In this document: positions 1-64,000 of the stretch, in pieces
How the letters are laid out: each line of letters begins with the position of its first letter
Position numbering within the stretch: position 1 is the first letter of the stretch
NCBI RefSeq assembly: GCF_024506395.1
Contig: NZ_JANIBO010000005.1
Span: 1-64,000 of the forward strand
Reading direction: 5' to 3'
Source of the DNA: Cetobacterium sp. NK01
GTDB taxonomy: Bacteria > Fusobacteriota > Fusobacteriia > Fusobacteriales > Fusobacteriaceae
DNA: 64,000 nucleotides
Program-made: the position numbers and the translations under genes
Notes under the pieces: model-generated
The model's input: the letters and a program-made list of their open reading frames with translations, nothing else
Told to the model about the DNA's origin: nothing
Databases searched by the model: none

Positions 1-387
1 ATGAAAACAATAGCTTTTGTATGTAAAGGTAATTCTTTTAGAAGTATAATTTGTGAAAGGTTTGCAAAAGAATTGACGAATGACTTTATTGTTGTGAGTG
101 CAGGAACATTTCCAGCTGATAAAGTAAATGAAGAGGGCGCTAAAATAATGGAAGACAAGAATTTATCTATGAAAGGATATAAGCCTCATTCTTTAGATCA
201 ACTACCTAAAGAAATTGATTATTTAGTTAAAATGGGCTGTGGAATAGAGTGTCCTTTAGTCTTAGCAAAAGAAACATTTGATTTTGCTATGGATGAATAT
301 CCTACAGATACTTATGAAGAAAAAAGAATAGTTGTAGAAATTTTAGAAGAGAAAGTTAAAAATTTTATTTATAAGATATCAAAATAA
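1..387 (+). CDS. Arsenate reductase / low-molecular-weight phosphatase family protein
   Basis: This 128-residue protein has the P-loop of low-molecular-weight tyrosine phosphatases and thioredoxin-coupled arsenate reductases: C8-x5-R14 in VCKGNSFRS. A later cysteine pair, C80 and C84 in MGCGIECP, matches the redox cysteines of the ArsC-type branch better than plain phosphatases, and an acidic Asp (D98 in MDEYP) sits where the family general acid lies. Arsenate reductase activity (arsenate to arsenite in the cytoplasm) is therefore the better guess, but no arsB/arsR neighbour is visible. The gene starts at base 1 with ATG, so its ribosome binding site and any earlier in-frame start lie outside the window. 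A hairpin terminator follows directly. Confidence 0.75.
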   Translation: MKTIAFVCKGNSFRSIICERFAKELTNDFIVVSAGTFPADKVNEEGAKIMEDKNLSMKGYKPHSLDQLPKEIDYLVKMGCGIECPLVLAKETFDFAMDEYPTDTYEEKRIVVEILEEKVKNFIYKISK

Positions 388-416
388 AAAAAGACTCTTT
401 TATAGGAGTCTTTTTT
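386..416 (+). terminator. Rho-independent terminator
   Basis: A 10-bp stem (388-397 with 406-415, core AAGACTC/GAGTCTT) with an 8-base loop and a run of T follows the arsenate-reductase-like gene. The A-run on the other side lets it also serve the opposing amidohydrolase gene. Confidence 0.8.
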
Positions 417-441
417 AGAATTGAATAATAAATTAAATATA

Positions 442-1860
442 TTATTTTATATTTTTAGCTTTTTGAGCTAGTTCTTTAGCAAATTCAGCAATATCCTTTT
501 CAATCTCTTTCATTTGTGTTCTATTTTTTTCAATATCATATGTTTTTAATTTTTTATTTTCTACAACTATTTTACCATTAACAATTGTTGTATCTACATT
601 AGATGAGTTAGCTTGGAAAACAAGAGTAGCAAAAGGATCATAGTTAGGCATCATGTTAGGTGATTTAGTTTCGATTATAATAATATCAGCTAATTTACCA
701 GGTTCAATTGATCCAATTTTTTTATCTAGATTTAAAGCTTGAGCTCCACCAATTGTAGCCATTTTAACAACAACATCTGGAGTCATAATAGTTCTATCAT
801 TATACTTTAATCTTTGCATAGAAGAGGCATAACTTAAAGTTCTAAAAAGGTCTACTTGATTAGAACTCATAGGCCCATCAGTTCCAAGTCCAACTTTTAT
901 ATTTTTATTTAACATTTCATAAGCGCTTGCTATTCCTGTTGCTCCTTTTGCATTAGCCATAGGATTATAAGCAATAGATGCATCTCTTTCTTTGATTATA
1001 TCCAAATCTTTTTTATTTAAGTGTATAGCATGAGCTAATAAAACTCTATTATTTAAAACTCCAATAGAATCCATATATTCAATAACAGATTTATTTTTCA
1101 AATTTAACCTTTTATCTTCATCATCAAACTCTCCTACATGAATCATAATAGGGACATTATATTTTTTAGAAAGTTTGTTTATTTCCTGCATTTTTTCTTT
1201 AGAAACAGTATAAGGGGCATGAGGACCGAAAGCAGGGATAATTAAATCATCATTTTTGTATTCTTCAATAAAATTAACAGCATATTCGATACCACCATAA
1301 GGTTCTTTGGCATCAACTACAGGGAATTTAATAACAGTTTCGCCAAGCACTCCTCTAATTCCAACAGCTTTAGTGGCTTTGGCCATTTCATCCATATGAT
1401 AATACATATCAGCATATGTTGTAACTCCAGAGAGTGCCATATCAATAGTTCCATGAATAGTAGCTTTATAAATTAAATCTCTATTTAGTTTCTCTCCTTC
1501 TAATGGGAAAAAGTAAGCGAATAATCTATTTTTTATTCCTTCTTCGCCAAGACCTCTAAAAGCAATCATAGGAAGATGGTTATGTGTATTTATCATACCA
1601 GGCATAATTATACCTTCTTGAGCATCTATTATTTTTTTAGCAGAATAACTTTTCAAAAGCTCTTCATTTCCAACAGAAATAATTTTGTTATCTCTAATTA
1701 TAACCACTCCATTATTTATAACACTATTATTAGTATTCATAGTTAAAATTGTACCATTTTTAATAATGATACTTGCATTTTCCTTTTTTTCGCTTAAAGA
1801 ACTGCAGCCAAGTAAAAATAATGATCCCAGTAAGATAGTATTTTTCAAATAATTTTTCAC
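442..1860 (-). CDS. Lipoprotein amidohydrolase, purine/SAH-deaminase-like
   Basis: A metal-dependent amidohydrolase of the MTA/SAH-adenosine/guanine deaminase branch. Reading from GTG at 1860 (GGGAGGA just upstream) gives about 472 residues beginning with a lipoprotein signal peptide whose lipobox ends at C19 (FLLGC). An in-frame ATG farther upstream would add residues and bury the signal. Visible metal-site motifs are HxH (H93/H95 in INTHNHLP), HVGEFDDED, LAHAIHL and GTDGPMSSNQ. The family deaminates or dechlorinates purine- and triazine-like heterocycles in the cytoplasm; the lipobox places this copy in the periplasm or at a membrane face. It lies behind a guanine-class riboswitch, so guanine or a related purine is the inferred substrate. 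This is not proven by sequence. Confidence 0.8.
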   Translation of the reverse strand: MKNYLKNTILLGSLFLLGCSSLSEKKENASIIIKNGTILTMNTNNSVINNGVVIIRDNKIISVGNEELLKSYSAKKIIDAQEGIIMPGMINTHNHLPMIAFRGLGEEGIKNRLFAYFFPLEGEKLNRDLIYKATIHGTIDMALSGVTTYADMYYHMDEMAKATKAVGIRGVLGETVIKFPVVDAKEPYGGIEYAVNFIEEYKNDDLIIPAFGPHAPYTVSKEKMQEINKLSKKYNVPIMIHVGEFDDEDKRLNLKNKSVIEYMDSIGVLNNRVLLAHAIHLNKKDLDIIKERDASIAYNPMANAKGATGIASAYEMLNKNIKVGLGTDGPMSSNQVDLFRTLSYASSMQRLKYNDRTIMTPDVVVKMATIGGAQALNLDKKIGSIEPGKLADIIIIETKSPNMMPNYDPFATLVFQANSSNVDTTIVNGKIVVENKKLKTYDIEKNRTQMKEIEKDIAEFAKELAQKAKNIK

Positions 1861-1870
1861 AAAATCCTCC

Positions 1871-1984
1871 CTAAAAAAATAAACAGTAAGCAAAAGCTCA
1901 CTGTTTTTAGTTAACTTTCACTTATAGTACCAAATTTACGGTTTGGTGTAGAAACTTTTGGCCATATTCCAAATATATATAAGT
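1871..1984 (-). promoter_or_regulatory. Purine (guanine-class) riboswitch with terminator
   Basis: On the minus strand the aptamer runs from 1984 to 1920. P1 is acttat/ataagt, P2 is tttgg/ccaaa with loop aatatgg, J2/3 is AGTTTCTAC, P3 is accaaa/tttggt around the conserved loop CCGTAAA, and J3/1 reads ACTATA. The discriminator base of J3/1 is C, which pairs with guanine (adenine aptamers carry U). About 15 bases downstream is an 11-bp hairpin (1881-1891 with 1896-1906, one G-U pair) followed by ATTTTTTT, then the gene's ribosome binding site. The layout fits a transcriptional OFF switch controlling the lipoprotein amidohydrolase. Confidence 0.9.
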
Positions 1985-2106
1985 TTTATATTTTTCTAAG
2001 AGAATTTTATCACATTTTATTTAAAGATTAAAGAGAAAACATTTTTTTATTTTTCATAACATTTTTTTTAATAGCTCAGAGTCATTGACTTTTATTATAA
2101 AAAAGA

Positions 2107-2757
2107 TTATATTCTTTTCAAGATTTCTTCAAAGATAGTTATAACATCAGCAAAAAAAATATCGTTATTTGATACAAGATTTATATTAGAAAGAGATTCT
2201 ACTGTAGTATCTTTTTTTCCAATAAAACTTATGCTTTTTATTTTATTTTTATTGGCTATCTTAAGAATATCAATAACAGATTCAGTTTCACCAGATTGAG
2301 AAAGAGTGATTAAGATAACATCTTTTGCAAAAGATGTTTCAAGTAATTGTATGTGTCCATTAGAAATACCTCTAATTCCAATAAGTGCTAATCGCTCATT
2401 CATATAAGAAGATATATTATTTGCTATTCCAGTAGATGTAAACATAAAAAGTTTATCTTTATTTTCTTTAAATAAAGTAATTGCTTTTTTAAATGATTCA
2501 TTTTCTTCAAAAGAATATCCCTTAGAAATTAAAGAGCTATGATTTGTTTTTAAAAAATAGATAAAATTAGAATAACTTGTATACCCAATTTTATTCATGC
2601 ATTTATAAATAACAGATGTAGAAGTAAAGTTCTCTATAGCTACATTTCTAATAGAAATTTTCTTTTTGTTTTGAATGTTTTCAACTATAAACTCTAAGAT
2701 ACTTTTTTCTAAAGTTGATAGTTTGTGTTTTTTACAAATATAATTTACATTAATCAT
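2107..2757 (-). CDS. RpiR-family transcriptional regulator (HTH + SIS)
   Basis: A 216-residue regulator with an N-terminal RpiR-type helix-turn-helix (about residues 1-70, with the family pattern ISIRNVAIENFTSTSVIYKCMNKIGY) and a C-terminal SIS phosphosugar-binding domain (about 85-216, with SQSGETESVIDIL). It is shorter than typical 280-residue RpiR proteins. It is divergent from the gene pair at 2799-4721, which includes a PTS EIIC, so it probably senses the phosphosugar made by that transporter. The short 41-bp gap between the two starts would hold both promoters or operators. Confidence 0.8.
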   Translation of the reverse strand: MINVNYICKKHKLSTLEKSILEFIVENIQNKKKISIRNVAIENFTSTSVIYKCMNKIGYTSYSNFIYFLKTNHSSLISKGYSFEENESFKKAITLFKENKDKLFMFTSTGIANNISSYMNERLALIGIRGISNGHIQLLETSFAKDVILITLSQSGETESVIDILKIANKNKIKSISFIGKKDTTVESLSNINLVSNNDIFFADVITIFEEILKRI

Positions 2758-2798
2758 TAATAATCACCAATAATATTATATATCATAAAGGAGAAAAA

Positions 2799-3413
2799 AT
2801 GGAAAAGAAATTTTTACAAGACCCTTGGGCAAGAGTAACAACAAGAAATGGATTAATAGGAGATGAGGTTATTTCAGCTCTTCAAAAATCAATAAGAAGA
2901 GGTAAAGTTGAAGCAGCATGCGAATTTGCTTATGAGATGTATATAACTTCTCCACAAATGGAAGAAAAATTATGGAGAAGATTGGTTGCAATTTCTGTTG
3001 AAGATATTGGAATGGGAGATCCAATGGCAGCTATTTTGATAAATAACTTAAAAGAAATGAGAAAAGAGTATGCTTATGCAGATGGAGATAGACCAATATT
3101 TTTTATTCATGCAATTAGATATCTTTGTAATTGTGAAAAAGACAGATCAAGTGATTTATTAAAAAATATTGTTATTAAAGGATTTGCAATGGGATATGTT
3201 CCAGAGATACCTGATTATGCTTTAGATAAGCATACAACTAGAGGAGCAGAAATGGGAAGAGATTCTTTCCACTTTTTAAATGAAGCTAGTATGGTTATTC
3301 CACAGAAAGAAGTAGATAACGATTATAAAGAACAATATAATGAAATTTTAAAGAAGTATGACCCTAAAAAAGTAGTAGTATCAGCATTTAAATATAATCC
3401 GTGGCAAGAATAA
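2799..3413 (+). CDS. RarA/MgsA C-terminal-domain-like protein without ATPase domain
   Basis: This 204-residue protein resembles the C-terminal helical region of the AAA+ recombination factor RarA (MgsA): DEVISALQKSIRRGKVEAACEFAYEMY, then RRLVAISVEDIGMGDPMA, mirrors the RarA pattern of sampling a helical bundle followed by a conserved ED-x-G segment. There is no Walker A or B motif, so it is a stand-alone domain rather than a truncated RarA with an ATPase. It sits 15 bp upstream of the PTS EIIC gene and divergent from an RpiR regulator, so its job is tied to sugar metabolism or transport rather than to replication. Function unknown. Confidence 0.6.
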   Translation: MEKKFLQDPWARVTTRNGLIGDEVISALQKSIRRGKVEAACEFAYEMYITSPQMEEKLWRRLVAISVEDIGMGDPMAAILINNLKEMRKEYAYADGDRPIFFIHAIRYLCNCEKDRSSDLLKNIVIKGFAMGYVPEIPDYALDKHTTRGAEMGRDSFHFLNEASMVIPQKEVDNDYKEQYNEILKKYDPKKVVVSAFKYNPWQE

Positions 3414-3428
3414 GAGTTTGGGGGAAAA

Positions 3429-4721
3429 ATGGAGAATAAATTTTTAAATAAATTAGAAAAAGTACTCTTACCTATAGGGGATAAGATTGGTAATCAAAAA
3501 CATTTAGCTGCAATTTCAACAGGAATGATGATGACACTTTCTTTAATTGTTGTAGGGTCATTATTCTTAATAGTAGCTAATCCACCGATAAATGTAAATT
3601 TAGTAAATCCTGAAACACAGAATATAATTTTAAAGTTTATGTTAAATTGGAAAAAATTTGCTATAGAAAATTATGCAATATTGACAAAGCCCTTTAATTT
3701 TACAATGGGAATAGTAGGGTTAATGACATCATTTACTATAGCTTATGCATTATCAGGAAACTATAATCTTAATAAGTCAACATCAGGTTTAATATCAATG
3801 ATTATATTTTTACTAGTAGCTGCACCAATTGAAAATAATTCTATCGTAATGACTTATTTAGGTGCTGATGGATTATTCATTGCAATTATTTTAAGTCTTT
3901 TAACAGTTGAAATAACAATGCTTATTGAAAAATTAGATTGGAAGTTTAAGGGTGAACATATTCCACCAGCAGTCCTATCTTTTATGAATGCATTAATTCC
4001 ATTATTAGTGAATATAATTATAATTTATGGTTTAAGCATTGTAATTTTTGTATATACAGGAAAAGATATTCCAAGTTTAATAATGCTGATATTGACACCA
4101 GCATTAACAATTGGAAATAATATATGGGGTTATGTTGCAATTGTTGTTTTTGGAAATCTATTATGGTTGTTTGGAATAAATGGAACATCAATAATTTTTC
4201 CTCTTGTATTTTCTCTAGGAATTGCAAATACAGGAATCAATGCAGAACTAATAAAATCTGGACAAGAACCTCAAATGCTTATGAATTTGCAGATGTTTAG
4301 AGTGGCAATATTAGGTGGAGCAGGAAATACAATAGGATTAGTTATTCTTATGATGAGAAGCAGATCTCAACAACTTAAATCAATAGGAAAATTATCGTTT
4401 ATTCCAGGAATTTGTGGAATAAATGAACCAGTAATTTTTGGGACACCAATTATATTAAATCCAATACTGGCTATTCCATTTTTATTTATGCCAATAGTTA
4501 GTTTATCATTAACTTATGTTGCTCAAAAAATAGATCTAATATCTATGGGTTACATAGTAGATCCATCATTTGCACCATTTTTTATACAAGGATATCTATC
4601 ATCTATGGATATAAGAAATTTAATATTTACAATATTTATAGCTGGATTAAGTATTGTAATCTATTATCCATTCTTTAAAATCCATGAAAAGCATATGTTA
4701 GAAATTGAAAATTCTATATAA
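3429..4721 (+). CDS. PTS EIIC, cellobiose/oligosaccharide family
   Basis: A 430-residue polytopic membrane protein of the lactose/cellobiose (CelB-like) EIIC family. The family signature around GICGINEPVIFGTPIILNP is present in the C-terminal half, with roughly ten hydrophobic segments. EIIC forms the sugar channel and works with EIIA and EIIB phosphocarriers, neither of which is encoded nearby, so partners must be supplied in trans. It is co-transcribed with the RarA-C-like gene (15-bp gap, start after GGGGG) and probably controlled by the divergent RpiR regulator. The substrate is likely a beta-glucoside or chitobiose-type sugar; sequence alone does not decide. Confidence 0.85.
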   Translation: MENKFLNKLEKVLLPIGDKIGNQKHLAAISTGMMMTLSLIVVGSLFLIVANPPINVNLVNPETQNIILKFMLNWKKFAIENYAILTKPFNFTMGIVGLMTSFTIAYALSGNYNLNKSTSGLISMIIFLLVAAPIENNSIVMTYLGADGLFIAIILSLLTVEITMLIEKLDWKFKGEHIPPAVLSFMNALIPLLVNIIIIYGLSIVIFVYTGKDIPSLIMLILTPALTIGNNIWGYVAIVVFGNLLWLFGINGTSIIFPLVFSLGIANTGINAELIKSGQEPQMLMNLQMFRVAILGGAGNTIGLVILMMRSRSQQLKSIGKLSFIPGICGINEPVIFGTPIILNPILAIPFLFMPIVSLSLTYVAQKIDLISMGYIVDPSFAPFFIQGYLSSMDIRNLIFTIFIAGLSIVIYYPFFKIHEKHMLEIENSI

Positions 4722-4723
4722 AT

Positions 4724-4758
4724 AAAAAAATCTCAATCTAAAAAGATTGAGATTTTTT
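4724..4758. terminator. Bidirectional terminator
   Basis: A strong stem (about 4727-4739 with 4744-4756, core ATCTCAATCT/AGATTGAGAT, loop AAAA) flanked by A- and T-runs separates the convergent EIIC and sugar kinase genes. Confidence 0.85.
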
Positions 4759-4765
4759 ACAATTA

Positions 4766-5632
4766 TTATATATTTAATGCAAGAGCTATACAACCTAATA
4801 ATCCAGCATTGTCTCCAAGACCTGGATAAACAATATAATCATCAATATTATCTAAAATTTCTTTAGTCTGAACATAATTATTTAACATCTCTTTTACATT
4901 TCTTCTAATTAGAGGGAATAATTGAGATTGTTTCATAACTCCACCACCAAGAATTATTTTTTCTGGTGAAATAGTTAAAATATAATTTACAAGAGCTTGA
5001 GCAATATAGTATGCTTCAAGTTCCCAAGCTTTATGGTCAGCAGGAAGCTCATAAGCTTTTATACCCCATCTTTCTTCAATCGCTGGACCAGAGGCTAATC
5101 CTTCAAAACAATCTTTATGGAATGGACATTTTCCAATATATGAATCACTTTCATGTCTTCTAACAAAAATATGTCCCATCTCAGGATGAAGCATTCCATG
5201 CACTAATTTTCCTGAAACTAATGCTCCACCACCAATCCCTGTTCCAATAGTAAGATAAAGACAATTTTTTAAGCCTTTTGCAGCTCCCCAAGTAGCTTCT
5301 CCTAATGCTGCACCATTAACATCCGTATCAAAAGCCATGGGAATATTTAAATTTCTTTGCAATTCACCAATTAAATTGAAGTCACTCCAATATTTTTTAG
5401 GAGTTTTAGTTATATATCCATAAGTTTCAGAATTTGGATTTGGATCAATTGGACCAAACGAGCCAACTCCAATAGCCTCAACTCCCTTATTTTTAAAAAA
5501 ATCATAAACTTTTTGTAAAGTGATTTCAGGTGTTTCAGTAGGAAAATTAACTCTTTCTAAAATATTACCATCTTCATCAGCAATTCCACAAACAAATTTT
5601 GTTCCTCCAGCTTCAATAGCTCCTAGTTTCAT
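4766..5632 (-). CDS. ROK-family fructokinase / sugar kinase
   Basis: A 288-residue ROK kinase. It has the N-terminal phosphate-binding loop (GAIEAGGTKFVCGI), a catalytic Asp in FDTDVNGAALGE, the GTGIGGG motif, and the ROK zinc-type segment HPEMGHIFVRRHESD..CPFHKDCFEGLASGPA. The pattern and length fit fructokinases of the ScrK/GmuE branch (ATP + fructose to fructose-6-phosphate; cytoplasm). The start is ATG at 5632 with GGAGG 5 bases upstream; an in-frame TTG at 5644 overlaps the ribosome binding site and is unlikely. The gene stands alone with unusual repeated motifs upstream, and may phosphorylate sugar brought in by other systems. Confidence 0.8.
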   Translation of the reverse strand: MKLGAIEAGGTKFVCGIADEDGNILERVNFPTETPEITLQKVYDFFKNKGVEAIGVGSFGPIDPNPNSETYGYITKTPKKYWSDFNLIGELQRNLNIPMAFDTDVNGAALGEATWGAAKGLKNCLYLTIGTGIGGGALVSGKLVHGMLHPEMGHIFVRRHESDSYIGKCPFHKDCFEGLASGPAIEERWGIKAYELPADHKAWELEAYYIAQALVNYILTISPEKIILGGGVMKQSQLFPLIRRNVKEMLNNYVQTKEILDNIDDYIVYPGLGDNAGLLGCIALALNI

Positions 5633-5644
5633 AAAATCCTCCAA

Positions 5645-5899
5645 TTAAAATTTATAAAATTCTATCTTAGGTATAGTAAACAATATTTTACTTTTAATTT
5701 CAATACCTAAGTTGTTTTTATTTAGGTAGAGAGTTTAAATAAAGGCTTCTTCTCTATTTTTTATAAAAAATTAATTTCTACTTTTGAAGAAATACAATAT
5801 TTTTAAAATTCAAAAAATAGAATTTGAATTTTTAGAAAGAAAAAGTGTAAAGAGGTTGAATAGTTGATAAATGAATTTATTAATATGGGAGGAGAAATT
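5645..5899. promoter_or_regulatory. Intergenic region with repeated TTAGGTA motif
   Basis: The 255-bp gap between the divergent kinase and phytase genes holds CTTAGGTAT at 5666-5674, its exact inverse ATACCTAAG at 5703-5711, and another TTTAGGTAG at 5721-5729. AGTAAA and TTTACT are nested inside the first pair. This spacing looks like operator sites for an unidentified regulator of the kinase and/or phytase. The rest is AT-rich with no ORF of note. Confidence 0.4.
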
Positions 5900-7192
5900 A
5901 TGAAAATAATAAAATATCTTTTTTTGTTTTTATTGATGTATTTATCTAATTTTGCACAAGATAATAATTTTTTAGGAAGTCAGACTCTTTATGTAAAAGT
6001 AGATGAAAATTATACAAAAGTACCAGAGGGATTTATACCATTCTACATAAATCACTTAGGAAGACATGGAGCAAGATATTTGAGTAGTTCTAAATCTATA
6101 GATAAAATTCTTAATGAATTAATAGAAGCTAGTGAGAGAAAAGAGCTAACACCTTTAGGTGAGGAGTTATTAAAAGATGTTTTACAATTGAAAAATTCTG
6201 AAGAGGAAAAATATGGTCTTTTATCTCAAATAGGGAAGGATATGGAGTTTGGAATAGGAAAGAGGATGTATAAAAATTATCCTCAAGTATTTAAAGAAAA
6301 TAGAGAAATTTTAGCTGAAGCAACTTATGTAAAAAGAACTCAAGAAAGTATGAATGAATTTTTGAAAACATTTAAAGAGAATATTTCAGAAGATAATGTA
6401 AAAACAAAAATAAATGAAAAAGCAGATCCAATTTTAAGATTTTTTGATTTAAACCTTGAATATATAGAATTTAAAGAAAATGGAGATTGGAAAACTATGT
6501 TAAATAGTTTTCAAAATAGAAGTAAAATATATCTTGAAATAACTAATAGAATTTTTAAGAGTAAAGATATGTTAAGTGCTAAAAATAGTTTGAAATTTAC
6601 TACAGATTTATATGGGTTATATACAAATCAATATGATATAGGAGAAAATGTAGGGTTAAGTAAATACTTTACACAGGAAGAATTAAAATATTTTTGGGCT
6701 AATAAAAATTTATCAATGTATTTAGAAAAAGGACCAAGTAGTGTAGGACAAAATTTACCAATGGATATTTCTTTTGCTCTTTTAGAAGATTTTTTGTCAA
6801 CATCAAAAAATGCTATTAAGAATGAAAATATAGCAGCAAATTTAAGATTTGCTCACGCAGAAACAGTGGTCCCTTTTGCAAGTTTATTAAAAATTGATTT
6901 TGCATCAAAGCAAACTAATGATTTAAATAACGTTGAAAATATTTGGAAAGATTATGAAGTTTCTCCAATGGGAGTTAATATTCAGTGGATTTTTTATAAA
7001 AATGAAAAAAATGATATTTTAGTAAAAATGCTTTACAATGAAAAGGAGATTAATTTTCCTATAGAAAGCAATATGAAACCATATTATAAATGGGATGATG
7101 TAAGAAAATATTATGAGAAAGTAATAAATGATTTAAAGATAAAAAAATATGATACAATAATCGATGAAGTTAAGTATTTTAAAGCATCATAG
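5900..7192 (+). CDS. Secreted histidine-phosphatase, MINPP-type phytase
   Basis: A histidine acid phosphatase of about 430 residues with the phosphate-pocket motif RHGAR (R55-H56-G57) and the family proton-donor segment HAE (H319-A320-E321). HAE rather than HD is typical of multiple inositol polyphosphate phosphatases (MINPP), known also from gut Bacteroides. The start is ATG at 5900 behind GGGAGGAGAA; this gives a signal peptide (hydrophobic residues about 3-18) and predicts export. It probably removes phosphate from phytate or another phosphomonoester in the periplasm or outside. An ORF start 36 bp upstream lacks a good ribosome binding site. It is followed after 22 bp by an acetyltransferase gene. 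Confidence 0.8.
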   Translation: MKIIKYLFLFLLMYLSNFAQDNNFLGSQTLYVKVDENYTKVPEGFIPFYINHLGRHGARYLSSSKSIDKILNELIEASERKELTPLGEELLKDVLQLKNSEEEKYGLLSQIGKDMEFGIGKRMYKNYPQVFKENREILAEATYVKRTQESMNEFLKTFKENISEDNVKTKINEKADPILRFFDLNLEYIEFKENGDWKTMLNSFQNRSKIYLEITNRIFKSKDMLSAKNSLKFTTDLYGLYTNQYDIGENVGLSKYFTQEELKYFWANKNLSMYLEKGPSSVGQNLPMDISFALLEDFLSTSKNAIKNENIAANLRFAHAETVVPFASLLKIDFASKQTNDLNNVENIWKDYEVSPMGVNIQWIFYKNEKNDILVKMLYNEKEINFPIESNMKPYYKWDDVRKYYEKVINDLKIKKYDTIIDEVKYFKAS

Positions 7193-7214
7193 AATATAGA
7201 AAAAGGGGAGAGGT

Positions 7215-7778
7215 ATGAGAACTGAAAGAGAAAAAATGATAGCTGGGGAAATGTATAATCCTAATGATGAACAGTTGGTGAAAGATAAAGAGGCTGCTAA
7301 GAGATTTTGTAGAGAATATAATTTAACAGATGATACAAACTATGATTTAAGAAAAAAAATGATTCAAAGCTTTTTAGGAAAAACAGGAAAGGATTTACAT
7401 ATTGAATCAAATTTTAGAGTTGAATATGGGTATAACATTGAAATTGGAGAAAATTTTTATTCAAATTATGATTGTTTACTCTTGGATATTTGTCCAATTA
7501 TAATTGGTGCTAATGCTATGCTGGCCCCTGGAGTTCATATTTATTCTGCAACACATCCAATAGATCCAATGGAAAGAAATTCAGGAAAGGAATTTGGAAA
7601 ACCAGTAAAAATTGGTGATAATGTTTGGATAGGAGGAAGATCTGTTATAGCTCCAGGAGTAACCTTAGGAAATAATGTTGTCGTAGCTGCAGGATCTGTT
7701 GTTACGAAAAGTTTTCCTGACAATGTTGTAATAGGTGGAAATCCAGCAAAAATAATAAAAAATATAGAGGTTAAATAA
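7215..7778 (+). CDS. Maltose O-acetyltransferase-like (hexapeptide repeat)
   Basis: A 187-residue cytoplasmic acetyltransferase with an N-terminal Mac domain (EREKMIAGEMYNPNDEQL) and a left-handed beta-helix made of hexapeptide repeats (for example IEIGENFYSNYDC, VKIGDNVWIGGRSVIAPGVTLGNNVVV). The catalytic His lies in YSATHPIDP. The length and order match maltose/galactoside acetyltransferases, which transfer acetyl from acetyl-CoA to sugars. It follows the phytase gene by 22 bp with a GGGGAGAGG ribosome binding site, so the two may be co-transcribed. The true acceptor sugar is unknown. Confidence 0.85.
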   Translation: MRTEREKMIAGEMYNPNDEQLVKDKEAAKRFCREYNLTDDTNYDLRKKMIQSFLGKTGKDLHIESNFRVEYGYNIEIGENFYSNYDCLLLDICPIIIGANAMLAPGVHIYSATHPIDPMERNSGKEFGKPVKIGDNVWIGGRSVIAPGVTLGNNVVVAAGSVVTKSFPDNVVIGGNPAKIIKNIEVK

Positions 7779-7795
7779 AAAAATAAAAAATTAAT

Positions 7796-7824
7796 TTGAC
7801 ATAAAAATTTTCATATGTTAGTAT
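7796..7824 (+). promoter_or_regulatory. Promoter of the methionine leader/metNIQ operon
   Basis: An exact -35 TTGACA at 7796-7801 is followed after 17 bp by TAGTAT (7819-7824); TATACT at 7822 is a second choice. It lies about 30 bases before the leader ORF. Confidence 0.6.
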
Positions 7825-7855
7825 ACTTAAAAATAAATTTATAGGAGTGGTTGAG

Positions 7856-7933
7856 ATGACGACATACAATTTAATATCAAAAACTACAATGATGAATATG
7901 ATGATGCCTATGGGAGTTGGAACCAAAAATTAA
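7856..7933 (+). CDS. Methionine-rich leader peptide of metNIQ
   Basis: A 25-codon ORF with its own ribosome binding site (AGGAG at 7843-7847, 8 bases before ATG). Six of eight consecutive codons, residues 12-19, are Met or flank Met (MMNMMMPM), so it carries seven Met codons in 25. Its TAA lies inside the first arm of a series of alternative hairpins that end in a terminator ahead of metN. This is the classic design of a translation-coupled attenuator leader, here reading methionyl-tRNA supply. It is too short to be found by length alone; the call rests on codon content, ribosome binding site and position. Confidence 0.75.
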   Translation: MTTYNLISKTTMMNMMMPMGVGTKN

Positions 7934-8039
7934 TTTTTAATTTTGGGACGAACTCATTTTTGCTTTACTAAATGAGAAGCTCCCAAGGAATAAAGTTGTT
8001 AACATAAAGCTTGGGATTTTAAATCTCAAGCTTTTTTTT
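7923..8039 (+). promoter_or_regulatory. Ribosome-mediated attenuator upstream of metN
   Basis: Five segments can pair in two exclusive ways. A (7923-7933, end of the leader ORF) pairs with B (7937-7946). B (TTGGGA, 7943-7948) also pairs with C (TCCCAA, 7981-7986), supported by an inner stem CTCATTT/AAATGAG (7953-7959 with 7970-7976). C (TCCCAAG, 7981-7987) pairs with D (CTTGGGA, 8010-8016). D pairs with E in an 11-bp terminator (8007-8017 with 8023-8033) followed by eight T. A ribosome held at the Met codons leaves A free, so A:B then C:D form and the terminator is prevented. A ribosome at the stop codon masks A, so B:C and D:E form and transcription ends. Confidence 0.75.
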
Positions 8040-8081
8040 ATTAAATTTTCAAAATTCATAATATATTACAAGGAGGAACAG

Positions 8082-9116
8082 ATGATACAACTAAAGAATA
8101 TTATTAAAACTTATGAAAATAAAGGTCAAAGTATTGAAGCTTTAAAAGAGTTATCTTTTGATTTTAAGAAAGGAGAGATAACTGGAATAATAGGATATTC
8201 AGGAGCTGGAAAAAGTACTTTACTTAGATGTATAAATCTTTTAGAAACACCAAGCTCGGGAGAAATTATAATAGATGGAGTTATTTTAAATAAATTAGAA
8301 TCTAAAGATTTAAGAGAAACTAGAAAAAAAATAGGAATGATATTTCAACATTTTAATCTTATGAGAAGTAGAAATGTTTTTAAAAATATAGCATACCCTC
8401 TTAAAGGTAGTGGCCTTTCTAAAAAAGAGATAGAAGAAAGAGTTGATGAACTTTTAGATTTAGTTGGATTAAAAGATAAAAAATACAGTTATCCATCTCA
8501 ACTTAGTGGAGGACAAAAACAAAGAGTAGGAATAGCGAGAGCTTTAGCAAATAGACCAAATTTGATTTTATGTGATGAAGCTACATCAGCGTTAGATCCC
8601 GAAACAACAGTTTCTATTCTAAAATTACTAAAAAAAATCAATAGAGAATTAGGGGTAACAATAGTTCTTATCACTCATCAAATGGAAGTTATAAAAGAAA
8701 TTTGTGATAGTGTTATTGTCATGGAAGAGGGTATTATCAAAGAAGCAGGAGATGTAATCAATATTTTTTCAAGACCTAAAGAGTCAATAACAAAGAGATT
8801 TTTATCATCTATTTTTAATACGGAGAAAATAAATAGTTACTTAGAAAATATGGCAGTTAAACAAAATGAAAAAATAATAAAACTATCTTATGTTGGAAAT
8901 AATACAGAGGAAGCTTATATTTCAAGAGTTTCTAGGGAGTACAACATTGATGCTAGTATTTTATTTGGAAATATAGAGATTATAAAAGAGACTCCAATTG
9001 GAAACTTAGTTATAAAACTAGGAGGAGATGAAAAAAATATTATAGATTCAATAGAGTATTTAAATAAAAATCAAATATATGTGGAGGTTTTAAAAAATGG
9101 AAGAAAAATTATATAG
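8082..9116 (+). CDS. metN: Methionine ABC transporter ATPase MetN
   Basis: A 344-residue ABC ATPase with Walker A at G38-T46 (GYSGAGKST), signature LSGGQKQR, Walker B LILCDEATSALD and the switch His in ITHQ. After about residue 255 it carries a C-terminal NIL regulatory domain (VGNNTEEAYISRVSREYNIDASILFGNIE), the feature that separates MetN from other importers and that binds methionine for feedback inhibition. It powers uptake of methionine through MetI from MetQ. The gene overlaps metI by 20 bp and lies behind the methionine leader attenuator. Confidence 0.93.
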   Translation: MIQLKNIIKTYENKGQSIEALKELSFDFKKGEITGIIGYSGAGKSTLLRCINLLETPSSGEIIIDGVILNKLESKDLRETRKKIGMIFQHFNLMRSRNVFKNIAYPLKGSGLSKKEIEERVDELLDLVGLKDKKYSYPSQLSGGQKQRVGIARALANRPNLILCDEATSALDPETTVSILKLLKKINRELGVTIVLITHQMEVIKEICDSVIVMEEGIIKEAGDVINIFSRPKESITKRFLSSIFNTEKINSYLENMAVKQNEKIIKLSYVGNNTEEAYISRVSREYNIDASILFGNIEIIKETPIGNLVIKLGGDEKNIIDSIEYLNKNQIYVEVLKNGRKII

Positions 9117-9777
9117 TTATTTAGGAAATGTAATAAAGTATCAAGACGAAATGGTTCGTGCCATGGGAGAAACACTAACAATGGTTGCTATAGCAGGAAC
9201 TGTTTCAACATTAATTGGAACAATTATGGGAATAGTTTTAGTTATAACTAGAAAAGGTGGAATTTTGGAAAATAGTTTAATTAATAATATTTTAGGAAAA
9301 TTTATAAATATTTTTAGATCAATTCCATTTGTAATTCTACTGGCAGCTTTAATTCCTGTAACAAGGTTTTTTATGGGAACAACTATTGGTTTAAAAGGAG
9401 CAATTGTTCCTCTTATATTTGGGTCAGCTCCATTTGTTGCAAGACAAATAGAATCGGCATTATTAAGTGTTGATTCAGGAGTAATAGAAGCAGCCTACGC
9501 AATGGGATCTTCTCCGTTTGAAATAATTTATAGAGTATTATTGAGAGAAGCATTACCAGAGATTATTTATGCTCTTATTATAACTACAGTTAGTTTAATT
9601 GGATTTTCAGCTGTAGCAGGAACAGTTGGTGGTGGCGGTCTTGGTGACTTTGCTATTAGATATGGATATCAACATTTTAAAACAGATATCATGGTAGTAA
9701 CAATTATAATTTTGGTAAGCTTGATAACTTTTATACAATGGTCGGGAGAAAAAATATTAAAAAAAATAAAACGTTAG
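9097..9777 (+). CDS. metI: Methionine ABC transporter permease MetI
   Basis: A 226-residue inner-membrane permease with about five membrane segments and the EAA-loop characteristic of MetI (ARQIESALLSVDSGVIEAAYAMGSSPFEIIYRVLLREALPEI, the coupling helix that contacts MetN). The glycine-rich stretch GTVGGGGLGDFAIRYGYQ is also a MetI hallmark. Start ATG overlaps the metN 3' end. Confidence 0.93.
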   Translation: MEEKLYSYLGNVIKYQDEMVRAMGETLTMVAIAGTVSTLIGTIMGIVLVITRKGGILENSLINNILGKFINIFRSIPFVILLAALIPVTRFFMGTTIGLKGAIVPLIFGSAPFVARQIESALLSVDSGVIEAAYAMGSSPFEIIYRVLLREALPEIIYALIITTVSLIGFSAVAGTVGGGGLGDFAIRYGYQHFKTDIMVVTIIILVSLITFIQWSGEKILKKIKR

Positions 9778-9811
9778 AATAAAAAATTAAAACTATAGGG
9801 AGGAAAGAGTT

Positions 9812-10642
9812 ATGAAAATATTAAAGATTTTAAAGGTAGTTATATTTTTGGTGTTATCAACAGTAGGATTTTTAGGATGTGGGAACTCATCAGATGATTC
9901 CTCAACAACAGAGAAAAAAGTAGTAAAACTAGGAATTAATGGAGATGAAAATGTAATCTGGGAAAATGTAAGAGACCAACTTGCAAAAGAGAATATAGAA
10001 CTAAAGTTTATAAATTTTGCAGACTATATAAGACCAAATTTGGCTCTTCAAGATAAGGAAATAGATATAAATGCATTTCAAACAGAGATATATTTTGACA
10101 ATTTTAAAAAGGAACATAAGTTATCAATAGTTAATTTAGGATATACAGTATTAGCTCCAATGGGGATTTATTCTAAAAAATTAACGGATTTATCTCAGTT
10201 AAAAGATGGAGCAGTAGTAGCTATTCCAAATGACAGCTCAAATGGTGGAAGAGCACTACTTTTACTTCAGGATGCAGGGCTTATAAGTGTAAATAAAGAT
10301 GCAGGAGCTTTTCCAAGAGTTAAAGACATTATAGAAAATCCAAAGAATATAAAAATAGTTGAGTTAGTAGCAACTCAAATTCCAAGATCAATAGAAGATG
10401 TAGATGTTGCGGCTATAAATAATGGTGTTGCTGTTCAAGCTGGATATTCACCATTGGTAGATTCAATCTTTATTGAAGATTTTAAAAATGAGAGATTAAA
10501 GCCATATTTTAATATAATAGCTTCAAGAGATGATAATCAAAATAAACCAGAGATAAAAAGAGTTTTAGAAGTTTATCAAACTGCTGAAAATAAAAAAATA
10601 ATAGATGATTATTATAAAGGGTCTTCAATAGCTGTATTTTAG
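9812..10642 (+). CDS. metQ: Methionine-binding lipoprotein MetQ
   Basis: A 276-residue NlpA/MetQ-family substrate-binding lipoprotein with signal peptide and lipobox ending FLGC. Conserved NlpA-type segments are KVVKLGINGDENVIWENV, PNLALQDKEIDINAFQTEIYFDNF, and VAIPNDSSNGGRALLLLQDAGLI. It captures methionine (possibly D-methionine or methionine sulfoxide as well) at the membrane and delivers it to MetNI. It is 34 bp downstream of metI with a GGGAGG ribosome binding site. Confidence 0.92.
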   Translation: MKILKILKVVIFLVLSTVGFLGCGNSSDDSSTTEKKVVKLGINGDENVIWENVRDQLAKENIELKFINFADYIRPNLALQDKEIDINAFQTEIYFDNFKKEHKLSIVNLGYTVLAPMGIYSKKLTDLSQLKDGAVVAIPNDSSNGGRALLLLQDAGLISVNKDAGAFPRVKDIIENPKNIKIVELVATQIPRSIEDVDVAAINNGVAVQAGYSPLVDSIFIEDFKNERLKPYFNIIASRDDNQNKPEIKRVLEVYQTAENKKIIDDYYKGSSIAVF

Positions 10643-10685
10643 AGTTAAAATTAAAAAAGATTAGATAACTTTTGGAGGGAATAAG

Positions 10686-11855
10686 ATGGAAAAGAAAATA
10701 ATAGATTTTTTAGATAGTAATAGAGATATTTTTATAGATCTTAGTCAAAAAATACACCAAAATCCTGAGATTGGAAACGAAGAGTATTTTGCAGCGGATT
10801 TATTAACAAAGTTTTTAGAAGAAAAAGGATTTGATGTTGAAAGAAATATAGCAGGACATGAGACGGGGTTTATAGCTAGAAAGCAATCTAAAAATGGAGA
10901 GTATCCTAAAATAGCTTTTTTAGCTGAATATGATGCACTTCCAAATCTAGGTCATGCTTGTGGTCATAATATAATAGGAGCAATAAGTGTTGCTGGAGCA
11001 GTTGGCTTAGGTGAGTTATTAGATAATGTTTCGGGTGAAGTTATCGTTTACGGTTGTCCTTCAGAAGAGGGAGGAGAGAATGGAAGTTCTAAGGGTTCTT
11101 TTGTTCGTGAAAATCTTTTTGAAGGGGTGGATGTTGCAATGATAATACATCCAGGAAGCGAGCATTCAATAACAAAGAAGAGTTTAGCAGTAAATCCTTT
11201 GGATTTTGAATTCTTTGGGCAATCATCTCATGCTGCAGGTTCTCCTGAAAATGGTAAAAATGCTTTAGATGCATTACTACATTTTTTCAACGGAATTGCA
11301 ACACTTAGACAACATGTTAAATCAGATGTAAAAATTCACGGAATAATAACTCATGGAGGGGATGCACCAAATATAATTCCAGATTACACTAAGGCTAGAT
11401 TTTATATTAGATCTTCGACAAAAGAGGGTTGTGATGAAGTTACAGAAAAAGTAGAAGCTATAGCTCATGGTGCAGCACTTATGACAGGATGTACTGTAAA
11501 AATTTCTAGTTTTCAAAATAGAGTTGATAATCTTATACCAACGAGATATTTTGATGAACTTTATGTAGAAACTATGAAAAAATTAGGAGTAGAGGTTTCT
11601 ACAGATTCAAAAAAGGGGATGGGATCAACTGATGTGGGGAACGTGAGTCACATAATACCAACAATTCATCCAAATATAAAAATTTGTGATTGTAATGTTT
11701 TTGGTCATACCCATGAATTTGCAAAAGCAGCTGGGTCTATTAAAGGAGATGAAGCTGTTATATTAGGAGGAAAAGCTTTAGCTTTATTAGGGTTAGATTT
11801 AATTTTAAATAAAGAAAAATTAGAGAATATAAAAGAAAATTTTTTATCAAGATAA
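10686..11855 (+). CDS. M20 family amidohydrolase (M20D, AbgB-like)
   Basis: A 389-residue zinc peptidase/amidohydrolase of the M20D type: metal ligands appear in LGHACGHNIIG, PSEEGGENGSS and the C-terminal GHTHEF, with the lid-domain segment SSHAAGSPENGKNALDALL. The closest subgroup is AbgB/aminobenzoyl-glutamate or N-acyl-amino-acid hydrolases. It is the last gene of the metNIQ operon (43 bp after metQ, GGAGGG ribosome binding site), so an N-acyl-methionine, methionyl conjugate or peptide is an attractive substrate, though that is inference from position. Confidence 0.8.
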   Translation: MEKKIIDFLDSNRDIFIDLSQKIHQNPEIGNEEYFAADLLTKFLEEKGFDVERNIAGHETGFIARKQSKNGEYPKIAFLAEYDALPNLGHACGHNIIGAISVAGAVGLGELLDNVSGEVIVYGCPSEEGGENGSSKGSFVRENLFEGVDVAMIIHPGSEHSITKKSLAVNPLDFEFFGQSSHAAGSPENGKNALDALLHFFNGIATLRQHVKSDVKIHGIITHGGDAPNIIPDYTKARFYIRSSTKEGCDEVTEKVEAIAHGAALMTGCTVKISSFQNRVDNLIPTRYFDELYVETMKKLGVEVSTDSKKGMGSTDVGNVSHIIPTIHPNIKICDCNVFGHTHEFAKAAGSIKGDEAVILGGKALALLGLDLILNKEKLENIKENFLSR

Positions 11856-11869
11856 AATAAAAATTAAAA

Positions 11870-11898
11870 AGGGATATTATTATTTTAATAATATCCCT
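11870..11898. terminator. Intergenic terminator hairpin
   Basis: A 10-bp stem (AGGGATATTA with TAATATCCCT) lies between the convergent M20 and flavoprotein genes. The better T-run is on the minus strand, so it mainly ends the flavoprotein transcript. Confidence 0.7.
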
Positions 11899-11904
11899 AA
11901 AATT

Positions 11905-13221
11905 TTAAGGTAAAAAACTTCTTAGATAATCAATATAAGCTTTTTTAGCTAAATTTCTAATATAATACGTATATGTTGGATATGCTTGTACAGAATTCAT
12001 AACTTTATAAAATTTTACTTTATTTCCAATCATTAGTTGTAAGAAACCAATAATTTCACCAGCCCGTTCACCAATACATGTAGCGCCGACAATATTAAAT
12101 CTATTATCACAAATAATTTTTAGAAAAAATGCTTTTTCAAATGTAATTAAACTTCTCTCATTATTTAAATCTAGAGAATATATATATGTTTTTTTATATT
12201 TTTTGTGAGCATCCTTCTCATTTAAACCAACTTTAGAAACTTCAATATCTCCAAAAAGTGTCCAAGGAATAAATGAATAATCTATCTTTTTCATAATATA
12301 TGGGAAAAGAATATTTCTCACAACAATTTCTCCTTGGTAACCAGCCACATGTGAAAATTTGAAAGAAGAGGCTATATCACCAATTGCAAATATATTTTTT
12401 TCAGATGTTCTCATAAATTCATCTACAGAAATTCCTTTTGTATCATACTTAATTTTAGTTTTATCTAAATTAAGATTCTGTATATTTGGAGTTCTACCAG
12501 CAGAGATAAATATTTTTTCACTTAAAAAATCACCATTATTAGTTTTTATTAGAATATTATTATCTGTATTTTCAATCTCCATAGATGTGCAATTTAATAT
12601 TAAATTGATTCCTGCTTCTTTTAATTTATCAAGATAAAAATCTCTCACTTCAGCTTCCATCATAGGTAGAAAAATATCGGATTTTTCAAGAATAGTTACA
12701 TCTATATTTAATTTTTTAAGAGGAAAAGCTAGTTCTAAAGAGATTATTCCAGCACCAATTAAAGTAATACTTTTATAATCACCTTTTTCATAAAAGAAGT
12801 TATGATTTGCCAAGTACTTAACTTTATCTAATCCTTTTATATTAGGAATAAAAGGTGAACTTCCTGTAGAAATAACAATATATTTTCCAATATATTGTTG
12901 TCCATTAACTAAAATAGTATTTTTATCAATAAAAGCTCCTTCACCTTTTACAAAATCTATATTTTTGAAGTTAGAAATATGAGGGAGTTCACTATCGCCA
13001 ATAGCATGAACATTTTTAAGAGCCATTTCTAGAGCTTCTGTCAAAGTTGAAGCAGTTTTAGATGCAGAGATAAAACTTTTAGATGGAACACATCCACCCC
13101 AAGTACATTCTCCACCTAAGTGATCTTTTTCAATTAAAAGAACCTTTTTTCCAGCAGAAGCAAGACCAATTGAAGTTGTAAGTCCACCTGCTCCACCTCC
13201 AATTACAATTGTATCATACAT
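11905..13221 (-). CDS. MerA-like pyridine nucleotide-disulphide oxidoreductase
   Basis: A 438-residue FAD/NAD(P)H flavoprotein: N-terminal dinucleotide fold GGGAGG, redox cysteines C39-x4-C44 in GGECTWGGCVPSKS, the second nucleotide fold GAGIISLE, and the FAD-closing ISAGRTPN..FAIGDIA. Start is ATG at 13221 after GGAGG; an earlier in-frame ATG lies upstream. The C-terminal HPTxxE dyad of lipoamide/glutathione reductases reads AYPTYTYYI here, so the catalytic His and Glu are both replaced; mercuric reductase has a Tyr at the same place but keeps the Glu, and its C-terminal Cys pair is absent here. Substrate unknown; a disulphide or metal/quinone reductase is possible. Confidence 0.75.
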   Translation of the reverse strand: MYDTIVIGGGAGGLTTSIGLASAGKKVLLIEKDHLGGECTWGGCVPSKSFISASKTASTLTEALEMALKNVHAIGDSELPHISNFKNIDFVKGEGAFIDKNTILVNGQQYIGKYIVISTGSSPFIPNIKGLDKVKYLANHNFFYEKGDYKSITLIGAGIISLELAFPLKKLNIDVTILEKSDIFLPMMEAEVRDFYLDKLKEAGINLILNCTSMEIENTDNNILIKTNNGDFLSEKIFISAGRTPNIQNLNLDKTKIKYDTKGISVDEFMRTSEKNIFAIGDIASSFKFSHVAGYQGEIVVRNILFPYIMKKIDYSFIPWTLFGDIEVSKVGLNEKDAHKKYKKTYIYSLDLNNERSLITFEKAFFLKIICDNRFNIVGATCIGERAGEIIGFLQLMIGNKVKFYKVMNSVQAYPTYTYYIRNLAKKAYIDYLRSFLP

Positions 13222-13357
13222 ACTAACCTCCTCTATTGTTTTAATATAGTATATACTATGAATGTCGTATAATTGCAATATTATCTATAAGTTATTTATA
13301 TATTTTATAAAGTATGTTATACTATAAGTCTAAGAAAATATTATGGAGGAAAATTTT

Positions 13358-13822
13358 ATGAACGATATATTAATTAAAATTTCAGAAAAATATATAAAAA
13401 ATTTAAAAAACCAAAGTCCAGAGGATAAAGAGAGTAATATAATATATGGAAAAATACTAAATATTTTAGAAAAAGATCCAACGCTTAATTTATTTGGACT
13501 TTTAACAGAGTTAAATAAAGGAAAAACATTTTATGAAAAAAATAAGGTTAGAAATAGAAGAGATAGACTTACAAATTTAGATATTTTAATTAAAAATGCT
13601 AATACAATTGTGGATAATCTTTTGGAAGATGATGAAGAGAGTTTAAGAAAAATAGAAAGAAGCTTAAATAGATCTGATATTTATAGAGATAGAATGGTTA
13701 TGAATATACTTTTAGCAGAGTTTCCATCACTGCAATTTCATGATGTTTACTATACAATTAAAAATGATCAGTGTAAGAAGTTTTTATTAGAAGTTATAGA
13801 TGAGATAAGAAAAAGCAAATAA
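13358..13822 (+). CDS. Hypothetical protein, 154 residues
   Basis: A soluble, highly charged, mainly helical protein that I do not recognise. It starts at ATG 13358 after GGAGGAAAATTTT; an ATG 15 bp upstream overlaps the ribosome binding site. No signal peptide, cysteine motif or membrane segment is visible. A Lys/Arg-rich stretch (KVRNRRDRLTNLD) lies near the middle. It stands alone between two terminators and divergent from the flavoprotein, whose start is 136 bp away, so the two could share control. Confidence 0.65.
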   Translation: MNDILIKISEKYIKNLKNQSPEDKESNIIYGKILNILEKDPTLNLFGLLTELNKGKTFYEKNKVRNRRDRLTNLDILIKNANTIVDNLLEDDEESLRKIERSLNRSDIYRDRMVMNILLAEFPSLQFHDVYYTIKNDQCKKFLLEVIDEIRKSK

Positions 13823-13828
13823 AATAGG

Positions 13829-13864
13829 AAATCCTTATACAATTTTTGTATAAGGATTTTTTTT
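13829..13864. terminator. Bidirectional terminator
   Basis: A 13-bp stem (13829-13841 with 13847-13859, core ATCCTTATACA/TGTATAAGGAT) with T-run lies between the convergent hypothetical gene and the DUF4402-like gene. Confidence 0.85.
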
Positions 13865-14351
13865 ATTCGTATGTTGCTCTCATAGTAATTTGGCCTGTAT
13901 ATTTTCCAGGAGTTTGGTCAGCATCTAGTGTTGTAGAAGCAGCAATATGTAGAGTTGACTTTCCCATTGAAGTTAGGTTAATAAACTTATTTTCTTGATT
14001 TACTTTTTCATCAGAGTTAGTGCTACAATTGAAATATACCATAAAAGACTCATTAGAAGATCCATCTAATTTTAAAGGAACTTCAAAGTTATCTCCATCA
14101 GGTTCTAAACCATCAAAAGTTATTTTAACTTTAGAATATTTTTCACCATCAATAGTAAAACTAGATCTAGAAGTACCGATAGTACCTGGTAAAAGAGTTC
14201 CAAATTCCAAAGGTCCATTTGATTGAACTGTTAACGGTTTAATAATAGTAGCAGTTATATTCATAGTAGCTTCAGCGTCGTAACCTTCTTCAGATGAATA
14301 ACTAAAAGATGATATTGCAAGTAAAAAACTACAAATTAAAATTTTTTTCAT
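13863..14351 (-). CDS. Secreted DUF4402-like surface protein
   Basis: A 162-residue exported protein starting at ATG 14351 (GGGGAGG upstream). The signal peptide (MKKILICSFLLAISSFSYSS) precedes a beta-rich mature region with the DUF4402-like pattern ATIIKPLTVQSNGPLEFGTLLPG and terminal GQITMRATYE. Members of this group resemble pilin or fimbrial subunits in overall plan, but no chaperone/usher genes are nearby. It is a single-gene unit under a c-di-GMP-I riboswitch, implying a role in the surface, adhesive or biofilm lifestyle. Confidence 0.7.
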   Translation of the reverse strand: MKKILICSFLLAISSFSYSSEEGYDAEATMNITATIIKPLTVQSNGPLEFGTLLPGTIGTSRSSFTIDGEKYSKVKITFDGLEPDGDNFEVPLKLDGSSNESFMVYFNCSTNSDEKVNQENKFINLTSMGKSTLHIAASTTLDADQTPGKYTGQITMRATYE

Positions 14352-14371
14352 ATTTCCTCCCCATATAAATA

Positions 14372-14468
14372 AAAAAACCAGATACACTAAAAATTAGTGC
14401 AACTGGCTGTCATTTTAAAGACCCTATAGCTTTGCGTCATAAAGTTTCCCTTATTTTGCCTCAGTTAT
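14372..14468 (-). promoter_or_regulatory. Cyclic di-GMP-I (GEMM) riboswitch
   Basis: On the minus strand, GAGGCAAAATAAG, a GAAA tetraloop stem, then the hallmark GACGCAAAGC at 14438-14429 followed by TATAGGGTC, a variable loop and ACAGCCAGTTGC match the GEMM-I consensus. The 3' strand of the aptamer (CCAGTTGCACTAA, about 14404-14392) is also the 5' arm of a 13-bp hairpin ending in TAGTG..CTGG and TTTTTTT (to 14372). Ligand binding would hold that strand in the aptamer and prevent the terminator, so an ON switch is predicted. Confidence 0.9.
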
Positions 14469-14483
14469 TTATTTTATATAAAA

Positions 14484-14512
14484 ATAATATAATAAAAGTT
14501 AAAAAAAGTCAA
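14484..14512 (-). promoter_or_regulatory. Promoter of c-di-GMP riboswitch RNA
   Basis: On the minus strand TTGACT (14512-14507) is followed after 17 bp by TATTAT (14489-14484), giving a start a few bases before the aptamer. Confidence 0.65.
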
Positions 14513-14618
14513 CTATTCTTTAATTTGTATTAAAAATTTTATAAAAAGCAAGGAAAATTTTTTTTTAATGGTAAATAGTGTTAAATAGTATATGAAGTTA
14601 TAGAAGGAGGAGAGCATT

Positions 14619-14876
14619 ATGATTATTGCATTTATAGGTGGAATTGTTTTAGGTTTTTTATTTTTTTATAGTTTAGATTTTGGTGTTAATGAAAGTAAAA
14701 AGTTTAAAAATCCTTCATTGTTTATTTTCGTAACTTCTATCGTTAGAATTTTACTTTTATTAGTTGGATTTTATTATTTAGCTCAAAATAGTGGACAAAG
14801 ATTTTTTGCCGCTTTAATCGGTGCAATTTTATCAAGAGTTTATATTGTTTATTTTTATAGAAATAAGAAAAAATAA
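14619..14876 (+). CDS. Small membrane protein, N-ATPase AtpR-like
   Basis: An 85-residue protein with three hydrophobic segments (about residues 2-20, 32-56, 62-78) and basic ends. The segment SIVRILLLLVGFYYLA..RFFAALIGAILSRVYIV resembles AtpR subunits of N-type ATPases, which have conserved Arg residues inside two membrane helices. No other ATPase subunit is near, so it is either an orphan AtpR-like protein or another small membrane protein. Ribosome binding site GGAGGAG, 10 bases before ATG. Confidence 0.5.
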   Translation: MIIAFIGGIVLGFLFFYSLDFGVNESKKFKNPSLFIFVTSIVRILLLLVGFYYLAQNSGQRFFAALIGAILSRVYIVYFYRNKKK

Positions 14877-14928
14877 TATCAATATAATATATAGAAGATG
14901 TTTGAAGTATTCTTTTTTTATAAAATGA

Positions 14929-14957
14929 TTGAAAAAAAAACATGTTAGTGATAATAT
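14929..14957 (+). promoter_or_regulatory. Promoter of cobalamin riboswitch RNA
   Basis: TTGAAA at 14929-14934 and TAATAT at 14952-14957 are separated by 17 bp, just before the riboswitch. Confidence 0.65.
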
Positions 14958-14962
14958 ACCCC

Positions 14963-15176
14963 TGTAATGGTTCTAAAGATTAAAAGGGAATTAAGTGAAA
15001 AGCTTAAACGGTCCCGCCACTGTAAAGAGGATGAAAGTATTAAAACCACTAAATTTTAAATTTGGGAAGGGATGCGAGTAGGATGAATCTAAGTCAGGAG
15101 ACCTGCCATTATGAAAAATCTGCGAGGACGGAGAAGGGGAAACTCTTCTTCCAAATTTAAATTATATTTGGGAGGG
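14963..15176 (+). promoter_or_regulatory. Cobalamin riboswitch
   Basis: Conserved cobalamin aptamer elements occur in order: AATGGTTCT, AAAAGGGAATTAAGTG, CGGTCCCGCCACTGTAAAG, GGGATGCGAGTAGGATGA, and the B12 box AAGTCAGGAGACCTGCC (to about 15109). Downstream, CCAAAT (15151-15156) can pair with ATTTGG (15166-15171), which overlaps the ribosome binding site GGAGGG (15171-15176), so translational control of the chelatase gene is likely. Expected result is repression by cobalamin. Confidence 0.93.
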
Positions 15177-15184
15177 TTATTTCT

Positions 15185-16102
15185 ATGAAAAAATTATTAT
15201 TGTCACTATTTTGTTTATCTACAGCTTTAGTTTTAGCACATGGAGAAGAAGCTTTTGAAGATGCAGAGTTTTATACGGGAGGAAAAAGTGCTGTTATAAT
15301 GACACACTTTGGAACAACACATCAAGATACGAGAGCTAAGACTATTGATGCAATCAATCAGAAAGCTATAAAAGCTTTTGAAGGAAAAGCAGACGTATTT
15401 GAAGCATATACATCTAGAATTGTAACTAAAAGAGTAGCTGCAAATGAAAGTATAAAAAAATATAATCCAAGTGAAGTATTATTATCTTTAAAAAAACAGG
15501 GATATAAAAATGTTATTATTCAACCAACAAATATAATTGATGGTGTAGAAATGGAGTCAATAAAAAAAGAAGCTCAACTTCATACAAAAGATTTTACAAA
15601 TTTAAGAGTAGGAGATGTACTTCTAAGTGATCCTCATCATTATGAAGATGTAATTAATGCTGTAATGAGAACAGTTGGACCTTTAAATAAAAAAGAAGCT
15701 GTAGTTTTAGTAGGACATGGAACATACAATTCAGCAACTTCTGCTTATGCAATGTTTGATTATATGGCTAAAGATATGGAGAAGCCAATTTATGTTGGAA
15801 CAGTTGAAGGTTATCCAACTTTTGAAAATGTTGTAAAACAATTAAAAAAAGATAATAAAAAAGAAGTTACTTTAATGCCAATGATGTTTGTGGCAGGAGA
15901 TCATGCTAAAAATGATATTGCAGGTGAATGGAAAGAGAAGTTAGAAAAAGCTGGATTTAAAGTTAATGTAAAGTTAGTTCCTCTTGGTGAAATATCTGAA
16001 ATTCAAGATATGTTTGTAGGTAATGCAAAGTTTCTTGAAAAGCATAGAAGTATAGATATTATAGAAAAGAAAGCAGGATATGCAAAAAGTAAAGAGTTAT
16101 AA
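15185..16102 (+). CDS. cbiK: Exported CbiK-type sirohydrochlorin cobaltochelatase
   Basis: A 305-residue CbiK-family chelatase. It has an N-terminal signal peptide (MKKLLLSLFCLSTALVLA), so it should be periplasmic, as described for the CbiK-P form of Desulfovibrio. Family segments are VIMTHFGTTHQDTR, QPTNIIDGVEMESI, VLVGHGTYNSATSAY (metal-binding His) and MFVAGDHAKNDIAGEW (second His). CbiK normally inserts cobalt into sirohydrochlorin in anaerobic B12 synthesis. A secreted copy could instead act in metal or tetrapyrrole uptake. Control by a cobalamin riboswitch links it to B12/cobalt status. No other cob/cbi gene is in the window. Confidence 0.85.
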   Translation: MKKLLLSLFCLSTALVLAHGEEAFEDAEFYTGGKSAVIMTHFGTTHQDTRAKTIDAINQKAIKAFEGKADVFEAYTSRIVTKRVAANESIKKYNPSEVLLSLKKQGYKNVIIQPTNIIDGVEMESIKKEAQLHTKDFTNLRVGDVLLSDPHHYEDVINAVMRTVGPLNKKEAVVLVGHGTYNSATSAYAMFDYMAKDMEKPIYVGTVEGYPTFENVVKQLKKDNKKEVTLMPMMFVAGDHAKNDIAGEWKEKLEKAGFKVNVKLVPLGEISEIQDMFVGNAKFLEKHRSIDIIEKKAGYAKSKEL

Positions 16103-16109
16103 AAAGTGG

Positions 16110-16143
16110 AAAACTACATCTCAAAATAGAGATGTAGTTTTAT
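16110..16143 (+). terminator. Rho-independent terminator
   Basis: A 13-bp perfect stem (16110-16122 with 16129-16141, AACTACATCTC/GAGATGTAGTT) follows the chelatase gene. Confidence 0.85.
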
Positions 16144-16174
16144 TTTATTCTATTTAAAGTTAGAGGTGGTTAAA

Positions 16175-17125
16175 ATGGAAAATGTAAAAAATATCTATTT
16201 AGCAGGAGGATGTTTTTGGGGTGTAGAAGCCTATATGGAAAAGATCAAAGGTGTAATAGATACTGTTTCAGGATATGCTAATGGTAAAACACAAAATCCA
16301 TCATATGAAGACGTTATTTATAGAGGAACTGGTCATGCAGAAACAGTTCGTGTAACATATGATGCTAATAAGGTTAATTTACAAACGCTTTTAAGATATT
16401 ATTTTAGAATTATTGATCCAGTAAGTTTAAATAAACAAGGAAATGACCGTGGGACTCAATATAGAACAGGAATCTATTACGAAAAAAATGAAGATAAAGA
16501 TATTATTGAAAAAGAGATTACTTTTCTTCAAAAAAATTATTCTAAAAAAATAATGATAGAGGTTTTACCTTTAATACGATTTGATGTAGCAGAAGATTAC
16601 CATCAGGATTATTTGAAGAAAAATCCTCATGGATATTGCCATATAGATTTATCAAAAGCAGATTATATAATAATTGATGAAAATAAATACCATAAGCTAT
16701 CAGATGAAGAATTAAAATCAAAATTAACAGAAAAGCAATATAAAGTAACCCAATTAGCAGATACAGAAAGTGCTTTTAATAATGAATATTGGAATTTTTT
16801 TGAACCTGGAATATATATAGATATAACAACAGGGGAACCTTTATTTTCATCGAAAGATAAATTTAAATCCCAATGTGGATGGCCAAGTTTTTCAAAGCCA
16901 ATAGTTCCAGAAGTAATAAAATATCATAGAGATAATAGTTTTAATATGGAAAGAATAGAAGTTATAAGTAGAGTTGGAAAATCCCATTTAGGACATGTTT
17001 TTGATGATGGCCCTAAAGAATTTGGCGGACTTAGATATTGTATTAATAGCGCGGCCATAGAATTTATACCCTTAAAAGAAATGAAAGATCGAGGTTATGA
17101 AGATTTAGTGTCATCAATATCTTGA
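16175..17125 (+). CDS. msrAB: Methionine sulfoxide reductase MsrA-MsrB fusion
   Basis: A two-domain enzyme of about 316 residues. MsrA occupies residues 1 to about 155 (catalytic C13 in [38 protein letters not shown]). MsrB is C-terminal (about 170-316; [19 protein letters not shown], catalytic Cys in RYCINSAA). The zinc CxxC of many MsrB domains is missing (LFSSKDKF instead). MsrA reduces S- and MsrB R-methionine sulfoxide, with thioredoxin. No signal peptide, so cytoplasmic. ATG at 16175 is preferred over GTG at 16166, which lies inside the GAGGTGG ribosome binding site. Confidence 0.93.
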
Positions 17126-17142
17126 AATTAATAGAATATAAT

Positions 17143-17178
17143 AAAAACTCCATCAATTAATTTTTAGATGGAGTTTTT
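17143..17178. terminator. Bidirectional terminator
   Basis: A 12-bp stem (AAAAACTCCATC with GATGGAGTTTTT) separates the convergent msrAB and ABC permease genes. Confidence 0.85.
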
Positions 17179-17189
17179 TATTAAATAAA

Positions 17190-18413
17190 TTATTCAGCTC
17201 TTAGGGCATCGATTGGATTGAGCTGTGAAGCTTTTTTTGCAGGAGTAACACCAAATATAACACCAATAAAAGTAGAAACACCTAAAGCTAAAGATATTGA
17301 AAAAATCGAAAAAACAGGAGGGATATTTACGAAATAACCAATGATTAGAGCTAAGGTAACACCAATTAATACTCCTACAACTCCTCCGATTCCTGTTAAA
17401 ATAACTGATTCCATTAGAAATTGTATAAGAATATCTTTGTTAGTAGCTCCGATAGCTTTACGAATACCAATCTCTTTAGTCCTTTCAATAACACTAACAA
17501 GCATTATATTCATAACTCCAATTCCACCAACAAATAGTGATATACCAGCAACAAAAGTAATAAAAAGATTAAGAGTACTTAAAATATTATCAAAAGATGC
17601 GGCAGCGTTACTCATAGTTTCCACTTGATAAAGTCCTTTAACTCCAGTTATATCTTCTAAAATTGTATTAGCATTTTTCATATCAGCAGCGAGATTTTCA
17701 GGATTTTTAGATTCAACAATAATAGAGTTATATCCACCCTTTGAGAGATTATAAACTTTATCATAGGTATTTAAAGGAGTTCTCATAAATCTAGGAATTC
17801 TTCTTCCGCCCATAACTTTAATAAGTTCTTCAAGTGGATTTTTAAAAACACCCACTATCTTATAGGTGATAGGACTATTTTTTCTTCCAACTGCAAAAGA
17901 CATCTTGTTTCCAATAGCTTTATCAGCACTTCCAAAGAGATCTTTAGCTGTTAAGTTATCAATAACTAAAATCTTTTCACCCTTTTCATATTCGAAAGGT
18001 AAAAATTCTCTACCAAAAATATACTCCGTTTTATCAATTTTTTCGTAGTCAGATGTAGTAGCAACAAGTTGAACAATCTCTCTTCTTTTTCCGAGTTCTA
18101 AAAATACACGAGTGCTTATATTAGCACTAACATTTTTGAAAATATTTGTTTCTTTTAAAGAGTCAACAATTTCAGGTTCTAAAAGATATTTCCATCTGAA
18201 TTCCTCATCATCTTTATCAATAGATATAGTAAACTTTCCATATCCGCCTTCCTTTAAATCTCCAGTTATATTCTGTTGTCCACCCTTTCCTATGGCAGAC
18301 ATTGTTATAACAGATGAGATACCAATAATAATACCTAGCATTGTTAAAAATGATCTAACCTTGTTTCCTTTCAAGTTTTGGATGGCTCCTTTTAAGCTTT
18401 CTAAAAAATTCAT
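17190..18413 (-). CDS. MacB-type ABC transporter permease
   Basis: A 407-residue FtsX/MacB permease: one N-terminal membrane helix (about 20-40), a large periplasmic MacB-PCD domain (about 45-275) and three C-terminal helices, with the family segment GGIGVMNIMLVSVIERTKEIGIRKAIGA. It couples ATP hydrolysis by the neighbouring ATPase to transport or mechanotransmission across the envelope. Its start overlaps the ATPase stop by 4 bp. It is the last gene of the two-component/tripartite operon. The pump substrate is unknown; peptides, toxins or drugs are typical. Confidence 0.88.
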   Translation of the reverse strand: MNFLESLKGAIQNLKGNKVRSFLTMLGIIIGISSVITMSAIGKGGQQNITGDLKEGGYGKFTISIDKDDEEFRWKYLLEPEIVDSLKETNIFKNVSANISTRVFLELGKRREIVQLVATTSDYEKIDKTEYIFGREFLPFEYEKGEKILVIDNLTAKDLFGSADKAIGNKMSFAVGRKNSPITYKIVGVFKNPLEELIKVMGGRRIPRFMRTPLNTYDKVYNLSKGGYNSIIVESKNPENLAADMKNANTILEDITGVKGLYQVETMSNAAASFDNILSTLNLFITFVAGISLFVGGIGVMNIMLVSVIERTKEIGIRKAIGATNKDILIQFLMESVILTGIGGVVGVLIGVTLALIIGYFVNIPPVFSIFSISLALGVSTFIGVIFGVTPAKKASQLNPIDALRAE

Positions 18414-19087
18414 GAATTTCTCACATCCTCTATTATTTCTCCATCTTTAAATCGAATAATTCTTTTGCAAGACTTACCAACTTCAGGTTCGTGAGTTACT
18501 ATAACAATTGTTTTTCCTTGGTTATTTAATTCTTTAAAAAGTTCCATGATCTCTTTTTCAGAAGCACTATCAAGATTCCCTGTAGGTTCATCAGCTAAAA
18601 TTATAGCAGGTTCATTGACAAGAGCTCTAGCTATGGCAACTCTTTGTCTTTGGCCTCCTGAAAGTTCGTTTGGTTTATGCTCTAATCTATCTCCAAGTCC
18701 AACTTTTTCTAGAACTTTTTTAGCTTTATATGCTCTTTCTTTATGATGAACACCTGCATAAACTAAAGGGAGTTCTACATTTTCTAAAGCCGATAGTTTT
18801 GATAATAGATTAAAAGATTGAAAAACAAATCCTATTTTTAGATTCCTTATTCTAGATAATTCTTCATCTTTAAGTTTTGAAATATCAATTTTATCAAGAA
18901 TATAAGTTCCAGCAAAGGTATGATCTAAACATCCTAAAATATTCATCATAGTTGATTTACCACTTCCACTACTTCCCATAATTGCTACAAACTCACCTTT
19001 TTCTATAGAAAAATTAATATTTTTTAAAGCATGAAGTTTCATTTCTCCATTTATATAATATTTATTTAAATCTTTAATTTCTATCAT
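18410..19087 (-). CDS. MacB/LolD-type ABC transporter ATPase
   Basis: A 225-residue ATPase with Walker A GSSGSGKST, signature LSGGQRQRVAIARAL, Walker B IILADEPTGNLD and H-loop VTHEP, the pattern of the LolD/MacB/FtsE subfamily. In canonical MacB this domain is fused to the permease; here it is a separate gene overlapping both neighbours by 4 bp. Confidence 0.92.
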   Translation of the reverse strand: MIEIKDLNKYYINGEMKLHALKNINFSIEKGEFVAIMGSSGSGKSTMMNILGCLDHTFAGTYILDKIDISKLKDEELSRIRNLKIGFVFQSFNLLSKLSALENVELPLVYAGVHHKERAYKAKKVLEKVGLGDRLEHKPNELSGGQRQRVAIARALVNEPAIILADEPTGNLDSASEKEIMELFKELNNQGKTIVIVTHEPEVGKSCKRIIRFKDGEIIEDVRNS

Positions 19088-20184
19088 AATTTGTTACCTT
19101 TTTTTTGTGAAGAGTTATTAGTAGATTCAGATATTGTAATTTCAATATTATCTCCAGATTTTAAATCATTATTAGGGTTAGCTATAAAAAATTCACCCTG
19201 AGAAAGTCCTTTTGTTATAATAATCTTGTCTCCTTTTAAATCTTTAAATTCAACAACTCTTTTTTGAATTTTACCTTTTTCATCACTAATATAAATAAAG
19301 TAATTAATATCATCAAAAAGTAAAGAAGTAGAAGGAATAATAATACCAGGTTCATCATTACCTAAATATATTCTTGCAGAAACTTTAAATCCAGGGACTA
19401 TATGAGGAATTTCTTCAGTTGGCTTAACCTCAACTTGGAGTATATTTTCAGAAGTATTTTTAGAAACCTGTGAAACTCTAGAGATTTTAGTTATGATACC
19501 AGGATAAGATATCTTTTTTTCAAAAACTTCAGGTTTTATAGTTAATTTTTGATTAAGTTTAATATCTTTAACTTCGTATTCAGGTACTTCTAAAACAATT
19601 TTTATATCAGATAAATCTGTAAGCTCTAAAAGAGGATCATCAGTGTTAACAGAATAATTTTCTTGAGCATATAAAGTTGTAATTGTACCACTAACTGGGC
19701 TTTCAATTTTTTCTGCTGTTTTTTCTAAATCTTCTTTATAATAATCAATATTAATCTCTGAAGTTCGAATCTCTTCACTTAAATCTTTAACTGAGTTTGC
19801 AGAACTTCCTCCAATTTTATGTAACTCTTTTTCAACAGTATAATTTCTTTTTAATTTGGATAAATTAAGCTGCTCTTTTTCAAGATTTCTTTTTATATTA
19901 TTTCTTTCTGTCTCATCAAAAGTCATTAAAATTTGACCTTTTTCAACAAAGTCTCCCTCTTGAACGAAAACTTTTTTCACTTTTAATTTTTTGTCTACGA
20001 AGATTTTTTTAGTATCGTTGGCTTCTACACTTCCATCTACGTCTATAAATCCGCTTCCTTTATCTAATTTTGCTTTTTCAGCAGTATATATTGTTTGTGA
20101 TTGACTATTTTTATTTTTTTGTTCACAAGCTCCTAAAAAAAATAGTGCTATAAAAATTGTTAGTATTGAAAATTTCGTTTTCAT
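19084..20184 (-). CDS. MacA-like membrane fusion lipoprotein
   Basis: A 366-residue periplasmic adaptor: lipoprotein signal (lipobox FLGAC), a lipoyl/barrel-sandwich domain (VDGSVEANDTKKIFVDKKLKVKKVFVQEGDFVEKGQILM), a coiled-coil hairpin with many Lys/Glu (about 95-150), a beta-barrel and C-terminal region. It bridges the ABC permease and the TolC-like channel. The start shares one base with the stop of the TolC-like gene. Confidence 0.88.
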   Translation of the reverse strand: MKTKFSILTIFIALFFLGACEQKNKNSQSQTIYTAEKAKLDKGSGFIDVDGSVEANDTKKIFVDKKLKVKKVFVQEGDFVEKGQILMTFDETERNNIKRNLEKEQLNLSKLKRNYTVEKELHKIGGSSANSVKDLSEEIRTSEINIDYYKEDLEKTAEKIESPVSGTITTLYAQENYSVNTDDPLLELTDLSDIKIVLEVPEYEVKDIKLNQKLTIKPEVFEKKISYPGIITKISRVSQVSKNTSENILQVEVKPTEEIPHIVPGFKVSARIYLGNDEPGIIIPSTSLLFDDINYFIYISDEKGKIQKRVVEFKDLKGDKIIITKGLSQGEFFIANPNNDLKSGDNIEITISESTNNSSQKKGNKL

Positions 20185-21428
20185 TAAATTTCACTCCTTA
20201 CTATAATCTGATAGATGTAGGCATTTAAAGAGTTTCTAGCTTTCTCTTTTGACACTTCAAGTTCTAGATAATTATCAAAAGCTTCCATGACTTCTGTATA
20301 ACTAACTTTTCCAAGAGTATTTTCTAATTTTTTTATTTCATATTTAGATTTCTCTAAATCTGTTCTATTTTCTAAAACAAGATAATCTTTTTGTAAAGTA
20401 TAATAGTTATCTTGAACTTTATATCTTTCTGCAATTACTTCATTTGCTTTTTGTTTGTAAATTACCTCTTTCTCCATAAGAGAACTTTGTTCGTTGGAAA
20501 GATCAATATCTTTATAAAAGATATCTTTAGAAAATTTAAAAAATACTCTATTTTCGTCATTTAAACTATTTCTTTCAACTCCTACAGAGATTTCAGGAAC
20601 TTTATTGTCATATTTTAAATATTTAATATTTTCTTTTGTAATCTCTTTTTCAAGATTAAGCTTTTTCAAATCTTTTTCTCCAACTAAAGATATATATTTA
20701 TCTAAATCACTTTTATTTGGAGCTAAGTCTGCTAAATTGGTTCCTTGAAGCTTTAAACCATAATCATAATAAAATCTTTCAATAATTTTATCTAATATAT
20801 TTTTGATTTTATCAATTTCTAAACTAATACTATTGTAACTTACTAAAAGACTATCTAAATCAATTTTAGGTATGGATCCCATTTGATAAGATTTTTCTAA
20901 AACCTTTTTTTCTTTTTCTAAAGTTTGTAAAGCATTTTGTTTAAGTTTAAGTTCAAATTGATTATCTTTGTAATCTTTATATAGATTTATTAGAGATAAT
21001 TTTTGAGTTTCAATTCCTTGCTTTAAATCAATTTTAGTTATATCTCTTGTCACTTTTAATTTATTTAATTCACTATCATCTTTGGAAAAAACTAAATCCT
21101 TTAAACTTCTTTTGGCTCCATAAATAACTTTATTTTCATCATTTTTAACTTTTTCACCTTGAACATAAAAATCACCATAGCCTATACTACTTTCAAATGT
21201 GTATCGATTTTCTTTGTCTTTATACTCAGTTCCACCATCAATTTTGACACCATTATATCTCCCTGTTTTATAATAATCCTCTTTAAAATTATTTTGATTA
21301 TTTTTAATATTATATATTTGATTTTCATAAGAGGTTTTATTGATTTCATTAAGTAAATTATCTAAGCTAACCTCTTGAGAGTAAATGAGTTTACTCAGAA
21401 GTAGAGCTATCAATATATATTTTTTCAT
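20184..21428 (-). CDS. TolC-like outer membrane efflux protein
   Basis: A 414-residue outer-membrane factor with a signal peptide (MKKYILIALLLSKLIYSQ) and two coiled-coil repeats typical of TolC (for example LKQNALQTLEKEKKVLEKSYQMGSIPKIDLDSLLVSYNSI and the terminal KYEIKKLENTLGKVSYTEVMEAFDNYLELE). It would form the outer-membrane exit of the tripartite exporter. The start is ATG at 21428 (GGAGATGAGA upstream); a longer ORF start overlaps the kinase gene further. It overlaps the histidine kinase 3' end by 38 bp. Confidence 0.85.
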   Translation of the reverse strand: MKKYILIALLLSKLIYSQEVSLDNLLNEINKTSYENQIYNIKNNQNNFKEDYYKTGRYNGVKIDGGTEYKDKENRYTFESSIGYGDFYVQGEKVKNDENKVIYGAKRSLKDLVFSKDDSELNKLKVTRDITKIDLKQGIETQKLSLINLYKDYKDNQFELKLKQNALQTLEKEKKVLEKSYQMGSIPKIDLDSLLVSYNSISLEIDKIKNILDKIIERFYYDYGLKLQGTNLADLAPNKSDLDKYISLVGEKDLKKLNLEKEITKENIKYLKYDNKVPEISVGVERNSLNDENRVFFKFSKDIFYKDIDLSNEQSSLMEKEVIYKQKANEVIAERYKVQDNYYTLQKDYLVLENRTDLEKSKYEIKKLENTLGKVSYTEVMEAFDNYLELEVSKEKARNSLNAYIYQIIVRSEI

Positions 21429-22695
21429 TCTCATCTCCTTGTAATAAAATTTTAAAAATAACAACTTTTTCATCAGTTTCGTAGTAAAAGTTATATTTTA
21501 AATTAAGATTTTTTAGTATTTCTGAAACAACAGAGAGTCCTAATCCAGTGCCACCATATTTTCTAACTTTTTTATCATTTTTTTTTGAAAAAGGTTTAAA
21601 ATATTCCTCTAAATTATCACTTTTTAAAATTTCGCTACTATTTTTAATAATGATTTCTTTTGTATTTAAAATTATTTCGATATATTTTTCTGCATTGACA
21701 TACGCAAGTGCATTAATAATTAGATTATTAAGACAACGATCTAAAAGTTTTTTGTCGCTATAAATTTCAACTTTTTCTAAAGAAGTTTTTAAATTTATAT
21801 TATTTAATTTAAAATCAATATCATATCTTTTTAAAATATTTTTTATGGTTTCTTTTAAATCTATATAGTCCTTTTTTATTGGAATATATCCAGATTCCAT
21901 TTTGCAATAAAAAAGTAGCTCTTGAATTAAAGCGTTCATATTAGAAGCTTCTAGATTAATATTTTTACAAATACTTGGAATTTCTTGAGGTTCTATAATA
22001 CCATCTAGAATAGCTTCACTATAGCCATCAATTATGGCCACGGGTGTTTTTAATTCATGAGTGACATTGGATATAAAATTCTTTCTAAATGCTTCAGATT
22101 TTTTCTGCTTTTCTAACTCGTTTTTTAATTGAGCATTAAGTTCTAAAAGTTCAGATTCAATAGGACGCCCCATTTTTATTGAAAATTTGTAAGCAATATA
22201 TAGATTTATTGGAATACTTAAAAAAATTATATAAATAAAAAATTTTAAAGTTGATTTTATAACATCAGTAATAGGAGCAATAGATGTAGTTACAATTAGC
22301 ATTTTATTATCACTTAATTTTTTAGCTAAAACAATTCTTTTTATATTATCTCTTCCCATCTGAATATTGAGAACTTCTTTTCCATTTTTAACTTTATCCC
22401 AAAGTTCGCTTTCAACAATTTTCATAGGATGTGGCTTTATGTTCCTTTTATCACCAATATTTTTCTCTTTGTAGATTGAAACTTCTTTTATAAAAATAGC
22501 ATTTATCTGTGCTTCTTCTTTAAGTTCCTCGTAATTTTGAGTTTTATATTCTTGAGCTAAAGAAGTAATCTCTTTCTTTTTTAAACTAATTTGATAATCT
22601 TCTAAGAAAAGATAATTAATAAGAACATATAAAGCTATAAATCCATAGGTTAAACAATTTAAAAATAAAAAAATTTTATATGATATTTTTTTCAT
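21391..22695 (-). CDS. Sensor histidine kinase of the efflux operon
   Basis: A 434-residue membrane kinase with two membrane helices (about 8-28 and 150-172) flanking a periplasmic sensor of about 120 residues, no clear HAMP, the H-box FISNVTHELKTPVAIIDGYSEAI with phospho-accepting His, N-box NNLIINALAY and a G-box GGTGLGLSVV. It phosphorylates the response regulator encoded just upstream (20-bp overlap). Being first in the exporter operon with its regulator, it probably senses the exported compound or envelope stress. Confidence 0.9.
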   Translation of the reverse strand: MKKISYKIFLFLNCLTYGFIALYVLINYLFLEDYQISLKKKEITSLAQEYKTQNYEELKEEAQINAIFIKEVSIYKEKNIGDKRNIKPHPMKIVESELWDKVKNGKEVLNIQMGRDNIKRIVLAKKLSDNKMLIVTTSIAPITDVIKSTLKFFIYIIFLSIPINLYIAYKFSIKMGRPIESELLELNAQLKNELEKQKKSEAFRKNFISNVTHELKTPVAIIDGYSEAILDGIIEPQEIPSICKNINLEASNMNALIQELLFYCKMESGYIPIKKDYIDLKETIKNILKRYDIDFKLNNINLKTSLEKVEIYSDKKLLDRCLNNLIINALAYVNAEKYIEIILNTKEIIIKNSSEILKSDNLEEYFKPFSKKNDKKVRKYGGTGLGLSVVSEILKNLNLKYNFYYETDEKVVIFKILLQGDENEKIYIDSSTSE

Positions 22696-23350
22696 TTTCT
22701 ACCTCCTGAAATTTATAACCAATGCCTCGAATTGTTTTAATATAACCTTCACCAATTTTTTTTCTTAGTATTTTTATTTGTGTGTCAACGACTCTTTCAT
22801 CAACTTCGAAATCTAGGGGCCAAATGTTATTTAAAATTTTTTCTCTAGTTAATACTAAATCTTTATTTAAAATGAAATACATCAAAAGAGCAAATCCTTT
22901 ATTACCTAAATTTAATTCTTCTCCATTTTTAAGAACTTTATAATTTTCTTTGTCAATTTCTAAATCTCCAATTTTTTCTAAAGAACAGATTTTTTTTCTT
23001 TTTATCAGTGAATTAATTCTAGCTACTAAAACTTTAGGTTTAAATGGTTTTCCAATATAATCTTCGACACCTAATTCTAATCCTTTAACTTCATCATCTT
23101 CATCACTAAGAGCAGTTAGCATTATAATGGGAGTATCAGATATTTTTTTTATTTCCTTACATACTTCCCATCCTTGTATTCCAGGCAACATAACATCAAG
23201 TAAAATAAGTGAAAAATTATCTTCAGAAAATTTTTTCATTCCAACTTCTCCACTACTTGCTTCAACAACTCGGTACCCTTCTTTTTCAAGATATCTTTTT
23301 AAGATATCTCTTAAAAAATCTTCGTCTTCTATAATTAAAATTTTTTCCAT
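22676..23350 (-). CDS. OmpR/PhoB-family response regulator
   Basis: A 224-residue regulator with a receiver domain (phosphoacceptor D52 in LLDVMLPG, acidic pair EDED near the N terminus, conserved Lys in GKPF) and a C-terminal winged helix ending RTIRGIGYKF. First gene of the operon, so probably self-regulating along with the pump. Promoter elements are likely in the 130 bp upstream but not clear-cut. Confidence 0.92.
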   Translation of the reverse strand: MEKILIIEDEDFLRDILKRYLEKEGYRVVEASSGEVGMKKFSEDNFSLILLDVMLPGIQGWEVCKEIKKISDTPIIMLTALSDEDDEVKGLELGVEDYIGKPFKPKVLVARINSLIKRKKICSLEKIGDLEIDKENYKVLKNGEELNLGNKGFALLMYFILNKDLVLTREKILNNIWPLDFEVDERVVDTQIKILRKKIGEGYIKTIRGIGYKFQEVENEKNII

Positions 23351-23442
23351 AAAATCTCCTATAATTAAATTAAAATATCACTATATTTTATCTCAAATTA
23401 TGAATATAATCTATTTTATTTTTTTTATGTGTATTTTATGTG

Positions 23443-23475
23443 TAATAAAAAAAAGTCTGTTAAAAACAGACTTTT
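23443..23475 (-). terminator. Terminator of the sugar ABC transporter operon
   Basis: A 10-bp stem AAAAGTCTGT/ACAGACTTTT (23451-23460 with 23466-23475) is followed on the minus strand by a long T-run, directly after the permease stop. Confidence 0.8.
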
Positions 23476-23484
23476 AATATTATA

Positions 23485-24321
23485 TTAAGATGATCCTTTA
23501 GTAAGTCCTGAAATAAGGTAATTTCTAAAAATAAAAGAAAATATCATAGGAGGAATTATGGTTAAAATTCCTGCTGCAGCCATTTGACTATAAAGTATAA
23601 GATCTTTTGAAGAAAACTCTGCAATTAAAATTGTCAGAGGTTTAATATTTCTAGAAGCTGCTAAAACTAAAGGAAGCTGATATTGGCTCCATGATTTTAA
23701 AAATATAATTAACATACTAGTTATTATTATAGGATATACATTTGGAATAATGATATATATTATAACTTTAAATTTTGTACAACCATCTATAAGAGCCATC
23801 TCTTCTATTTCAATAGGAAACTCTTTAAAATAATTCATAGTTATCCAGGTTACTAACGGAAGAAAGGATGAAGTATAGACTATACCTAACCAAAATAGAT
23901 TATTTAAAAGATTATATTCTGAAAAAATTGTATATAATGGAATAATTGTTGTAAATAAGGGAATTATTAGCGTAGAAAATAATAATCCCATAAATATAGA
24001 GATAATTTTATCTTTAAATCTAGCTAGAGCATATCCAGTTGAAATAGCTAGTGGTGTACCTAAAACTACCGTTATAAAGCTTGTTAGAAGAGAATTTTTC
24101 ATAGCTAAAAGAAAATTGTTACCCTCTTTTGTAGAAATATCAAGAAGTTTCTTATAGTTTACAAAGCTATAAGAGGAAGGAAAAAAAACATTTTTATTGT
24201 TGAAAATATCTTTTTCAGAACTAATGCTAATAATAAAACACCAGAGTATAGGACCCAATGTCAAACAAAGAAATATGGTCACACTTATCCAATAAATAAT
24301 ATTTTCTTTTTTATTTTTCAT
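23485..24321 (-). CDS. Sugar ABC transporter permease, MalG/UgpE type
   Basis: A 278-residue CUT1-family inner-membrane permease with six helices and the EAA coupling motif EEMALIDGCTKFKVIIYIIIPNVYP. It pairs with the MalF-like permease encoded upstream (11-bp overlap). The cognate ATPase is not in the operon. Confidence 0.88.
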   Translation of the reverse strand: MKNKKENIIYWISVTIFLCLTLGPILWCFIISISSEKDIFNNKNVFFPSSYSFVNYKKLLDISTKEGNNFLLAMKNSLLTSFITVVLGTPLAISTGYALARFKDKIISIFMGLLFSTLIIPLFTTIIPLYTIFSEYNLLNNLFWLGIVYTSSFLPLVTWITMNYFKEFPIEIEEMALIDGCTKFKVIIYIIIPNVYPIIITSMLIIFLKSWSQYQLPLVLAASRNIKPLTILIAEFSSKDLILYSQMAAAGILTIIPPMIFSFIFRNYLISGLTKGSS

Positions 24322-25201
24322 ATGACTTCCACCTCTTGCTAAGATAAGTTATGTAAATAAAGCCTAAAAATCCACAAAGCATTGTTATAGTATATGAAAT
24401 AGCACTTCCATAACCAATATTGAAAAATAAAAAAGTTTGATTATAGTTATATATCATAAAAGGTTCACCCAATTTACGAAATCCTATAAGAGCAACAACT
24501 TCATCAAAAACATTTATTCCTATCAATATAAGATTAGTTATAATTATAAGGAATGTAGGAAAAAGCATTGGTAGCATTATATTTTTTATTTTTTGAAAAG
24601 TTGAAGCTCCGTCAATCTCAGCAGCTTCAAATATTTCTTCTGGAATAGCTTTAATATTGGCAAGGAGTAGAATACAACAAAATGGAACTGCCCTCCAAGT
24701 TATAATAATGCCAAGTATTATAAGTGAACTGTAGCGAGAGTTTAACCAAAGTACAGGGTTATCAACAAAATTAAAGTAATAAAGAAATTTATTAATAAGT
24801 CCAAAATCAGGATAGAACATAAATTTCCATATAAGTCCATTAACAACAGGCGGAAGAGCCCAAGGAATTATAGCTATTGCAGTTAATAAGTTAGTTAGTT
24901 TATTTTGCTTATCAAGTATTAGAGCTATAAGAAAACTAAAAATAACTCCTAAAATTAATATAACGATAATGATAATTGAGCTATTGATAATAGCTAAATA
25001 AAACTCAGAATCTTTAAAAATATTTATATAATTTTGAAGCCCTATAAACTTTCGATCATAGGGCTTTGTAAGCTTATAATATTCTAAGCTATAAAATAAA
25101 GTTAAAACAATAGGATACAAAACTGTAGAAATCATAATAAAAAAAGATGGCAAAATTAAATAATAAGGGAATATTTTATTTTGTTTAATTTTTATTTTCA
25201 T
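24311..25201 (-). CDS. Sugar ABC transporter permease, MalF/UgpA type
   Basis: A 296-residue CUT1-family permease with six helices and the EAA motif EEIFEAAEIDGASTFQKIKNIMLPMLFPT. It shares a base with the binding-protein gene's stop and overlaps the second permease. The partner ATPase must come from elsewhere, as with shared MsmK-type ATPases. Confidence 0.88.
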   Translation of the reverse strand: MKIKIKQNKIFPYYLILPSFFIMISTVLYPIVLTLFYSLEYYKLTKPYDRKFIGLQNYINIFKDSEFYLAIINSSIIIIVILILGVIFSFLIALILDKQNKLTNLLTAIAIIPWALPPVVNGLIWKFMFYPDFGLINKFLYYFNFVDNPVLWLNSRYSSLIILGIIITWRAVPFCCILLLANIKAIPEEIFEAAEIDGASTFQKIKNIMLPMLFPTFLIIITNLILIGINVFDEVVALIGFRKLGEPFMIYNYNQTFLFFNIGYGSAISYTITMLCGFLGFIYITYLSKRWKSYEK

Positions 25202-26460
25202 TATTTCTTTAAAAGGTCCTTAATTTTAGAATCAATTTCTTCTACAGCAACTTCAGGAGTGATATTTCCACTAGCCATTTTATTAACAGCATTATAAATT
25301 ATATTGCTCATCTCAGCATAGTAAGATGGAACTCCATTTGGAAAAGGAGATTTTACTAATAGAGCAACTTCTTTCATAGCGCCTGGATTCTTTATTTCTC
25401 CAGCATCAATAACCTCATTTAAAACAGAAGTTCTAGTAGGAATAGCACTAATTTCTTTAAAGAAAGCTCTTTGAGTTTTCTTTGAAGTGTACCATTCTAC
25501 AAATTTTTTAGCAGCTTCTTTATTTTCAGAAAGAGATGATACTCCAACTGCTTCAGTAAGAGCCATAGTTTGAGTAGCTTTTCCATCTTCTCCTGGAGGA
25601 AGAATAACCTCAATTTCTCCAATAACTTTAGATTGATTAGGATCAGTAGCTCTTGCAATAAACGAAGTTGGCCCAACCATAAATGCAGCATCTTTAGAAA
25701 GTAGTTCTCTATAAGTATCAATGGCACTCATTGTAAGATTAGCAGGATTAATAAGTTCTTTTTTAACCATATTATCTATAAAGTTCAATGTTTTAAGGGC
25801 ATTTTCTTTATTAATAGTATTATCATTATTAAAAACTTTTCCATCTCTTAAGTAAGTTAACCAAATAAAAGATGTAGTTGTTCCTTCGTTAGCATTTAAA
25901 GGGAATGTATATGGATATTTAAGAATATTTTTTTCCTTTAAAATTTCCATGTTTTTAGCAACATCATTCCAAGTTTGGGGTTCTTTTAAATTAGAATTCT
26001 CATATAGTTCTTTATTATAATAAGCTATACGAAAATCATTTGCATAAGGAACAGCAAGTGTTTTCCCATTGACAATAAATGTAGATAAACTAGGTATATC
26101 ATTTATATCTTCTTGAGTTAAATTTAAAGGCTCTAACCAATTAGCACTATTAAATTCTCCAACCCAAGACCAATCAACTTCAAAAACGTCTGCAGCAGCT
26201 TTTTTTCCATTAGCAGCAATAGCGATTTTATTTCTAATATCATCCCATGATACAGTTTCTATATTAACTTTAATTCCAGATTCATTTTGAAAGTCATCTA
26301 ACATAGATTGAGGTGGAACTCCCCAATCTGGAATCATGAAAGTGATTTCTGTAGATTTAGGATTTTGTATATTCTTTTCAGAAGACTCTTTAGAACATCC
26401 TGTAAAAAATGAAATACTAGTCAAAGTGATAAGCGTTGTAGTTAAAATTTTCTTTTTCAT
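25201..26460 (-). CDS. Sugar ABC transporter substrate-binding lipoprotein
   Basis: A 419-residue extracellular solute-binding protein of the family-1 (maltodextrin/UgpB) type with a lipoprotein signal (lipobox FFTGC) and the typical SBP segments TFMIPDWGVPPQSMLDDFQNE, ADVFEVDWSWVGEF and VPYANDFRIAYYNKELYE. It captures a carbohydrate outside the inner membrane for the downstream permeases. It lies 46 bp after the dehydratase-like gene, so a shared transcript is likely. Sugar unknown. Confidence 0.87.
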   Translation of the reverse strand: MKKKILTTTLITLTSISFFTGCSKESSEKNIQNPKSTEITFMIPDWGVPPQSMLDDFQNESGIKVNIETVSWDDIRNKIAIAANGKKAAADVFEVDWSWVGEFNSANWLEPLNLTQEDINDIPSLSTFIVNGKTLAVPYANDFRIAYYNKELYENSNLKEPQTWNDVAKNMEILKEKNILKYPYTFPLNANEGTTTSFIWLTYLRDGKVFNNDNTINKENALKTLNFIDNMVKKELINPANLTMSAIDTYRELLSKDAAFMVGPTSFIARATDPNQSKVIGEIEVILPPGEDGKATQTMALTEAVGVSSLSENKEAAKKFVEWYTSKKTQRAFFKEISAIPTRTSVLNEVIDAGEIKNPGAMKEVALLVKSPFPNGVPSYYAEMSNIIYNAVNKMASGNITPEVAVEEIDSKIKDLLKK

Positions 26461-26506
26461 AAGTTTAATCTCCTAATAGTTTAGTATTTTAGTTAAAATT
26501 TAAAAA

Positions 26507-27655
26507 TTAAAGCATCTCAACAAAAGCTTCTAATCTTGTTCGTATTTGACCTTTATCTGATGTAGAGTAATCAGTTTCAATTGATATAAAAGGTATTTCA
26601 AGGTTATTTACATGTCTTTTTATATTTCTAGTTTCAATAGCATAAGTATGACAAGATTGTAAAATTATTTCTACAACACCATCAACTTTATATTCTTTAA
26701 TAAGATTTGAAAGCATATCTTCTCTTCCTTTGTTAGGACTCATAACTGAACAAGGAATAGAAAGATATTTATCAGCAATAGCTTTCATAGGATCTTCATT
26801 TTCATCAACTAATTTTTCAGTGTTTTTTGTTCCACCACAATTTTCATATACAACTACAACAGCACCAACCTCTTCTAGTTGTTTTATAATTTTATCTGCA
26901 ACCCCTCCAAGAGGACAACCAGTTATTAAAATTCTAGGAGCAGTTTTAGAAATTTTACATTCGTTGTTAGTATGTAATTCTCTAAGATTTTTTGTAATTT
27001 CATTAAGCTTTGCAATTTGTTCTTCTTTATCAAAAATATATAAAACGCCATTTAAAATTGTAAACATATCATATCCTGAAATAGGAGGAGGAATAAGTTT
27101 TCCTAATGAATAAAAATTTGAGAGACTTATTCTTTCTCTATTACATAAATTTATACTTTCACGTAGTTTTTCCTCTGTTATAGAAGTAGAAAATTTTGAT
27201 TCAAGTTTTTCTTTAAATTTTATAACTTCATGCTTCCACATATTTTTAGCATATTCAGAATCTTGTGAGTGAGGTAATTGCATTACATATGTATCTTTTA
27301 TTTCACCAAGCAATTCATACATTTTCTTTTTTCCATCACAAGTAGTCTCTCCTACAACTAAATCTGAAAAATACATATAGGGACATTTATCTGATATAGC
27401 ATATCCATAGCTAGATTTGATTAATGGGCAAAGATTTTTAGGTAAATGAACTTCAGCAGCAGGAATTGTATCATTACTTACACCACAAAGCGTGACTGGA
27501 ATAGCACCAGCAGCATAAACAATTTCTTTAGGTGTATATGTACAAAATGTACCGACTATATTAGCGCCTTGATCTTTTAATTCTTTTACTCTTAAGAAAC
27601 CATTTCGTCTAGCTTCAGAAAATTCTTCAAAAATTTCATCCAAGTTTATTTTCAT
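26507..27655 (-). CDS. 2-hydroxyacyl-CoA dehydratase-like / double-cubane cluster protein
   Basis: A 382-residue single-subunit member of the HgdB/YjiM group. Cysteines C38 (GTFCTYTP), C57 (TLCGV), C76 (KNLCPL), C91 (DKCPYM) and C106 (ETTCDGKKKM) and later ones (YENCGG, QSCHTY) suit iron-sulfur binding. Single-subunit relatives next to an activase include the double-cubane cluster protein (DCCP) described from Carboxydothermus, an ATP-driven reductase of small molecules, rather than a two-subunit acyl-CoA dehydratase. It is divergent from its likely activase at 27831 and upstream of a sugar transporter. A true dehydratase role cannot be excluded. Confidence 0.75.
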   Translation of the reverse strand: MKINLDEIFEEFSEARRNGFLRVKELKDQGANIVGTFCTYTPKEIVYAAGAIPVTLCGVSNDTIPAAEVHLPKNLCPLIKSSYGYAISDKCPYMYFSDLVVGETTCDGKKKMYELLGEIKDTYVMQLPHSQDSEYAKNMWKHEVIKFKEKLESKFSTSITEEKLRESINLCNRERISLSNFYSLGKLIPPPISGYDMFTILNGVLYIFDKEEQIAKLNEITKNLRELHTNNECKISKTAPRILITGCPLGGVADKIIKQLEEVGAVVVVYENCGGTKNTEKLVDENEDPMKAIADKYLSIPCSVMSPNKGREDMLSNLIKEYKVDGVVEIILQSCHTYAIETRNIKRHVNNLEIPFISIETDYSTSDKGQIRTRLEAFVEML

Positions 27656-27723
27656 TTTTTTCTCCTTACAAATATTCTCTATAAAATTTTTACATACTAG
27701 ATAATTATATACTAAAAATATGC

Positions 27724-27733
27724 TTAGCGCTAA
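27724..27733. promoter_or_regulatory. Palindromic operator candidate TTAGCGCTAA
   Basis: A perfect 10-bp palindrome, GC-rich against its AT-rich surroundings, lies about 20 bp upstream of a TATAAT (minus strand) that would drive the dehydratase/sugar operon. The centre resembles LacI-family operators. No LacI gene is in the window. Confidence 0.4.
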
Positions 27734-27830
27734 TTAAATTTAATACATTTAAGATTTATTTTCTAAAATAATATCTAAAAATATGATAAAATATTTTTGA
27801 TAAAATTTATATAAATATGGAGTTGAAAAA

Positions 27831-28589
27831 ATGTGTATAAGAATAGGAATTGATATTGGATCAACAGCTACAAAAATAGCAATATTTAAAGGAGATATAT
27901 TAGAAAAGGTATTTTCAGTTCCAAGTGGTTGGAGTAGTGTAGAAACTTCTGAAAAAATAAAAAGTGATCTTGAAAATGAAGGATATAATTTTGAAGAATG
28001 TAAAGTAACAGCTACAGGTTATGGAAGAATTTCAGTTCCTTATGCTAATAAAACAGTTACAGAAATAACATGTCATAGTAAAGGAGCTCAGTATATTACA
28101 CAGAAGAAAAATTTTACAGTTATAGATATAGGTGGACAAGATACTAAAATTATAGAGGTTTTCTCAGGAAATGTTGAAAACTTTATTATGAATGATAAAT
28201 GTTCTGCAGGAACGGGAAGATTTATTGAAGTAATGGCTAACATTTTAGGGGTAAAATTAAATGAGCTTTATGAATTAGCTAGTCAAGGTAAAAAAGTGGA
28301 GATTTCTTCTATGTGTACTGTTTTTGCTGAAAGTGAAGTTATTAGTTTAATGGGAAGAGGAACTGCTAAAGAAGACATAGCTTGTGGAATTGTTGATTCA
28401 GTGGTTAATAAAGTTGCTGGTCTTGCTAGTAGAAGTAAATTAGCAGAAGAATATTTTCTTTCAGGAGGATTATGTTCAAGCTCATATTTTATAGAAGAAC
28501 TTTCTAAAAAATTGGGAACAAAAATATCAACAGATGATTTGGGACGTTTTGCAGGAGCTATTGGTGCTGCACTAATGCAAAAAATATAA
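27831..28589 (+). CDS. ATP-dependent activase (HgdC/DCCR-like)
   Basis: A 252-residue ASKHA-fold ATPase of the BadF/BadG/HgdC family: phosphate loop GIDIGSTATKIAI, a second loop IDIGGQDTK, and the two cysteines that hold a dimer-bridging [4Fe-4S] cluster, C124 (NDKCSAGTGRF) and C162 (SSMCTVFAESE). It uses ATP to push low-potential electrons to the partner dehydratase-like protein encoded divergently at 26507-27655. It is cytoplasmic and oxygen-sensitive by family. Start ATG follows GGAG by about 8 bases. Confidence 0.88.
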   Translation: MCIRIGIDIGSTATKIAIFKGDILEKVFSVPSGWSSVETSEKIKSDLENEGYNFEECKVTATGYGRISVPYANKTVTEITCHSKGAQYITQKKNFTVIDIGGQDTKIIEVFSGNVENFIMNDKCSAGTGRFIEVMANILGVKLNELYELASQGKKVEISSMCTVFAESEVISLMGRGTAKEDIACGIVDSVVNKVAGLASRSKLAEEYFLSGGLCSSSYFIEELSKKLGTKISTDDLGRFAGAIGAALMQKI

Positions 28590-28688
28590 AACTATACTTT
28601 TTTACAAATATAAGATATAATAATATAAGGATTATTTTTTGTCAAAGTGTATATTTTAAAAATATAAAGTCTTTAAATGATTTATCAT

Positions 28689-28723
28689 ACAGCCTTGTAA
28701 TTTGAACAAGGCTGTTTTATTTT
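28689..28723 (+). terminator. Rho-independent terminator
   Basis: A 10-bp stem ACAGCCTTGT/ACAAGGCTGT followed by TTTATTTTT, about 100 bp past the activase gene. Confidence 0.8.
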
Positions 28724-28760
28724 TATTTGGTTATTTTATAAAATTTAAATCGGAGGTTTT

Positions 28761-28997
28761 ATGAATTACGTAAAGAAACAAGAGTTAAAAAGGCAGTATA
28801 AGGTTGAAATATTTAAAGGGATACAAGTTATAAACAATGAAAACTATGACTTTATAGATTCAAGACAATTTTTTCCTACTCCAGAAGACGCAAGTAAATA
28901 TATTGAAAAATTGAAATTAAAGCTAGAGAGTAACTGGGTTATTAGATATTTTAAAAGAAGCGAAGAAGATTGGGAGTTATTAGAGGTAATTAACTAA
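28761..28997 (+). CDS. Small hypothetical protein, 78 residues
   Basis: A charged soluble protein with a good ribosome binding site (CGGAGG, 7 bases from ATG), preceded by a terminator and so its own transcript. No recognised domain, signal peptide or cysteine. The composition (YFKRSEEDWELLEV at the end) suggests a small alpha/beta fold. Function unknown. Confidence 0.6.
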   Translation: MNYVKKQELKRQYKVEIFKGIQVINNENYDFIDSRQFFPTPEDASKYIEKLKLKLESNWVIRYFKRSEEDWELLEVIN

Positions 28998-29066
28998 GGT
29001 TAAATTTATCTTGAAATTATTTTTATATAGTGATATTCTTAAAATAAATTTAAAAAGGATGTAGCT

Positions 29067-29420
29067 ATGATTAAAAAAAAATCTGATTTAAAAACTAAAG
29101 AAATAGAAGCTTTAAAAGGTGGTAAAGGAAAGTTAAGAATGGTTGAAATACTTACTGAACAAGAACTAAAAGATGAAGGTAAACTTTTTAGTAGAGTGAT
29201 TTTAGAGAAGGGATCATCAATAGGACTTCATAAGCATATAGATGATTTTGAAGTTTACTATATCTTAAAAGGAATTGGAAAAGTTTTAGAAAAGAATGGA
29301 ACCTATTTAGTAAATGAAGGCGATGTAGTTTATACATCTCATAACGAAGAGCATTCTATTGAAAACCTAGGGGATGGCGAATTAGAGATGCTAGCAGTAG
29401 TAATCAATCATAAAAATTAG
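29067..29420 (+). CDS. Cupin-domain protein
   Basis: A 117-residue single cupin. The metal-site pattern GLHKHIDDFEVYYILKGIGKV (His, His, Glu) and later EGDVVYTSHNEEHSIEN (second conserved His) is intact. Such small cupins are often isomerases, epimerases or ligand-binding proteins; nothing nearby fixes the role. Ribosome binding site AAGGATG is modest. Confidence 0.75.
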   Translation: MIKKKSDLKTKEIEALKGGKGKLRMVEILTEQELKDEGKLFSRVILEKGSSIGLHKHIDDFEVYYILKGIGKVLEKNGTYLVNEGDVVYTSHNEEHSIENLGDGELEMLAVVINHKN

Positions 29421-29425
29421 TAATT

Positions 29426-29460
29426 AAAAGATGAGATTAATTTAATTTCATCTTTTTTTT
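29426..29460 (+). terminator. Rho-independent terminator
   Basis: A 15-bp stem with one G-U pair (29426-29440 with 29442-29456) and T-run follows the cupin gene. Confidence 0.7.
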
Positions 29461-29531
29461 ATTGAAAAACAAGGAAAATTTATAGATTTTTTCTATATAG
29501 TTCTAAATAAAGATTTTTAGGAGGAGCTTTT

Positions 29532-31517
29532 ATGAAAGAAAAGAAAAAAGAAATTTATAATCGTGATTTAAGTTGGTTAGAATTCAATAATAAAGTTGTT
29601 TATGAAGCAAAATTAGGAAGGAATCCACTTTTAGAAAGAGCGATGTTTTTAGCAATAGCTTCAACTAATTTAGATCAATTTTTTATGGTTAGAATACCTA
29701 AAAAAAGAGAAAAGAAAGAAAGAGAAAAAATTTATAATAGCATAAAAAAAATGGTAGATAATATTTATACTGAATACAGTTTATATTTAAAAGATTTAAA
29801 AAAAGAATTAGATGTTGATATAAAAGAATATATAAATTTAAGTAAAAAAGAGAAAGAAATTGGAGATGATTATTTTAAAAGATTAATTCAACCAGTTCTT
29901 GAGATAATTGAAATTGACCCATTTCATCCGATACCAAGAATAGCATCTGGAAATTTAGTTTTATTAGGAATGATAGAAAGTAAAAGAACAAAAGATAAAA
30001 AAGTTATTATGATTGAATTAAGAGGAGAATTCGAAAGACTTATTAAAATTTCAGATGAAAAAAATCATTTTATTTTAATAGAAGAATTAATTAAAGGAAA
30101 TTTAGAATCTCAGTTAATAGATTTTGAAATAAAGGAAGTTGGAATTTTTAGATTAACAAGGGATGAAGGAATTGAAATTTTAGAAGATTCAAAAGTAAAT
30201 GAAGATATTATAAAAGAAGTTGAAGATCAGTTAGAAGAAAGAGAATGGGGAGAAGTAATTCGTGTTGAATATGATAAGAAATTATCTAAAGATATGAAAT
30301 GTTTTATAACAAAAAATTTTAGTATTTTAACAACAGAAATCTATGAAATATCAGGACCTATAAATTTAGATTTTTTATGGGCTATCGAACAACTAAATGG
30401 ATATGAAAAATATAAGTATGAACCATTAAATGAAAAATTTTTAAAAAAGATGAAGGGAGAAAATATATTTGAAACTTTAAAGAAGAAAGATAAATTGTTG
30501 CTTCATCCATATGAATCATTTGAAGCGGTTACAGAATTAATTGATACTGCAGCAGATGATCCAGATGTACTCGCAATAAAGCAAACTTTATATAGAGTAA
30601 AACATCATGATTCGCCGATAATCGATGCATTAGAAAAAGCTTGTAAAAAAGGAAAACAAGTTACGGTATTAGTTGAAGCAAAAGCTAGATTTGATGAAGG
30701 AGATAATATCGAGTGGGCTAAAAAATTAGAACATGTTGGATGCCATGTTATTTATGGAATAAAAGATTTAAAAGTTCATGGGAAAACTCTTCTTATTCTA
30801 AGAAAAGAGGAAAATAAAATAAAAAGGTATGTTCAATTAGGAACAGGAAATTATTATAAAGCTCCTTATGTTGATATATCTTTATTTACTGCTGATGAGG
30901 GAATCGGAGAGGATATTTCTAATTTATTTTCTAATTTAATAAGCCCTCAAGAAACTAATAAATGGAAAGAAATAGGAGTAGGTCCACAAGATCTAGAGGA
31001 TAAATTTAAACAATTAGTGGATCGAGAGATAAGCAATGCTTTAAAAGGAAAAAAAGCTAAAATTATAGCAAAAATGAATGGTCTAACAGATACAAGTATG
31101 ATAGAAAAATTATATGATGCTTCTAATGCTGGTGTAAAAATAATATTAATTGTAAGGGGAGCTTGCTGTTTGTTACCTGGAGTAAAGAATATGAGTGAAA
31201 ATATAGAGGTTTATAGTATAGTTGGAAGATTCTTAGAACATAATAGAATTTATATTTTTGAAAATAATGGCATGAAAGAGTATTTTTTATCAAGTGCAGA
31301 CTGGATGACACGGAATTTAGAGAGAAGAGTGGAGCTTATGTTTCCTGTCAAAAATAGTAAAAATAAAATTCAGTTAGATTCTTATTTTGAAAATATATTA
31401 AAAGATAATGTTAAAAGATGGAAAGAAAATGAAGATGGAACGTATTCTTTAGTAAAAACTTCCAAAGATGAAAAAGAGTTCTCATATCAAGATTATTATT
31501 TAAATAATAAATTCTGA
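29532..31517 (+). CDS. ppk: Polyphosphate kinase 1
   Basis: A 661-residue PPK1: N-terminal domain (NRDLSWLEFNNKVVYEA..LAIASTNLDQFFMVRI), head, and two PLD-like catalytic domains with the family segments LLHPYESF, DDPDVLAIKQTLYR, the autophosphorylated His in VHGKTLLIL, and LEHNRIYIF. It makes polyphosphate from ATP and can run in reverse. It is the first gene of an operon with a sugar symporter (16-bp gap) and a P-type H+-ATPase (12-bp gap after that). Ribosome binding site GGAGGAGC. Confidence 0.93.
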   Translation: MKEKKKEIYNRDLSWLEFNNKVVYEAKLGRNPLLERAMFLAIASTNLDQFFMVRIPKKREKKEREKIYNSIKKMVDNIYTEYSLYLKDLKKELDVDIKEYINLSKKEKEIGDDYFKRLIQPVLEIIEIDPFHPIPRIASGNLVLLGMIESKRTKDKKVIMIELRGEFERLIKISDEKNHFILIEELIKGNLESQLIDFEIKEVGIFRLTRDEGIEILEDSKVNEDIIKEVEDQLEEREWGEVIRVEYDKKLSKDMKCFITKNFSILTTEIYEISGPINLDFLWAIEQLNGYEKYKYEPLNEKFLKKMKGENIFETLKKKDKLLLHPYESFEAVTELIDTAADDPDVLAIKQTLYRVKHHDSPIIDALEKACKKGKQVTVLVEAKARFDEGDNIEWAKKLEHVGCHVIYGIKDLKVHGKTLLILRKEENKIKRYVQLGTGNYYKAPYVDISLFTADEGIGEDISNLFSNLISPQETNKWKEIGVGPQDLEDKFKQLVDREISNALKGKKAKIIAKMNGLTDTSMIEKLYDASNAGVKIILIVRGACCLLPGVKNMSENIEVYSIVGRFLEHNRIYIFENNGMKEYFLSSADWMTRNLERRVELMFPVKNSKNKIQLDSYFENILKDNVKRWKENEDGTYSLVKTSKDEKEFSYQDYYLNNKF

Positions 31518-31533
31518 AAAAGGAGGACTAAAT

Positions 31534-32913
31534 ATGAAGTATAAAAAAGCTATAATTTCATCCTTTATTGCAGGAAGTGCAGGCTTTGTTTTAGGTTACG
31601 ATATGGGAGTATCAGGTGGAACTATAAATAATGTAGCTACACACTTTAATCTTAATTCAGCTTGGGAAGGATTTGCATTATCTGTTTTTATAGTAGGGGC
31701 AGTTTTTGGGAGTCTTTTTACTAAGAGAATAAATGATGATATGGGAAGAAAAAAAGCGTTAATTATAGGTACTATACTAATGTTAATTGGAGCAATTGGA
31801 GTATATATATTTGGTGATAAATTTAAACTATTTCTATTATATAGAGGGATAGCTGGAGCGGGAATGGGATTATTATTTTCTTCAGAACCATCATATGTAA
31901 CAGAAATTGCACCTCCTAGTATAAGAGGAGGATTAGGATCGATACTACAATTTACAACGGGATTAGGAATAATTGTTGGTTATTTTATGACATTTATTAT
32001 GTTAAATCATCAAAGTTTATCTCAAGATAACATTTGGATGTGGAAAACAATATATGGAACTGAGGTTATTGTAGTTATAATTTATTTAATTTTTTTATTT
32101 TTTATAGTAAATAGTCCAATTTGGTTTTTAATGAAAAATAGAGATGATGAAGCGAAAAAGCTTATGGAAGAAATATGGCCTGATATAGATAGTGATAAAT
32201 TTATAGAGACACATAGTAAATATAATAGGAATGATGATGAAACAAAGAATATAGAACATCAAATGGAAAAAAGTGGAAAATTAAAAAAATTGATATTTAT
32301 ATCATTTTTTATGGCTGCTTTAACGGAACTTTGTGGTATTAATCCATTGATTTATTATTCATCAGATATTTTTAGAAAAATAATGCCCGAAGGTCCTGAT
32401 ACAGCTTTTTATCAAAGCATAATAAATGGGATATTTTTTACAATAGGCTCTTTAATTTCTATGCTTACAGTAGATAAATTTGGAAGGAAGACTTTGTTAT
32501 TTATAGGTACATTTATTATGTCAGCTTCTTTATTTATAATAGGAATCCATATCTATATGGATGCTTATTCTATGCTTCTTGTTTATTTAGTTTATCTATT
32601 TATATTTTCTTATAACTTTTCAGCAGGAGCTATAAGATTTTTATATATAGGTGAATTATCTCCAACTCCATTAAGAGCATATAGCCTTGGTTTTGCGGGG
32701 ATTATAAACTGGATGAGTGATTTTTTAGTATCATGGACGCTTCCTATAATAGCGAATAGTATTTTTTTAAACAGGATTTTTAAAGGATCTTCAATATTTT
32801 TTATTTATTCAGTTTTTGGATTTATTTTTTTTATTTTAGTTTTTACAATTCCTGAAACTAAAGGAAAATCACTGCATGAAATTTCAGAATACTGGAGTTT
32901 AAAAGATGGATAG
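31534..32913 (+). CDS. MFS sugar:H+ symporter (sugar porter family)
   Basis: A 459-residue transporter with 12 helices and sugar-porter signatures: GYDMGVSGGTINN in helix 1, DDMGRKKALIIG after helix 2, RGIAGAGMGLLFSSEPSYVTEIAPPSIRGG, and PETKGKSLHEISEYW at the end. It matches the XylE/GalP type that imports hexose or pentose with protons. Placement between polyphosphate kinase and a proton pump suggests that proton gradient made by the pump drives sugar uptake. Confidence 0.9.
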   Translation: MKYKKAIISSFIAGSAGFVLGYDMGVSGGTINNVATHFNLNSAWEGFALSVFIVGAVFGSLFTKRINDDMGRKKALIIGTILMLIGAIGVYIFGDKFKLFLLYRGIAGAGMGLLFSSEPSYVTEIAPPSIRGGLGSILQFTTGLGIIVGYFMTFIMLNHQSLSQDNIWMWKTIYGTEVIVVIIYLIFLFFIVNSPIWFLMKNRDDEAKKLMEEIWPDIDSDKFIETHSKYNRNDDETKNIEHQMEKSGKLKKLIFISFFMAALTELCGINPLIYYSSDIFRKIMPEGPDTAFYQSIINGIFFTIGSLISMLTVDKFGRKTLLFIGTFIMSASLFIIGIHIYMDAYSMLLVYLVYLFIFSYNFSAGAIRFLYIGELSPTPLRAYSLGFAGIINWMSDFLVSWTLPIIANSIFLNRIFKGSSIFFIYSVFGFIFFILVFTIPETKGKSLHEISEYWSLKDG

Positions 32914-32925
32914 GAGGAAAAAGTT

Positions 32926-35382
32926 ATGGATAAAATCTCAAATGATGATTTATTGAAAAAATTAGAAACTGATGGAAAAAATGGATTATCAACTGTAGAA
33001 GCTCAAAAAAGATTGTCAAGAGATGGAAAAAATGCATTAGAAGAAAAAAAAGAAACTCTTTTAGAGAAATTGATGCCATATTTTTGGGGGCCAATTCCTT
33101 GGATGATTGAAGCTGCAATTGTACTATCATTAATAACAATGGATATAAAAGATTTTATAATTATATTGTTATTACTTTTACTAAATGCTTTTATTGGATG
33201 GAGACAAGATAAAAGTGCTCAAGATGCACTAGCAGCATTAAAAAATGATTTAGCATTAAAAGCTAATGTTTTAAGAGATTCTAAATGGCAAGAAATTCCA
33301 GCGTCAGATTTAGTTATGGGAGATATTGTTGCAGTAACTTTAGGAAATGTTGTTCCTGCTGATGCTCAAATTTTAAGTGGAGACTACTTAACAGTAGATC
33401 AATCAGCTTTGACTGGAGAAAGTTTACCTGTAACTAAAAATATACAAGATGTTATATATTCAGGTTCTATAGCTAAAGAAGGAAGTGTAATAGTCGTTGT
33501 AACTGCAACAGGAGTAAATACTTATTTTGGTAAAACAGCAAAATTAGTAGCCGAAGCTGGTGCTAAAAGTCAATTAACAGGTGAAATAACATCTGTAGGT
33601 AATTTTTTAATAATTGGTGCAATAATTTTATCTATAATTCTTGTAACATTCCAATTAATATTAATAAGACCTTTAGATCAAACTACTATTTTACGAATAG
33701 TAAAAACAGTATTAGTTCTAATGGTTGCAACAATTCCAGTAGCTATGCCTGCTGTAATATCAGTAACAATAGCATTAGGAGCTTTACAATTGTCTAAAAT
33801 GAAAGCGATAGTATCTAAGTTAAACTCTATAGAAGCTTTAGCTAGTGTAGATGTTCTTTGTAGTGATAAAACTGGAACATTGACACAAAATAAATTAAGT
33901 GTTGCAGGAGTTTTTCCTGTGGGAAATAATACTACAGATTTGATGACTATATATGGAGTTTTAGCATCAGACCCAAAAGGAGAAGATGTTATTGATTTAG
34001 CTATTGAAAATACTTTAAAATCAAAAGATCAATTAAGTCAATACAAAGTTGATACTTTTATACCTTTTAACCCTGTTATAAAAAGAGTAGAAGCTATTGT
34101 AGAAAAAGACGGGAAAAAATTTCATATAGTAAAAGGAGCTCCTCAAGTTATTGTTGAAATGTGTAAATTAGTTGGTGATACTTTAAAAGTAATTCAAGAT
34201 AAAATAGATGAATTAGCTTCTCATGGATTTAAATCTTTAGGAGTTGCAATAGGTGATGGAGAGACATGGAGTTATGTAGGAACATTCTCTTTAGCAGATC
34301 CATTAAGAACAGATAGTAAATCAACTGTTCAAGCTTTAAAAGCAGAAGGAATAAATGTTAAAATGATAACAGGAGATAGTCAAAATATAGCTAAGGAAGT
34401 AGCTAATCAGCTTGGAATAGGAGATAATATTTTACTAGCAACAGATGTCTTTGGAACAGATGATAAAAACATACAAATAAACTCAAATATGCAAAAACAG
34501 GTAGAGTCAGCTAGCGGATTTGCAGAAGTTTTTCCTCAACATAAATACGAAATAGTTAAAGTACTTCAATCAAAAGGGCATGTTTGTGCTATGACAGGAG
34601 ATGGAGTTAATGATTCTCCAGCTTTAAAACAAGCTGATTGTGGAATTGCAGTTTCAGGTGCTACTGATGCAGCAAGAGCTGCTGCTGCATTAATTTTAAC
34701 CAATCCTGGACTTAGTGTAATTGAAAATGCTGTAAATGAAGCTAAAAAGATTTTTTCAAGAATGATGAGTTATATATATTATAGGATAGCAATGACTATT
34801 AATATTATGATATTTTCTGTAGCTGTAACACTAATAGGAAAGTATTTAATTCATAGAGTTATACCAGAGGAAGGAAATTCATTTTTTCCATTAACAGCAA
34901 TAATGCTTGTATCCTTGGCATTACTAGATGATATTCCTATAATGACAATTGCTTATGACAATGCTGAGATAAGTTCAGGACCTTCTGTTTGGAATAAAAA
35001 GAAAGTATTTTCTGTAAGTTTTGTTTTAGGAATTATATCTGTTATTCAAAGTATTGCTCTTGTTATATGGGCAGATCGAGATTGGAGTCAAATAACAAGC
35101 TTTAGCCAACTGCAAACTCTAGTTTTCTTACAATTAGTTGTTGGTGGACATTTATTATTATTTATAACGAGACGTTCTGGATGGTTTTTTACAAAGCCGT
35201 TTCCTCAATGGAAATTATTTTTAGCTATAGTTTTAACACAAATTTTTGTTGTATTTATGACTTATTTTGGATGGTTAGTAGAATCTATAACGATAAAAGA
35301 TATTTTATATGTTTGGGGTTATAATATTGTATGGATGTTTCCGCTGTCATTTATATCAACTATTTTAAAAAGAATGAAATAA
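32926..35382 (+). CDS. Plasma-membrane-type H+-ATPase (P3A P-type)
   Basis: An 818-residue P-type ATPase with phosphorylation site D314 in CSDKTGTLTQNK, actuator motif LTGESLPVTK, and the P3A/PMA1 pattern MTGDGVNDSPALKQADCGIAVSGATDAARAAAALIL. There is no soft-metal CPx motif, arguing against a copper/zinc pump. Members export protons at the expense of ATP. This type is best known in plants and fungi but also occurs in some bacteria and archaea. It is tightly linked to the sugar:H+ symporter upstream. A terminator follows. Confidence 0.9.
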   Translation: MDKISNDDLLKKLETDGKNGLSTVEAQKRLSRDGKNALEEKKETLLEKLMPYFWGPIPWMIEAAIVLSLITMDIKDFIIILLLLLLNAFIGWRQDKSAQDALAALKNDLALKANVLRDSKWQEIPASDLVMGDIVAVTLGNVVPADAQILSGDYLTVDQSALTGESLPVTKNIQDVIYSGSIAKEGSVIVVVTATGVNTYFGKTAKLVAEAGAKSQLTGEITSVGNFLIIGAIILSIILVTFQLILIRPLDQTTILRIVKTVLVLMVATIPVAMPAVISVTIALGALQLSKMKAIVSKLNSIEALASVDVLCSDKTGTLTQNKLSVAGVFPVGNNTTDLMTIYGVLASDPKGEDVIDLAIENTLKSKDQLSQYKVDTFIPFNPVIKRVEAIVEKDGKKFHIVKGAPQVIVEMCKLVGDTLKVIQDKIDELASHGFKSLGVAIGDGETWSYVGTFSLADPLRTDSKSTVQALKAEGINVKMITGDSQNIAKEVANQLGIGDNILLATDVFGTDDKNIQINSNMQKQVESASGFAEVFPQHKYEIVKVLQSKGHVCAMTGDGVNDSPALKQADCGIAVSGATDAARAAAALILTNPGLSVIENAVNEAKKIFSRMMSYIYYRIAMTINIMIFSVAVTLIGKYLIHRVIPEEGNSFFPLTAIMLVSLALLDDIPIMTIAYDNAEISSGPSVWNKKKVFSVSFVLGIISVIQSIALVIWADRDWSQITSFSQLQTLVFLQLVVGGHLLLFITRRSGWFFTKPFPQWKLFLAIVLTQIFVVFMTYFGWLVESITIKDILYVWGYNIVWMFPLSFISTILKRMK

Positions 35383-35386
35383 AAAT

Positions 35387-35423
35387 AAAAAGCTGAAATA
35401 AATTAATTTTATTTCAGCTTTTT
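35387..35423. terminator. Bidirectional terminator
   Basis: A 16-bp stem (core AAGCTGAAATAAA/TTTATTTCAGCTT) with runs of A and T on both sides separates the H+-ATPase from the methyltransferase. Confidence 0.85.
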
Positions 35424-36035
35424 AAATAAATAAGTATAGTTAGTTGGAAAAATATACTTTTTTTCTAATAATTTAATATTCTGATTAGAAAAAATTTTTT
35501 CAATTTCTTTAGCTGAATAAATTTTATAATCTCCTGTTTTTAAAAAGGGTAATATAAAATTAACTAAATTTCTTAGAAAAATTGGAAGCCAAATTTCTCC
35601 TAAAATAATAATACCGTTTGGTTTTAAAGTTCGCTGTATCTCAGAAATAGCTTTTTCTGGATTAGAATAATGGTGAAATGAATTTATGCAAGTTATAATA
35701 TCAAAATAAGAATCTTTAAATTCTATATTTTCACTATCTCCAACTTTAAATTCAGCTAAAAGATTTTTTTTATTAGCCTGTTCAATCATTTTAGGAGATA
35801 TATCAATACCTATTAAATTTAAATTTTTATTATTTTTTGAAAAAACTATTATTATTTTTTCTATTAAATCTCCTTTTCCAGTTCCTAAATCTAAAAGTGT
35901 ATTCATGGGGAATTTTTTTATCCAATTAATAACATTATCATAATGTTTAAATGAATCTCCATGTTTTTTATTAGACATTTTATTAAAAAAATTAATTGTA
36001 TTCTCTTTATAATTTATAAGTTTTTTTAATTTCAA
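35409..36035 (-). CDS. Class I SAM-dependent methyltransferase
   Basis: A 208-residue methyltransferase (Methyltransf_11 type) with motif I LLDLGTGKGDLIEKI, an acidic motif II (GIDISPKMIEQA), motif D-SYFDIITCINSFHHYS and the post-motif ALSEIQRTLKPNGIIILGE pattern. The acceptor is unknown. It is 13 bp downstream of the XRE-cupin regulator gene and so likely co-transcribed with it. Confidence 0.85.
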   Translation of the reverse strand: MKLKKLINYKENTINFFNKMSNKKHGDSFKHYDNVINWIKKFPMNTLLDLGTGKGDLIEKIIIVFSKNNKNLNLIGIDISPKMIEQANKKNLLAEFKVGDSENIEFKDSYFDIITCINSFHHYSNPEKAISEIQRTLKPNGIIILGEIWLPIFLRNLVNFILPFLKTGDYKIYSAKEIEKIFSNQNIKLLEKKYIFPTNYTYLFKKLK

Positions 36036-36048
36036 ATAAATCTCCTTT

Positions 36049-36585
36049 TTATTTTTTTATAGAAAACCAATGAGTAATAGCAGGAACAGATCCAGGATTA
36101 CGATATTTATGAGGTGTATTTTTCTTTATATAAATTGAATCTCCTTTTTTTAATTTATAGATTTTTTTATTTGAAAGATTTATTTCTAATTCTCCCTCAA
36201 TAATAATTCCAACCTCATCATGTGAATGGCTCCATCTTATATTTTCAGAGGTGTGCTTAGGACTTATAATAACACAACTACCATTAAGTTCATAATTATC
36301 AGGAATTAAATTATAATATTTAGTTCCCTCTTTATTTGAAGTGAAAAGTAGTGTTCTATTTTCTGATTTTAATATAGTTACAGGCTCTTTTTCTTCTTTT
36401 AAGAGATCAATTAAGCTTATATCTAATACTTTACAAATAAGTTGAAGATTAGCTATTGATGGACTATTAATATTTCTTTCTAAATTACTAATAAAACCAA
36501 CAGAAAGACCTGTTTTTTCAGAAAGTTCTTTAATAGATAAATTACGATCTTTTCTTAAATTTTTTATTTTTTCTGATATTTCCAT
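36049..36585 (-). CDS. XRE-cupin transcriptional regulator
   Basis: A 178-residue regulator with an N-terminal Cro/CI helix-turn-helix (residues about 5-60, ISEKIKNLRKDRNLSIKELSEKTGLSVGFISNLERN) and a C-terminal cupin (about 105-178, with SHSHDEVGIIIEGELEI..KKGDSIYIKKNTPHKYRN). Such MoxR/PuuR-like regulators bind small ligands. It is divergent from a LysE exporter and heads a transcript with a methyltransferase; the palindrome at 36657-36681 is its probable operator. Confidence 0.87.
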   Translation of the reverse strand: MEISEKIKNLRKDRNLSIKELSEKTGLSVGFISNLERNINSPSIANLQLICKVLDISLIDLLKEEKEPVTILKSENRTLLFTSNKEGTKYYNLIPDNYELNGSCVIISPKHTSENIRWSHSHDEVGIIIEGELEINLSNKKIYKLKKGDSIYIKKNTPHKYRNPGSVPAITHWFSIKK

Positions 36586-36656
36586 TTATATATCACCCAT
36601 CTTTTATATACTTTATAATAATTATATCATAAAAATCATATTATCACAAAATTCAA

Positions 36657-36681
36657 AATAATGAATAAATTATTCATTATT
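36657..36681. promoter_or_regulatory. Perfect 25-bp palindrome, probable operator
   Basis: AATAATGAATAA and its exact reverse complement flank a single central A. It sits immediately upstream of TTGAAA (36685-36690) and TACTAT (36708-36713, 17-bp spacing), the promoter of the LysE gene, and between that gene and the divergent XRE-cupin regulator, so it likely binds that regulator. Confidence 0.65.
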
Positions 36682-36765
36682 TTATTGAAAAAAATATGAA
36701 ACTATGTTACTATCTCAATGTTGATATCAATATTAAATACAAAAAAAGTAGAAAGGACTAAAATT

Positions 36766-37359
36766 ATGTTACTAAGTTTTATATTTTCATCACTAATCAT
36801 TGCAGCAACACCAGGGATTGCAACAATTTATGTTTTAAACAATTCAGCTTCTTTAGGAAGAAAAGAAGGAATTTTATCAGCATTAGGAATTATGACAGGA
36901 GGAATGATTTACAATATAATTGCTGCTGCTGGACTTTCATCATTATTATATGTTTTTCCAAGCTTATTAAGTGTTATAAAAATTATAGGAGGTTTATATT
37001 TACTTTATGTAGGTATTATAAGTTTAAAAAATAAAGATATAAATAATTTAGAAAATACTAAAGTAGTAAAAAATAATTGCTATCTTAGAGGTGTTATTAC
37101 AAATTTAGCTAATCCTAAAATCTTATTATTTTTTGTTACTTTCATCCCTCAATTTGTGATAGACACACAAAACTATGGAAAAGAAGCTCTAATATTGGGA
37201 AGTATTTATTTAATAGTTGAGATTATCTGGTTTGTATGTTTAGCTAGTTTTGTATCGCATTTTATAAAAAATATTAAAGGAAATTTTCAAAAGTATATGA
37301 ATTATGTTTCAAGTGGTGTTTATTTAGCTATGGGTTCATTATTAATAATAAGTTTATAA
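36766..37359 (+). CDS. LysE-family amino acid exporter
   Basis: A 197-residue LysE/RhtB-type exporter with about six helices and the family pattern IAATPGIATIYVLNNSASLGRKEGILSALGIMTGG. Later NLANPKILLFFVTFIPQFV matches the conserved helix pair. The start ATG at 36766 fits best; an upstream in-frame ATG at 36718 adds a non-family extension without a better ribosome binding site. The exported amino acid is unknown; regulator next door probably senses it. Confidence 0.85.
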   Translation: MLLSFIFSSLIIAATPGIATIYVLNNSASLGRKEGILSALGIMTGGMIYNIIAAAGLSSLLYVFPSLLSVIKIIGGLYLLYVGIISLKNKDINNLENTKVVKNNCYLRGVITNLANPKILLFFVTFIPQFVIDTQNYGKEALILGSIYLIVEIIWFVCLASFVSHFIKNIKGNFQKYMNYVSSGVYLAMGSLLIISL

Positions 37360-37407
37360 TATCTAAAAAAACAATAAATTACAAATAATAAAAAATAATT
37401 ATTTTTT

Positions 37408-37453
37408 ACATAAAACAAAAATAACTTTTTTGAAGTTATTTTTTGTTTTATGT
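37408..37453. repeat. Long inverted repeat (20-bp arms)
   Basis: Arms 37408-37427 and 37433-37453 are complementary except for one extra T, with a 5-base loop. It sits between LysE and the helicase genes (convergent), and could be the LysE terminator though the T-run is inside the arm. Confidence 0.6.
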
Positions 37454-37457
37454 ATAG

Positions 37458-37579
37458 TCTCGTATTATAGTAAATTTTATCTCGCAAAATATAAATTTAT
37501 TTTATATATATAAGATTATAGCAATATAATCAAAATAACCAATCTCGTATTATACATATAATACGAGATTGGTTATTTT
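37458..37579. repeat. Triple TCTCGTATTATA motif with 22-bp palindrome
   Basis: TCTCGTATTATA occurs at 37458-37469 and 37543-37554, and inverted at 37557-37568; a short TCTCG is at 37480. The last two form part of a perfect 22-bp inverted repeat (37532-37553 with 37558-37579, 4-base loop ACAT). It is in a 265-bp convergent gap, where promoters are not expected. The remaining gap is AT-rich with no ORF. Confidence 0.7.
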
Positions 37580-37582
37580 AAT

Positions 37583-37624
37583 AAAAAAGTCCATCTCCTA
37601 AGTTTTAGAAGATGGACTTTTTTA
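37583..37624. terminator. Terminator of the helicase gene
   Basis: A 13-bp stem (AAAAAGTCCATCT with AGATGGACTTTTT) immediately follows the DEAD-box stop on the minus strand, with A- and T-runs on both sides. Confidence 0.85.
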
Positions 37625-38860
37625 TTATATTTTTTTTCTGTTTGAATTAAATTTATTTGGAGCCTTGTCTGATTTTTTATTAGTATTAAAATTTTTCTTG
37701 TTATTTTCATTATATACTTTTATCGGTTTTTTTGATAATGATTTCTCATTACCATGAATTTGAGTAAATTCTATTTTATTTACTTTTAAAATTTCTGTTA
37801 ATATTTTTTTATCATCTATTGAAGAGAATGATATAACTTTTCCACTTTTATTTGCCCTTCCTGTTCTTCCACTTCTGTGTGTAAAAGCTTCAGCTGTTTT
37901 AGGTAAATCAAAATTTATAACATGAGTAACTTGAGGTATATCGAGTCCTCTCGCAGCGATATCTGTTGCCACAAGTATATTATATTCTCCACTTCTAAAG
38001 CCTGATAAAGCTGCATCTCTTTGATTTTGAGATAAGTTACCTTGGAAGTTTACAGCTTTTAATCCTTTATTTTCTAATGTTTTACTAAGATGTCTAGCTT
38101 TATGTTTCCCGTTTGTAAAAACAATAACTGATTCAATTTCTGAATTATCTAATAATTCTAAGAGTTTAGCTTTTTTATCATCGTGATCTATATAATATAA
38201 TTCATGCTCTATTAACTTAACAGGATCTTTATATTCAATTTCAACAGTTTTGTGGTTTTTTTGTAAAACTTTAAATGCAAGTGTTTTTATTTCTTTAGGC
38301 ATTGTAGCTGAAAAGAAAAGAGTTTGCTTTTTTTTAGGTGTGTATTTCACAATTTTTTCAATATCTTTTAAAAATCCCATATCTAACATATGATCTGCTT
38401 CATCAAGTACTAAGAATTCAAGTCTCGTAAGTCCTAAATTGCCTTGATTTATATGGTCTAATATTCTTCCTGGACAACCTACAACAATATCAACTCCTGT
38501 CTTTAAAGCGTCCGCTTGTTTTTTTACTGATGTTCCACCATAAACAGTTAAACTTTTAATATTAATTTGTTTTCCAAGCTGTAATACAGTACTATTAATT
38601 TGTTCAGCTAACTCTCTTGTAGGAGCTATTATAAGAGCTCTTACTCCTTTACCTTTACCTTTTGTTGTTGCTATTTTTTCTAAAATTGGTAAAACAAATG
38701 CAGCAGTTTTTCCTGTTCCAGTTTTTGCTAGTCCTAAAAGGTCAATTCCCTCTAATATCGTAGGAATAGCTTGGCTTTGAATAGGTGTAGCTTCTTTATA
38801 TCCAACAGCTTCTATTTGTGCCATTATTTCTTTCTTTAAATTAAATTCTTTAAAATTCAT
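37625..38860 (-). CDS. DEAD-box ATP-dependent RNA helicase
   Basis: A 411-residue helicase with the ordered motifs of the family: Q-motif (MAQIEAVGYKEATPIQSQAIP), I AKTGTGKT, Ia PTRELAEQ, II DEAD, III SAT, V ATDIAARGLDIP and VI HRSGRTGRANK. A basic, Asn/Lys-rich tail of about 50 residues (after about 360) would add RNA binding. Roles in ribosome assembly, mRNA decay or cold growth are typical. Single gene, own terminator. Confidence 0.93.
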   Translation of the reverse strand: MNFKEFNLKKEIMAQIEAVGYKEATPIQSQAIPTILEGIDLLGLAKTGTGKTAAFVLPILEKIATTKGKGKGVRALIIAPTRELAEQINSTVLQLGKQINIKSLTVYGGTSVKKQADALKTGVDIVVGCPGRILDHINQGNLGLTRLEFLVLDEADHMLDMGFLKDIEKIVKYTPKKKQTLFFSATMPKEIKTLAFKVLQKNHKTVEIEYKDPVKLIEHELYYIDHDDKKAKLLELLDNSEIESVIVFTNGKHKARHLSKTLENKGLKAVNFQGNLSQNQRDAALSGFRSGEYNILVATDIAARGLDIPQVTHVINFDLPKTAEAFTHRSGRTGRANKSGKVISFSSIDDKKILTEILKVNKIEFTQIHGNEKSLSKKPIKVYNENNKKNFNTNKKSDKAPNKFNSNRKKI

Positions 38861-38930
38861 ATTTTCTCCATTTAATATTTTTTGTGTATTAAGTATTATA
38901 CCATGATTTTAAAGAATATCATATATTTAT

Positions 38931-39839
38931 TTAATAACTTACTACGATAGTTCCCTTTCCATTTTTTTTTGCAGTATAAAGAGCCATATCAGCTTTTTTA
39001 TATAGTTCTTTTATATCCATTAAATTCACATTTTTTTCTACTAATCCCGCACTTATACTTTTATTCAATTTTTTAAAATCTTCTAAAATAGATTTGGCTA
39101 TGTTTAATGCATTTTCTTTATTCTCTTTAAGCAATATTAGAAATTCATCTCCACCCATTCTTATTCCATAACTTTCACCATTAGTATTCTTCCTTATTAT
39201 CTCAGAAAGTTCTTTTAAAATACGATCTCCTTCTATATGACCTTGTGTATCATTTAAACTTTTAAAGTTATCTATATCAAATAAAATAACACTTAAAGTG
39301 TTAAAATTAGAGTATATTTTTGATATTTTTTCTTCATAAAAATTTCTATTATAAAGACCAGTTAAAAGATCTTTATAGACTTTTTTATTTACCTCTTCTA
39401 TACTTTGATAATAAATATAAAATTCTTTAACTTTATCATGTTTTATAGGAAATACTTCAATTAAAACTTCACCTTCTAAGGAATTTAGAATTGGCTTCAT
39501 ACTAATTCCAAAAAATTTTTTTAATTTTTGTTTCTCTTCAGTAAGATAAAATTCTTTTTCAAATACAACTATTTGAAGCGCTTTTGACACATTTTCTAAT
39601 GAATTTCTAAGTGGACATTCTGGACAATTTTTTGTTTCCCCACATTTTTGACTATTTTCTTCAGTATGAATACAAGTAAATAAATTTCCAAAAAGTTCTC
39701 CTAAATGTAAAGTATTTAATTTTTTTTTCTTTATAACACTTGTCATATATTGATTTAAAAATTTTACTTCCGCTTTATTATTTAAAACTACAACTCCTGT
39801 TGAAAGAGTATTAAAAATTGACTGTAACTCTTCTAGCAT
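38931..39839 (-). CDS. Diguanylate cyclase with Cys-rich PAS-like sensor
   Basis: A 302-residue GGDEF enzyme. The N-terminal PAS-like domain (about 1-130) contains C56-x9-C66-x5-C72-x2-C75, a probable metal or iron-sulfur site, or disulphide redox sensor. The C-terminal GGDEF domain (about 150-302) has the catalytic motif G229-GDEF. The RxxD I-site five residues before GGDEF is missing, so product inhibition is unlikely. It makes c-di-GMP, the ligand of the riboswitch at 14372-14468; no EAL domain is in the window. Confidence 0.88.
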   Translation of the reverse strand: MLEELQSIFNTLSTGVVVLNNKAEVKFLNQYMTSVIKKKKLNTLHLGELFGNLFTCIHTEENSQKCGETKNCPECPLRNSLENVSKALQIVVFEKEFYLTEEKQKLKKFFGISMKPILNSLEGEVLIEVFPIKHDKVKEFYIYYQSIEEVNKKVYKDLLTGLYNRNFYEEKISKIYSNFNTLSVILFDIDNFKSLNDTQGHIEGDRILKELSEIIRKNTNGESYGIRMGGDEFLILLKENKENALNIAKSILEDFKKLNKSISAGLVEKNVNLMDIKELYKKADMALYTAKKNGKGTIVVSY

Positions 39840-40084
39840 ATATATCCCCCAATTATTTTGATTAAATTTTTATTTTCAAATTTTTTTACTCTTATTGCTT
39901 TAGTATAACTTTTGTTCAAGAAAAAATCAAACTAATTTTTATTTGTTATGATTATAAACAAATATGAACTAATTATAGTTGCAAAATTGTACCAAAATTT
40001 TTATATCAAAATTTCAAATATACAATTATTAAAAACAGGTGTATAATTTTATTCTAAGAATTTACAACTAAAAGGAGTTTTATA
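39840..40084. other. Divergent AT-rich intergenic region, 245 bp
   Basis: It should hold the promoters of the cyclase (minus) and lipoprotein (plus) genes. I see no ORF, riboswitch or clear repeat. A weak -10-like TATAAT near 40043 (GTGTATAATTTTA) precedes the lipoprotein start. Confidence 0.4.
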
Positions 40085-40342
40085 ATGAAAAAAATTTTAC
40101 TTACATTATCAATATTAACAATATTTACAGCGTGTGGAAATGACGATAAAAATTCACTTAAAACAGATGAAGTTGTTATTGAACAAACTACTGTTGTTGA
40201 AAAAATTCCAACTAACAGTACCGTTGAAGCTCTTGAAGAATCAGTAGCTGCAGATGTAACAGAAGAAACAAGTGGAGAAATTGTAATTCCTAATTCTGAA
40301 GTTATCAATACAGAGGAAATTATAGAAACTGTTGCTAATTAA
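40085..40342 (+). CDS. Small acidic lipoprotein
   Basis: An 85-residue predicted lipoprotein: signal peptide and lipobox IFTAC (Cys about 18), followed by a low-complexity acidic, Val/Thr/Glu-rich tail with no fold I recognise. Ribosome binding site AAGGAG, own terminator after. It may be a surface or spacer lipoprotein. Function unknown. Confidence 0.7.
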   Translation: MKKILLTLSILTIFTACGNDDKNSLKTDEVVIEQTTVVEKIPTNSTVEALEESVAADVTEETSGEIVIPNSEVINTEEIIETVAN

Positions 40343-40353
40343 TATTTAAATTT

Positions 40354-40383
40354 AACGTTAAGAAATTTCTTAACGTTTTTTTA
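40354..40383 (+). terminator. Rho-independent terminator
   Basis: A perfect palindromic hairpin AACGTTAAGAAA/TTTCTTAACGTT with T-run follows the lipoprotein gene. Confidence 0.85.
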
Positions 40384-40440
40384 TTAATGTAAAGGAAATC
40401 TAATTTTTTAACTGTACAATATTGTATGTCTACTTTAAAG

Positions 40441-40481
40441 AGGAGGTGAAAAAAGATATTTTTAAATATCTTTTATAAATA
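40441..40481 (+). promoter_or_regulatory. Ribosome binding site split by a hairpin
   Basis: AGGAGG at 40441-40446 lies 35 bases before ATG 40482. The gap forms an 11-bp AT-rich stem (40451-40461 with 40464-40474), bringing the ribosome binding site to an effective spacing of about 11 bases. A GTG at 40446 opens only a 10-codon frame ending in TAA (40476-40478), in frame with the later ATG. Confidence 0.5.
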
Positions 40482-40709
40482 ATGGAAGTTAAAGATAATG
40501 AAAAAGTTTTAACAGTCAAAGACTGGATTATAATTCAAATTATAATGATGATACCTATTGTTAATATTATAATGTGGATTAAATGGTTAGTTTCTAATAA
40601 TACTAATCAAAATTTAAAGAACTTTCTTATTGCATCGTTAGTTATGATAATTTTAGGTTCTATAATATGGTTTCTTTCAATGTCTTTATTTATGACTACA
40701 AATATGTAA
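40482..40709 (+). CDS. Small two-helix membrane protein, 75 residues
   Basis: A 75-residue protein with two hydrophobic segments (about 14-36 and 48-70), the pattern WIIIQIIMMIPIVNIIMWIKWLVS recalling small DUF-type membrane proteins of unknown role. ATG at 40482 is the first possible start in this frame (TAA at 40476). Its ribosome binding site is unusually far and hairpin-separated. Unknown function. Confidence 0.65.
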   Translation: MEVKDNEKVLTVKDWIIIQIIMMIPIVNIIMWIKWLVSNNTNQNLKNFLIASLVMIILGSIIWFLSMSLFMTTNM

Positions 40710-40738
40710 AAGAGGTATTTAATTTATACCTCTTTTTT
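40708..40738. terminator. Bidirectional terminator
   Basis: An 11-bp stem (AAAAGAGGTAT/ATACCTCTTTT) with loop TTAATTT between convergent genes. Confidence 0.8.
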
Positions 40739-41415
40739 CATTTATATGCTTTTATATTTAACAGTTCTTCTAAATTTACGAACTCAAACCCTTTATTTTT
40801 ATAATAAGGAATCAATTTTTTCAACGCTTCGTAAGATGTTGTTTTATCAGGCTGGGTATGCATAAGTATAATGCTTCCATTTTTTGTTTCTTTTTCTTGA
40901 GTAGTTATAACTTCATCTAGTTTTCTTTTAGCGTTCCAATCTTCTCCATCAACATTCCATAAAACAATATTCATATCTAATTCTTCTACTGCTTTTTTTA
41001 CATTTTCAGTAATAATTCCATATGGTGGTCTATACAAGGCTGGTTCAACTCCTAAGATCTCTTTAATTATATCATTAGTCTCTTTAATTTCAGTTCTTAC
41101 AGCTTCTTTAGAAGAATTTCCAAAATTTCCATGACTATAACTATGATTTAAAATTAAATGCTCCTCTTTATAAGCTCTTTCTACCTCTTTCTTTTTGGAA
41201 GGGATATCTTTTCCTATAAAGAAAAATGTCGCTTTTATATTATTTTCTTTCAGTAAATTTAAAACTTTAGGTAAAGAACTATCATTTGGACCATCATCAA
41301 AAGTTAAAGCTATTTTTTTATCATTTTTATCTCCATGAGAAAAAATCTTAACTGTAGAAAAACATTGAAAATATATTGAAAAAAATATACATAAAATTAT
41401 AAATAATTTATTCAT
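40738..41415 (-). CDS. NodB-domain polysaccharide deacetylase
   Basis: A 225-residue exported carbohydrate esterase family 4 protein: N-terminal signal anchor, then motif 1 TFDDGPND (Asp pair), motif 2 HSYSHGNF (metal His), motif 3 RPPYGI, motif 4 region (LWNVDGEDWN) and motif 5 ILMHTQPDKT. Expected to remove acetyl groups from peptidoglycan or a surface polysaccharide. It lies 60 bp downstream of the LD-carboxypeptidase gene, both acting on the envelope. Confidence 0.88.
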   Translation of the reverse strand: MNKLFIILCIFFSIYFQCFSTVKIFSHGDKNDKKIALTFDDGPNDSSLPKVLNLLKENNIKATFFFIGKDIPSKKKEVERAYKEEHLILNHSYSHGNFGNSSKEAVRTEIKETNDIIKEILGVEPALYRPPYGIITENVKKAVEELDMNIVLWNVDGEDWNAKRKLDEVITTQEKETKNGSIILMHTQPDKTTSYEALKKLIPYYKNKGFEFVNLEELLNIKAYK

Positions 41416-41475
41416 AAAACTCCCCCTTATTTAATTTCTTATGTATTTTTATACTTAAAATATGATGCTTTTCTT

Positions 41476-42459
41476 TTAAAAACTTAACAATGTAACTCTT
41501 TTATTTGTAGCATCTAATTCAACTTGAGAACCAATTGGTAGCGTTAACATAGGATGAGTATGTGAACAATCAAATTCAGCTAAAAAAGGTATTTTTTTAT
41601 CACCAAGAACTTCTAATAAAATCTCATAAGGCCTTTTATTGCTATTTTGATTATTAAATAGTTCATGTTTTCCTAAAATAACTCCACTTATTTTATCAAA
41701 AACTTTATTTAATTTTAAAAATGAAAAACTTCGTTCAATATCAGCAGCAGTTTTTAAAGAATCTTCAATAAATAATATATCTCCACTTTTTATTTCAGGC
41801 ATATATTCACTTCCCCAAATTCCATAAATAGTATTTAAATTTCCACCAATAAGTCTTCCAGAGATTTTTCCAGGAATAACTGTTATTAAATTATTTTTAT
41901 ACATTTTTTTGCATTTTTTTTGATCCTCCCAATTTATAAATTCATCTGTAAATTGTTCCGGAGTTTTTAATAGATAAGGAAATTTTATATTTTCTACTAA
42001 AATATTTGAAAAGTAAGAAAAAGTCTCCTCAACTAAAGGAGGAAATTCACCAAAACTAGAAACTAAAGCAGGACCATAATAAGTTATAATCCCTGTTTTT
42101 GCATAAATGGCTAATAAAATAGCAGTTACATCTGAATATCCTATAAATATTTTTGGATTTTTTTTAATTTCTTCATAATTTATATAAGGCAAAATGGAGT
42201 TAGAATTATTTCCACCAATTGTTGATATTATACATTTTATATCTTTATTTTCAATAAGAGTATTTAATTCACTAGCTCTTTCCAGTATGTTTCCTGATCT
42301 ATAACCTTGATTTTTTCCAGTAAGATTTCCTGCTAATAGTTTAAATCCTTTTTGTTGTAAAAATTCTATAGCCCGTTCATATCTTCTAGGAGCAAAAAAA
42401 GTAACTGGCGAAGATGGTGAATAATAGCCAATTATATCTCCTTTTTTTAATTTAAGCAT
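41476..42459 (-). CDS. LD-carboxypeptidase family S66 (LdcA/MccF-like)
   Basis: A 327-residue S66 peptidase: nucleophile Ser in IGYSDVTAIL, preceded by the family TIGGNNSN turn, Glu in LFIEDSLKTAADIERSF, and His in FDCSHTHPMLTLPIG. LdcA types trim the D-Ala of murein tetrapeptides in recycling, while MccF types cleave microcin C. No microcin genes are present, so murein recycling is likely. No signal peptide, cytoplasmic. Confidence 0.85.
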   Translation of the reverse strand: MLKLKKGDIIGYYSPSSPVTFFAPRRYERAIEFLQQKGFKLLAGNLTGKNQGYRSGNILERASELNTLIENKDIKCIISTIGGNNSNSILPYINYEEIKKNPKIFIGYSDVTAILLAIYAKTGIITYYGPALVSSFGEFPPLVEETFSYFSNILVENIKFPYLLKTPEQFTDEFINWEDQKKCKKMYKNNLITVIPGKISGRLIGGNLNTIYGIWGSEYMPEIKSGDILFIEDSLKTAADIERSFSFLKLNKVFDKISGVILGKHELFNNQNSNKRPYEILLEVLGDKKIPFLAEFDCSHTHPMLTLPIGSQVELDATNKRVTLLSF

Positions 42460-42647
42460 ATACTTTCCTCCTCTATATTTATATTAACTATAAGTATAAC
42501 TTTATAACTTATTCTTGTAAATAATTTAGTTCAAAAATTTAATTAATTTAATTAACTATTTATAATCTTTGTTAAATTTTTTTATTTAGTTTTTTATGTT
42601 ATTATTCCTCTTGAGTAAACTTAAAAATTTTTTAGAGGAGATGTATC
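42460..42647. promoter_or_regulatory. Promoter region of malic enzyme, AT repeats
   Basis: The 188-bp divergent gap has the tandem palindromic motif TTTAATTAATTTAATTAAC at 42538-42556, an AT-rich operator pattern like those bound by CitB/DcuR-type regulators; the candidate regulator is encoded at 44832-45500. TTGAGT at 42611 could be a -35. No ORF. Confidence 0.4.
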
Positions 42648-43817
42648 ATGAAAAAAGAAACTGTTTATGAAAAATCATTAGAACTTCACGAAAAAAATAA
42701 GGGAAAAATTGAGGTTATTAGTAAAGTATCTGTAACTTCAAAAGAAGAGCTTAGTTTAGCTTATTCACCAGGAGTTGCTGAACCTTGTAGAAGAATAGCA
42801 GAAAATAAAACTGACGTTTATAAATATACTTCTAAAGGAAATATGGTCGCTGTTATAAGTGATGGGTCTGCTGTATTAGGACTTGGAAACATTGGAGCTG
42901 AAGCTGCTTTACCTGTTATGGAAGGAAAATCTATTCTTTTTAAAGAGTTTGCTGGAGTTAACGCATTTCCTATATGCTTAGATACTCAAGATACTGAAGA
43001 GATTATAAAAACTTGTAAAATATTAGCACCTAGCTTTGGTGGAATAAATTTAGAAGATATTTCCGCTCCTAGATGTATTGAAATTGAAACTAGATTAAAA
43101 GAGGAGTTAGATATACCTGTATTTCACGATGATCAACATGGAACTGCCATTGTTGTAACAGCAGGAATTTTAAATTCATACAAACTTTTAAAAAAAGATA
43201 TAACTAAAGCTAAAGTTATTGTTTGTGGAGCTGGAGCTGCAGGATCATCTATCATTAAAATGATTAAAACTTTAGGAGTAGCAGATATTTTAGCTATAGA
43301 TATTGATGGTATCATTGCTAGAGATGATAAAAATAGGGAATATAACTTTCTAACTAAAGAGTTATCTGAAATTACAAATAAAGAAAACTTAAAGGGTGGA
43401 TTAAAAGAAGCAATAAAAGGAGCAGATATATTTATTGGAGTGTCGGCACCAAGACTTTTAAAACCTGAAATGGTAAAAGAGATGAATAAAGATTCAATTA
43501 TTTTTGCAATGGCTAATCCTACTCCAGAAATTATGCCAGAAGAAGCTCTAGCTGCAGGAGCAAAAATTGTTGGTACAGGAAGATCAGACTATCCTAACCA
43601 AATTAACAATGTTTTAGCATTCCCTGGACTATTTAAAGGTGCACTTGAAAGTGGAGCAAAAAAAATAACTGAAGAAATGAAGTTTGCAACTTCTCAAGCT
43701 ATAGCCAATCTTATAACTGATGAAGAATTAACAACTGAATATGTAATACCTAGTCCATTTGATCCTAGAGTTGCAGAGGCTGTAGCAAAATCTATTTCAG
43801 ATTTAGTTAAAAAATAA
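42648..43817 (+). CDS. NAD-dependent malic enzyme
   Basis: A 389-residue short-form malic enzyme, SfcA/MaeB core: LAYSPGVAEPCRRIAENK, the substrate-binding PICLDTQDTEEI, metal-binding FHDDQHGTAIVVTAG, NAD-binding GAGAAGSSI and the C-terminal FALATPTPEI-like stretch (IIFAMANPTPEIMPEEAL). It decarboxylates malate to pyruvate with NAD. Followed after 32 bp by a permease, and the pair is flanked by a CitA/B-like two-component system, all pointing to malate fermentation. Confidence 0.92.
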   Translation: MKKETVYEKSLELHEKNKGKIEVISKVSVTSKEELSLAYSPGVAEPCRRIAENKTDVYKYTSKGNMVAVISDGSAVLGLGNIGAEAALPVMEGKSILFKEFAGVNAFPICLDTQDTEEIIKTCKILAPSFGGINLEDISAPRCIEIETRLKEELDIPVFHDDQHGTAIVVTAGILNSYKLLKKDITKAKVIVCGAGAAGSSIIKMIKTLGVADILAIDIDGIIARDDKNREYNFLTKELSEITNKENLKGGLKEAIKGADIFIGVSAPRLLKPEMVKEMNKDSIIFAMANPTPEIMPEEALAAGAKIVGTGRSDYPNQINNVLAFPGLFKGALESGAKKITEEMKFATSQAIANLITDEELTTEYVIPSPFDPRVAEAVAKSISDLVKK

Positions 43818-43849
43818 TCTTTAAAATAAAGAATAAGTGAGGTTTTAAT

Positions 43850-44776
43850 GTGTTAGATACGATATTAAATTCTATTGTACCAGTATTTTTTGTAATCGCT
43901 TTAGGGTGGTTTTCTGGAAAAAAGAAAATTGTTTCAATAGAACATAAAAAGGCTTTTGCTGACTATGTAATGATGTTCAGTTTCCCGCTACATCTTTTTA
44001 TTGGTAGTGCTAAAGCTAATCCTAAGACTCTTTTAGATATTAGAATAATATCTTCATTTGCTTTAGCTTTAATGGGACTTTATGTAATTTCATTTCTTAT
44101 TCAAAAGCATATTTTTAAATATGATTCAAGAAAAGCTGCACAAGGTTCAATTGTATGTGCATTCCCTAATATGGCATTTATGGGGATTCCAGTATTAACA
44201 TCTTTAATTGGACCGGAAGCTTTAATCTCTGTTGCAATTGGTAACGTTATAACAAGTGTTTTTATGATTCCTATAACTACAATTATATTAGAATCAAAAG
44301 ATGCTACAGCAAGTCCTATAAAAATAATTAAATCAAGTTTAATCAACTGTATGAAAAAGCCATTAATTATAGCTCCCATATTAGGATTACTTTGTTCTGT
44401 ATTTCATATTGAAGTACCTAAGGTTATTTTTCATTCTTTTGAGCTTATCGGGAAAAGTACATCAGGAGTTTCATTATTTTCTTTAGGATTAATTATGGCT
44501 AGTTATAAAATTGTTTTATCAGGACAAGTTTATTTCAATATATTTATGAAAAATATATTACAACCTATTTTAATGAGTGGTTTAATTGTTTTATTTCATT
44601 TAAAGGGTATTATGGCTAAGGAAATTTTACTACTATGCGCTATGCCAACAGCTACAATTTCAACAATGTTTGGATTAAAATATGGAGTTTCAGAAGTTGA
44701 AAGTTCTAGTTCTGCAATAGTTGGAACAATTTTCTCTATTGTAACACTTAGTTTTTTAATATCATTTATACTTTAA
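43850..44776 (+). CDS. AEC-family (malate) permease
   Basis: A 308-residue auxin-efflux-carrier family transporter with about ten helices (two inverted five-helix halves) and family segments SIVPVFFVIALGWFSGKK and ALAFPNMAFMGIPVL-like (CAFPNMAFMGIPVLT). MleP-type relatives import malate. The start is GTG at 43850 after GAGGTTTTAAT. Operonic with malic enzyme, so malate uptake is inferred. Confidence 0.85.
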   Translation: MLDTILNSIVPVFFVIALGWFSGKKKIVSIEHKKAFADYVMMFSFPLHLFIGSAKANPKTLLDIRIISSFALALMGLYVISFLIQKHIFKYDSRKAAQGSIVCAFPNMAFMGIPVLTSLIGPEALISVAIGNVITSVFMIPITTIILESKDATASPIKIIKSSLINCMKKPLIIAPILGLLCSVFHIEVPKVIFHSFELIGKSTSGVSLFSLGLIMASYKIVLSGQVYFNIFMKNILQPILMSGLIVLFHLKGIMAKEILLLCAMPTATISTMFGLKYGVSEVESSSSAIVGTIFSIVTLSFLISFIL

Positions 44777-44800
44777 ATCAAAATATTAATTTTTATACGC

Positions 44801-44834
44801 AAAAAACACTAGAAATAAATTCTAGTGTTTTTTA
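44801..44834. terminator. Bidirectional terminator
   Basis: A 14-bp stem (AAAAAACACTAGAA/TTCTAGTGTTTTTT) lies between the permease and the response regulator. Confidence 0.85.
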
Positions 44835-45500
44835 ATTTTGATATTTATAAAAATTTTCAGGTCTTCCAATCTCTCCATAAGATGTATTTATAATCAATTT
44901 ATTTATAGAAACCAAATATTTTAAATATTTATTTAAAGTTACCGTACTTATATTAAGATGCTCAGAAAGTTTATTAGCATTCCACCATTTTTTCCTGTTT
45001 TCATTTAAAAAAAACTCAATTTTATCTAAAGTTTTTTTATTTATCCCCTTTGGAAATTCTAATTGATTTGAGTCAAAGGCAAAATATTCATCATACTCTT
45101 CTTGAATCATTACAGATTTTATAAGTATCTCATTTTTTTTAAAAAATTTTATTATAGCTGAATCTAATCTATTTTGACTATATGGTTTTATTAAAAAATC
45201 TATAGCACCAAATGCAATTGCCTCTTTTATTTTATTAGACTCATTTAATGCCGTAATAAAAATAATATCTGTTAATATATTTTTATTCCTAATTTTTTTT
45301 AATATTTCAATTCCATTGCTTTCACCTAAATAAACATCACAAAGAATTAAATCAATTTTAGTTTTTTCTAAAACTTCTAATACAGCTGCCTCACTCTTAA
45401 CTATATCTATAACTTCTAAATTGCTATATTTCTCTAAAAATATTTTATTTATAGATGCAACCATAGGATCATCTTCAACAATTAATACCTTGTATATCAT
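44832..45500 (-). CDS. CitB/DcuR-like response regulator
   Basis: A 222-residue regulator with a receiver domain (phosphoacceptor D55 in LILCDVYLG, switch KPYSQ) and a C-terminal HTH like DcuR/CitB (KWWNANKLSEHLNISTVTLNKYLKYL), rather than the LuxR or winged-helix type. It overlaps the kinase gene by 26 bp. It likely activates malic enzyme and permease. Confidence 0.88.
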   Translation of the reverse strand: MIYKVLIVEDDPMVASINKIFLEKYSNLEVIDIVKSEAAVLEVLEKTKIDLILCDVYLGESNGIEILKKIRNKNILTDIIFITALNESNKIKEAIAFGAIDFLIKPYSQNRLDSAIIKFFKKNEILIKSVMIQEEYDEYFAFDSNQLEFPKGINKKTLDKIEFFLNENRKKWWNANKLSEHLNISTVTLNKYLKYLVSINKLIINTSYGEIGRPENFYKYQN

Positions 45501-47064
45501 TACTATTCTCCTTGTTTAATATAATTGTAAAGTATTTTCCTCCCTCTACTTCTTCTAAGATAAATCTACCATTATAAAGTTCAATTTTAGACTTTACAAG
45601 AGATAACCCTATTCCGCGATTCTCTCCCTTAGAAGATACATATCTTTCAAACATTTTTTCTTTTATGATAGGATCAATTTTTAAACCATTATCAAATACA
45701 GTTATCTGAATAGAATCTTCATCTTCTAATAAAAGTAGTTCAATCTGCTTATTTTCTGTTTTACTTTTTTCCAAAGCTTCAATTGCATTCTCTAAAAGAT
45801 TAGATACTATAGTTATTATATCTAAAGACGTAATAGAACCATGCTCTCTAAATAAAACTGAATCTTGGTCAATAGTAAATAAGATACCTTTTTCTTTTAT
45901 AACACTGAATTTTCCAATTAAAATTCCTAATATATAATAATCTGATATATTAGCAATTTCAGTTAAAATTTTCATATTACTATTTTCTAAATTTTTCATA
46001 TATTCTTGAACTAAATCATATTTTTTTAATTGAATTAAACCTGATATAACCTGAAGTTGATTTTTAAATTCATGGTTATTTTCACGAAATCCGTTAATAA
46101 CATTATTTATACTTGTTAATTCTTTTGCCAAGTTAATAATTTCAATATGTTTATAAAATGTTATGATTACTCCTAGATGAGTTTTTTCTTCTAAAAGATG
46201 TATTATACATACAAAAACCTTTTCATGACCAACTTTTATCTCTTTAAAATAAATATTTTTTTTCTCATAAAAAATATTGCTAAATTTTTCTATAAAAGAG
46301 TTAATTTCAAATTCATGAAGAATTTCGAAAACTTTTTTATTGATGTTTATTATCTCAAAAGTTGAATTTAAAACAACAACTCCCTCATGAATATTATCTA
46401 TAATAGCTGCTTGTTGTTGAACAAGACTTTTGGTATTTATATATAATTTTGTGATCTCTTCTGGTTCTAAATCTAACATTTCTTTTTTAATCTTTTTAGC
46501 AAAAATTTTTGAACTTATAAAAATAAAAATTGAACTTATTAACGATAAGACTAAAATTTTTAATAAAATTAAAAATATCGTATGTTTAAAAATATTAAAA
46601 AGCTTTCCAACCATAACAAAGCCAATAATTTTATCATCTTCTACAATAGGCTCAAACCTTCTATAGGTTAATCCTTGAGAACCTTTAGTTATTATAAAAT
46701 AACCTTTTTTATTTTTTAAAACATTTTCACTATCTTTGGTTCCAAAAGTTTCTCCTATTTTACTAGGATCTAAATGACTAAATCTAAGGTTATTCTTATC
46801 TGCTATAACTACTATATCTACATCTTGATTATTATCAACAAAAACCTCTGCATATTTTTGAAGATTAAACTTTTTAGAAATTATAGATTCTTTTACAAAT
46901 CTTGTATCAGATATTTCAAGAGCTACTTCATTTAAACTTCTTTTTACTTTGTTAGTTTCATTATTAACTTCAGTATATGTAATTATTCCTATGAGAAGTA
47001 TTAACAATGGAGTTGTTATTAAAATAGACAATTTTATAACTCTTTGCTCAAATCTACTTTTCAT
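45475..47064 (-). CDS. CitA/DcuS-like sensor histidine kinase
   Basis: A 529-residue kinase with helix 1 about 10-30, a periplasmic sCache/PAS sensor (about 35-160, with the family NLRFSHLDPSKIGETF), helix 2 about 163-185, a cytosolic PAS (about 205-300) and a transmitter with the SpoOB-type H-box ENNHEFKNQLQVISGL and ATPase DNGLKIDP..GENRGIGLSLV. DcuS/CitA kinases sense C4-dicarboxylates or citrate; neighbours suggest malate. First gene of the kinase-regulator pair. Confidence 0.9.
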   Translation of the reverse strand: MKSRFEQRVIKLSILITTPLLILLIGIITYTEVNNETNKVKRSLNEVALEISDTRFVKESIISKKFNLQKYAEVFVDNNQDVDIVVIADKNNLRFSHLDPSKIGETFGTKDSENVLKNKKGYFIITKGSQGLTYRRFEPIVEDDKIIGFVMVGKLFNIFKHTIFLILLKILVLSLISSIFIFISSKIFAKKIKKEMLDLEPEEITKLYINTKSLVQQQAAIIDNIHEGVVVLNSTFEIININKKVFEILHEFEINSFIEKFSNIFYEKKNIYFKEIKVGHEKVFVCIIHLLEEKTHLGVIITFYKHIEIINLAKELTSINNVINGFRENNHEFKNQLQVISGLIQLKKYDLVQEYMKNLENSNMKILTEIANISDYYILGILIGKFSVIKEKGILFTIDQDSVLFREHGSITSLDIITIVSNLLENAIEALEKSKTENKQIELLLLEDEDSIQITVFDNGLKIDPIIKEKMFERYVSSKGENRGIGLSLVKSKIELYNGRFILEEVEGGKYFTIILNKENSNDIQGINC

Positions 47065-47108
47065 CCTTGCCTCCTTAAAATACTTAAGGAATAATTATAA
47101 CATATTTT

Positions 47109-47675
47109 TTAACAAAACTCTTTAAAATTATCTATAGTATTTATATTTCTTAAATATTTTAAGTACTCTTCAGTTAATTCTATGTGTTTTACCTTATTCC
47201 CTTCTTCTAAAAATGCAATCTTATATTTTTTTTGCTCTACTAATTTTTTTACAGAATTAAAAATATTTTTAGAATAAATTCCTACTAAATAATCTATTCT
47301 ACCATTTATTTTAGGAACAATTATATCCCAATTTTCTATTTTTAATTCATTTATAAGCTCTTCAATTAATCTTTCACTTAGAAAAGGTAAATCACATGGT
47401 AATATTATAGCAAATTCATTTTTTATTTTAGGGAGTACTGTAAAAAATCCTCCCATTGGTCCTATATTTTTTATTTCATCTGAGTACACATTAACTCCTA
47501 AATAATCAAGCTCATTTGAATTTGAACTAATTAAAATTTCGTCAATTTGTTTTATTTTTTTTATATTTTCTAAAATTATTTCAATAAAAAATTTTCCATC
47601 TTTTTTTAGAAGGGCTTTATTTTTATATTCCATTCTAGATCCTTTCCCTCCGGCTAAAATTATACAGCTTATCAT
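47109..47675 (-). CDS. mobA: Molybdenum cofactor guanylyltransferase
   Basis: A 188-residue MobA: N-terminal GTP-binding LAGGKGSRM, the ALL-KDGKFFIE segment, and the Mg-binding ILPCDLPFLS. It joins GMP to molybdopterin to form the bis-MGD cofactor needed by the divergent formate dehydrogenase. Ribosome binding site on the minus strand GGGAGG; gap to fdh start 135 bp holds both promoters. Confidence 0.88.
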   Translation of the reverse strand: MISCIILAGGKGSRMEYKNKALLKKDGKFFIEIILENIKKIKQIDEILISSNSNELDYLGVNVYSDEIKNIGPMGGFFTVLPKIKNEFAIILPCDLPFLSERLIEELINELKIENWDIIVPKINGRIDYLVGIYSKNIFNSVKKLVEQKKYKIAFLEEGNKVKHIELTEEYLKYLRNINTIDNFKEFC

Positions 47676-47810
47676 AAATCCTCCCAGTAATTTATTTTTA
47701 GTATATTATTGAGAAATTTCTTCTATTATCCTTTTTTATTTGTAAAGGAACTCTCATAATTTAAGTGTATATATAGTTAAATATCATAAGAAAATCTAAG
47801 GAGGGACATT

Positions 47811-50453
47811 GTGGTCAAAGTAACATTAAATAATAATATTATTGAACTTGATGAAACACTATCAGTATTAGATGCCTTAAATAAAATAGGAATTGAACTA
47901 CCTAATTTTTGTCATGATAGCAGACTAGATAAAAATTTTGGTGTTTGTGGACTCTGCACAATAAATATCAATGGTTCATTAAAAAAAGCATGTCAAACTA
48001 AAGTTGAAGAAAACTTAATTTTAAATACAGATAGTGACGATGTTCTAACTTTTAGGAAAAATTTGCTTCAAGATTACATTGATAATCATCATGAAAATTG
48101 TCTCATTTGTCCTAAAACTAGTGATTGTAGATTACAAAAATATTGCTTCCAATATGAAATAGAAAAAAAGATTCCCACTACTAATCTATTACCTATAGAT
48201 TCTAGTAATCCATTTTATTATGTTGATCCAAATAAATGTGTCGCTTGTGGAAGATGTTTTCAAATTTGCACTAATCTTCAATGTAATCATGCTATAAAGA
48301 TGGGAAGTACTAATGGTAAAAGACACTCTATATTAGATCAAACTAAATGTGTGTCATGTGGTAATTGTATTAGTAAGTGTCCCACTGGAGCTCTTATGGC
48401 TAAATCAAAAATTAAATTTAGAATTTGTGACACAGAAAAAACTAATACCACATGTATTTATTGTGGGGTTGGCTGTCAAATTGAATTTAGAACAATAAAT
48501 AATAAAGTTGTTGGGGCTACTCCAAGAGATATTTCACCTAATAATGGCTTATTATGTGTCAAAGGAAAGTTTGGATTTTCATTCATTAATCATAAAAATA
48601 GATTAAAAAATCCATTAATTAGAAAAAATGGTGTTTTAACAGAAGCAACTTGGGATGAAGCGTATAAATTAATCACTAATAAATTTAGAGAAATTAAGGA
48701 TAAATTCGGCTCAGATGCTATTGGAGGATTCTCTTCTGCTAAATGTACAAATGAAGAAAATTACCTTTTTCAAAAATTTATGAGAGTTGCCATTGGAACA
48801 AATAATATAGATCATTGTGCAAGATTTTGTCATTCAACAACAGGAAGTGGTCTTGGGCTTAGTTTAGGAATTGGTGCTATGACTAATAGTATTGAAGAAA
48901 TTTCTAATAATAAAACTATATTTATACTTGGATCTAATGCACGAGAGACTCACCCTGTTATTGGTACTATGATAAAAAGAGCTAAGCAAAGAGGTGCTAA
49001 ATTAGTTATAGTAGACCCTAGAAAAATAGATATGAGTGAAATTGCCGATTATTTTTTACAAATTAATTTAAAGAGTAATTCTGCTCTTTTAAACGGAATG
49101 ATTAATGTTATTATTAGTGAAAATCTTTACAACAAAGATTTTGTTTCTAAAAATACAGAAAAATTTGATGAACTTCTAGAAAGTTCTAGAAAATATACTC
49201 CAGAATATGTATCAAAACTTTGTGGAATATCACCAGAAGATATTAGAGCTGTTGCTAGACTATATGCCGATGGTCCAACAGCTACTTATTTTACAATGGG
49301 AATAACTCAACATACTAATGGAACTTATGAGGTTCAGGAATTAGCTACATTAGCTCTTTTATGCGGTAATCTTGGAATTAAAAACGCTGGGTTAAATCCT
49401 CTTAGAGGTCAAAATAATGTCCAGGGAGCGGGGGACATGGGAGCATATCCTAATAAATATCCTGGAAATCAAAAAGTTGATGATTCTGAAATTAGAAAAC
49501 AATTTGAAGATTTTTGGGGTGTTAAACTTAATGAAAAAATTGGAAAATTTGGCCCTTCAATGATTGAAGCTGCTGGGAATGGTGATATTAAAGCGTTATA
49601 TATAATCGGTGAAAACCCTGTTTTATCTGATGCTGATTTAAATCATGTAAAATCTTCTTTATCTAAAATAGACTTTTTAGTTGTTCAAGATCTTTTTTTG
49701 ACTGAAACAACTGAATACGCAGATGTTGTTTTACCTGCATGTAGTTTTGCTGAGAAAAATGGAACTTTTACAAATACTGAAAGACGTATTCAACGAGTTC
49801 GAAAAGCTATTAATCCAATTGGAAATTCAAAATCTGATTATGAAATACTATTAGATTTATTTAAATTTATGGACTTTCCTCAAAACTATACTTCGCCTGA
49901 AGACGTGACTATTGAAATTGGAAAAATAGTAAAAAATTATTCAGGTTTAAATTATAAATTAATTGAGAATATAGGAATACAATGGCCTATTATAAATAAT
50001 TGTGGTACTGATATATTACATAAAAATGGTATTTCTCGGGGGAAAGGACTTCTATTTGAAAATGATGAGCTTATATCTGGAGAAAATAAAACTGAGCAAT
50101 TTCCATATCTCTTAACTACTGGCAGAGTTTTATATCAATATCATACTAGAACTTTAACTGGTAAAATTGATGGTCTTAATGAAAAATCACCTCATAGTTT
50201 TATAGAAATTAACCCCATTACTGCAGCTGAATTAAATATAATTAATGGAGAACGAATTAAAGTTTTATCTTTAAGAGGAGAAATTGAAACTTATGCAGAA
50301 ATTACAGATAAAGTTAAAGAAGATATATTCTTTATGCCATTTCATTTTATTGATGGTGCTCCAAACTATCTAACGGATGCATCTCATTTAGATAATGTTG
50401 CTCATATGCCTGAATTTAAAACTATCGCTGTTAATATTCAAAAATTAAGCTAA
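47811..50453 (+). CDS. fdhA: Formate dehydrogenase alpha subunit (NuoG-like N terminus)
   Basis: An 880-residue molybdo/tungsto-enzyme: N-terminal [2Fe-2S] (about 34-62, CHDSRLDKNFGVCGLC), His-Cys [4Fe-4S] (about 98-118), two ferredoxin clusters CVACGRCFQICTNLQC and CVSCGNCISKCPTGA, then the MGD region starting CIYCGVGC. The metal ligand is Cys in ARFCHSTTG, not selenocysteine. The long iron-sulfur arm resembles NAD- or ferredoxin-linked cytosolic formate dehydrogenases, but no diaphorase gene follows; electron partner unknown. The start is GTG after GGAGGG. A terminator follows. Confidence 0.9.
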   Translation: MVKVTLNNNIIELDETLSVLDALNKIGIELPNFCHDSRLDKNFGVCGLCTININGSLKKACQTKVEENLILNTDSDDVLTFRKNLLQDYIDNHHENCLICPKTSDCRLQKYCFQYEIEKKIPTTNLLPIDSSNPFYYVDPNKCVACGRCFQICTNLQCNHAIKMGSTNGKRHSILDQTKCVSCGNCISKCPTGALMAKSKIKFRICDTEKTNTTCIYCGVGCQIEFRTINNKVVGATPRDISPNNGLLCVKGKFGFSFINHKNRLKNPLIRKNGVLTEATWDEAYKLITNKFREIKDKFGSDAIGGFSSAKCTNEENYLFQKFMRVAIGTNNIDHCARFCHSTTGSGLGLSLGIGAMTNSIEEISNNKTIFILGSNARETHPVIGTMIKRAKQRGAKLVIVDPRKIDMSEIADYFLQINLKSNSALLNGMINVIISENLYNKDFVSKNTEKFDELLESSRKYTPEYVSKLCGISPEDIRAVARLYADGPTATYFTMGITQHTNGTYEVQELATLALLCGNLGIKNAGLNPLRGQNNVQGAGDMGAYPNKYPGNQKVDDSEIRKQFEDFWGVKLNEKIGKFGPSMIEAAGNGDIKALYIIGENPVLSDADLNHVKSSLSKIDFLVVQDLFLTETTEYADVVLPACSFAEKNGTFTNTERRIQRVRKAINPIGNSKSDYEILLDLFKFMDFPQNYTSPEDVTIEIGKIVKNYSGLNYKLIENIGIQWPIINNCGTDILHKNGISRGKGLLFENDELISGENKTEQFPYLLTTGRVLYQYHTRTLTGKIDGLNEKSPHSFIEINPITAAELNIINGERIKVLSLRGEIETYAEITDKVKEDIFFMPFHFIDGAPNYLTDASHLDNVAHMPEFKTIAVNIQKLS

Positions 50454-50475
50454 AATAAAAAAGAAAATATTTTTT

Positions 50476-50502
50476 AGGGATGGTTTAAAACCATCCCTTT
50501 TT
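50476..50502 (+). terminator. Rho-independent terminator
   Basis: An 11-bp stem AGGGATGGTTT/AAACCATCCCT with T-run after the formate dehydrogenase gene. Confidence 0.85.
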
Positions 50503-50534
50503 AAATCTCTAATTTTATTTTTTAAAAGAATTTT

Positions 50535-51977
50535 TTAATACTTTGACAAATTATTTATTAATTTTTTTAAATAATTATAAATTCTTTCAGTAGATGATAT
50601 ATCTAAATATTCACTAGGAGTATGAACTTCTTTAATATTCGGCCCTATACTTATAATATCCATATTAGGGTACTTTTGTGATATTGCTCCACACTCTAAT
50701 CCTGCATGAATAACTTCAACTTTCATGTCTTTTTTATATAATTCCTTATAAGTTGAAATTGCTTTTTCTCTTAAATTAGAAATTGGATTGAATCTCCATT
50801 CTGGATATCCTGCAGAAAAATCATAATTTGCACCAAATTCTTCAACAATATTTACAATCTTATCTTGTAACTCTTTTAAAATATTTACTTCAGAACTTCT
50901 TAAAGAAACTATTATTTCAATTGAATCAACAGATGTTTTTACAATAGCTAAATTATCAGATGATTCAACTATATCAGGGTATTCTTTAATCCAAGTATTA
51001 ACTCCTGTAGGTATATTTTTAATTAAACCTAAATAATTTTTAAAAGATTCTTTATCAATAACTTTAGTGATCGTATCTACTTCTATCATTTCTACCTGGA
51101 TATTGGGTTCAAAAGACCTATATTTTTCTAAAATTTTATTTATAGAATTTTTTATCGTTGTAGAAATATCTTTTTTAGAAGAAATAGTAGCAGAAGCATT
51201 TCTAGGAATAGCATTATCTTTACTTCCACCTGAGATTTCAACTAGAAAGATTTCTTCTTCAAAGTTAATATCACTTAAAATTTCAGATATTATTTTATTT
51301 GCATTACCTTTTTTCTTATGAATTTCAACTCCAGAATGACCTCCAGATAAATTTTTGACTTCAATATTCCAAGAAAAAGAAAGATCTTCGTATACTTTAG
51401 TAGTTGGTAAAGTGATATCTAATTCAATTCCACCAGCTGATCCCACTGTTATAATACCTTCATCTTCTGAATCTAAATTTATAAGCATACTTCCTTTTAA
51501 AATTTTAGAATCTATGGCCAAAGCTCCACCTAAATCAACTTCTTCAGATGTTGTTCCAAGAAATTCTATCGGACCGTGTTCAAAAGAATCATCTTCTAGA
51601 ATAGCCATAGCTATCGCAACAGCTATTCCATTATCAGCACCTAAAGTTGTTTTATTTGCTTTTAATTTATTTCCATCAACAATTAAATCAATAGGATCTT
51701 TTGAAAAGTCATGGAAACTGTCATCTTCCTTCTCACAAACCATATCTAAGTGTCCTTGCATAATAATACCTGATGAACTTTCATAACCTAAAGAAGCTTT
51801 TTTTCTTAAAACTACATTATAAGAACTATCTTGGTAAGTTTCAAGTCCTAATTTTCTTCCAAAATCAACAATATAATCACTAATTGCTTTCTCTTGATAA
51901 GATTCTCTAGGAATTTTAGATATCTCTTCAAAGTAATAGAAAACTCTTTCTGGTTGTAATTTTTTTAATTTTCTCAC
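50535..51977 (-). CDS. pepD: Aminoacyl-histidine dipeptidase PepD (M20C)
   Basis: A 480-residue dizinc dipeptidase: metal ligands in QGHLDMVCEKE, LGADNGIAVAIAM, SEEVDLGGALAI, NLDSEDEG, and the lid domain after about 190. PepD (carnosinase) hydrolyses Xaa-His and other dipeptides. It lies 13 bp downstream of a YfcC-type transporter, and the whole segment is next to histidine-catabolism genes, so peptide uptake feeding histidine degradation is a reasonable reading. Cytoplasmic; no signal. Confidence 0.9.
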   Translation of the reverse strand: MRKLKKLQPERVFYYFEEISKIPRESYQEKAISDYIVDFGRKLGLETYQDSSYNVVLRKKASLGYESSSGIIMQGHLDMVCEKEDDSFHDFSKDPIDLIVDGNKLKANKTTLGADNGIAVAIAMAILEDDSFEHGPIEFLGTTSEEVDLGGALAIDSKILKGSMLINLDSEDEGIITVGSAGGIELDITLPTTKVYEDLSFSWNIEVKNLSGGHSGVEIHKKKGNANKIISEILSDINFEEEIFLVEISGGSKDNAIPRNASATISSKKDISTTIKNSINKILEKYRSFEPNIQVEMIEVDTITKVIDKESFKNYLGLIKNIPTGVNTWIKEYPDIVESSDNLAIVKTSVDSIEIIVSLRSSEVNILKELQDKIVNIVEEFGANYDFSAGYPEWRFNPISNLREKAISTYKELYKKDMKVEVIHAGLECGAISQKYPNMDIISIGPNIKEVHTPSEYLDISSTERIYNYLKKLINNLSKY

Positions 51978-51990
51978 TTTATACCTCCAG

Positions 51991-53502
51991 CTATATCAAA
52001 GCGTTTAAAACAAGCATAACAACTGAAAAAACTGCCATTATTCCCATTAAAGGAAGTATATACTTTAACCATTTATCAAAAGTTGTTTCTGCCATCTCTA
52101 GAGTTACTAAAATAAGACCAGTTGGTGTTATAAATGACATAAGTCCTTGTCCCCAGTTATATGCATTTATAACAACCTCTCTAGATACCCCAACAGTATC
52201 AGCTAAAGGTGCCATAATAGGCATAGAGAGAACAGCTAATCCTGAAGATGATGGAATAAAGAATCCTAATACTGAAAATACAACCATCTGTACAACTGCA
52301 AAAACTCCTCCATTCATTTGTGTTACAATCTCTGCTGAGTAATTTAATAATGTGTCAGAAATAAAACCATTATCCATAACAATATTTATAGATCTAGCAA
52401 GTCCTATTGTTAAAACAACTCCGACTAAATCAGCTGCCCCAGAAATAAATGTATTAACACAATCCTTTTCAGATAGTCCCGAAAAAATCATTATAAGTAT
52501 AGCGTCAGCTAAAAATAAAGTAGACATCTCTTCAAACCACCATCCATCTCTTGCCACTCCCCAAATCATAATAGGAAATGCTAGTGCAAAAATAAGGAGA
52601 ACAATTTTTCTTCTTATAGTAAATTCAACTTTAGATTCGATATCATAGCTTTTTAAAAATCTTTCATGAATAGCATTCTCATCCTCATAAACAAGTGAAG
52701 CTTTAGGATTCAATCTAACCTTTTTAGCATAGTAATACATATAGACAAGAGTTATTAGAGACCCTAATGAAAGAACAATAATTCTATACATTAAACCATT
52801 TGTAAAATTAATTCCAGCTGCATTAGAAGCTATTACCACAGAAAAAGGATTTACTGTTGAAAACATTGTTCCAATAGAAGATCCCATATAAATTGCTGCG
52901 ATACAAGTAATTGCATCAAATCCACTTACAAGAAAAATAGGCATAAGAATTGGGTAAAAAGCTATCGTTTCTTCTGCAAGACCAAAGGTTGTTCCTCCTA
53001 AAGTTGTTAATAAAAAAACTAAAGTAACAAGCAAAAATTCTTTTCCTTTTGTTCGTTTTGAAAGTGCAGCTATACCAGCATCAAAAGCACCAATTTTATT
53101 AATAATTCCTATTATTCCACCTAAAATTAATACAAATACCATTATATCAACAGTATCAAATACTCCTTCAATAGGAGCTTTCAATATTTCTAAAATTCCT
53201 TGAGGATGTTGTTCAATTCGAGTATAAGTATTAGGAACAGCTATTGGTTTTTGTATAACTCCATCTACAAATTTATCTAAACTTAATTGTATTTTAAGCT
53301 TATTTAAAGTTTCTTGTGTTGCAGAAAGTGTTTCTACTGAATCATTAGGTTTAGTAATAATAAATTCATTTGCCTGAGAATCATAAGTTAATCTTGAGAA
53401 TTTTCCTGAAGGAACTATATAAGTAAGACCTGCAGCTAAAATAAGGATAATGAAAAGCACAGTAAATGCCGTGGGAAAACTTCTTTTTTTCTTGTTTGTC
53501 AT
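51991..53502 (-). CDS. YfcC-family (DcuC-like) transporter
   Basis: A 503-residue ion-transporter-superfamily permease with 11-12 helices, N-terminal AFTVLFIILILAAGLTYIVPSGKFSR and the signature GGTTFGLAEETIAFYPI plus MGSSIGTMFSTVNPFSVVIAS, typical of YfcC proteins, related to C4-dicarboxylate, arginine/ornithine and peptide-like carriers. It is in an operon with PepD, so a dipeptide or amino acid is likely. Its own ribosome binding site is weak (GGAC); two strong GGAGG sites occur 40 and about 100 bases upstream. Confidence 0.85.
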   Translation of the reverse strand: MTNKKKRSFPTAFTVLFIILILAAGLTYIVPSGKFSRLTYDSQANEFIITKPNDSVETLSATQETLNKLKIQLSLDKFVDGVIQKPIAVPNTYTRIEQHPQGILEILKAPIEGVFDTVDIMVFVLILGGIIGIINKIGAFDAGIAALSKRTKGKEFLLVTLVFLLTTLGGTTFGLAEETIAFYPILMPIFLVSGFDAITCIAAIYMGSSIGTMFSTVNPFSVVIASNAAGINFTNGLMYRIIVLSLGSLITLVYMYYYAKKVRLNPKASLVYEDENAIHERFLKSYDIESKVEFTIRRKIVLLIFALAFPIMIWGVARDGWWFEEMSTLFLADAILIMIFSGLSEKDCVNTFISGAADLVGVVLTIGLARSINIVMDNGFISDTLLNYSAEIVTQMNGGVFAVVQMVVFSVLGFFIPSSSGLAVLSMPIMAPLADTVGVSREVVINAYNWGQGLMSFITPTGLILVTLEMAETTFDKWLKYILPLMGIMAVFSVVMLVLNALI

Positions 53503-54008
53503 TTTCTATTTGTCCAATTGATTTAAATTAAACCTACTGAACTTCCTCCTTTTTTACAGATAATAATCTTATTGTTGATAGTTTGTACTTTTTACATTTC
53601 TAATCTCCTCCGTTATAATTTTATTTAACCTTTTATAAACATGATTATATTTTCAGTTTAAACAAAAGTCAATTTTTTTGTTTTTTTTTATTTTAAATAC
53701 TACGTTATTAATACTTTAATTACAAAATTAAAACACTTTATATGCGATGATAAATTTTGAATTTTTCTAAATAAAGCTAAAAATTATTAAAATGATTTAA
53801 ATGGAAAATAATCAAAAAGGAATGTTATGTTCCTTAAGTACGTTTGTAATTTCGGAACTTTTTCCTTTATATTGAATAAATTTAAAGAAAATTCCAACTT
53901 CAGAAATTGTTTCATATAGAATAGTTTGATCTTTTTTCTTATTAATTATTTTTATTATTTTAAAAAGAAATATATATATTTAGAGCCTCTATTCCCTCAG
54001 AGGCTCTT
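53503..54008. other. 506-bp region without an intact gene
   Basis: The YfcC leader side (53503-53640) has a ribosome binding site (53605-53612) exactly placed before ATG-TAA (minus strand, 53597-53592), plus a second GGAGG at about 53544-53548 with no start codon. A hairpin AAGGAA/TTCCTT is at 53818-53836. On the minus strand 53812-53990 is open in one frame (protein-like, ...VGIFFKFIQYKG..., ending TGA at 53812) but lacks a start, so it may be a gene remnant. A 9-bp hairpin AGAGCCTCT/AGAGGCTCT (53982-54007) ends the next gene. Confidence 0.5.
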
Positions 54009-54191
54009 TTATTCTAACTTCCATTCTCCAAACTTCATCCATTTATCATTTCTTTTTTCATGAACTATAATTTTTTTACTTTTATCTAGCTGTTTTATTA
54101 AAACATTAATGTGGTTAAAAATTTCATCGTAATCTTCTATCTCTTTAGATAATAAAATTTGTTCATTTTCTAATAGAATTATTCTATACAT
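54009..54191 (-). CDS. Small hypothetical protein, 60 residues
   Basis: A small charged protein starting at ATG 54191 with GGAGGAG just ahead; an ATG 12 bp upstream lies in the ribosome binding site. It contains an amphipathic helix (DEIFNHINVLIKQLDKSKKI) and ends in WMKFGEWKLE. No signal or metal motif. Flanked by terminators on both sides, so single-gene. Unknown function. Confidence 0.6.
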   Translation of the reverse strand: MYRIILLENEQILLSKEIEDYDEIFNHINVLIKQLDKSKKIIVHEKRNDKWMKFGEWKLE

Positions 54192-54274
54192 TAACTCCTC
54201 CATTTCATCATTATTCTATATTATATTTTCATAATTTATCTTTAATATCCTTTTTCTATTAGAAAATTATTATA

Positions 54275-54327
54275 CAAAAAAATTCTATAGAATAGACTAG
54301 CTTTTTTATGCATCTATCCTATAGAAT
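54275..54327 (-). terminator. Terminator of the M20 carbamoylase gene
   Basis: Inverted repeat ATTCTATAG-AATAGA (54282-54296) with TCTATCCTATAGAAT (54313-54327), 15 bp with one mismatch, followed on the minus strand by TTTTTTT. Confidence 0.75.
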
Positions 54328-54351
54328 CTATTTCATTAAAATTTTCCTTTT

Positions 54352-55587
54352 TTATTCTTTTACTAATTTATAAATTGTATCACATAAAACCTGGCATCCT
54401 ACTTTTATATCAATTTTTTTAGTAAACTCTTCTTTACAATGACTTCTTCCATTTATACTTGGAACAAAAATCATTGCTGAAGGTATATATTCTCCTAAAA
54501 TGCTTGTGTCATGATTAGCTCCACTATATAATTTTGTATAACTATACTCTCTTATTTTTATAGACTCTTCTATTATATCTAAAATATTTGAATTTGATTT
54601 AACCCCTTTTGCTTCTGCTATTTGTTCAATTTCGCAATAGAATCCTCTTTCTTTTAATTCATCTAGTTGACTTTCAATTATATCTACAACTGTTAATAAA
54701 TTTTCTTCATCAATTCCTCTTAAGTCTATTGTAAATTCAATAAATTTTGAAATTATGTTAGTTTGATTTGGAAATACTGCAATTTTTCCTACAGTTGCCA
54801 CCATAGAGTTATCATCCATAGATTTTACAATATTAGGAATTTCAGATATTAATTTGCATCCTTCTACAACTGGATCTAACCTATATTTCATTGGTGTAGC
54901 TCCAGCATGGTTAGATTCACCTTTTATTATTATCTTAAACCATTTCAATCCTACAATTCCTTTAACAATTCCTATAGATTTATTTTCTAAATCTAAAACT
55001 CTTCCCTGCTCTATGTGGAGTTCAAGCATAGCCTTGTATTTACTTGGTTCAAAAGAAATTGTATCTATATTATCTGGATTATATCTTGCCATTTTCATAA
55101 CTTCGTACATAGAGTTTCCTTCAGAATCTTTAATTTTTCTGCTTTGTGCAGTAGAAAAATTTTTACAAAAAGCCTTGCTTCCTATTAAATTAGTTCCAAA
55201 ATGAGGCCCCTCTTCTTCAATAAATATCGAAACTTGATAATCATGATATCTTTTTACTTCACTTTTAGACAATACCCTTGCAACTTCAAGTGCTCCAATT
55301 ACACCTAAATTACCGTCATATTTTCCTCCATTTGTAACGGTATCTATATGTGAGCCACTCATTACAATTTTTTTATTTTCTCCATTTCCTTTTAAAAGTC
55401 CGTGTAAATTTCCAACGCCATCAAACCACACTTCCATACCTATTGCTTTCATTTCTCCCATTAAATATTCTTTAGCTCTTGTATCTTCAATAGTAAAAGA
55501 AAATCTAGTACATCCATTTTCTGGAGTACTATTAAATGCATTTAAAATTTCTAGGTCACTTATTATACGTTCAATATTAATTTTCAA
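54352..55587 (-). CDS. M20 allantoate amidohydrolase / N-carbamoyl-L-amino-acid hydrolase
   Basis: A 411-residue AllC/HyuC-like enzyme: GSHIDTVTNGGKYDGNLGVIG (metal His and Asp), EEEGPHFGTNLIGSK (Glu), ELHIEQGRVLD (His), lid-domain GESNHAGATPMKYRLDP, and C-terminal GANHDTSILG..SHCKEEFT. It hydrolyses ureido groups such as allantoate or N-carbamoyl amino acids. Start is TTG at 55587 following GGGAGGGG; an earlier TTG overlaps that site. Nearby genes degrade histidine and peptides, so its true substrate could be an N-substituted amino acid. Confidence 0.85.
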   Translation of the reverse strand: MKINIERIISDLEILNAFNSTPENGCTRFSFTIEDTRAKEYLMGEMKAIGMEVWFDGVGNLHGLLKGNGENKKIVMSGSHIDTVTNGGKYDGNLGVIGALEVARVLSKSEVKRYHDYQVSIFIEEEGPHFGTNLIGSKAFCKNFSTAQSRKIKDSEGNSMYEVMKMARYNPDNIDTISFEPSKYKAMLELHIEQGRVLDLENKSIGIVKGIVGLKWFKIIIKGESNHAGATPMKYRLDPVVEGCKLISEIPNIVKSMDDNSMVATVGKIAVFPNQTNIISKFIEFTIDLRGIDEENLLTVVDIIESQLDELKERGFYCEIEQIAEAKGVKSNSNILDIIEESIKIREYSYTKLYSGANHDTSILGEYIPSAMIFVPSINGRSHCKEEFTKKIDIKVGCQVLCDTIYKLVKE

Positions 55588-55819
55588 TTCTTCCCCTCCC
55601 AATATTTATTATTACTCTTTTTTATATTTTTATCCAATACCTCTCCTGAATGATATAATCTAAAGTCTATATTTCATATAAATCTTTTCTTCCTTTTGAT
55701 TTGTTCCTATGATAATATTATATTAATTATTTAATGTCAATATATTTTAATTTGAGAACTTTTCAATTCTATTAGATTATGATAATATGGGCTTATAATA
55801 AATATATAAAGGAGTTATG
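55588..55819. other. Divergent AT-rich intergenic region, about 230 bp
   Basis: Promoter space for the M20 carbamoylase and HAD phosphatase genes. I see no clear repeat, RNA element or ORF. Confidence 0.4.
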
Positions 55820-56455
55820 ATGAAAAATATTATTAAAGGAGTTCTTTTTGATTTAGATGGAACAGTTTTAAATACACAAAAAATGAATATAGTTCCATTA
55901 CAAAAATTAATTTTAGAAGAATTAGGTAAAATAATTTCCTATAATGATCTTATTAAGTATTGTGCATATCCTGGTAAACAAACTATAAAAATGTTAGGAT
56001 TTTATAACGTTGAAACTTCTTATGAGAAATGGGTTAAATATGTCAATGAATTTGAAGAAGGTGCTACTTTATATGAAGGATTTAAAGAAGTTTTTAAAAC
56101 CCTTCATCAAAATGGAATTAAAATTGGAATTGCAAGTTCTAAAATGAAAAAACAATATGAAATAGATTTTATTCCTACAGGTTTAAATATATACATTGAT
56201 TGTGCTGTATTAGCAGAGGACACTCTCTTACATAAACCAAATCCAGATCCATTACTTTTAGGAGCAAAACTCTTAAATTTAAATCCAGAAAATATAATAT
56301 ACGTTGGAGACACTATTGCTGATGAAGCTGCTAGCAAAAGTGCTGGAATGAAGTTTGCTTTAGCTTCGTGGGGAGCTTTTAATTTATCTGAATTTAATCC
56401 AGATTTTATTTTAAATAAACCACAAGATATTATTAAACTAATGGAGAAAAATTAA
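55820..56455 (+). CDS. HAD-superfamily phosphatase, PpaX/Gph-like
   Basis: A 211-residue HAD hydrolase, subfamily IA: motif I FDLDGTVLNT (nucleophile and acid Asp), motif II IASSK (Thr/Ser), motif III Lys in HKPNPDPLLLGA, motif IV YVGDTIADEAAS, and a helical cap (about 20-90). It could be a pyrophosphatase or phosphoglycolate/nucleotide phosphatase. ATG at 55820 is better spaced from GGAG than ATG 55817. It heads the interval with broken genes. Confidence 0.82.
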   Translation: MKNIIKGVLFDLDGTVLNTQKMNIVPLQKLILEELGKIISYNDLIKYCAYPGKQTIKMLGFYNVETSYEKWVKYVNEFEEGATLYEGFKEVFKTLHQNGIKIGIASSKMKKQYEIDFIPTGLNIYIDCAVLAEDTLLHKPNPDPLLLGAKLLNLNPENIIYVGDTIADEAASKSAGMKFALASWGAFNLSEFNPDFILNKPQDIIKLMEKN

Positions 56456-56518
56456 AGGAAATTAAAATTTCACTGAATATATTAAAGAGTAGTTTATTAT
56501 ATATTTAGGAGGTACGCT

Positions 56519-57408
56519 ATGACTGCAAATAGTAAAATTATTGATATTAAGGTTGTAAAACCAAGAGTTTTAGTATATCCAGATATCACATATGCTCAAC
56601 CTTATGATCCCTATTTTGGTATCTCATCTTTAAAATTGGATATTTTTAAACCTGAGATTAAAGAAAATAATTTACCTTTAGTTATATATATTCCTGGTGG
56701 AGGATTTATGAGATCTCCAAAAGTCAATTATCTTCAGCAAAAGTAGCAATAGCTGAGGCTGGATTTATTGTTGCTAGCTTAGAATATCGGGTACTTCCTA
56801 CTAGTAAATTTCCAGATTCTTTAATTGATATAAAATCTGCTATACGTTTTTTAAAAGCGCATGCAGAAGAATTTAATATTAACAAAAATAAAATAATCGT
56901 TATGGGAGAATCTGCTGGAGGATATTTAGCTGCTATTACTGGTACAACAAATGGCTTTATTGAATTTGATAAAGGAGATTACTTAAATGAAAATAGTCTC
57001 ATTAATGGGGTTGTCGACTTGTATGGAATTTCAGATTTAACAAAAATTGCTTCTGATTTTTCCTTAAGCATTCAAAAAACTCATAATTCACCTTCAGCAC
57101 CAGAAGCATTATTTTTAAATGGAGTAGCTGTTTTTAAAGAAGGAGGATCTGTAAGTAGTGATTCTGAAAAAGTAAAAAAATCTAATCCAATGTCTTATAT
57201 TTCTAATAATACTCCACCATTTCTATTAATGCATGGTGATTCAGATATTCTTGTATCTCCTAGTGAAACTGATATATTATACCAAGCTTTAATAAAATAT
57301 GGAATAAAAGCTGAAAGATACCTTATAAAAGGTGTAGGACACGGTGATTATCATTGGTGTCAACCTGAAATTATAGATATAATAATTAATTTTCTAAAGA
57401 AAATTTAA
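56519..57408 (+). pseudogene. Alpha/beta-hydrolase esterase, frameshifted
   Basis: Two pieces of one esterase: bases 56519-56746 (LVIYIPGGGFMRSP, oxyanion-hole region) and downstream, in another frame, SAKVAIAEAGFIVASLEYRVLP then GESAGGYLAAITG (nucleophile Ser) and HGDSDILVSPSET..GVGHGDYH (Asp and His). All catalytic parts remain. Restoring one base in the A-run at 56739-56742 joins the frames as QQKVAIAEAG and removes the TAG at 56744. An intact ribosome binding site GGAGG precedes the ATG. This may be a recent mutation or an assembly/sequencing error. Confidence 0.8.
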
Positions 57409-57411
57409 AAT

Positions 57412-57442
57412 AAAATAGAGAGGAAAATTTCCTCTCTATTTT
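57412..57442. terminator. Bidirectional terminator
   Basis: A perfect 15-bp stem (AAAATAGAGAGGAAA/TTTCCTCTCTATTTT) between the convergent esterase and racemase pseudogenes. Confidence 0.85.
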
Positions 57443-57445
57443 TAT

Positions 57446-58128
57446 TTATAAATTTATATATGAAATGCCTTCAGCTATAATTTCAACTGGTCCATCTATT
57501 GAAATTTCTCCATTTCTATAACAAACTTCTAACCAACCACCTGGTTGAATTATTTTTGCAAACTCTATATTTTTATATTCTTTTAAATAATATCCAAGTG
57601 CTGTTGTTCCAGAGCCACAACTGTTCTCCCAAACCCCATCAAATCCTTGAATCTCTACATATGGTGTCATAAAACTTTTATTATAATCAAAAAACATTAT
57701 TCCAAAAGCTAAATATTTTTTCTTTTTACAATAATTTCTAATTTTGTCTATAATTTCTTTATTTGGAAGAGCTTCTATAATAAAATGAACAATTCCTTCA
57801 AATATAATTTCGCACATTTCTTTGGTTTCTTTTTAATAATTCTAAATTAATCATTTTTATAGATTTTTTCTCTTTGGAAACTTATATCATTAAACGCTAA
57901 GTAAGCTGCAAAGGATCTGCAAGCATTTCCACAAAACTCTCCTCCCATCATCTGAAGGTGTGTATCATTAATAAATCCAACCTGCTCTGCATATAAATTT
58001 AACTCTCCCATAGAAATTTTAGAAATTCTCTGAATCTCATTCTTATCTATATTTTTTATATTATAAAGCAAAGTTATATTTCCTGCTGGATTAATTTTTA
58101 CAAAATTTAACTCTTTTAATTTTTTCAT
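57446..58128 (-). pseudogene. DapF-like (histidine racemase-type) racemase, frameshifted
   Basis: Two halves of one PLP-independent racemase: 58128-57847 with the first active-site Cys in GEFCGNACRS, and 57817-57446 with the second in ENSCGSGTTAL. The frames are separated by two frameshifts; removing one A from each of two A5 runs (57854-57858 and 57830-57834, T-runs on the plus strand) gives a continuous protein (REKIYKMINLELLKETKEMCEIIFEG) of about 225 residues. DapF-like histidine racemases are known from Fusobacterium nucleatum, and histidine-degradation genes lie next door. Racemising D-histidine for HutH is an inferred role. Sequencing error is possible. Confidence 0.78.
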
Positions 58129-58179
58129 TTTACCTCCAAAATTTTTTAATTAATTTGGAGAACTTAATTACTCTAGTAT

Positions 58180-59124
58180 CTATTCAAAATGACAAAGAAT
58201 TAATTCGTATATTATATTAGCCATTAATCTTGATGTTCTGTCATCATAATCGTAAGTTGGATTAATTTCAGCTACATCTATTGTTAAATTTTTTGAATAC
58301 CTTGCAATTGTTTTTAAAAGAGGTAATGCATTCCTTGGATTTACTCCAAATGTTTGTGGAGCACTTACTCCTGGAGCAGATGTTATATGAAAAACATCTG
58401 TGCATAAAGTTAAATGTATATAATCATTTCTTTTTAAAATTGAATACAGATCATCACTTGGTATAGTTCTAATCTCTTCTGCAAAATAATATTTAACACC
58501 TAATCTATCTGCTCTATCAAAAAGTCTTTTTGTATTAGAAAATTTTTGTATTCCAAAAACATTATAATCAAAATTTAATTTTCTTTCCTCACAAATATCA
58601 GCTATTTGTAAAAACATAGTCCCTGAATTTCTACCATTTTTATATTCTCTCATATCAAAATGAGCATCGAAATTTATTATTCCGATTTTAGGATTCTCAT
58701 CTTTTTTTAAAGCATAATCTAAAATTCCAGAATAATTTGCAAATGCTATATCGTGACCACCACCAAGAACTACTACAAGAAAATTTCTTTCTTTTAAGGC
58801 TGAAATTATATTAGACATTTTTGTATGAGCAAATTCTAAGTCATGATTTAAAACTTCAACTGGATCTTTTAAGTCATAAAATTTTAAATCCTCTCTAAAA
58901 ATTGGGAATCCAGATAACGCTCGCTTTACATGTATCCATCCCTCCTTTGCTCCTAGTCTTCCTGAATTTCTTCTAACTCCCTCATCAGAATTAAAGCTTA
59001 CAAAACAAACTTTTTTTTCTTTTAAATCAATCTCTAGTAAATCTTCAAAAGTCATTACTTTAACAACTTGATGTATACGAAGAACGTCTAATTCCACGCC
59101 ATCTATTCTTCCAGTCCAATACAT
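58180..59124 (-). CDS. hutG: Formimidoylglutamase (arginase family)
   Basis: A 314-residue ureohydrolase with the two-Mn ligand motifs GGGHDIAFA (His), NFDAHFDMR (Asp-His-Asp) and TDVFHITSAPGVSAP, DVAEINPTYD (Asp pair). Neighbouring HutU makes formimidoylglutamate hydrolase more likely than arginase or agmatinase: formiminoglutamate + water to glutamate + formamide. It is 31 bp downstream of hutU. Cytoplasmic. Confidence 0.85.
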   Translation of the reverse strand: MYWTGRIDGVELDVLRIHQVVKVMTFEDLLEIDLKEKKVCFVSFNSDEGVRRNSGRLGAKEGWIHVKRALSGFPIFREDLKFYDLKDPVEVLNHDLEFAHTKMSNIISALKERNFLVVVLGGGHDIAFANYSGILDYALKKDENPKIGIINFDAHFDMREYKNGRNSGTMFLQIADICEERKLNFDYNVFGIQKFSNTKRLFDRADRLGVKYYFAEEIRTIPSDDLYSILKRNDYIHLTLCTDVFHITSAPGVSAPQTFGVNPRNALPLLKTIARYSKNLTIDVAEINPTYDYDDRTSRLMANIIYELILCHFE

Positions 59125-59155
59125 AATATCTTCTCCTAATTTCTAATTAATTTTA

Positions 59156-61171
59156 TTATTTTACTAATTTTTCTATTAAATTTTCATCTACAATATATGG
59201 TAAAGTTATATGATCTGTTCCTTCATTATTTTTATTAAATTCCATAACAGTTTCAATTGAGTGCGGATTTCTTGCCCATGCTCTTCTTGCAACTCCTCCC
59301 ATAACATCCCATGGCATTGCTTGAGCTAAAATATCATCTACTCTTTTGCTTCCATCTAAAACCATTCCAAATCCACCATTTATAGATTTTCCAATTCCTA
59401 CTCCTCCACCATTATGTAGAGCTATCATAGTCATTCCTCTAGCAGCATTTCCTGCAAAACATTGCGTTGCCATATCAGCCATAATATTACTTCCGTCTTT
59501 TATATTTGATGTTTCTCTAAATGGTGAATCTGTTCCTGAAACATCATGATGGTCACGTCCTAACATAACTGGTCCTATTTCACCTTTTCTAACCATATCA
59601 TTAAATTTTAAAGCTATTTGAGTTCTGCTCATAGCATCTTGATAAAATATTCTAGCTTGTGTTCCTACAACAAGTCCATTTTCATCTGCATCTTTAATCC
59701 ACATATAATTATCTCTATCTTGGTATCTTCTATTTGGATCGACTAATTCAAGAGCTGCTGCATCAGTTTTTAAAAGATCCTCTTTTTTTCCTGACAAACA
59801 AACCCATCTAAATGGACCATAACCATAATCAAATAATTCTGGCCCTAAAATATCCTCAACATATGATGGAAATATAAAACCTCCTTTATCATCTCTTCCA
59901 TTTTTTGATATCTCTTTAATTCCAATATCATAGATAGATTTTAAGAAACTATTTCCATAATCAAAGAAATAAACTCCTTTATTAGTTAAATTTTTAATTA
60001 CATTGTAATGTCTTCTTAAAGTTTCATCTACCAATTTTCTAAAAGTTTCTCTATCCTCTGCTAATAATCTTGTTCTCTCTTCAAATGTTATTCCAACAGG
60101 ACAATATCCACCGTCATAAACAGCATGACAAGATGTTTGATCAGATAATAAATCTATATGAACATTATTTGTATCTGCATATTCTAATAAGTCTACTATA
60201 TTTCCTAAATAAGCAATAGCATATGGAGTTTTTGAATCCATTTTTTCTTTAGCTAAATCAAAAGCTTCTTTAGGAGTTGTAACAAATTTATTTATCCAAC
60301 CTTGTTCTAATCTAGTTTGAATTCTAGATAAATCAACTTCTGCAATTATAGAAACTCCTTTAGCTATAACAGTAGCCTTTCCTTGAGCACCACTCATTCC
60401 TCCAAGTCCTGATGTTACAAATAATTTACCCGCTAAATCTCCATCAGCAGGAACGCCACAGAAAAGTCTTCCTGCGTTTAAAATTGTAGAATATGTACCA
60501 TGAACTATTCCTTGCGGTCCAATGTACATCCATCCTCCTGCAGTCATCTGACCATAGTTAGCTACTCCAAGAGCTGCACCTCTTGCCCAGTTATCATAAT
60601 CATCAAAAGCTCCAATCATAAGTCCATTAGTTATTATAACTCTTGGTGCTGAAGGATGAGATTTAAATAGTCCTGTTGGATGCCCAGAAGCTACAACTAA
60701 AGTTTGATCCATTGTTATATTTTCAAGATATTTTTTAATTAATCTATATTGCATCCAGTTTTGACAAACTTGTCCTGTTTCACCATAAGTTACAAGTTCA
60801 TATGGGTAAAGAGCTATGTCAAAATCTAAATTATTATCTATCATAACTTGAATTGCCTTTGCATCAGTACATTTTCCTTCATATTCAAAAATTGGTTTTC
60901 CGTGAATATTTCCTGTAGGTCTAAATCTATATCCGTATATTCTACCGTGAGTTTTTAACTCTTCTAAAAATTCTGGAGCTAACATTTCATGGAATTCTTC
61001 AGGAATATATCTTAAGGCATTTTTAAGTGCTAAAGCTATTTCATCTTTTTCTAAATGTACTACCCTTTTTGGAGCTCTTCTAACTTTTGGATCAATTTTA
61101 GGTATTTCCATAGGAATATCATTAGCAGTTAATTTAATTGTCATAGCATTAAAAATCTCTTGATTTAACAT
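59156..61171 (-). CDS. hutU: Urocanate hydratase
   Basis: A 671-residue urocanase, longer than the usual 550-560 and typical of the anaerobe-type form: N-terminal helical extension about 1-110, then family motifs such as ASGHPTGLFKSHPSAPR, the tightly bound-NAD region TSGLGGMSGAQGKA, DQTSCHAVYDGGYCPVG and GRDHHDVSGTDSP (active-site region) and LHNGGGVGIGKSINGG. It converts urocanate to imidazolone propionate in histidine breakdown. HutH and HutI are not in the window. Divergent from a ROK regulator. Confidence 0.93.
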   Translation of the reverse strand: MLNQEIFNAMTIKLTANDIPMEIPKIDPKVRRAPKRVVHLEKDEIALALKNALRYIPEEFHEMLAPEFLEELKTHGRIYGYRFRPTGNIHGKPIFEYEGKCTDAKAIQVMIDNNLDFDIALYPYELVTYGETGQVCQNWMQYRLIKKYLENITMDQTLVVASGHPTGLFKSHPSAPRVIITNGLMIGAFDDYDNWARGAALGVANYGQMTAGGWMYIGPQGIVHGTYSTILNAGRLFCGVPADGDLAGKLFVTSGLGGMSGAQGKATVIAKGVSIIAEVDLSRIQTRLEQGWINKFVTTPKEAFDLAKEKMDSKTPYAIAYLGNIVDLLEYADTNNVHIDLLSDQTSCHAVYDGGYCPVGITFEERTRLLAEDRETFRKLVDETLRRHYNVIKNLTNKGVYFFDYGNSFLKSIYDIGIKEISKNGRDDKGGFIFPSYVEDILGPELFDYGYGPFRWVCLSGKKEDLLKTDAAALELVDPNRRYQDRDNYMWIKDADENGLVVGTQARIFYQDAMSRTQIALKFNDMVRKGEIGPVMLGRDHHDVSGTDSPFRETSNIKDGSNIMADMATQCFAGNAARGMTMIALHNGGGVGIGKSINGGFGMVLDGSKRVDDILAQAMPWDVMGGVARRAWARNPHSIETVMEFNKNNEGTDHITLPYIVDENLIEKLVK

Positions 61172-61441
61172 AATTTAAAACCTCCATATTTTATATTTTT
61201 AAAATGACTTTAATAATTAGATAAAAATTTTTTATTACTTTCTGCTATTGTTAATACCTCAAAATTTAAAAAAAATAAAATATATATTTTAAATATTTTA
61301 TATTTAAAATAAATACCCTTATATATAAATCTGTTCTATATAAATATTTATGTTTTAAATAAAATAAATATTGACTTTAGTTTTTTTTAAAGGTATATAT
61401 TAAATTAATAAATTCATTTTAAAAAGACCTTTGGAGGAATG
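61172..61441. promoter_or_regulatory. hutU/ROK regulator divergent control region
   Basis: The 270-bp AT-rich gap holds a perfect inverted repeat TATTTTAAATA (61285-61295) with TATTTAAAATA (61301-61311), a plausible operator for the ROK regulator encoded on the plus strand. A partial copy (TTTTAAATAAAATA) lies near 61352. No ORF. Confidence 0.45.
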
Positions 61442-62578
61442 ATGTATCAAAAAAAAATAAGAGAGGATAATGAAAAAAAAGTCTTTCATTACATATATCA
61501 AAAACAAGAAAATTTTTCAATTGTTGATATATCAAATAATTTAAATATAAGTTTTCCAACTATAAAAACAATTTTAAATAAATTTTTAGAAAAAAAATAT
61601 ATAAAAGAAGAAATTAAAATAGGTTCTGGAACTGGAAGAAAAGCACAATACTATTCTTTAAATAAAAATTTTGTATATAGCATAGGAATATCTATTCATT
61701 TTAAAAAAATAAAGGTTATTTTAGGTAATGAAAGAGGAGAAATATTAAAAGAACTTACTATTAAGGATTATTTTTTTAAAGATAACTTAATTGAAAAAGT
61801 AGATGAAATTTTAGAAGATTTCTTACTTGAAATAAAAAAAGAAATCAAACAAAAAATTATTGGAATTGGAATTTCTATTCCTGGAATAGTTGATAAAAAA
61901 ACTAATACAATTGAAATAACATCTTTATTAAGAATTCCACTTAATAAAGTTTATGATTTATCAAAAAAATATAATAAAAAAATTCTTATTGATAATGAAG
62001 GAAATATGTGTGCAATAAGTGAAAAATTTTTAGGAATTGGTAAAGATTTTTCAAGATTTATTATTTTAAATATCGAAGATACACTTAATATGTCTACATT
62101 TTTAGAAGAAAACGAATACGGAAACTTTTCTTTTAAAGCTTCTAGAGTCAATCATATGAGTATAAATTTTCAAGGAATAAAATGTGATTGTGGAAATAGA
62201 GGATGTTGGGGAAAGTATACTTCTGAATCGGTTCTTTTAGAAAATTTTCAAAAAATTAATCCAAATATTTTAAAATTAAAAGATATATTTAAAAATAATT
62301 TTTTAGATAATAAAAATAATTTTGATATTTTTGATAATTATCTTGAACATTTAGCTATAGGAATAAAAAATATTATATTCTTATATAATCCTGAAAAAAT
62401 AATTATTTCAGGAAATTTATCTCTTTATAAAGATAAATTTAAAAATAATTTATTAAATAAAATTTACCATAAAAATATTTTTTTTAAAGGCAAAGAAACC
62501 ATTGAATTTTCTAACTTAGGTGAAAAAAGTGTATATTTAGGAGCAATTATGCTACCTATAATCGATGAATTATTTTAA
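61442..62578 (+). CDS. ROK-family transcriptional regulator
   Basis: A 378-residue NagC/XylR-type repressor: N-terminal winged helix (FSIVDISNNLNISFPTIKTILNKFLEKKY) and a ROK domain with the zinc-binding KCDCGNRGCWGKYTS. ATP-site GISIPGIVD is present but the kinase catalytic Asp-containing loop is weak, so it is a regulator, not a sugar kinase. ATG at 61442 has GGAGG 4 bases away, whereas ATG 61439 is only 1 base away. Divergent from hutU; it may sense a sugar or an amino-acid intermediate. Confidence 0.85.
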   Translation: MYQKKIREDNEKKVFHYIYQKQENFSIVDISNNLNISFPTIKTILNKFLEKKYIKEEIKIGSGTGRKAQYYSLNKNFVYSIGISIHFKKIKVILGNERGEILKELTIKDYFFKDNLIEKVDEILEDFLLEIKKEIKQKIIGIGISIPGIVDKKTNTIEITSLLRIPLNKVYDLSKKYNKKILIDNEGNMCAISEKFLGIGKDFSRFIILNIEDTLNMSTFLEENEYGNFSFKASRVNHMSINFQGIKCDCGNRGCWGKYTSESVLLENFQKINPNILKLKDIFKNNFLDNKNNFDIFDNYLEHLAIGIKNIIFLYNPEKIIISGNLSLYKDKFKNNLLNKIYHKNIFFKGKETIEFSNLGEKSVYLGAIMLPIIDELF

Positions 62579-62609
62579 AAAGGCAATACATTTTATATAT
62601 TGCCTTTTT
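62577..62609. terminator. Bidirectional terminator
   Basis: A 12-bp stem AAAAAGGCAATA/TATTGCCTTTTT with loop CATTTTATA between convergent ROK and VTT genes. Confidence 0.85.
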
Positions 62610-63153
62610 TTGAATATTTATTTAATAAATTAAATTTTTTTATAATAAAAATACAAATAAAAATTAATATAATTCCAATACTATACGCTTTAAAATTATT
62701 TAATATTCTTTCTCCATAAAAATAAACTATTATTCCTTGAGGCAAATGTCTTAATATTCTACTTGCGATTGCTCCTAATATAAATATCTTAAAGTTTATT
62801 CCTAGTATACCTGCTACCATAACATATCCTTCAAAAGGAATTGGTGTAAATGCTGAACTTAGAATAGTTAAAAAGATATTTTTTTCATATAATTTTTTTA
62901 ATTTTATCAAAATTTTTTTTTGAGAATATTTATCTCTTATAAATCTACCTAACTCTTTCCAGAAGAAATATCCTATTGCACTTCCTAAAGTAGAGAAAAA
63001 AATTAAAATAACTACTAAATATGGTATATTTTTCTCTGAAGAAAGATATACTGGTATAGATATTGTTTCCATAGGAATAGGTAATATTGTTGCTTCTAAT
63101 AAACCTGCTATAGCTATTCCCAAAATTCCATAATTTTTTAATATTTCAAACAT
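62593..63153 (-). CDS. DedA/YqaA-type VTT-domain membrane protein
   Basis: A 186-residue membrane protein with four or five helices and the VTT pattern GLLEATILPIPMETISIPVYL..FFSTLGSAIGYFFWKELGRFI and AFTPIPFEGYVMVAGILG. DedA/VTT proteins move lipids or act as scramblase/flippase and influence membrane potential. ATG 63153 with AAGGA about 8 bases ahead; an in-frame TTG is just upstream. Role unknown. Confidence 0.75.
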   Translation of the reverse strand: MFEILKNYGILGIAIAGLLEATILPIPMETISIPVYLSSEKNIPYLVVILIFFSTLGSAIGYFFWKELGRFIRDKYSQKKILIKLKKLYEKNIFLTILSSAFTPIPFEGYVMVAGILGINFKIFILGAIASRILRHLPQGIIVYFYGERILNNFKAYSIGIILIFICIFIIKKFNLLNKYSKKGNI

Positions 63154-63213
63154 CAATTTATCCTTTTATATTTTTATAAAATTATAGCATTCATAAGAAA
63201 ATTAGTAAATAAA

Positions 63214-63371
63214 TTATGAAAGTGCTTCTAATGATTCAGGTAAAATCTCCCCACCATCTATAATATTTAGTGTCTGTCCAATTATGTATCTTCTTTCTTT
63301 ATTTAGCAAAAAATACAACTTCATTAGCTCTATCATAAATATCCCCTAAAAATTCCATAGAAACACTTTTT
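63214..63371 (-). pseudogene. Short-chain dehydrogenase C-terminal remnant
   Basis: On the minus strand the final segment reads RRYIIGQTLNIIDGGEILPESLEALS and stops at 63214. The piece YIIGQTLNIIDGG is the hallmark C-terminus of SDR oxidoreductases (FabG-like). Upstream MEFLGDIYDRANEVVFFAK in another frame, ending at TAA, continues the SDR pattern. No nucleotide-binding N-terminal half or start remains in this gap, so this is a decayed fragment. Confidence 0.6.
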
Positions 63372-63406
63372 TGAAATTACCTTTTAAAAACTAATAATTG
63401 TTATTC

Positions 63407-64000
63407 TTAATCTGCAAATGTTCCATTTTTTAATTGATACGTTTCTAATTCTAAATATGTCCTCGTTACTTTATCTAATTTATCTAATATTTCGTTATTT
63501 TCTAAATATTTTGAATTTTTTATATCCACTAACTTTGGTTTAACTCCATCTCCATCAATTAAAAGAACATCGTCTTTTACAACTCCATAGAAATTATTTT
63601 GCATTATATATGCATACTCATTTTTTTTAGATGATTTAAAAAGATCTCTTCCCCAACTTGAGTTTTTATATTCTCCTCCTAGAAGTCCCATTAAAGTTGG
63701 AAGAATATCAACTTGTGAAGATGTTGATTCATCAATTTTAGCATTAAATATATTTCCAGGTGACCATAAAAGCAATGGTACTCTAAAATTTTCCCAATTT
63801 AAATCAAAGTTAGAATCTGTTTTAAATCCATGGTCAGCTACAAATACAAATATTGTATTTGTAGCCCACTCTTTTTTCTTTACTTCTTTTATAAATTCTC
63901 CCAAAGCAATATCTGCAAAATGAAAGGCATTTAATCTATTTGTTAACTCACCAAATTCATTATTTTTAAACAGTTTATAATTAGAATCAATATCGTATGG
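63407..64000 (-). CDS. Sulfatase / LTA-synthase-like phosphatase, 3' part
   Basis: The open frame continues to the window edge (about 198 residues visible; the 5' end is missing). The metal-binding FVADHGFKTDSNF (Asp-His) and LLLWSPGNIF..SSQVDILPTLMGLLGG are typical of the alkaline-phosphatase superfamily sulfatases and LTA-synthase types. The membrane segments and nucleophile Thr/Ser expected near the N-terminus are outside the window. Could transfer phosphoglycerol or phosphoethanolamine, or hydrolyse sulfate esters. Confidence 0.75.
   Translation of the reverse strand, partial: PYDIDSNYKLFKNNEFGELTNRLNAFHFADIALGEFIKEVKKKEWATNTIFVFVADHGFKTDSNFDLNWENFRVPLLLWSPGNIFNAKIDESTSSQVDILPTLMGLLGGEYKNSSWGRDLFKSSKKNEYAYIMQNNFYGVVKDDVLLIDGDGVKPKLVDIKNSKYLENNEILDKLDKVTRTYLELETYQLKNGTFAD

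Follow-up and report, generated by a model that had tools for sequence, protein, structure and literature searches.

The trp, his, thr, ilv, leu and phe leaders of Escherichia coli are ribosome-mediated attenuators. To our knowledge, methionine is absent from the classical list of amino acids sensed by leader peptides, a plausible reason being its second role as the initiator of all proteins. In attenuators of the trp/his type, a translated leader open reading frame (ORF) with a run of cognate codons, a set of alternative hairpins and an intrinsic terminator are located upstream of genes for the sensed amino acid. The same parts were found upstream of metNIQ in Cetobacterium, a fish-gut bacterium. 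In this case, however, methionine would be the amino acid sensed, the sequence is unrelated to that of the known leaders, and the stop codon of the leader ORF is placed in the first of five arms, so that the finished peptide would mask arm A and not arm 2.

A putative Met leader preceding metNIQ has been predicted in Streptomyces lividans (metL; PMC8079986). It likewise comprises a short ORF (MSTTSDRTPATEATTTPGARCMCRRMCAF) with several Met (and Cys) codons, but this ORF is predicted to be leaderless, lacks an intrinsic terminator and represents a single site, whereas the Cetobacterium leader has a Shine-Dalgarno (SD) sequence, a terminator and alternative arms, and is part of a multi-operon regulon. 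No conserved RNA regulatory structure was found upstream of methionine operons in a survey of Actinobacteria (PMC1262725). The hisS/hisZ leaders of Bacillota (PMC2965389) are also leader peptides from outside Proteobacteria and Actinobacteria that target their own aminoacyl-tRNA synthetase; they respond to histidine rather than methionine and belong to another phylum. The passages and counts searched in that survey and in PMC8632094, the latter including a Fusobacteria genome, contain no Met leader, and no further one was found in searches of an open-access library. Rfam contains no family matching the leader. The SAM-I (S-box) riboswitch RF00162, by which paralogs and orthologs of metN are likewise regulated in the same family, binds SAM and is absent from the leader site.

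The type of mechanism is already known from trp/his, and one predicted Met leader, S. lividans metL, is prior art. The sequence-only reading of this DNA had described a Met leader as unusual, which holds for the sensed residue, although such a leader upstream of metNIQ had been predicted once (PMC8079986). As far as could be checked, Met specificity at the scale of a regulon and a methionyl-tRNA synthetase target are new.

Anatomy of the leader upstream of metNIQ

The window, i.e., the whole stretch of 64,000 nucleotides of Cetobacterium sp. NK01 DNA that was analyzed, has no RefSeq annotation between a sugar O-acetyltransferase gene and metN. Its region 7300-10700 matches plasmid p4 of C. somerae over the full length (98.2%), which assigns the window to C. 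somerae plasmid DNA. A consensus scan identified a sigma-70-type promoter (TTGACA-17-TAGTAT; 7796-7824, + strand, as for all leader features given below) matching at 10 of 12 positions, and comparison among relatives showed that the promoter sequence is also kept upstream of their leaders. The SD sequence AGGAG (7843-7847), identical in all 17 Cetobacterium leaders, is located 8 nt 5' of the ATG of a 25-codon ORF (7856-7933) encoding MTTYNLISKTTMMNMMMPMGVGTKN, which was identified from its sequence, its translation and its conservation in relatives. Met occupies codons 12, 13, 15, 16, 17 and 19, that is, six of the eight positions of the run MMNMMMPM (codons 12-19; 7889-7912); at a Met frequency of 3%, an ORF of this kind would contain six or more Met in any eight-residue window with a chance probability of about 3e-7.

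The 5' part of the ORF is enclosed by helix P0 (7847-7887), in which the SD-adjacent GUGGUU (7847-7852) is joined to AACUAC (7882-7887) of the KTT codons, with the start codon and the variable codons between them. P0 is paired in 17/17 sequences, in which a single G-U to A-U change preserves the pairing. The Met run is followed by five arms. Arm A (7912-7933) consists of GGGAGUU (7912-7918), which can also pair with arm C, and CCAAAAAUUAA (7923-7933); the stop codon of the leader ORF (7931-7933) is placed within this second segment (CCAAAAATTAA, 7923-7933). Arm B (UUUUGGGACGAACUCAUUU, 7941-7959) can form six pairs plus an inner stem with A, or 14 pairs with C, and arm C (AAAUGAGAAGCUCCCAAGG, 7970-7988) can pair with A, B or D. 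Arm D (8007-8019) is the 5' half of a terminator, and its segment AGCUUGGGA also pairs with C, giving an antiterminator. Arm E and the adjacent T run (8021-8039; arm E, 8021-8033) complete the intrinsic terminator with D. The pairings possible in the window are thus A:B, A:C, B:C, C:D and D:E.

The intrinsic terminator (8006-8034, a 13-pair stem and then a T run), which precedes metN, the first structural gene, is the sole terminator-like site of the region, compared to 0.1 expected in shuffled sequences. The fold of the leader is likewise better than that of its shuffled versions (z = -2.2). The 25-codon ORF with its own ribosome binding site and six clustered Met codons, its end within the first of five mutually exclusive arms, and the strong terminator formed by the last arms, all described in the sequence-only reading, were confirmed by this analysis. 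Conservation of the SD, start codon and frame marks the ORF as a probable translation unit with its own ribosome binding site, and its Met-codon run is located ahead of methionine genes (metNIQ, and in homologs metY, hom, metG and others).

The leader is followed by genes for a methionine ABC transporter ATPase (metN, 8082-9116, +), a permease (metI, 9097-9777, +) and a substrate-binding lipoprotein (metQ, 9812-10642, +). MetN, MetI and MetQ are the best NCBIfam models for these genes, all with scores under the curated cut-offs (ABC_MetN, 383 bits, equivalog cut-off 499.7; MetI, 207 bits, cut-off 212; MetQ, 206 bits). RefSeq names metI and metQ, the neighbors of metN, as methionine transporter parts, with metQ given as MetQ/NlpA. 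An M20-family metallopeptidase gene (10686-11855, +) is located closely 3' of metQ and may share the metNIQ transcription unit. Elsewhere in the window, Rfam identifies cobalamin (14951-15124, +), c-di-GMP-I (14395-14470, -) and purine (1905-2002, -) riboswitches, and an ABC transporter ATPase reading frame (18398-19087, -; locus L006) with two internal stops possibly represents a decayed gene.

Conservation of the leader in Cetobacterium

The sequence-only reading had proposed conservation across Fusobacteriota as support for the leader, and a Met run lost in relatives as a reason to discard it; the comparison gave the opposite of such a loss. The metN leader, with its ORF, Met run and arms, was found in 10 of 12 members of the genus, in one of them at a contig end, and both paralogs and homologs in other genera were identified. 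The two remaining genomes had no metN match, and all the Cetobacterium metN orthologs (82-99% protein identity) are preceded by the leader. A search with the leader DNA detected sister copies of 82-85% identity within the genus. These are located ahead of (i) an operon of metY (O-acetylhomoserine sulfhydrylase), metF (methylenetetrahydrofolate reductase) and a gene for a MetA-like homoserine acyltransferase, (ii) an aspartokinase gene (lysC), and (iii) a gene for an oligopeptide-type (Opp/Dpp-like) binding protein. In one genome (G006), the metY product (locus L150) lacks ∼60 internal residues in frame compared to its relatives, due to either a deletion or an assembly error.

The codons between the SD sequence and KTT are variable, and the indels that distinguish the ORFs of relatives all have lengths divisible by three, which, judged by sequence comparison, is a coding signature. 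The peptide segment KTTMMNMMPLGV(G/C/D)TKN is present in all Cetobacterium sister leaders, and the 16-residue core KTTMMNMMP(L/M)GVGTKN is nearly invariant in the 17 leaders of the genus, with MMNMMMPM shortened to MMNMMPM in G006, G007 and G010. Part of this codon invariance is explained by helix P0, which pairs the KTT codons with the SD-adjacent GUGGUU. The Asn codon within the Met run (AAT, 7895-7897) is invariant in 17/17 leaders and is used by no proposed helix.

A scan of Fusobacteriota loci showed that small ORFs with an SD sequence and at least four Met in eight positions are, without exception, located upstream of a methionine-related gene; it should be noted that these loci overlap, and some Met-rich elements were counted repeatedly.

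Homologs in other Fusobacteriota

A covariance model built from the 17 Cetobacterium leaders detected ten homologs in a second Fusobacteriaceae genus (g14; E about 1e-7 to 1e-6), preceding metN, metY, hom followed by metY, and metG (methionyl-tRNA synthetase); the metG gene behind the leader is intact in G054 and frameshifted in the G059 assembly. Two further homologs (E about 1e-5, in the fetched loci searched) precede metY in a genus of Leptotrichiaceae (g25). Weak matches to the model at G010:C35, G006:C30, G042 and G053 (E 0.002-0.007) have no leader ORF with a Met run and were attributed to chance. The encoded peptides are KTTMMNMMPLGVGTKN in Cetobacterium, RQLNMMMMLWKGL or GQLNMLMMMLW in g14 and NDNMMMYMRYRV in g25; the Met run is all that they have in common, and the stop positions differ as well. 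A homologous RNA chassis with differing peptides and a kept Met run argues for the reading of codons, i.e., of tRNA charging, and not for a specific arrest peptide.

Arrest of the ribosome by the nascent chain was considered in this context. The core KTTMMNMMP(L/M)GVGTKN would then itself stall the ribosome in response to a small molecule such as methionine or SAM, in the way that TnaC responds to tryptophan. The near invariance of the core in the 17 Cetobacterium leaders and the Pro codon after the Met run are in favor of this explanation. However, nearly all of the invariant codons sit in RNA helices (P0, A:C and A:B), the g14 and g25 homologs have other peptides and other stop positions, and a metG target is better suited to tRNA charging. 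Across genera, no conservation of the peptide beyond RNA structure and codon identity was found, with the Asn codon of Cetobacterium left unexplained. We regard a TnaC-like arrest as improbable.

Even less credible is a small-molecule riboswitch (for SAM, methionine or another ligand) that overlaps a short ORF by chance. The nucleotide sequence of the leader is strongly conserved, and the closest metN orthologs outside the genus (g4, 72-75% identity) carry a SAM-I riboswitch in place of the leader, as does the second metN copy in the window's own genome. Against this, no Rfam family was matched at its gathering score: the SAM riboswitch families gave no match at this score or at E≤1, the T-box family gave none, and the best sub-threshold matches (HrrF, PyrR and a snoRNA, at E<1) scored far under their gathering scores and were rejected. 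The in-frame indels, the conserved SD sequence and the Met run also speak against a chance overlap, and unrelated Met-run sequences occupy the same genes elsewhere.

Co-variation of the arms and predicted effect of the ribosome

In the Cetobacterium leaders, pairing is possible in 98% of the cells of the terminator form and in 96% of those of the antiterminator form, most columns being invariant. Two-sided changes between metN-type and metY-type leaders affect two terminator (D:E) pairs and one antiterminator pair, a weak covariation that amounts to about one event. Arm C has three forms in g14, and arms B and D are altered along with each. In these three-way co-changes, the C sequence GUCUGCC is accompanied by GGUAGAC in D, GUUUGCC by GGCAAAC, and GAGUUUGUUC in C by GGGAAACUC in D and GAACAGACUC in B (the arms for this comparison and for the pairings in the window were picked by eye). 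The compensatory changes named in the sequence-only reading as support for the pairing were found in the B/C/D co-change of g14, and are weak in Cetobacterium itself. The segment of D that pairs with C in the antiterminator includes part of the loop of the terminator. This segment follows the sequence changes of C, whereas the stem of the terminator hardly varies. C:D complementarity was present in all the leaders compared, pointing to a mutually exclusive antiterminator, and the A:C pairing (GGGAG:CUCCC) competes with a simple five-arm scheme.

A trans-acting small protein of the kind proposed for peTrpL, with the cis hairpins forming no more than a terminator, is highly unlikely: the peptide core is conserved within the genus and trans-acting leader peptides are known (PMC7298713), but the peptides are wholly different between genera while the arms and the Met run persist, and arms B, C and D co-vary.

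In eight leaders of g14, g25, g23 and g27 (the latter two described below), the first Met codon and arm A are 16-24 nt apart. A ribosome halted at this codon would therefore leave arm A barely uncovered, and a ribosome at the stop codon would cover it. The effect of the ribosome on C:D formation was estimated by folding with the ribosome-covered nucleotides masked; the values are equilibrium estimates, and kinetics may matter, as B:C forms before D exists. With the ribosome stalled, compared to at the stop codon, C:D formation was 0.80 vs. 0.00 for g25 metY, 0.55 vs. 0.02 for g14 hom and 0.72 vs. 0.02 for the g23 locus L233, which is the switch predicted by the scheme. The two states were hardly separated for metN (0.67 vs. 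0.62) and metY (0.67 vs. 0.59) of Cetobacterium; there was no contrast in g14 metN, and it was reversed in L234 (0.41 vs. 0.55). Masked folding with D out predicted that Cetobacterium would read through without translation. Read-through in the absence of translation was rejected as a general rule, since masked folding agrees with it for g25 and opposes it for g23 and g27.

Proposed mechanism of methionine-dependent attenuation

We propose, with a probability of roughly 0.85, that the leader controls transcription by ribosome-mediated attenuation, with charged Met-tRNA as the sensed signal. Its ORF would be translated directly behind RNA polymerase. If charged elongator Met-tRNA is short, the ribosome would stall in the Met run, 5' of the part of arm A that contains the stop codon. 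A:B pairing would then withhold B from C, allowing the C:D antiterminator to form and metNIQ to be transcribed. If Met-tRNA is plentiful, the ribosome would reach the stop codon inside arm A and mask this arm; B:C would pair, D would be free for E, and the terminator would end transcription. The leader thus very probably lets stalled ribosomes turn metNIQ on when methionine is short. We infer that the ORF is translated, that the ribosome stalls on it, in which order the hairpins are chosen and which way the operon is regulated, the direction and size of the effect being judged from anatomy, comparative evidence and gene context.

Attenuation by charged Met-tRNA had already been put forward in the sequence-only reading, and the homologous chassis with other peptides and kept Met runs supports it at the level of sequence comparison. 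The presence of a methionyl-tRNA synthetase gene among the targets favors tRNA charging over SAM as the signal.

Met-rich leaders of unrelated sequence

Very short ORFs (MKKFAKNMMMDM, MQFTTNFMMMYMCLSL, MINKVVTFKMNMMHM and MKNLVVVNVMMMHT), all of them with arms and a terminator downstream, precede metN in g23 and g27 (Leptotrichiaceae), and Met/Cys-rich leaders precede metY and metA in g12. A scan of genome contigs with MetN yielded no Fusobacteriota, but detected a Met-rich leader at one locus of Clostridia (L011). In the Clostridia family around Agathobaculum, Met/Cys-rich leader ORFs followed by terminators were found at the metN loci L011, L288, L289, L290, L291, L292 and L293 (L011 and six relatives; L287 and L294 were left out of this set). 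Their MCMCMP-like runs suggest joint sensing of methionine and cysteine. Judged by their sequences, the g23/g27 and Clostridia leaders are unrelated to that of Cetobacterium.

These observations raise the possibility, which we consider less likely than not, that Met-codon attenuation is widespread, has arisen repeatedly, and takes the place of SAM riboswitches and T-boxes in the control of whole methionine regulons, methionyl-tRNA synthetase among them. A five-arm chain with read-through on a stalled (in some lineages, absent) ribosome might let the initiator amino acid be sensed, and the Met/Cys runs of Clostridia might sense both sulfur amino acids. A regulon-wide system of Met leaders with a synthetase target would show that a stalling ribosome can sense charged Met-tRNA. 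It would also account for the means by which a phylum with SAM-I riboswitches of its own distinguishes a shortage of methionine from a shortage of SAM. The leaders further provide a natural example of orthologous genes at which a riboswitch and a leader peptide have been exchanged, and represent a class of small ORFs missed by automatic annotation.

Several further loci deserve mention. The metN genes inspected in the Leptotrichia-like g21 have neither a SAM-I riboswitch nor a Met run. Upstream of metN in Parasutterella (Burkholderiales; L044, ∼2650-2850), an ORF ending in MRMCMMTMVL overlaps a strong hairpin and is a possible Met leader, with no clear terminator found at this site. At L207 (g24 metN), a leader-like ORF (MKRFREAMCMS) with an SD sequence and a terminator downstream has, apart from its start codon, only two Met, together with a single Cys. 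The g12 leaders of metY and metA are located at L180 and L181, on both strands; the metY leader ORFs extend far past the Met run (40-49 codons), and their hairpin logic may differ. Finally, metN of g25 (L215, L220 and L228) has a long Met-rich leader ORF, and a tRNA gene is located upstream of both on the opposite strand.
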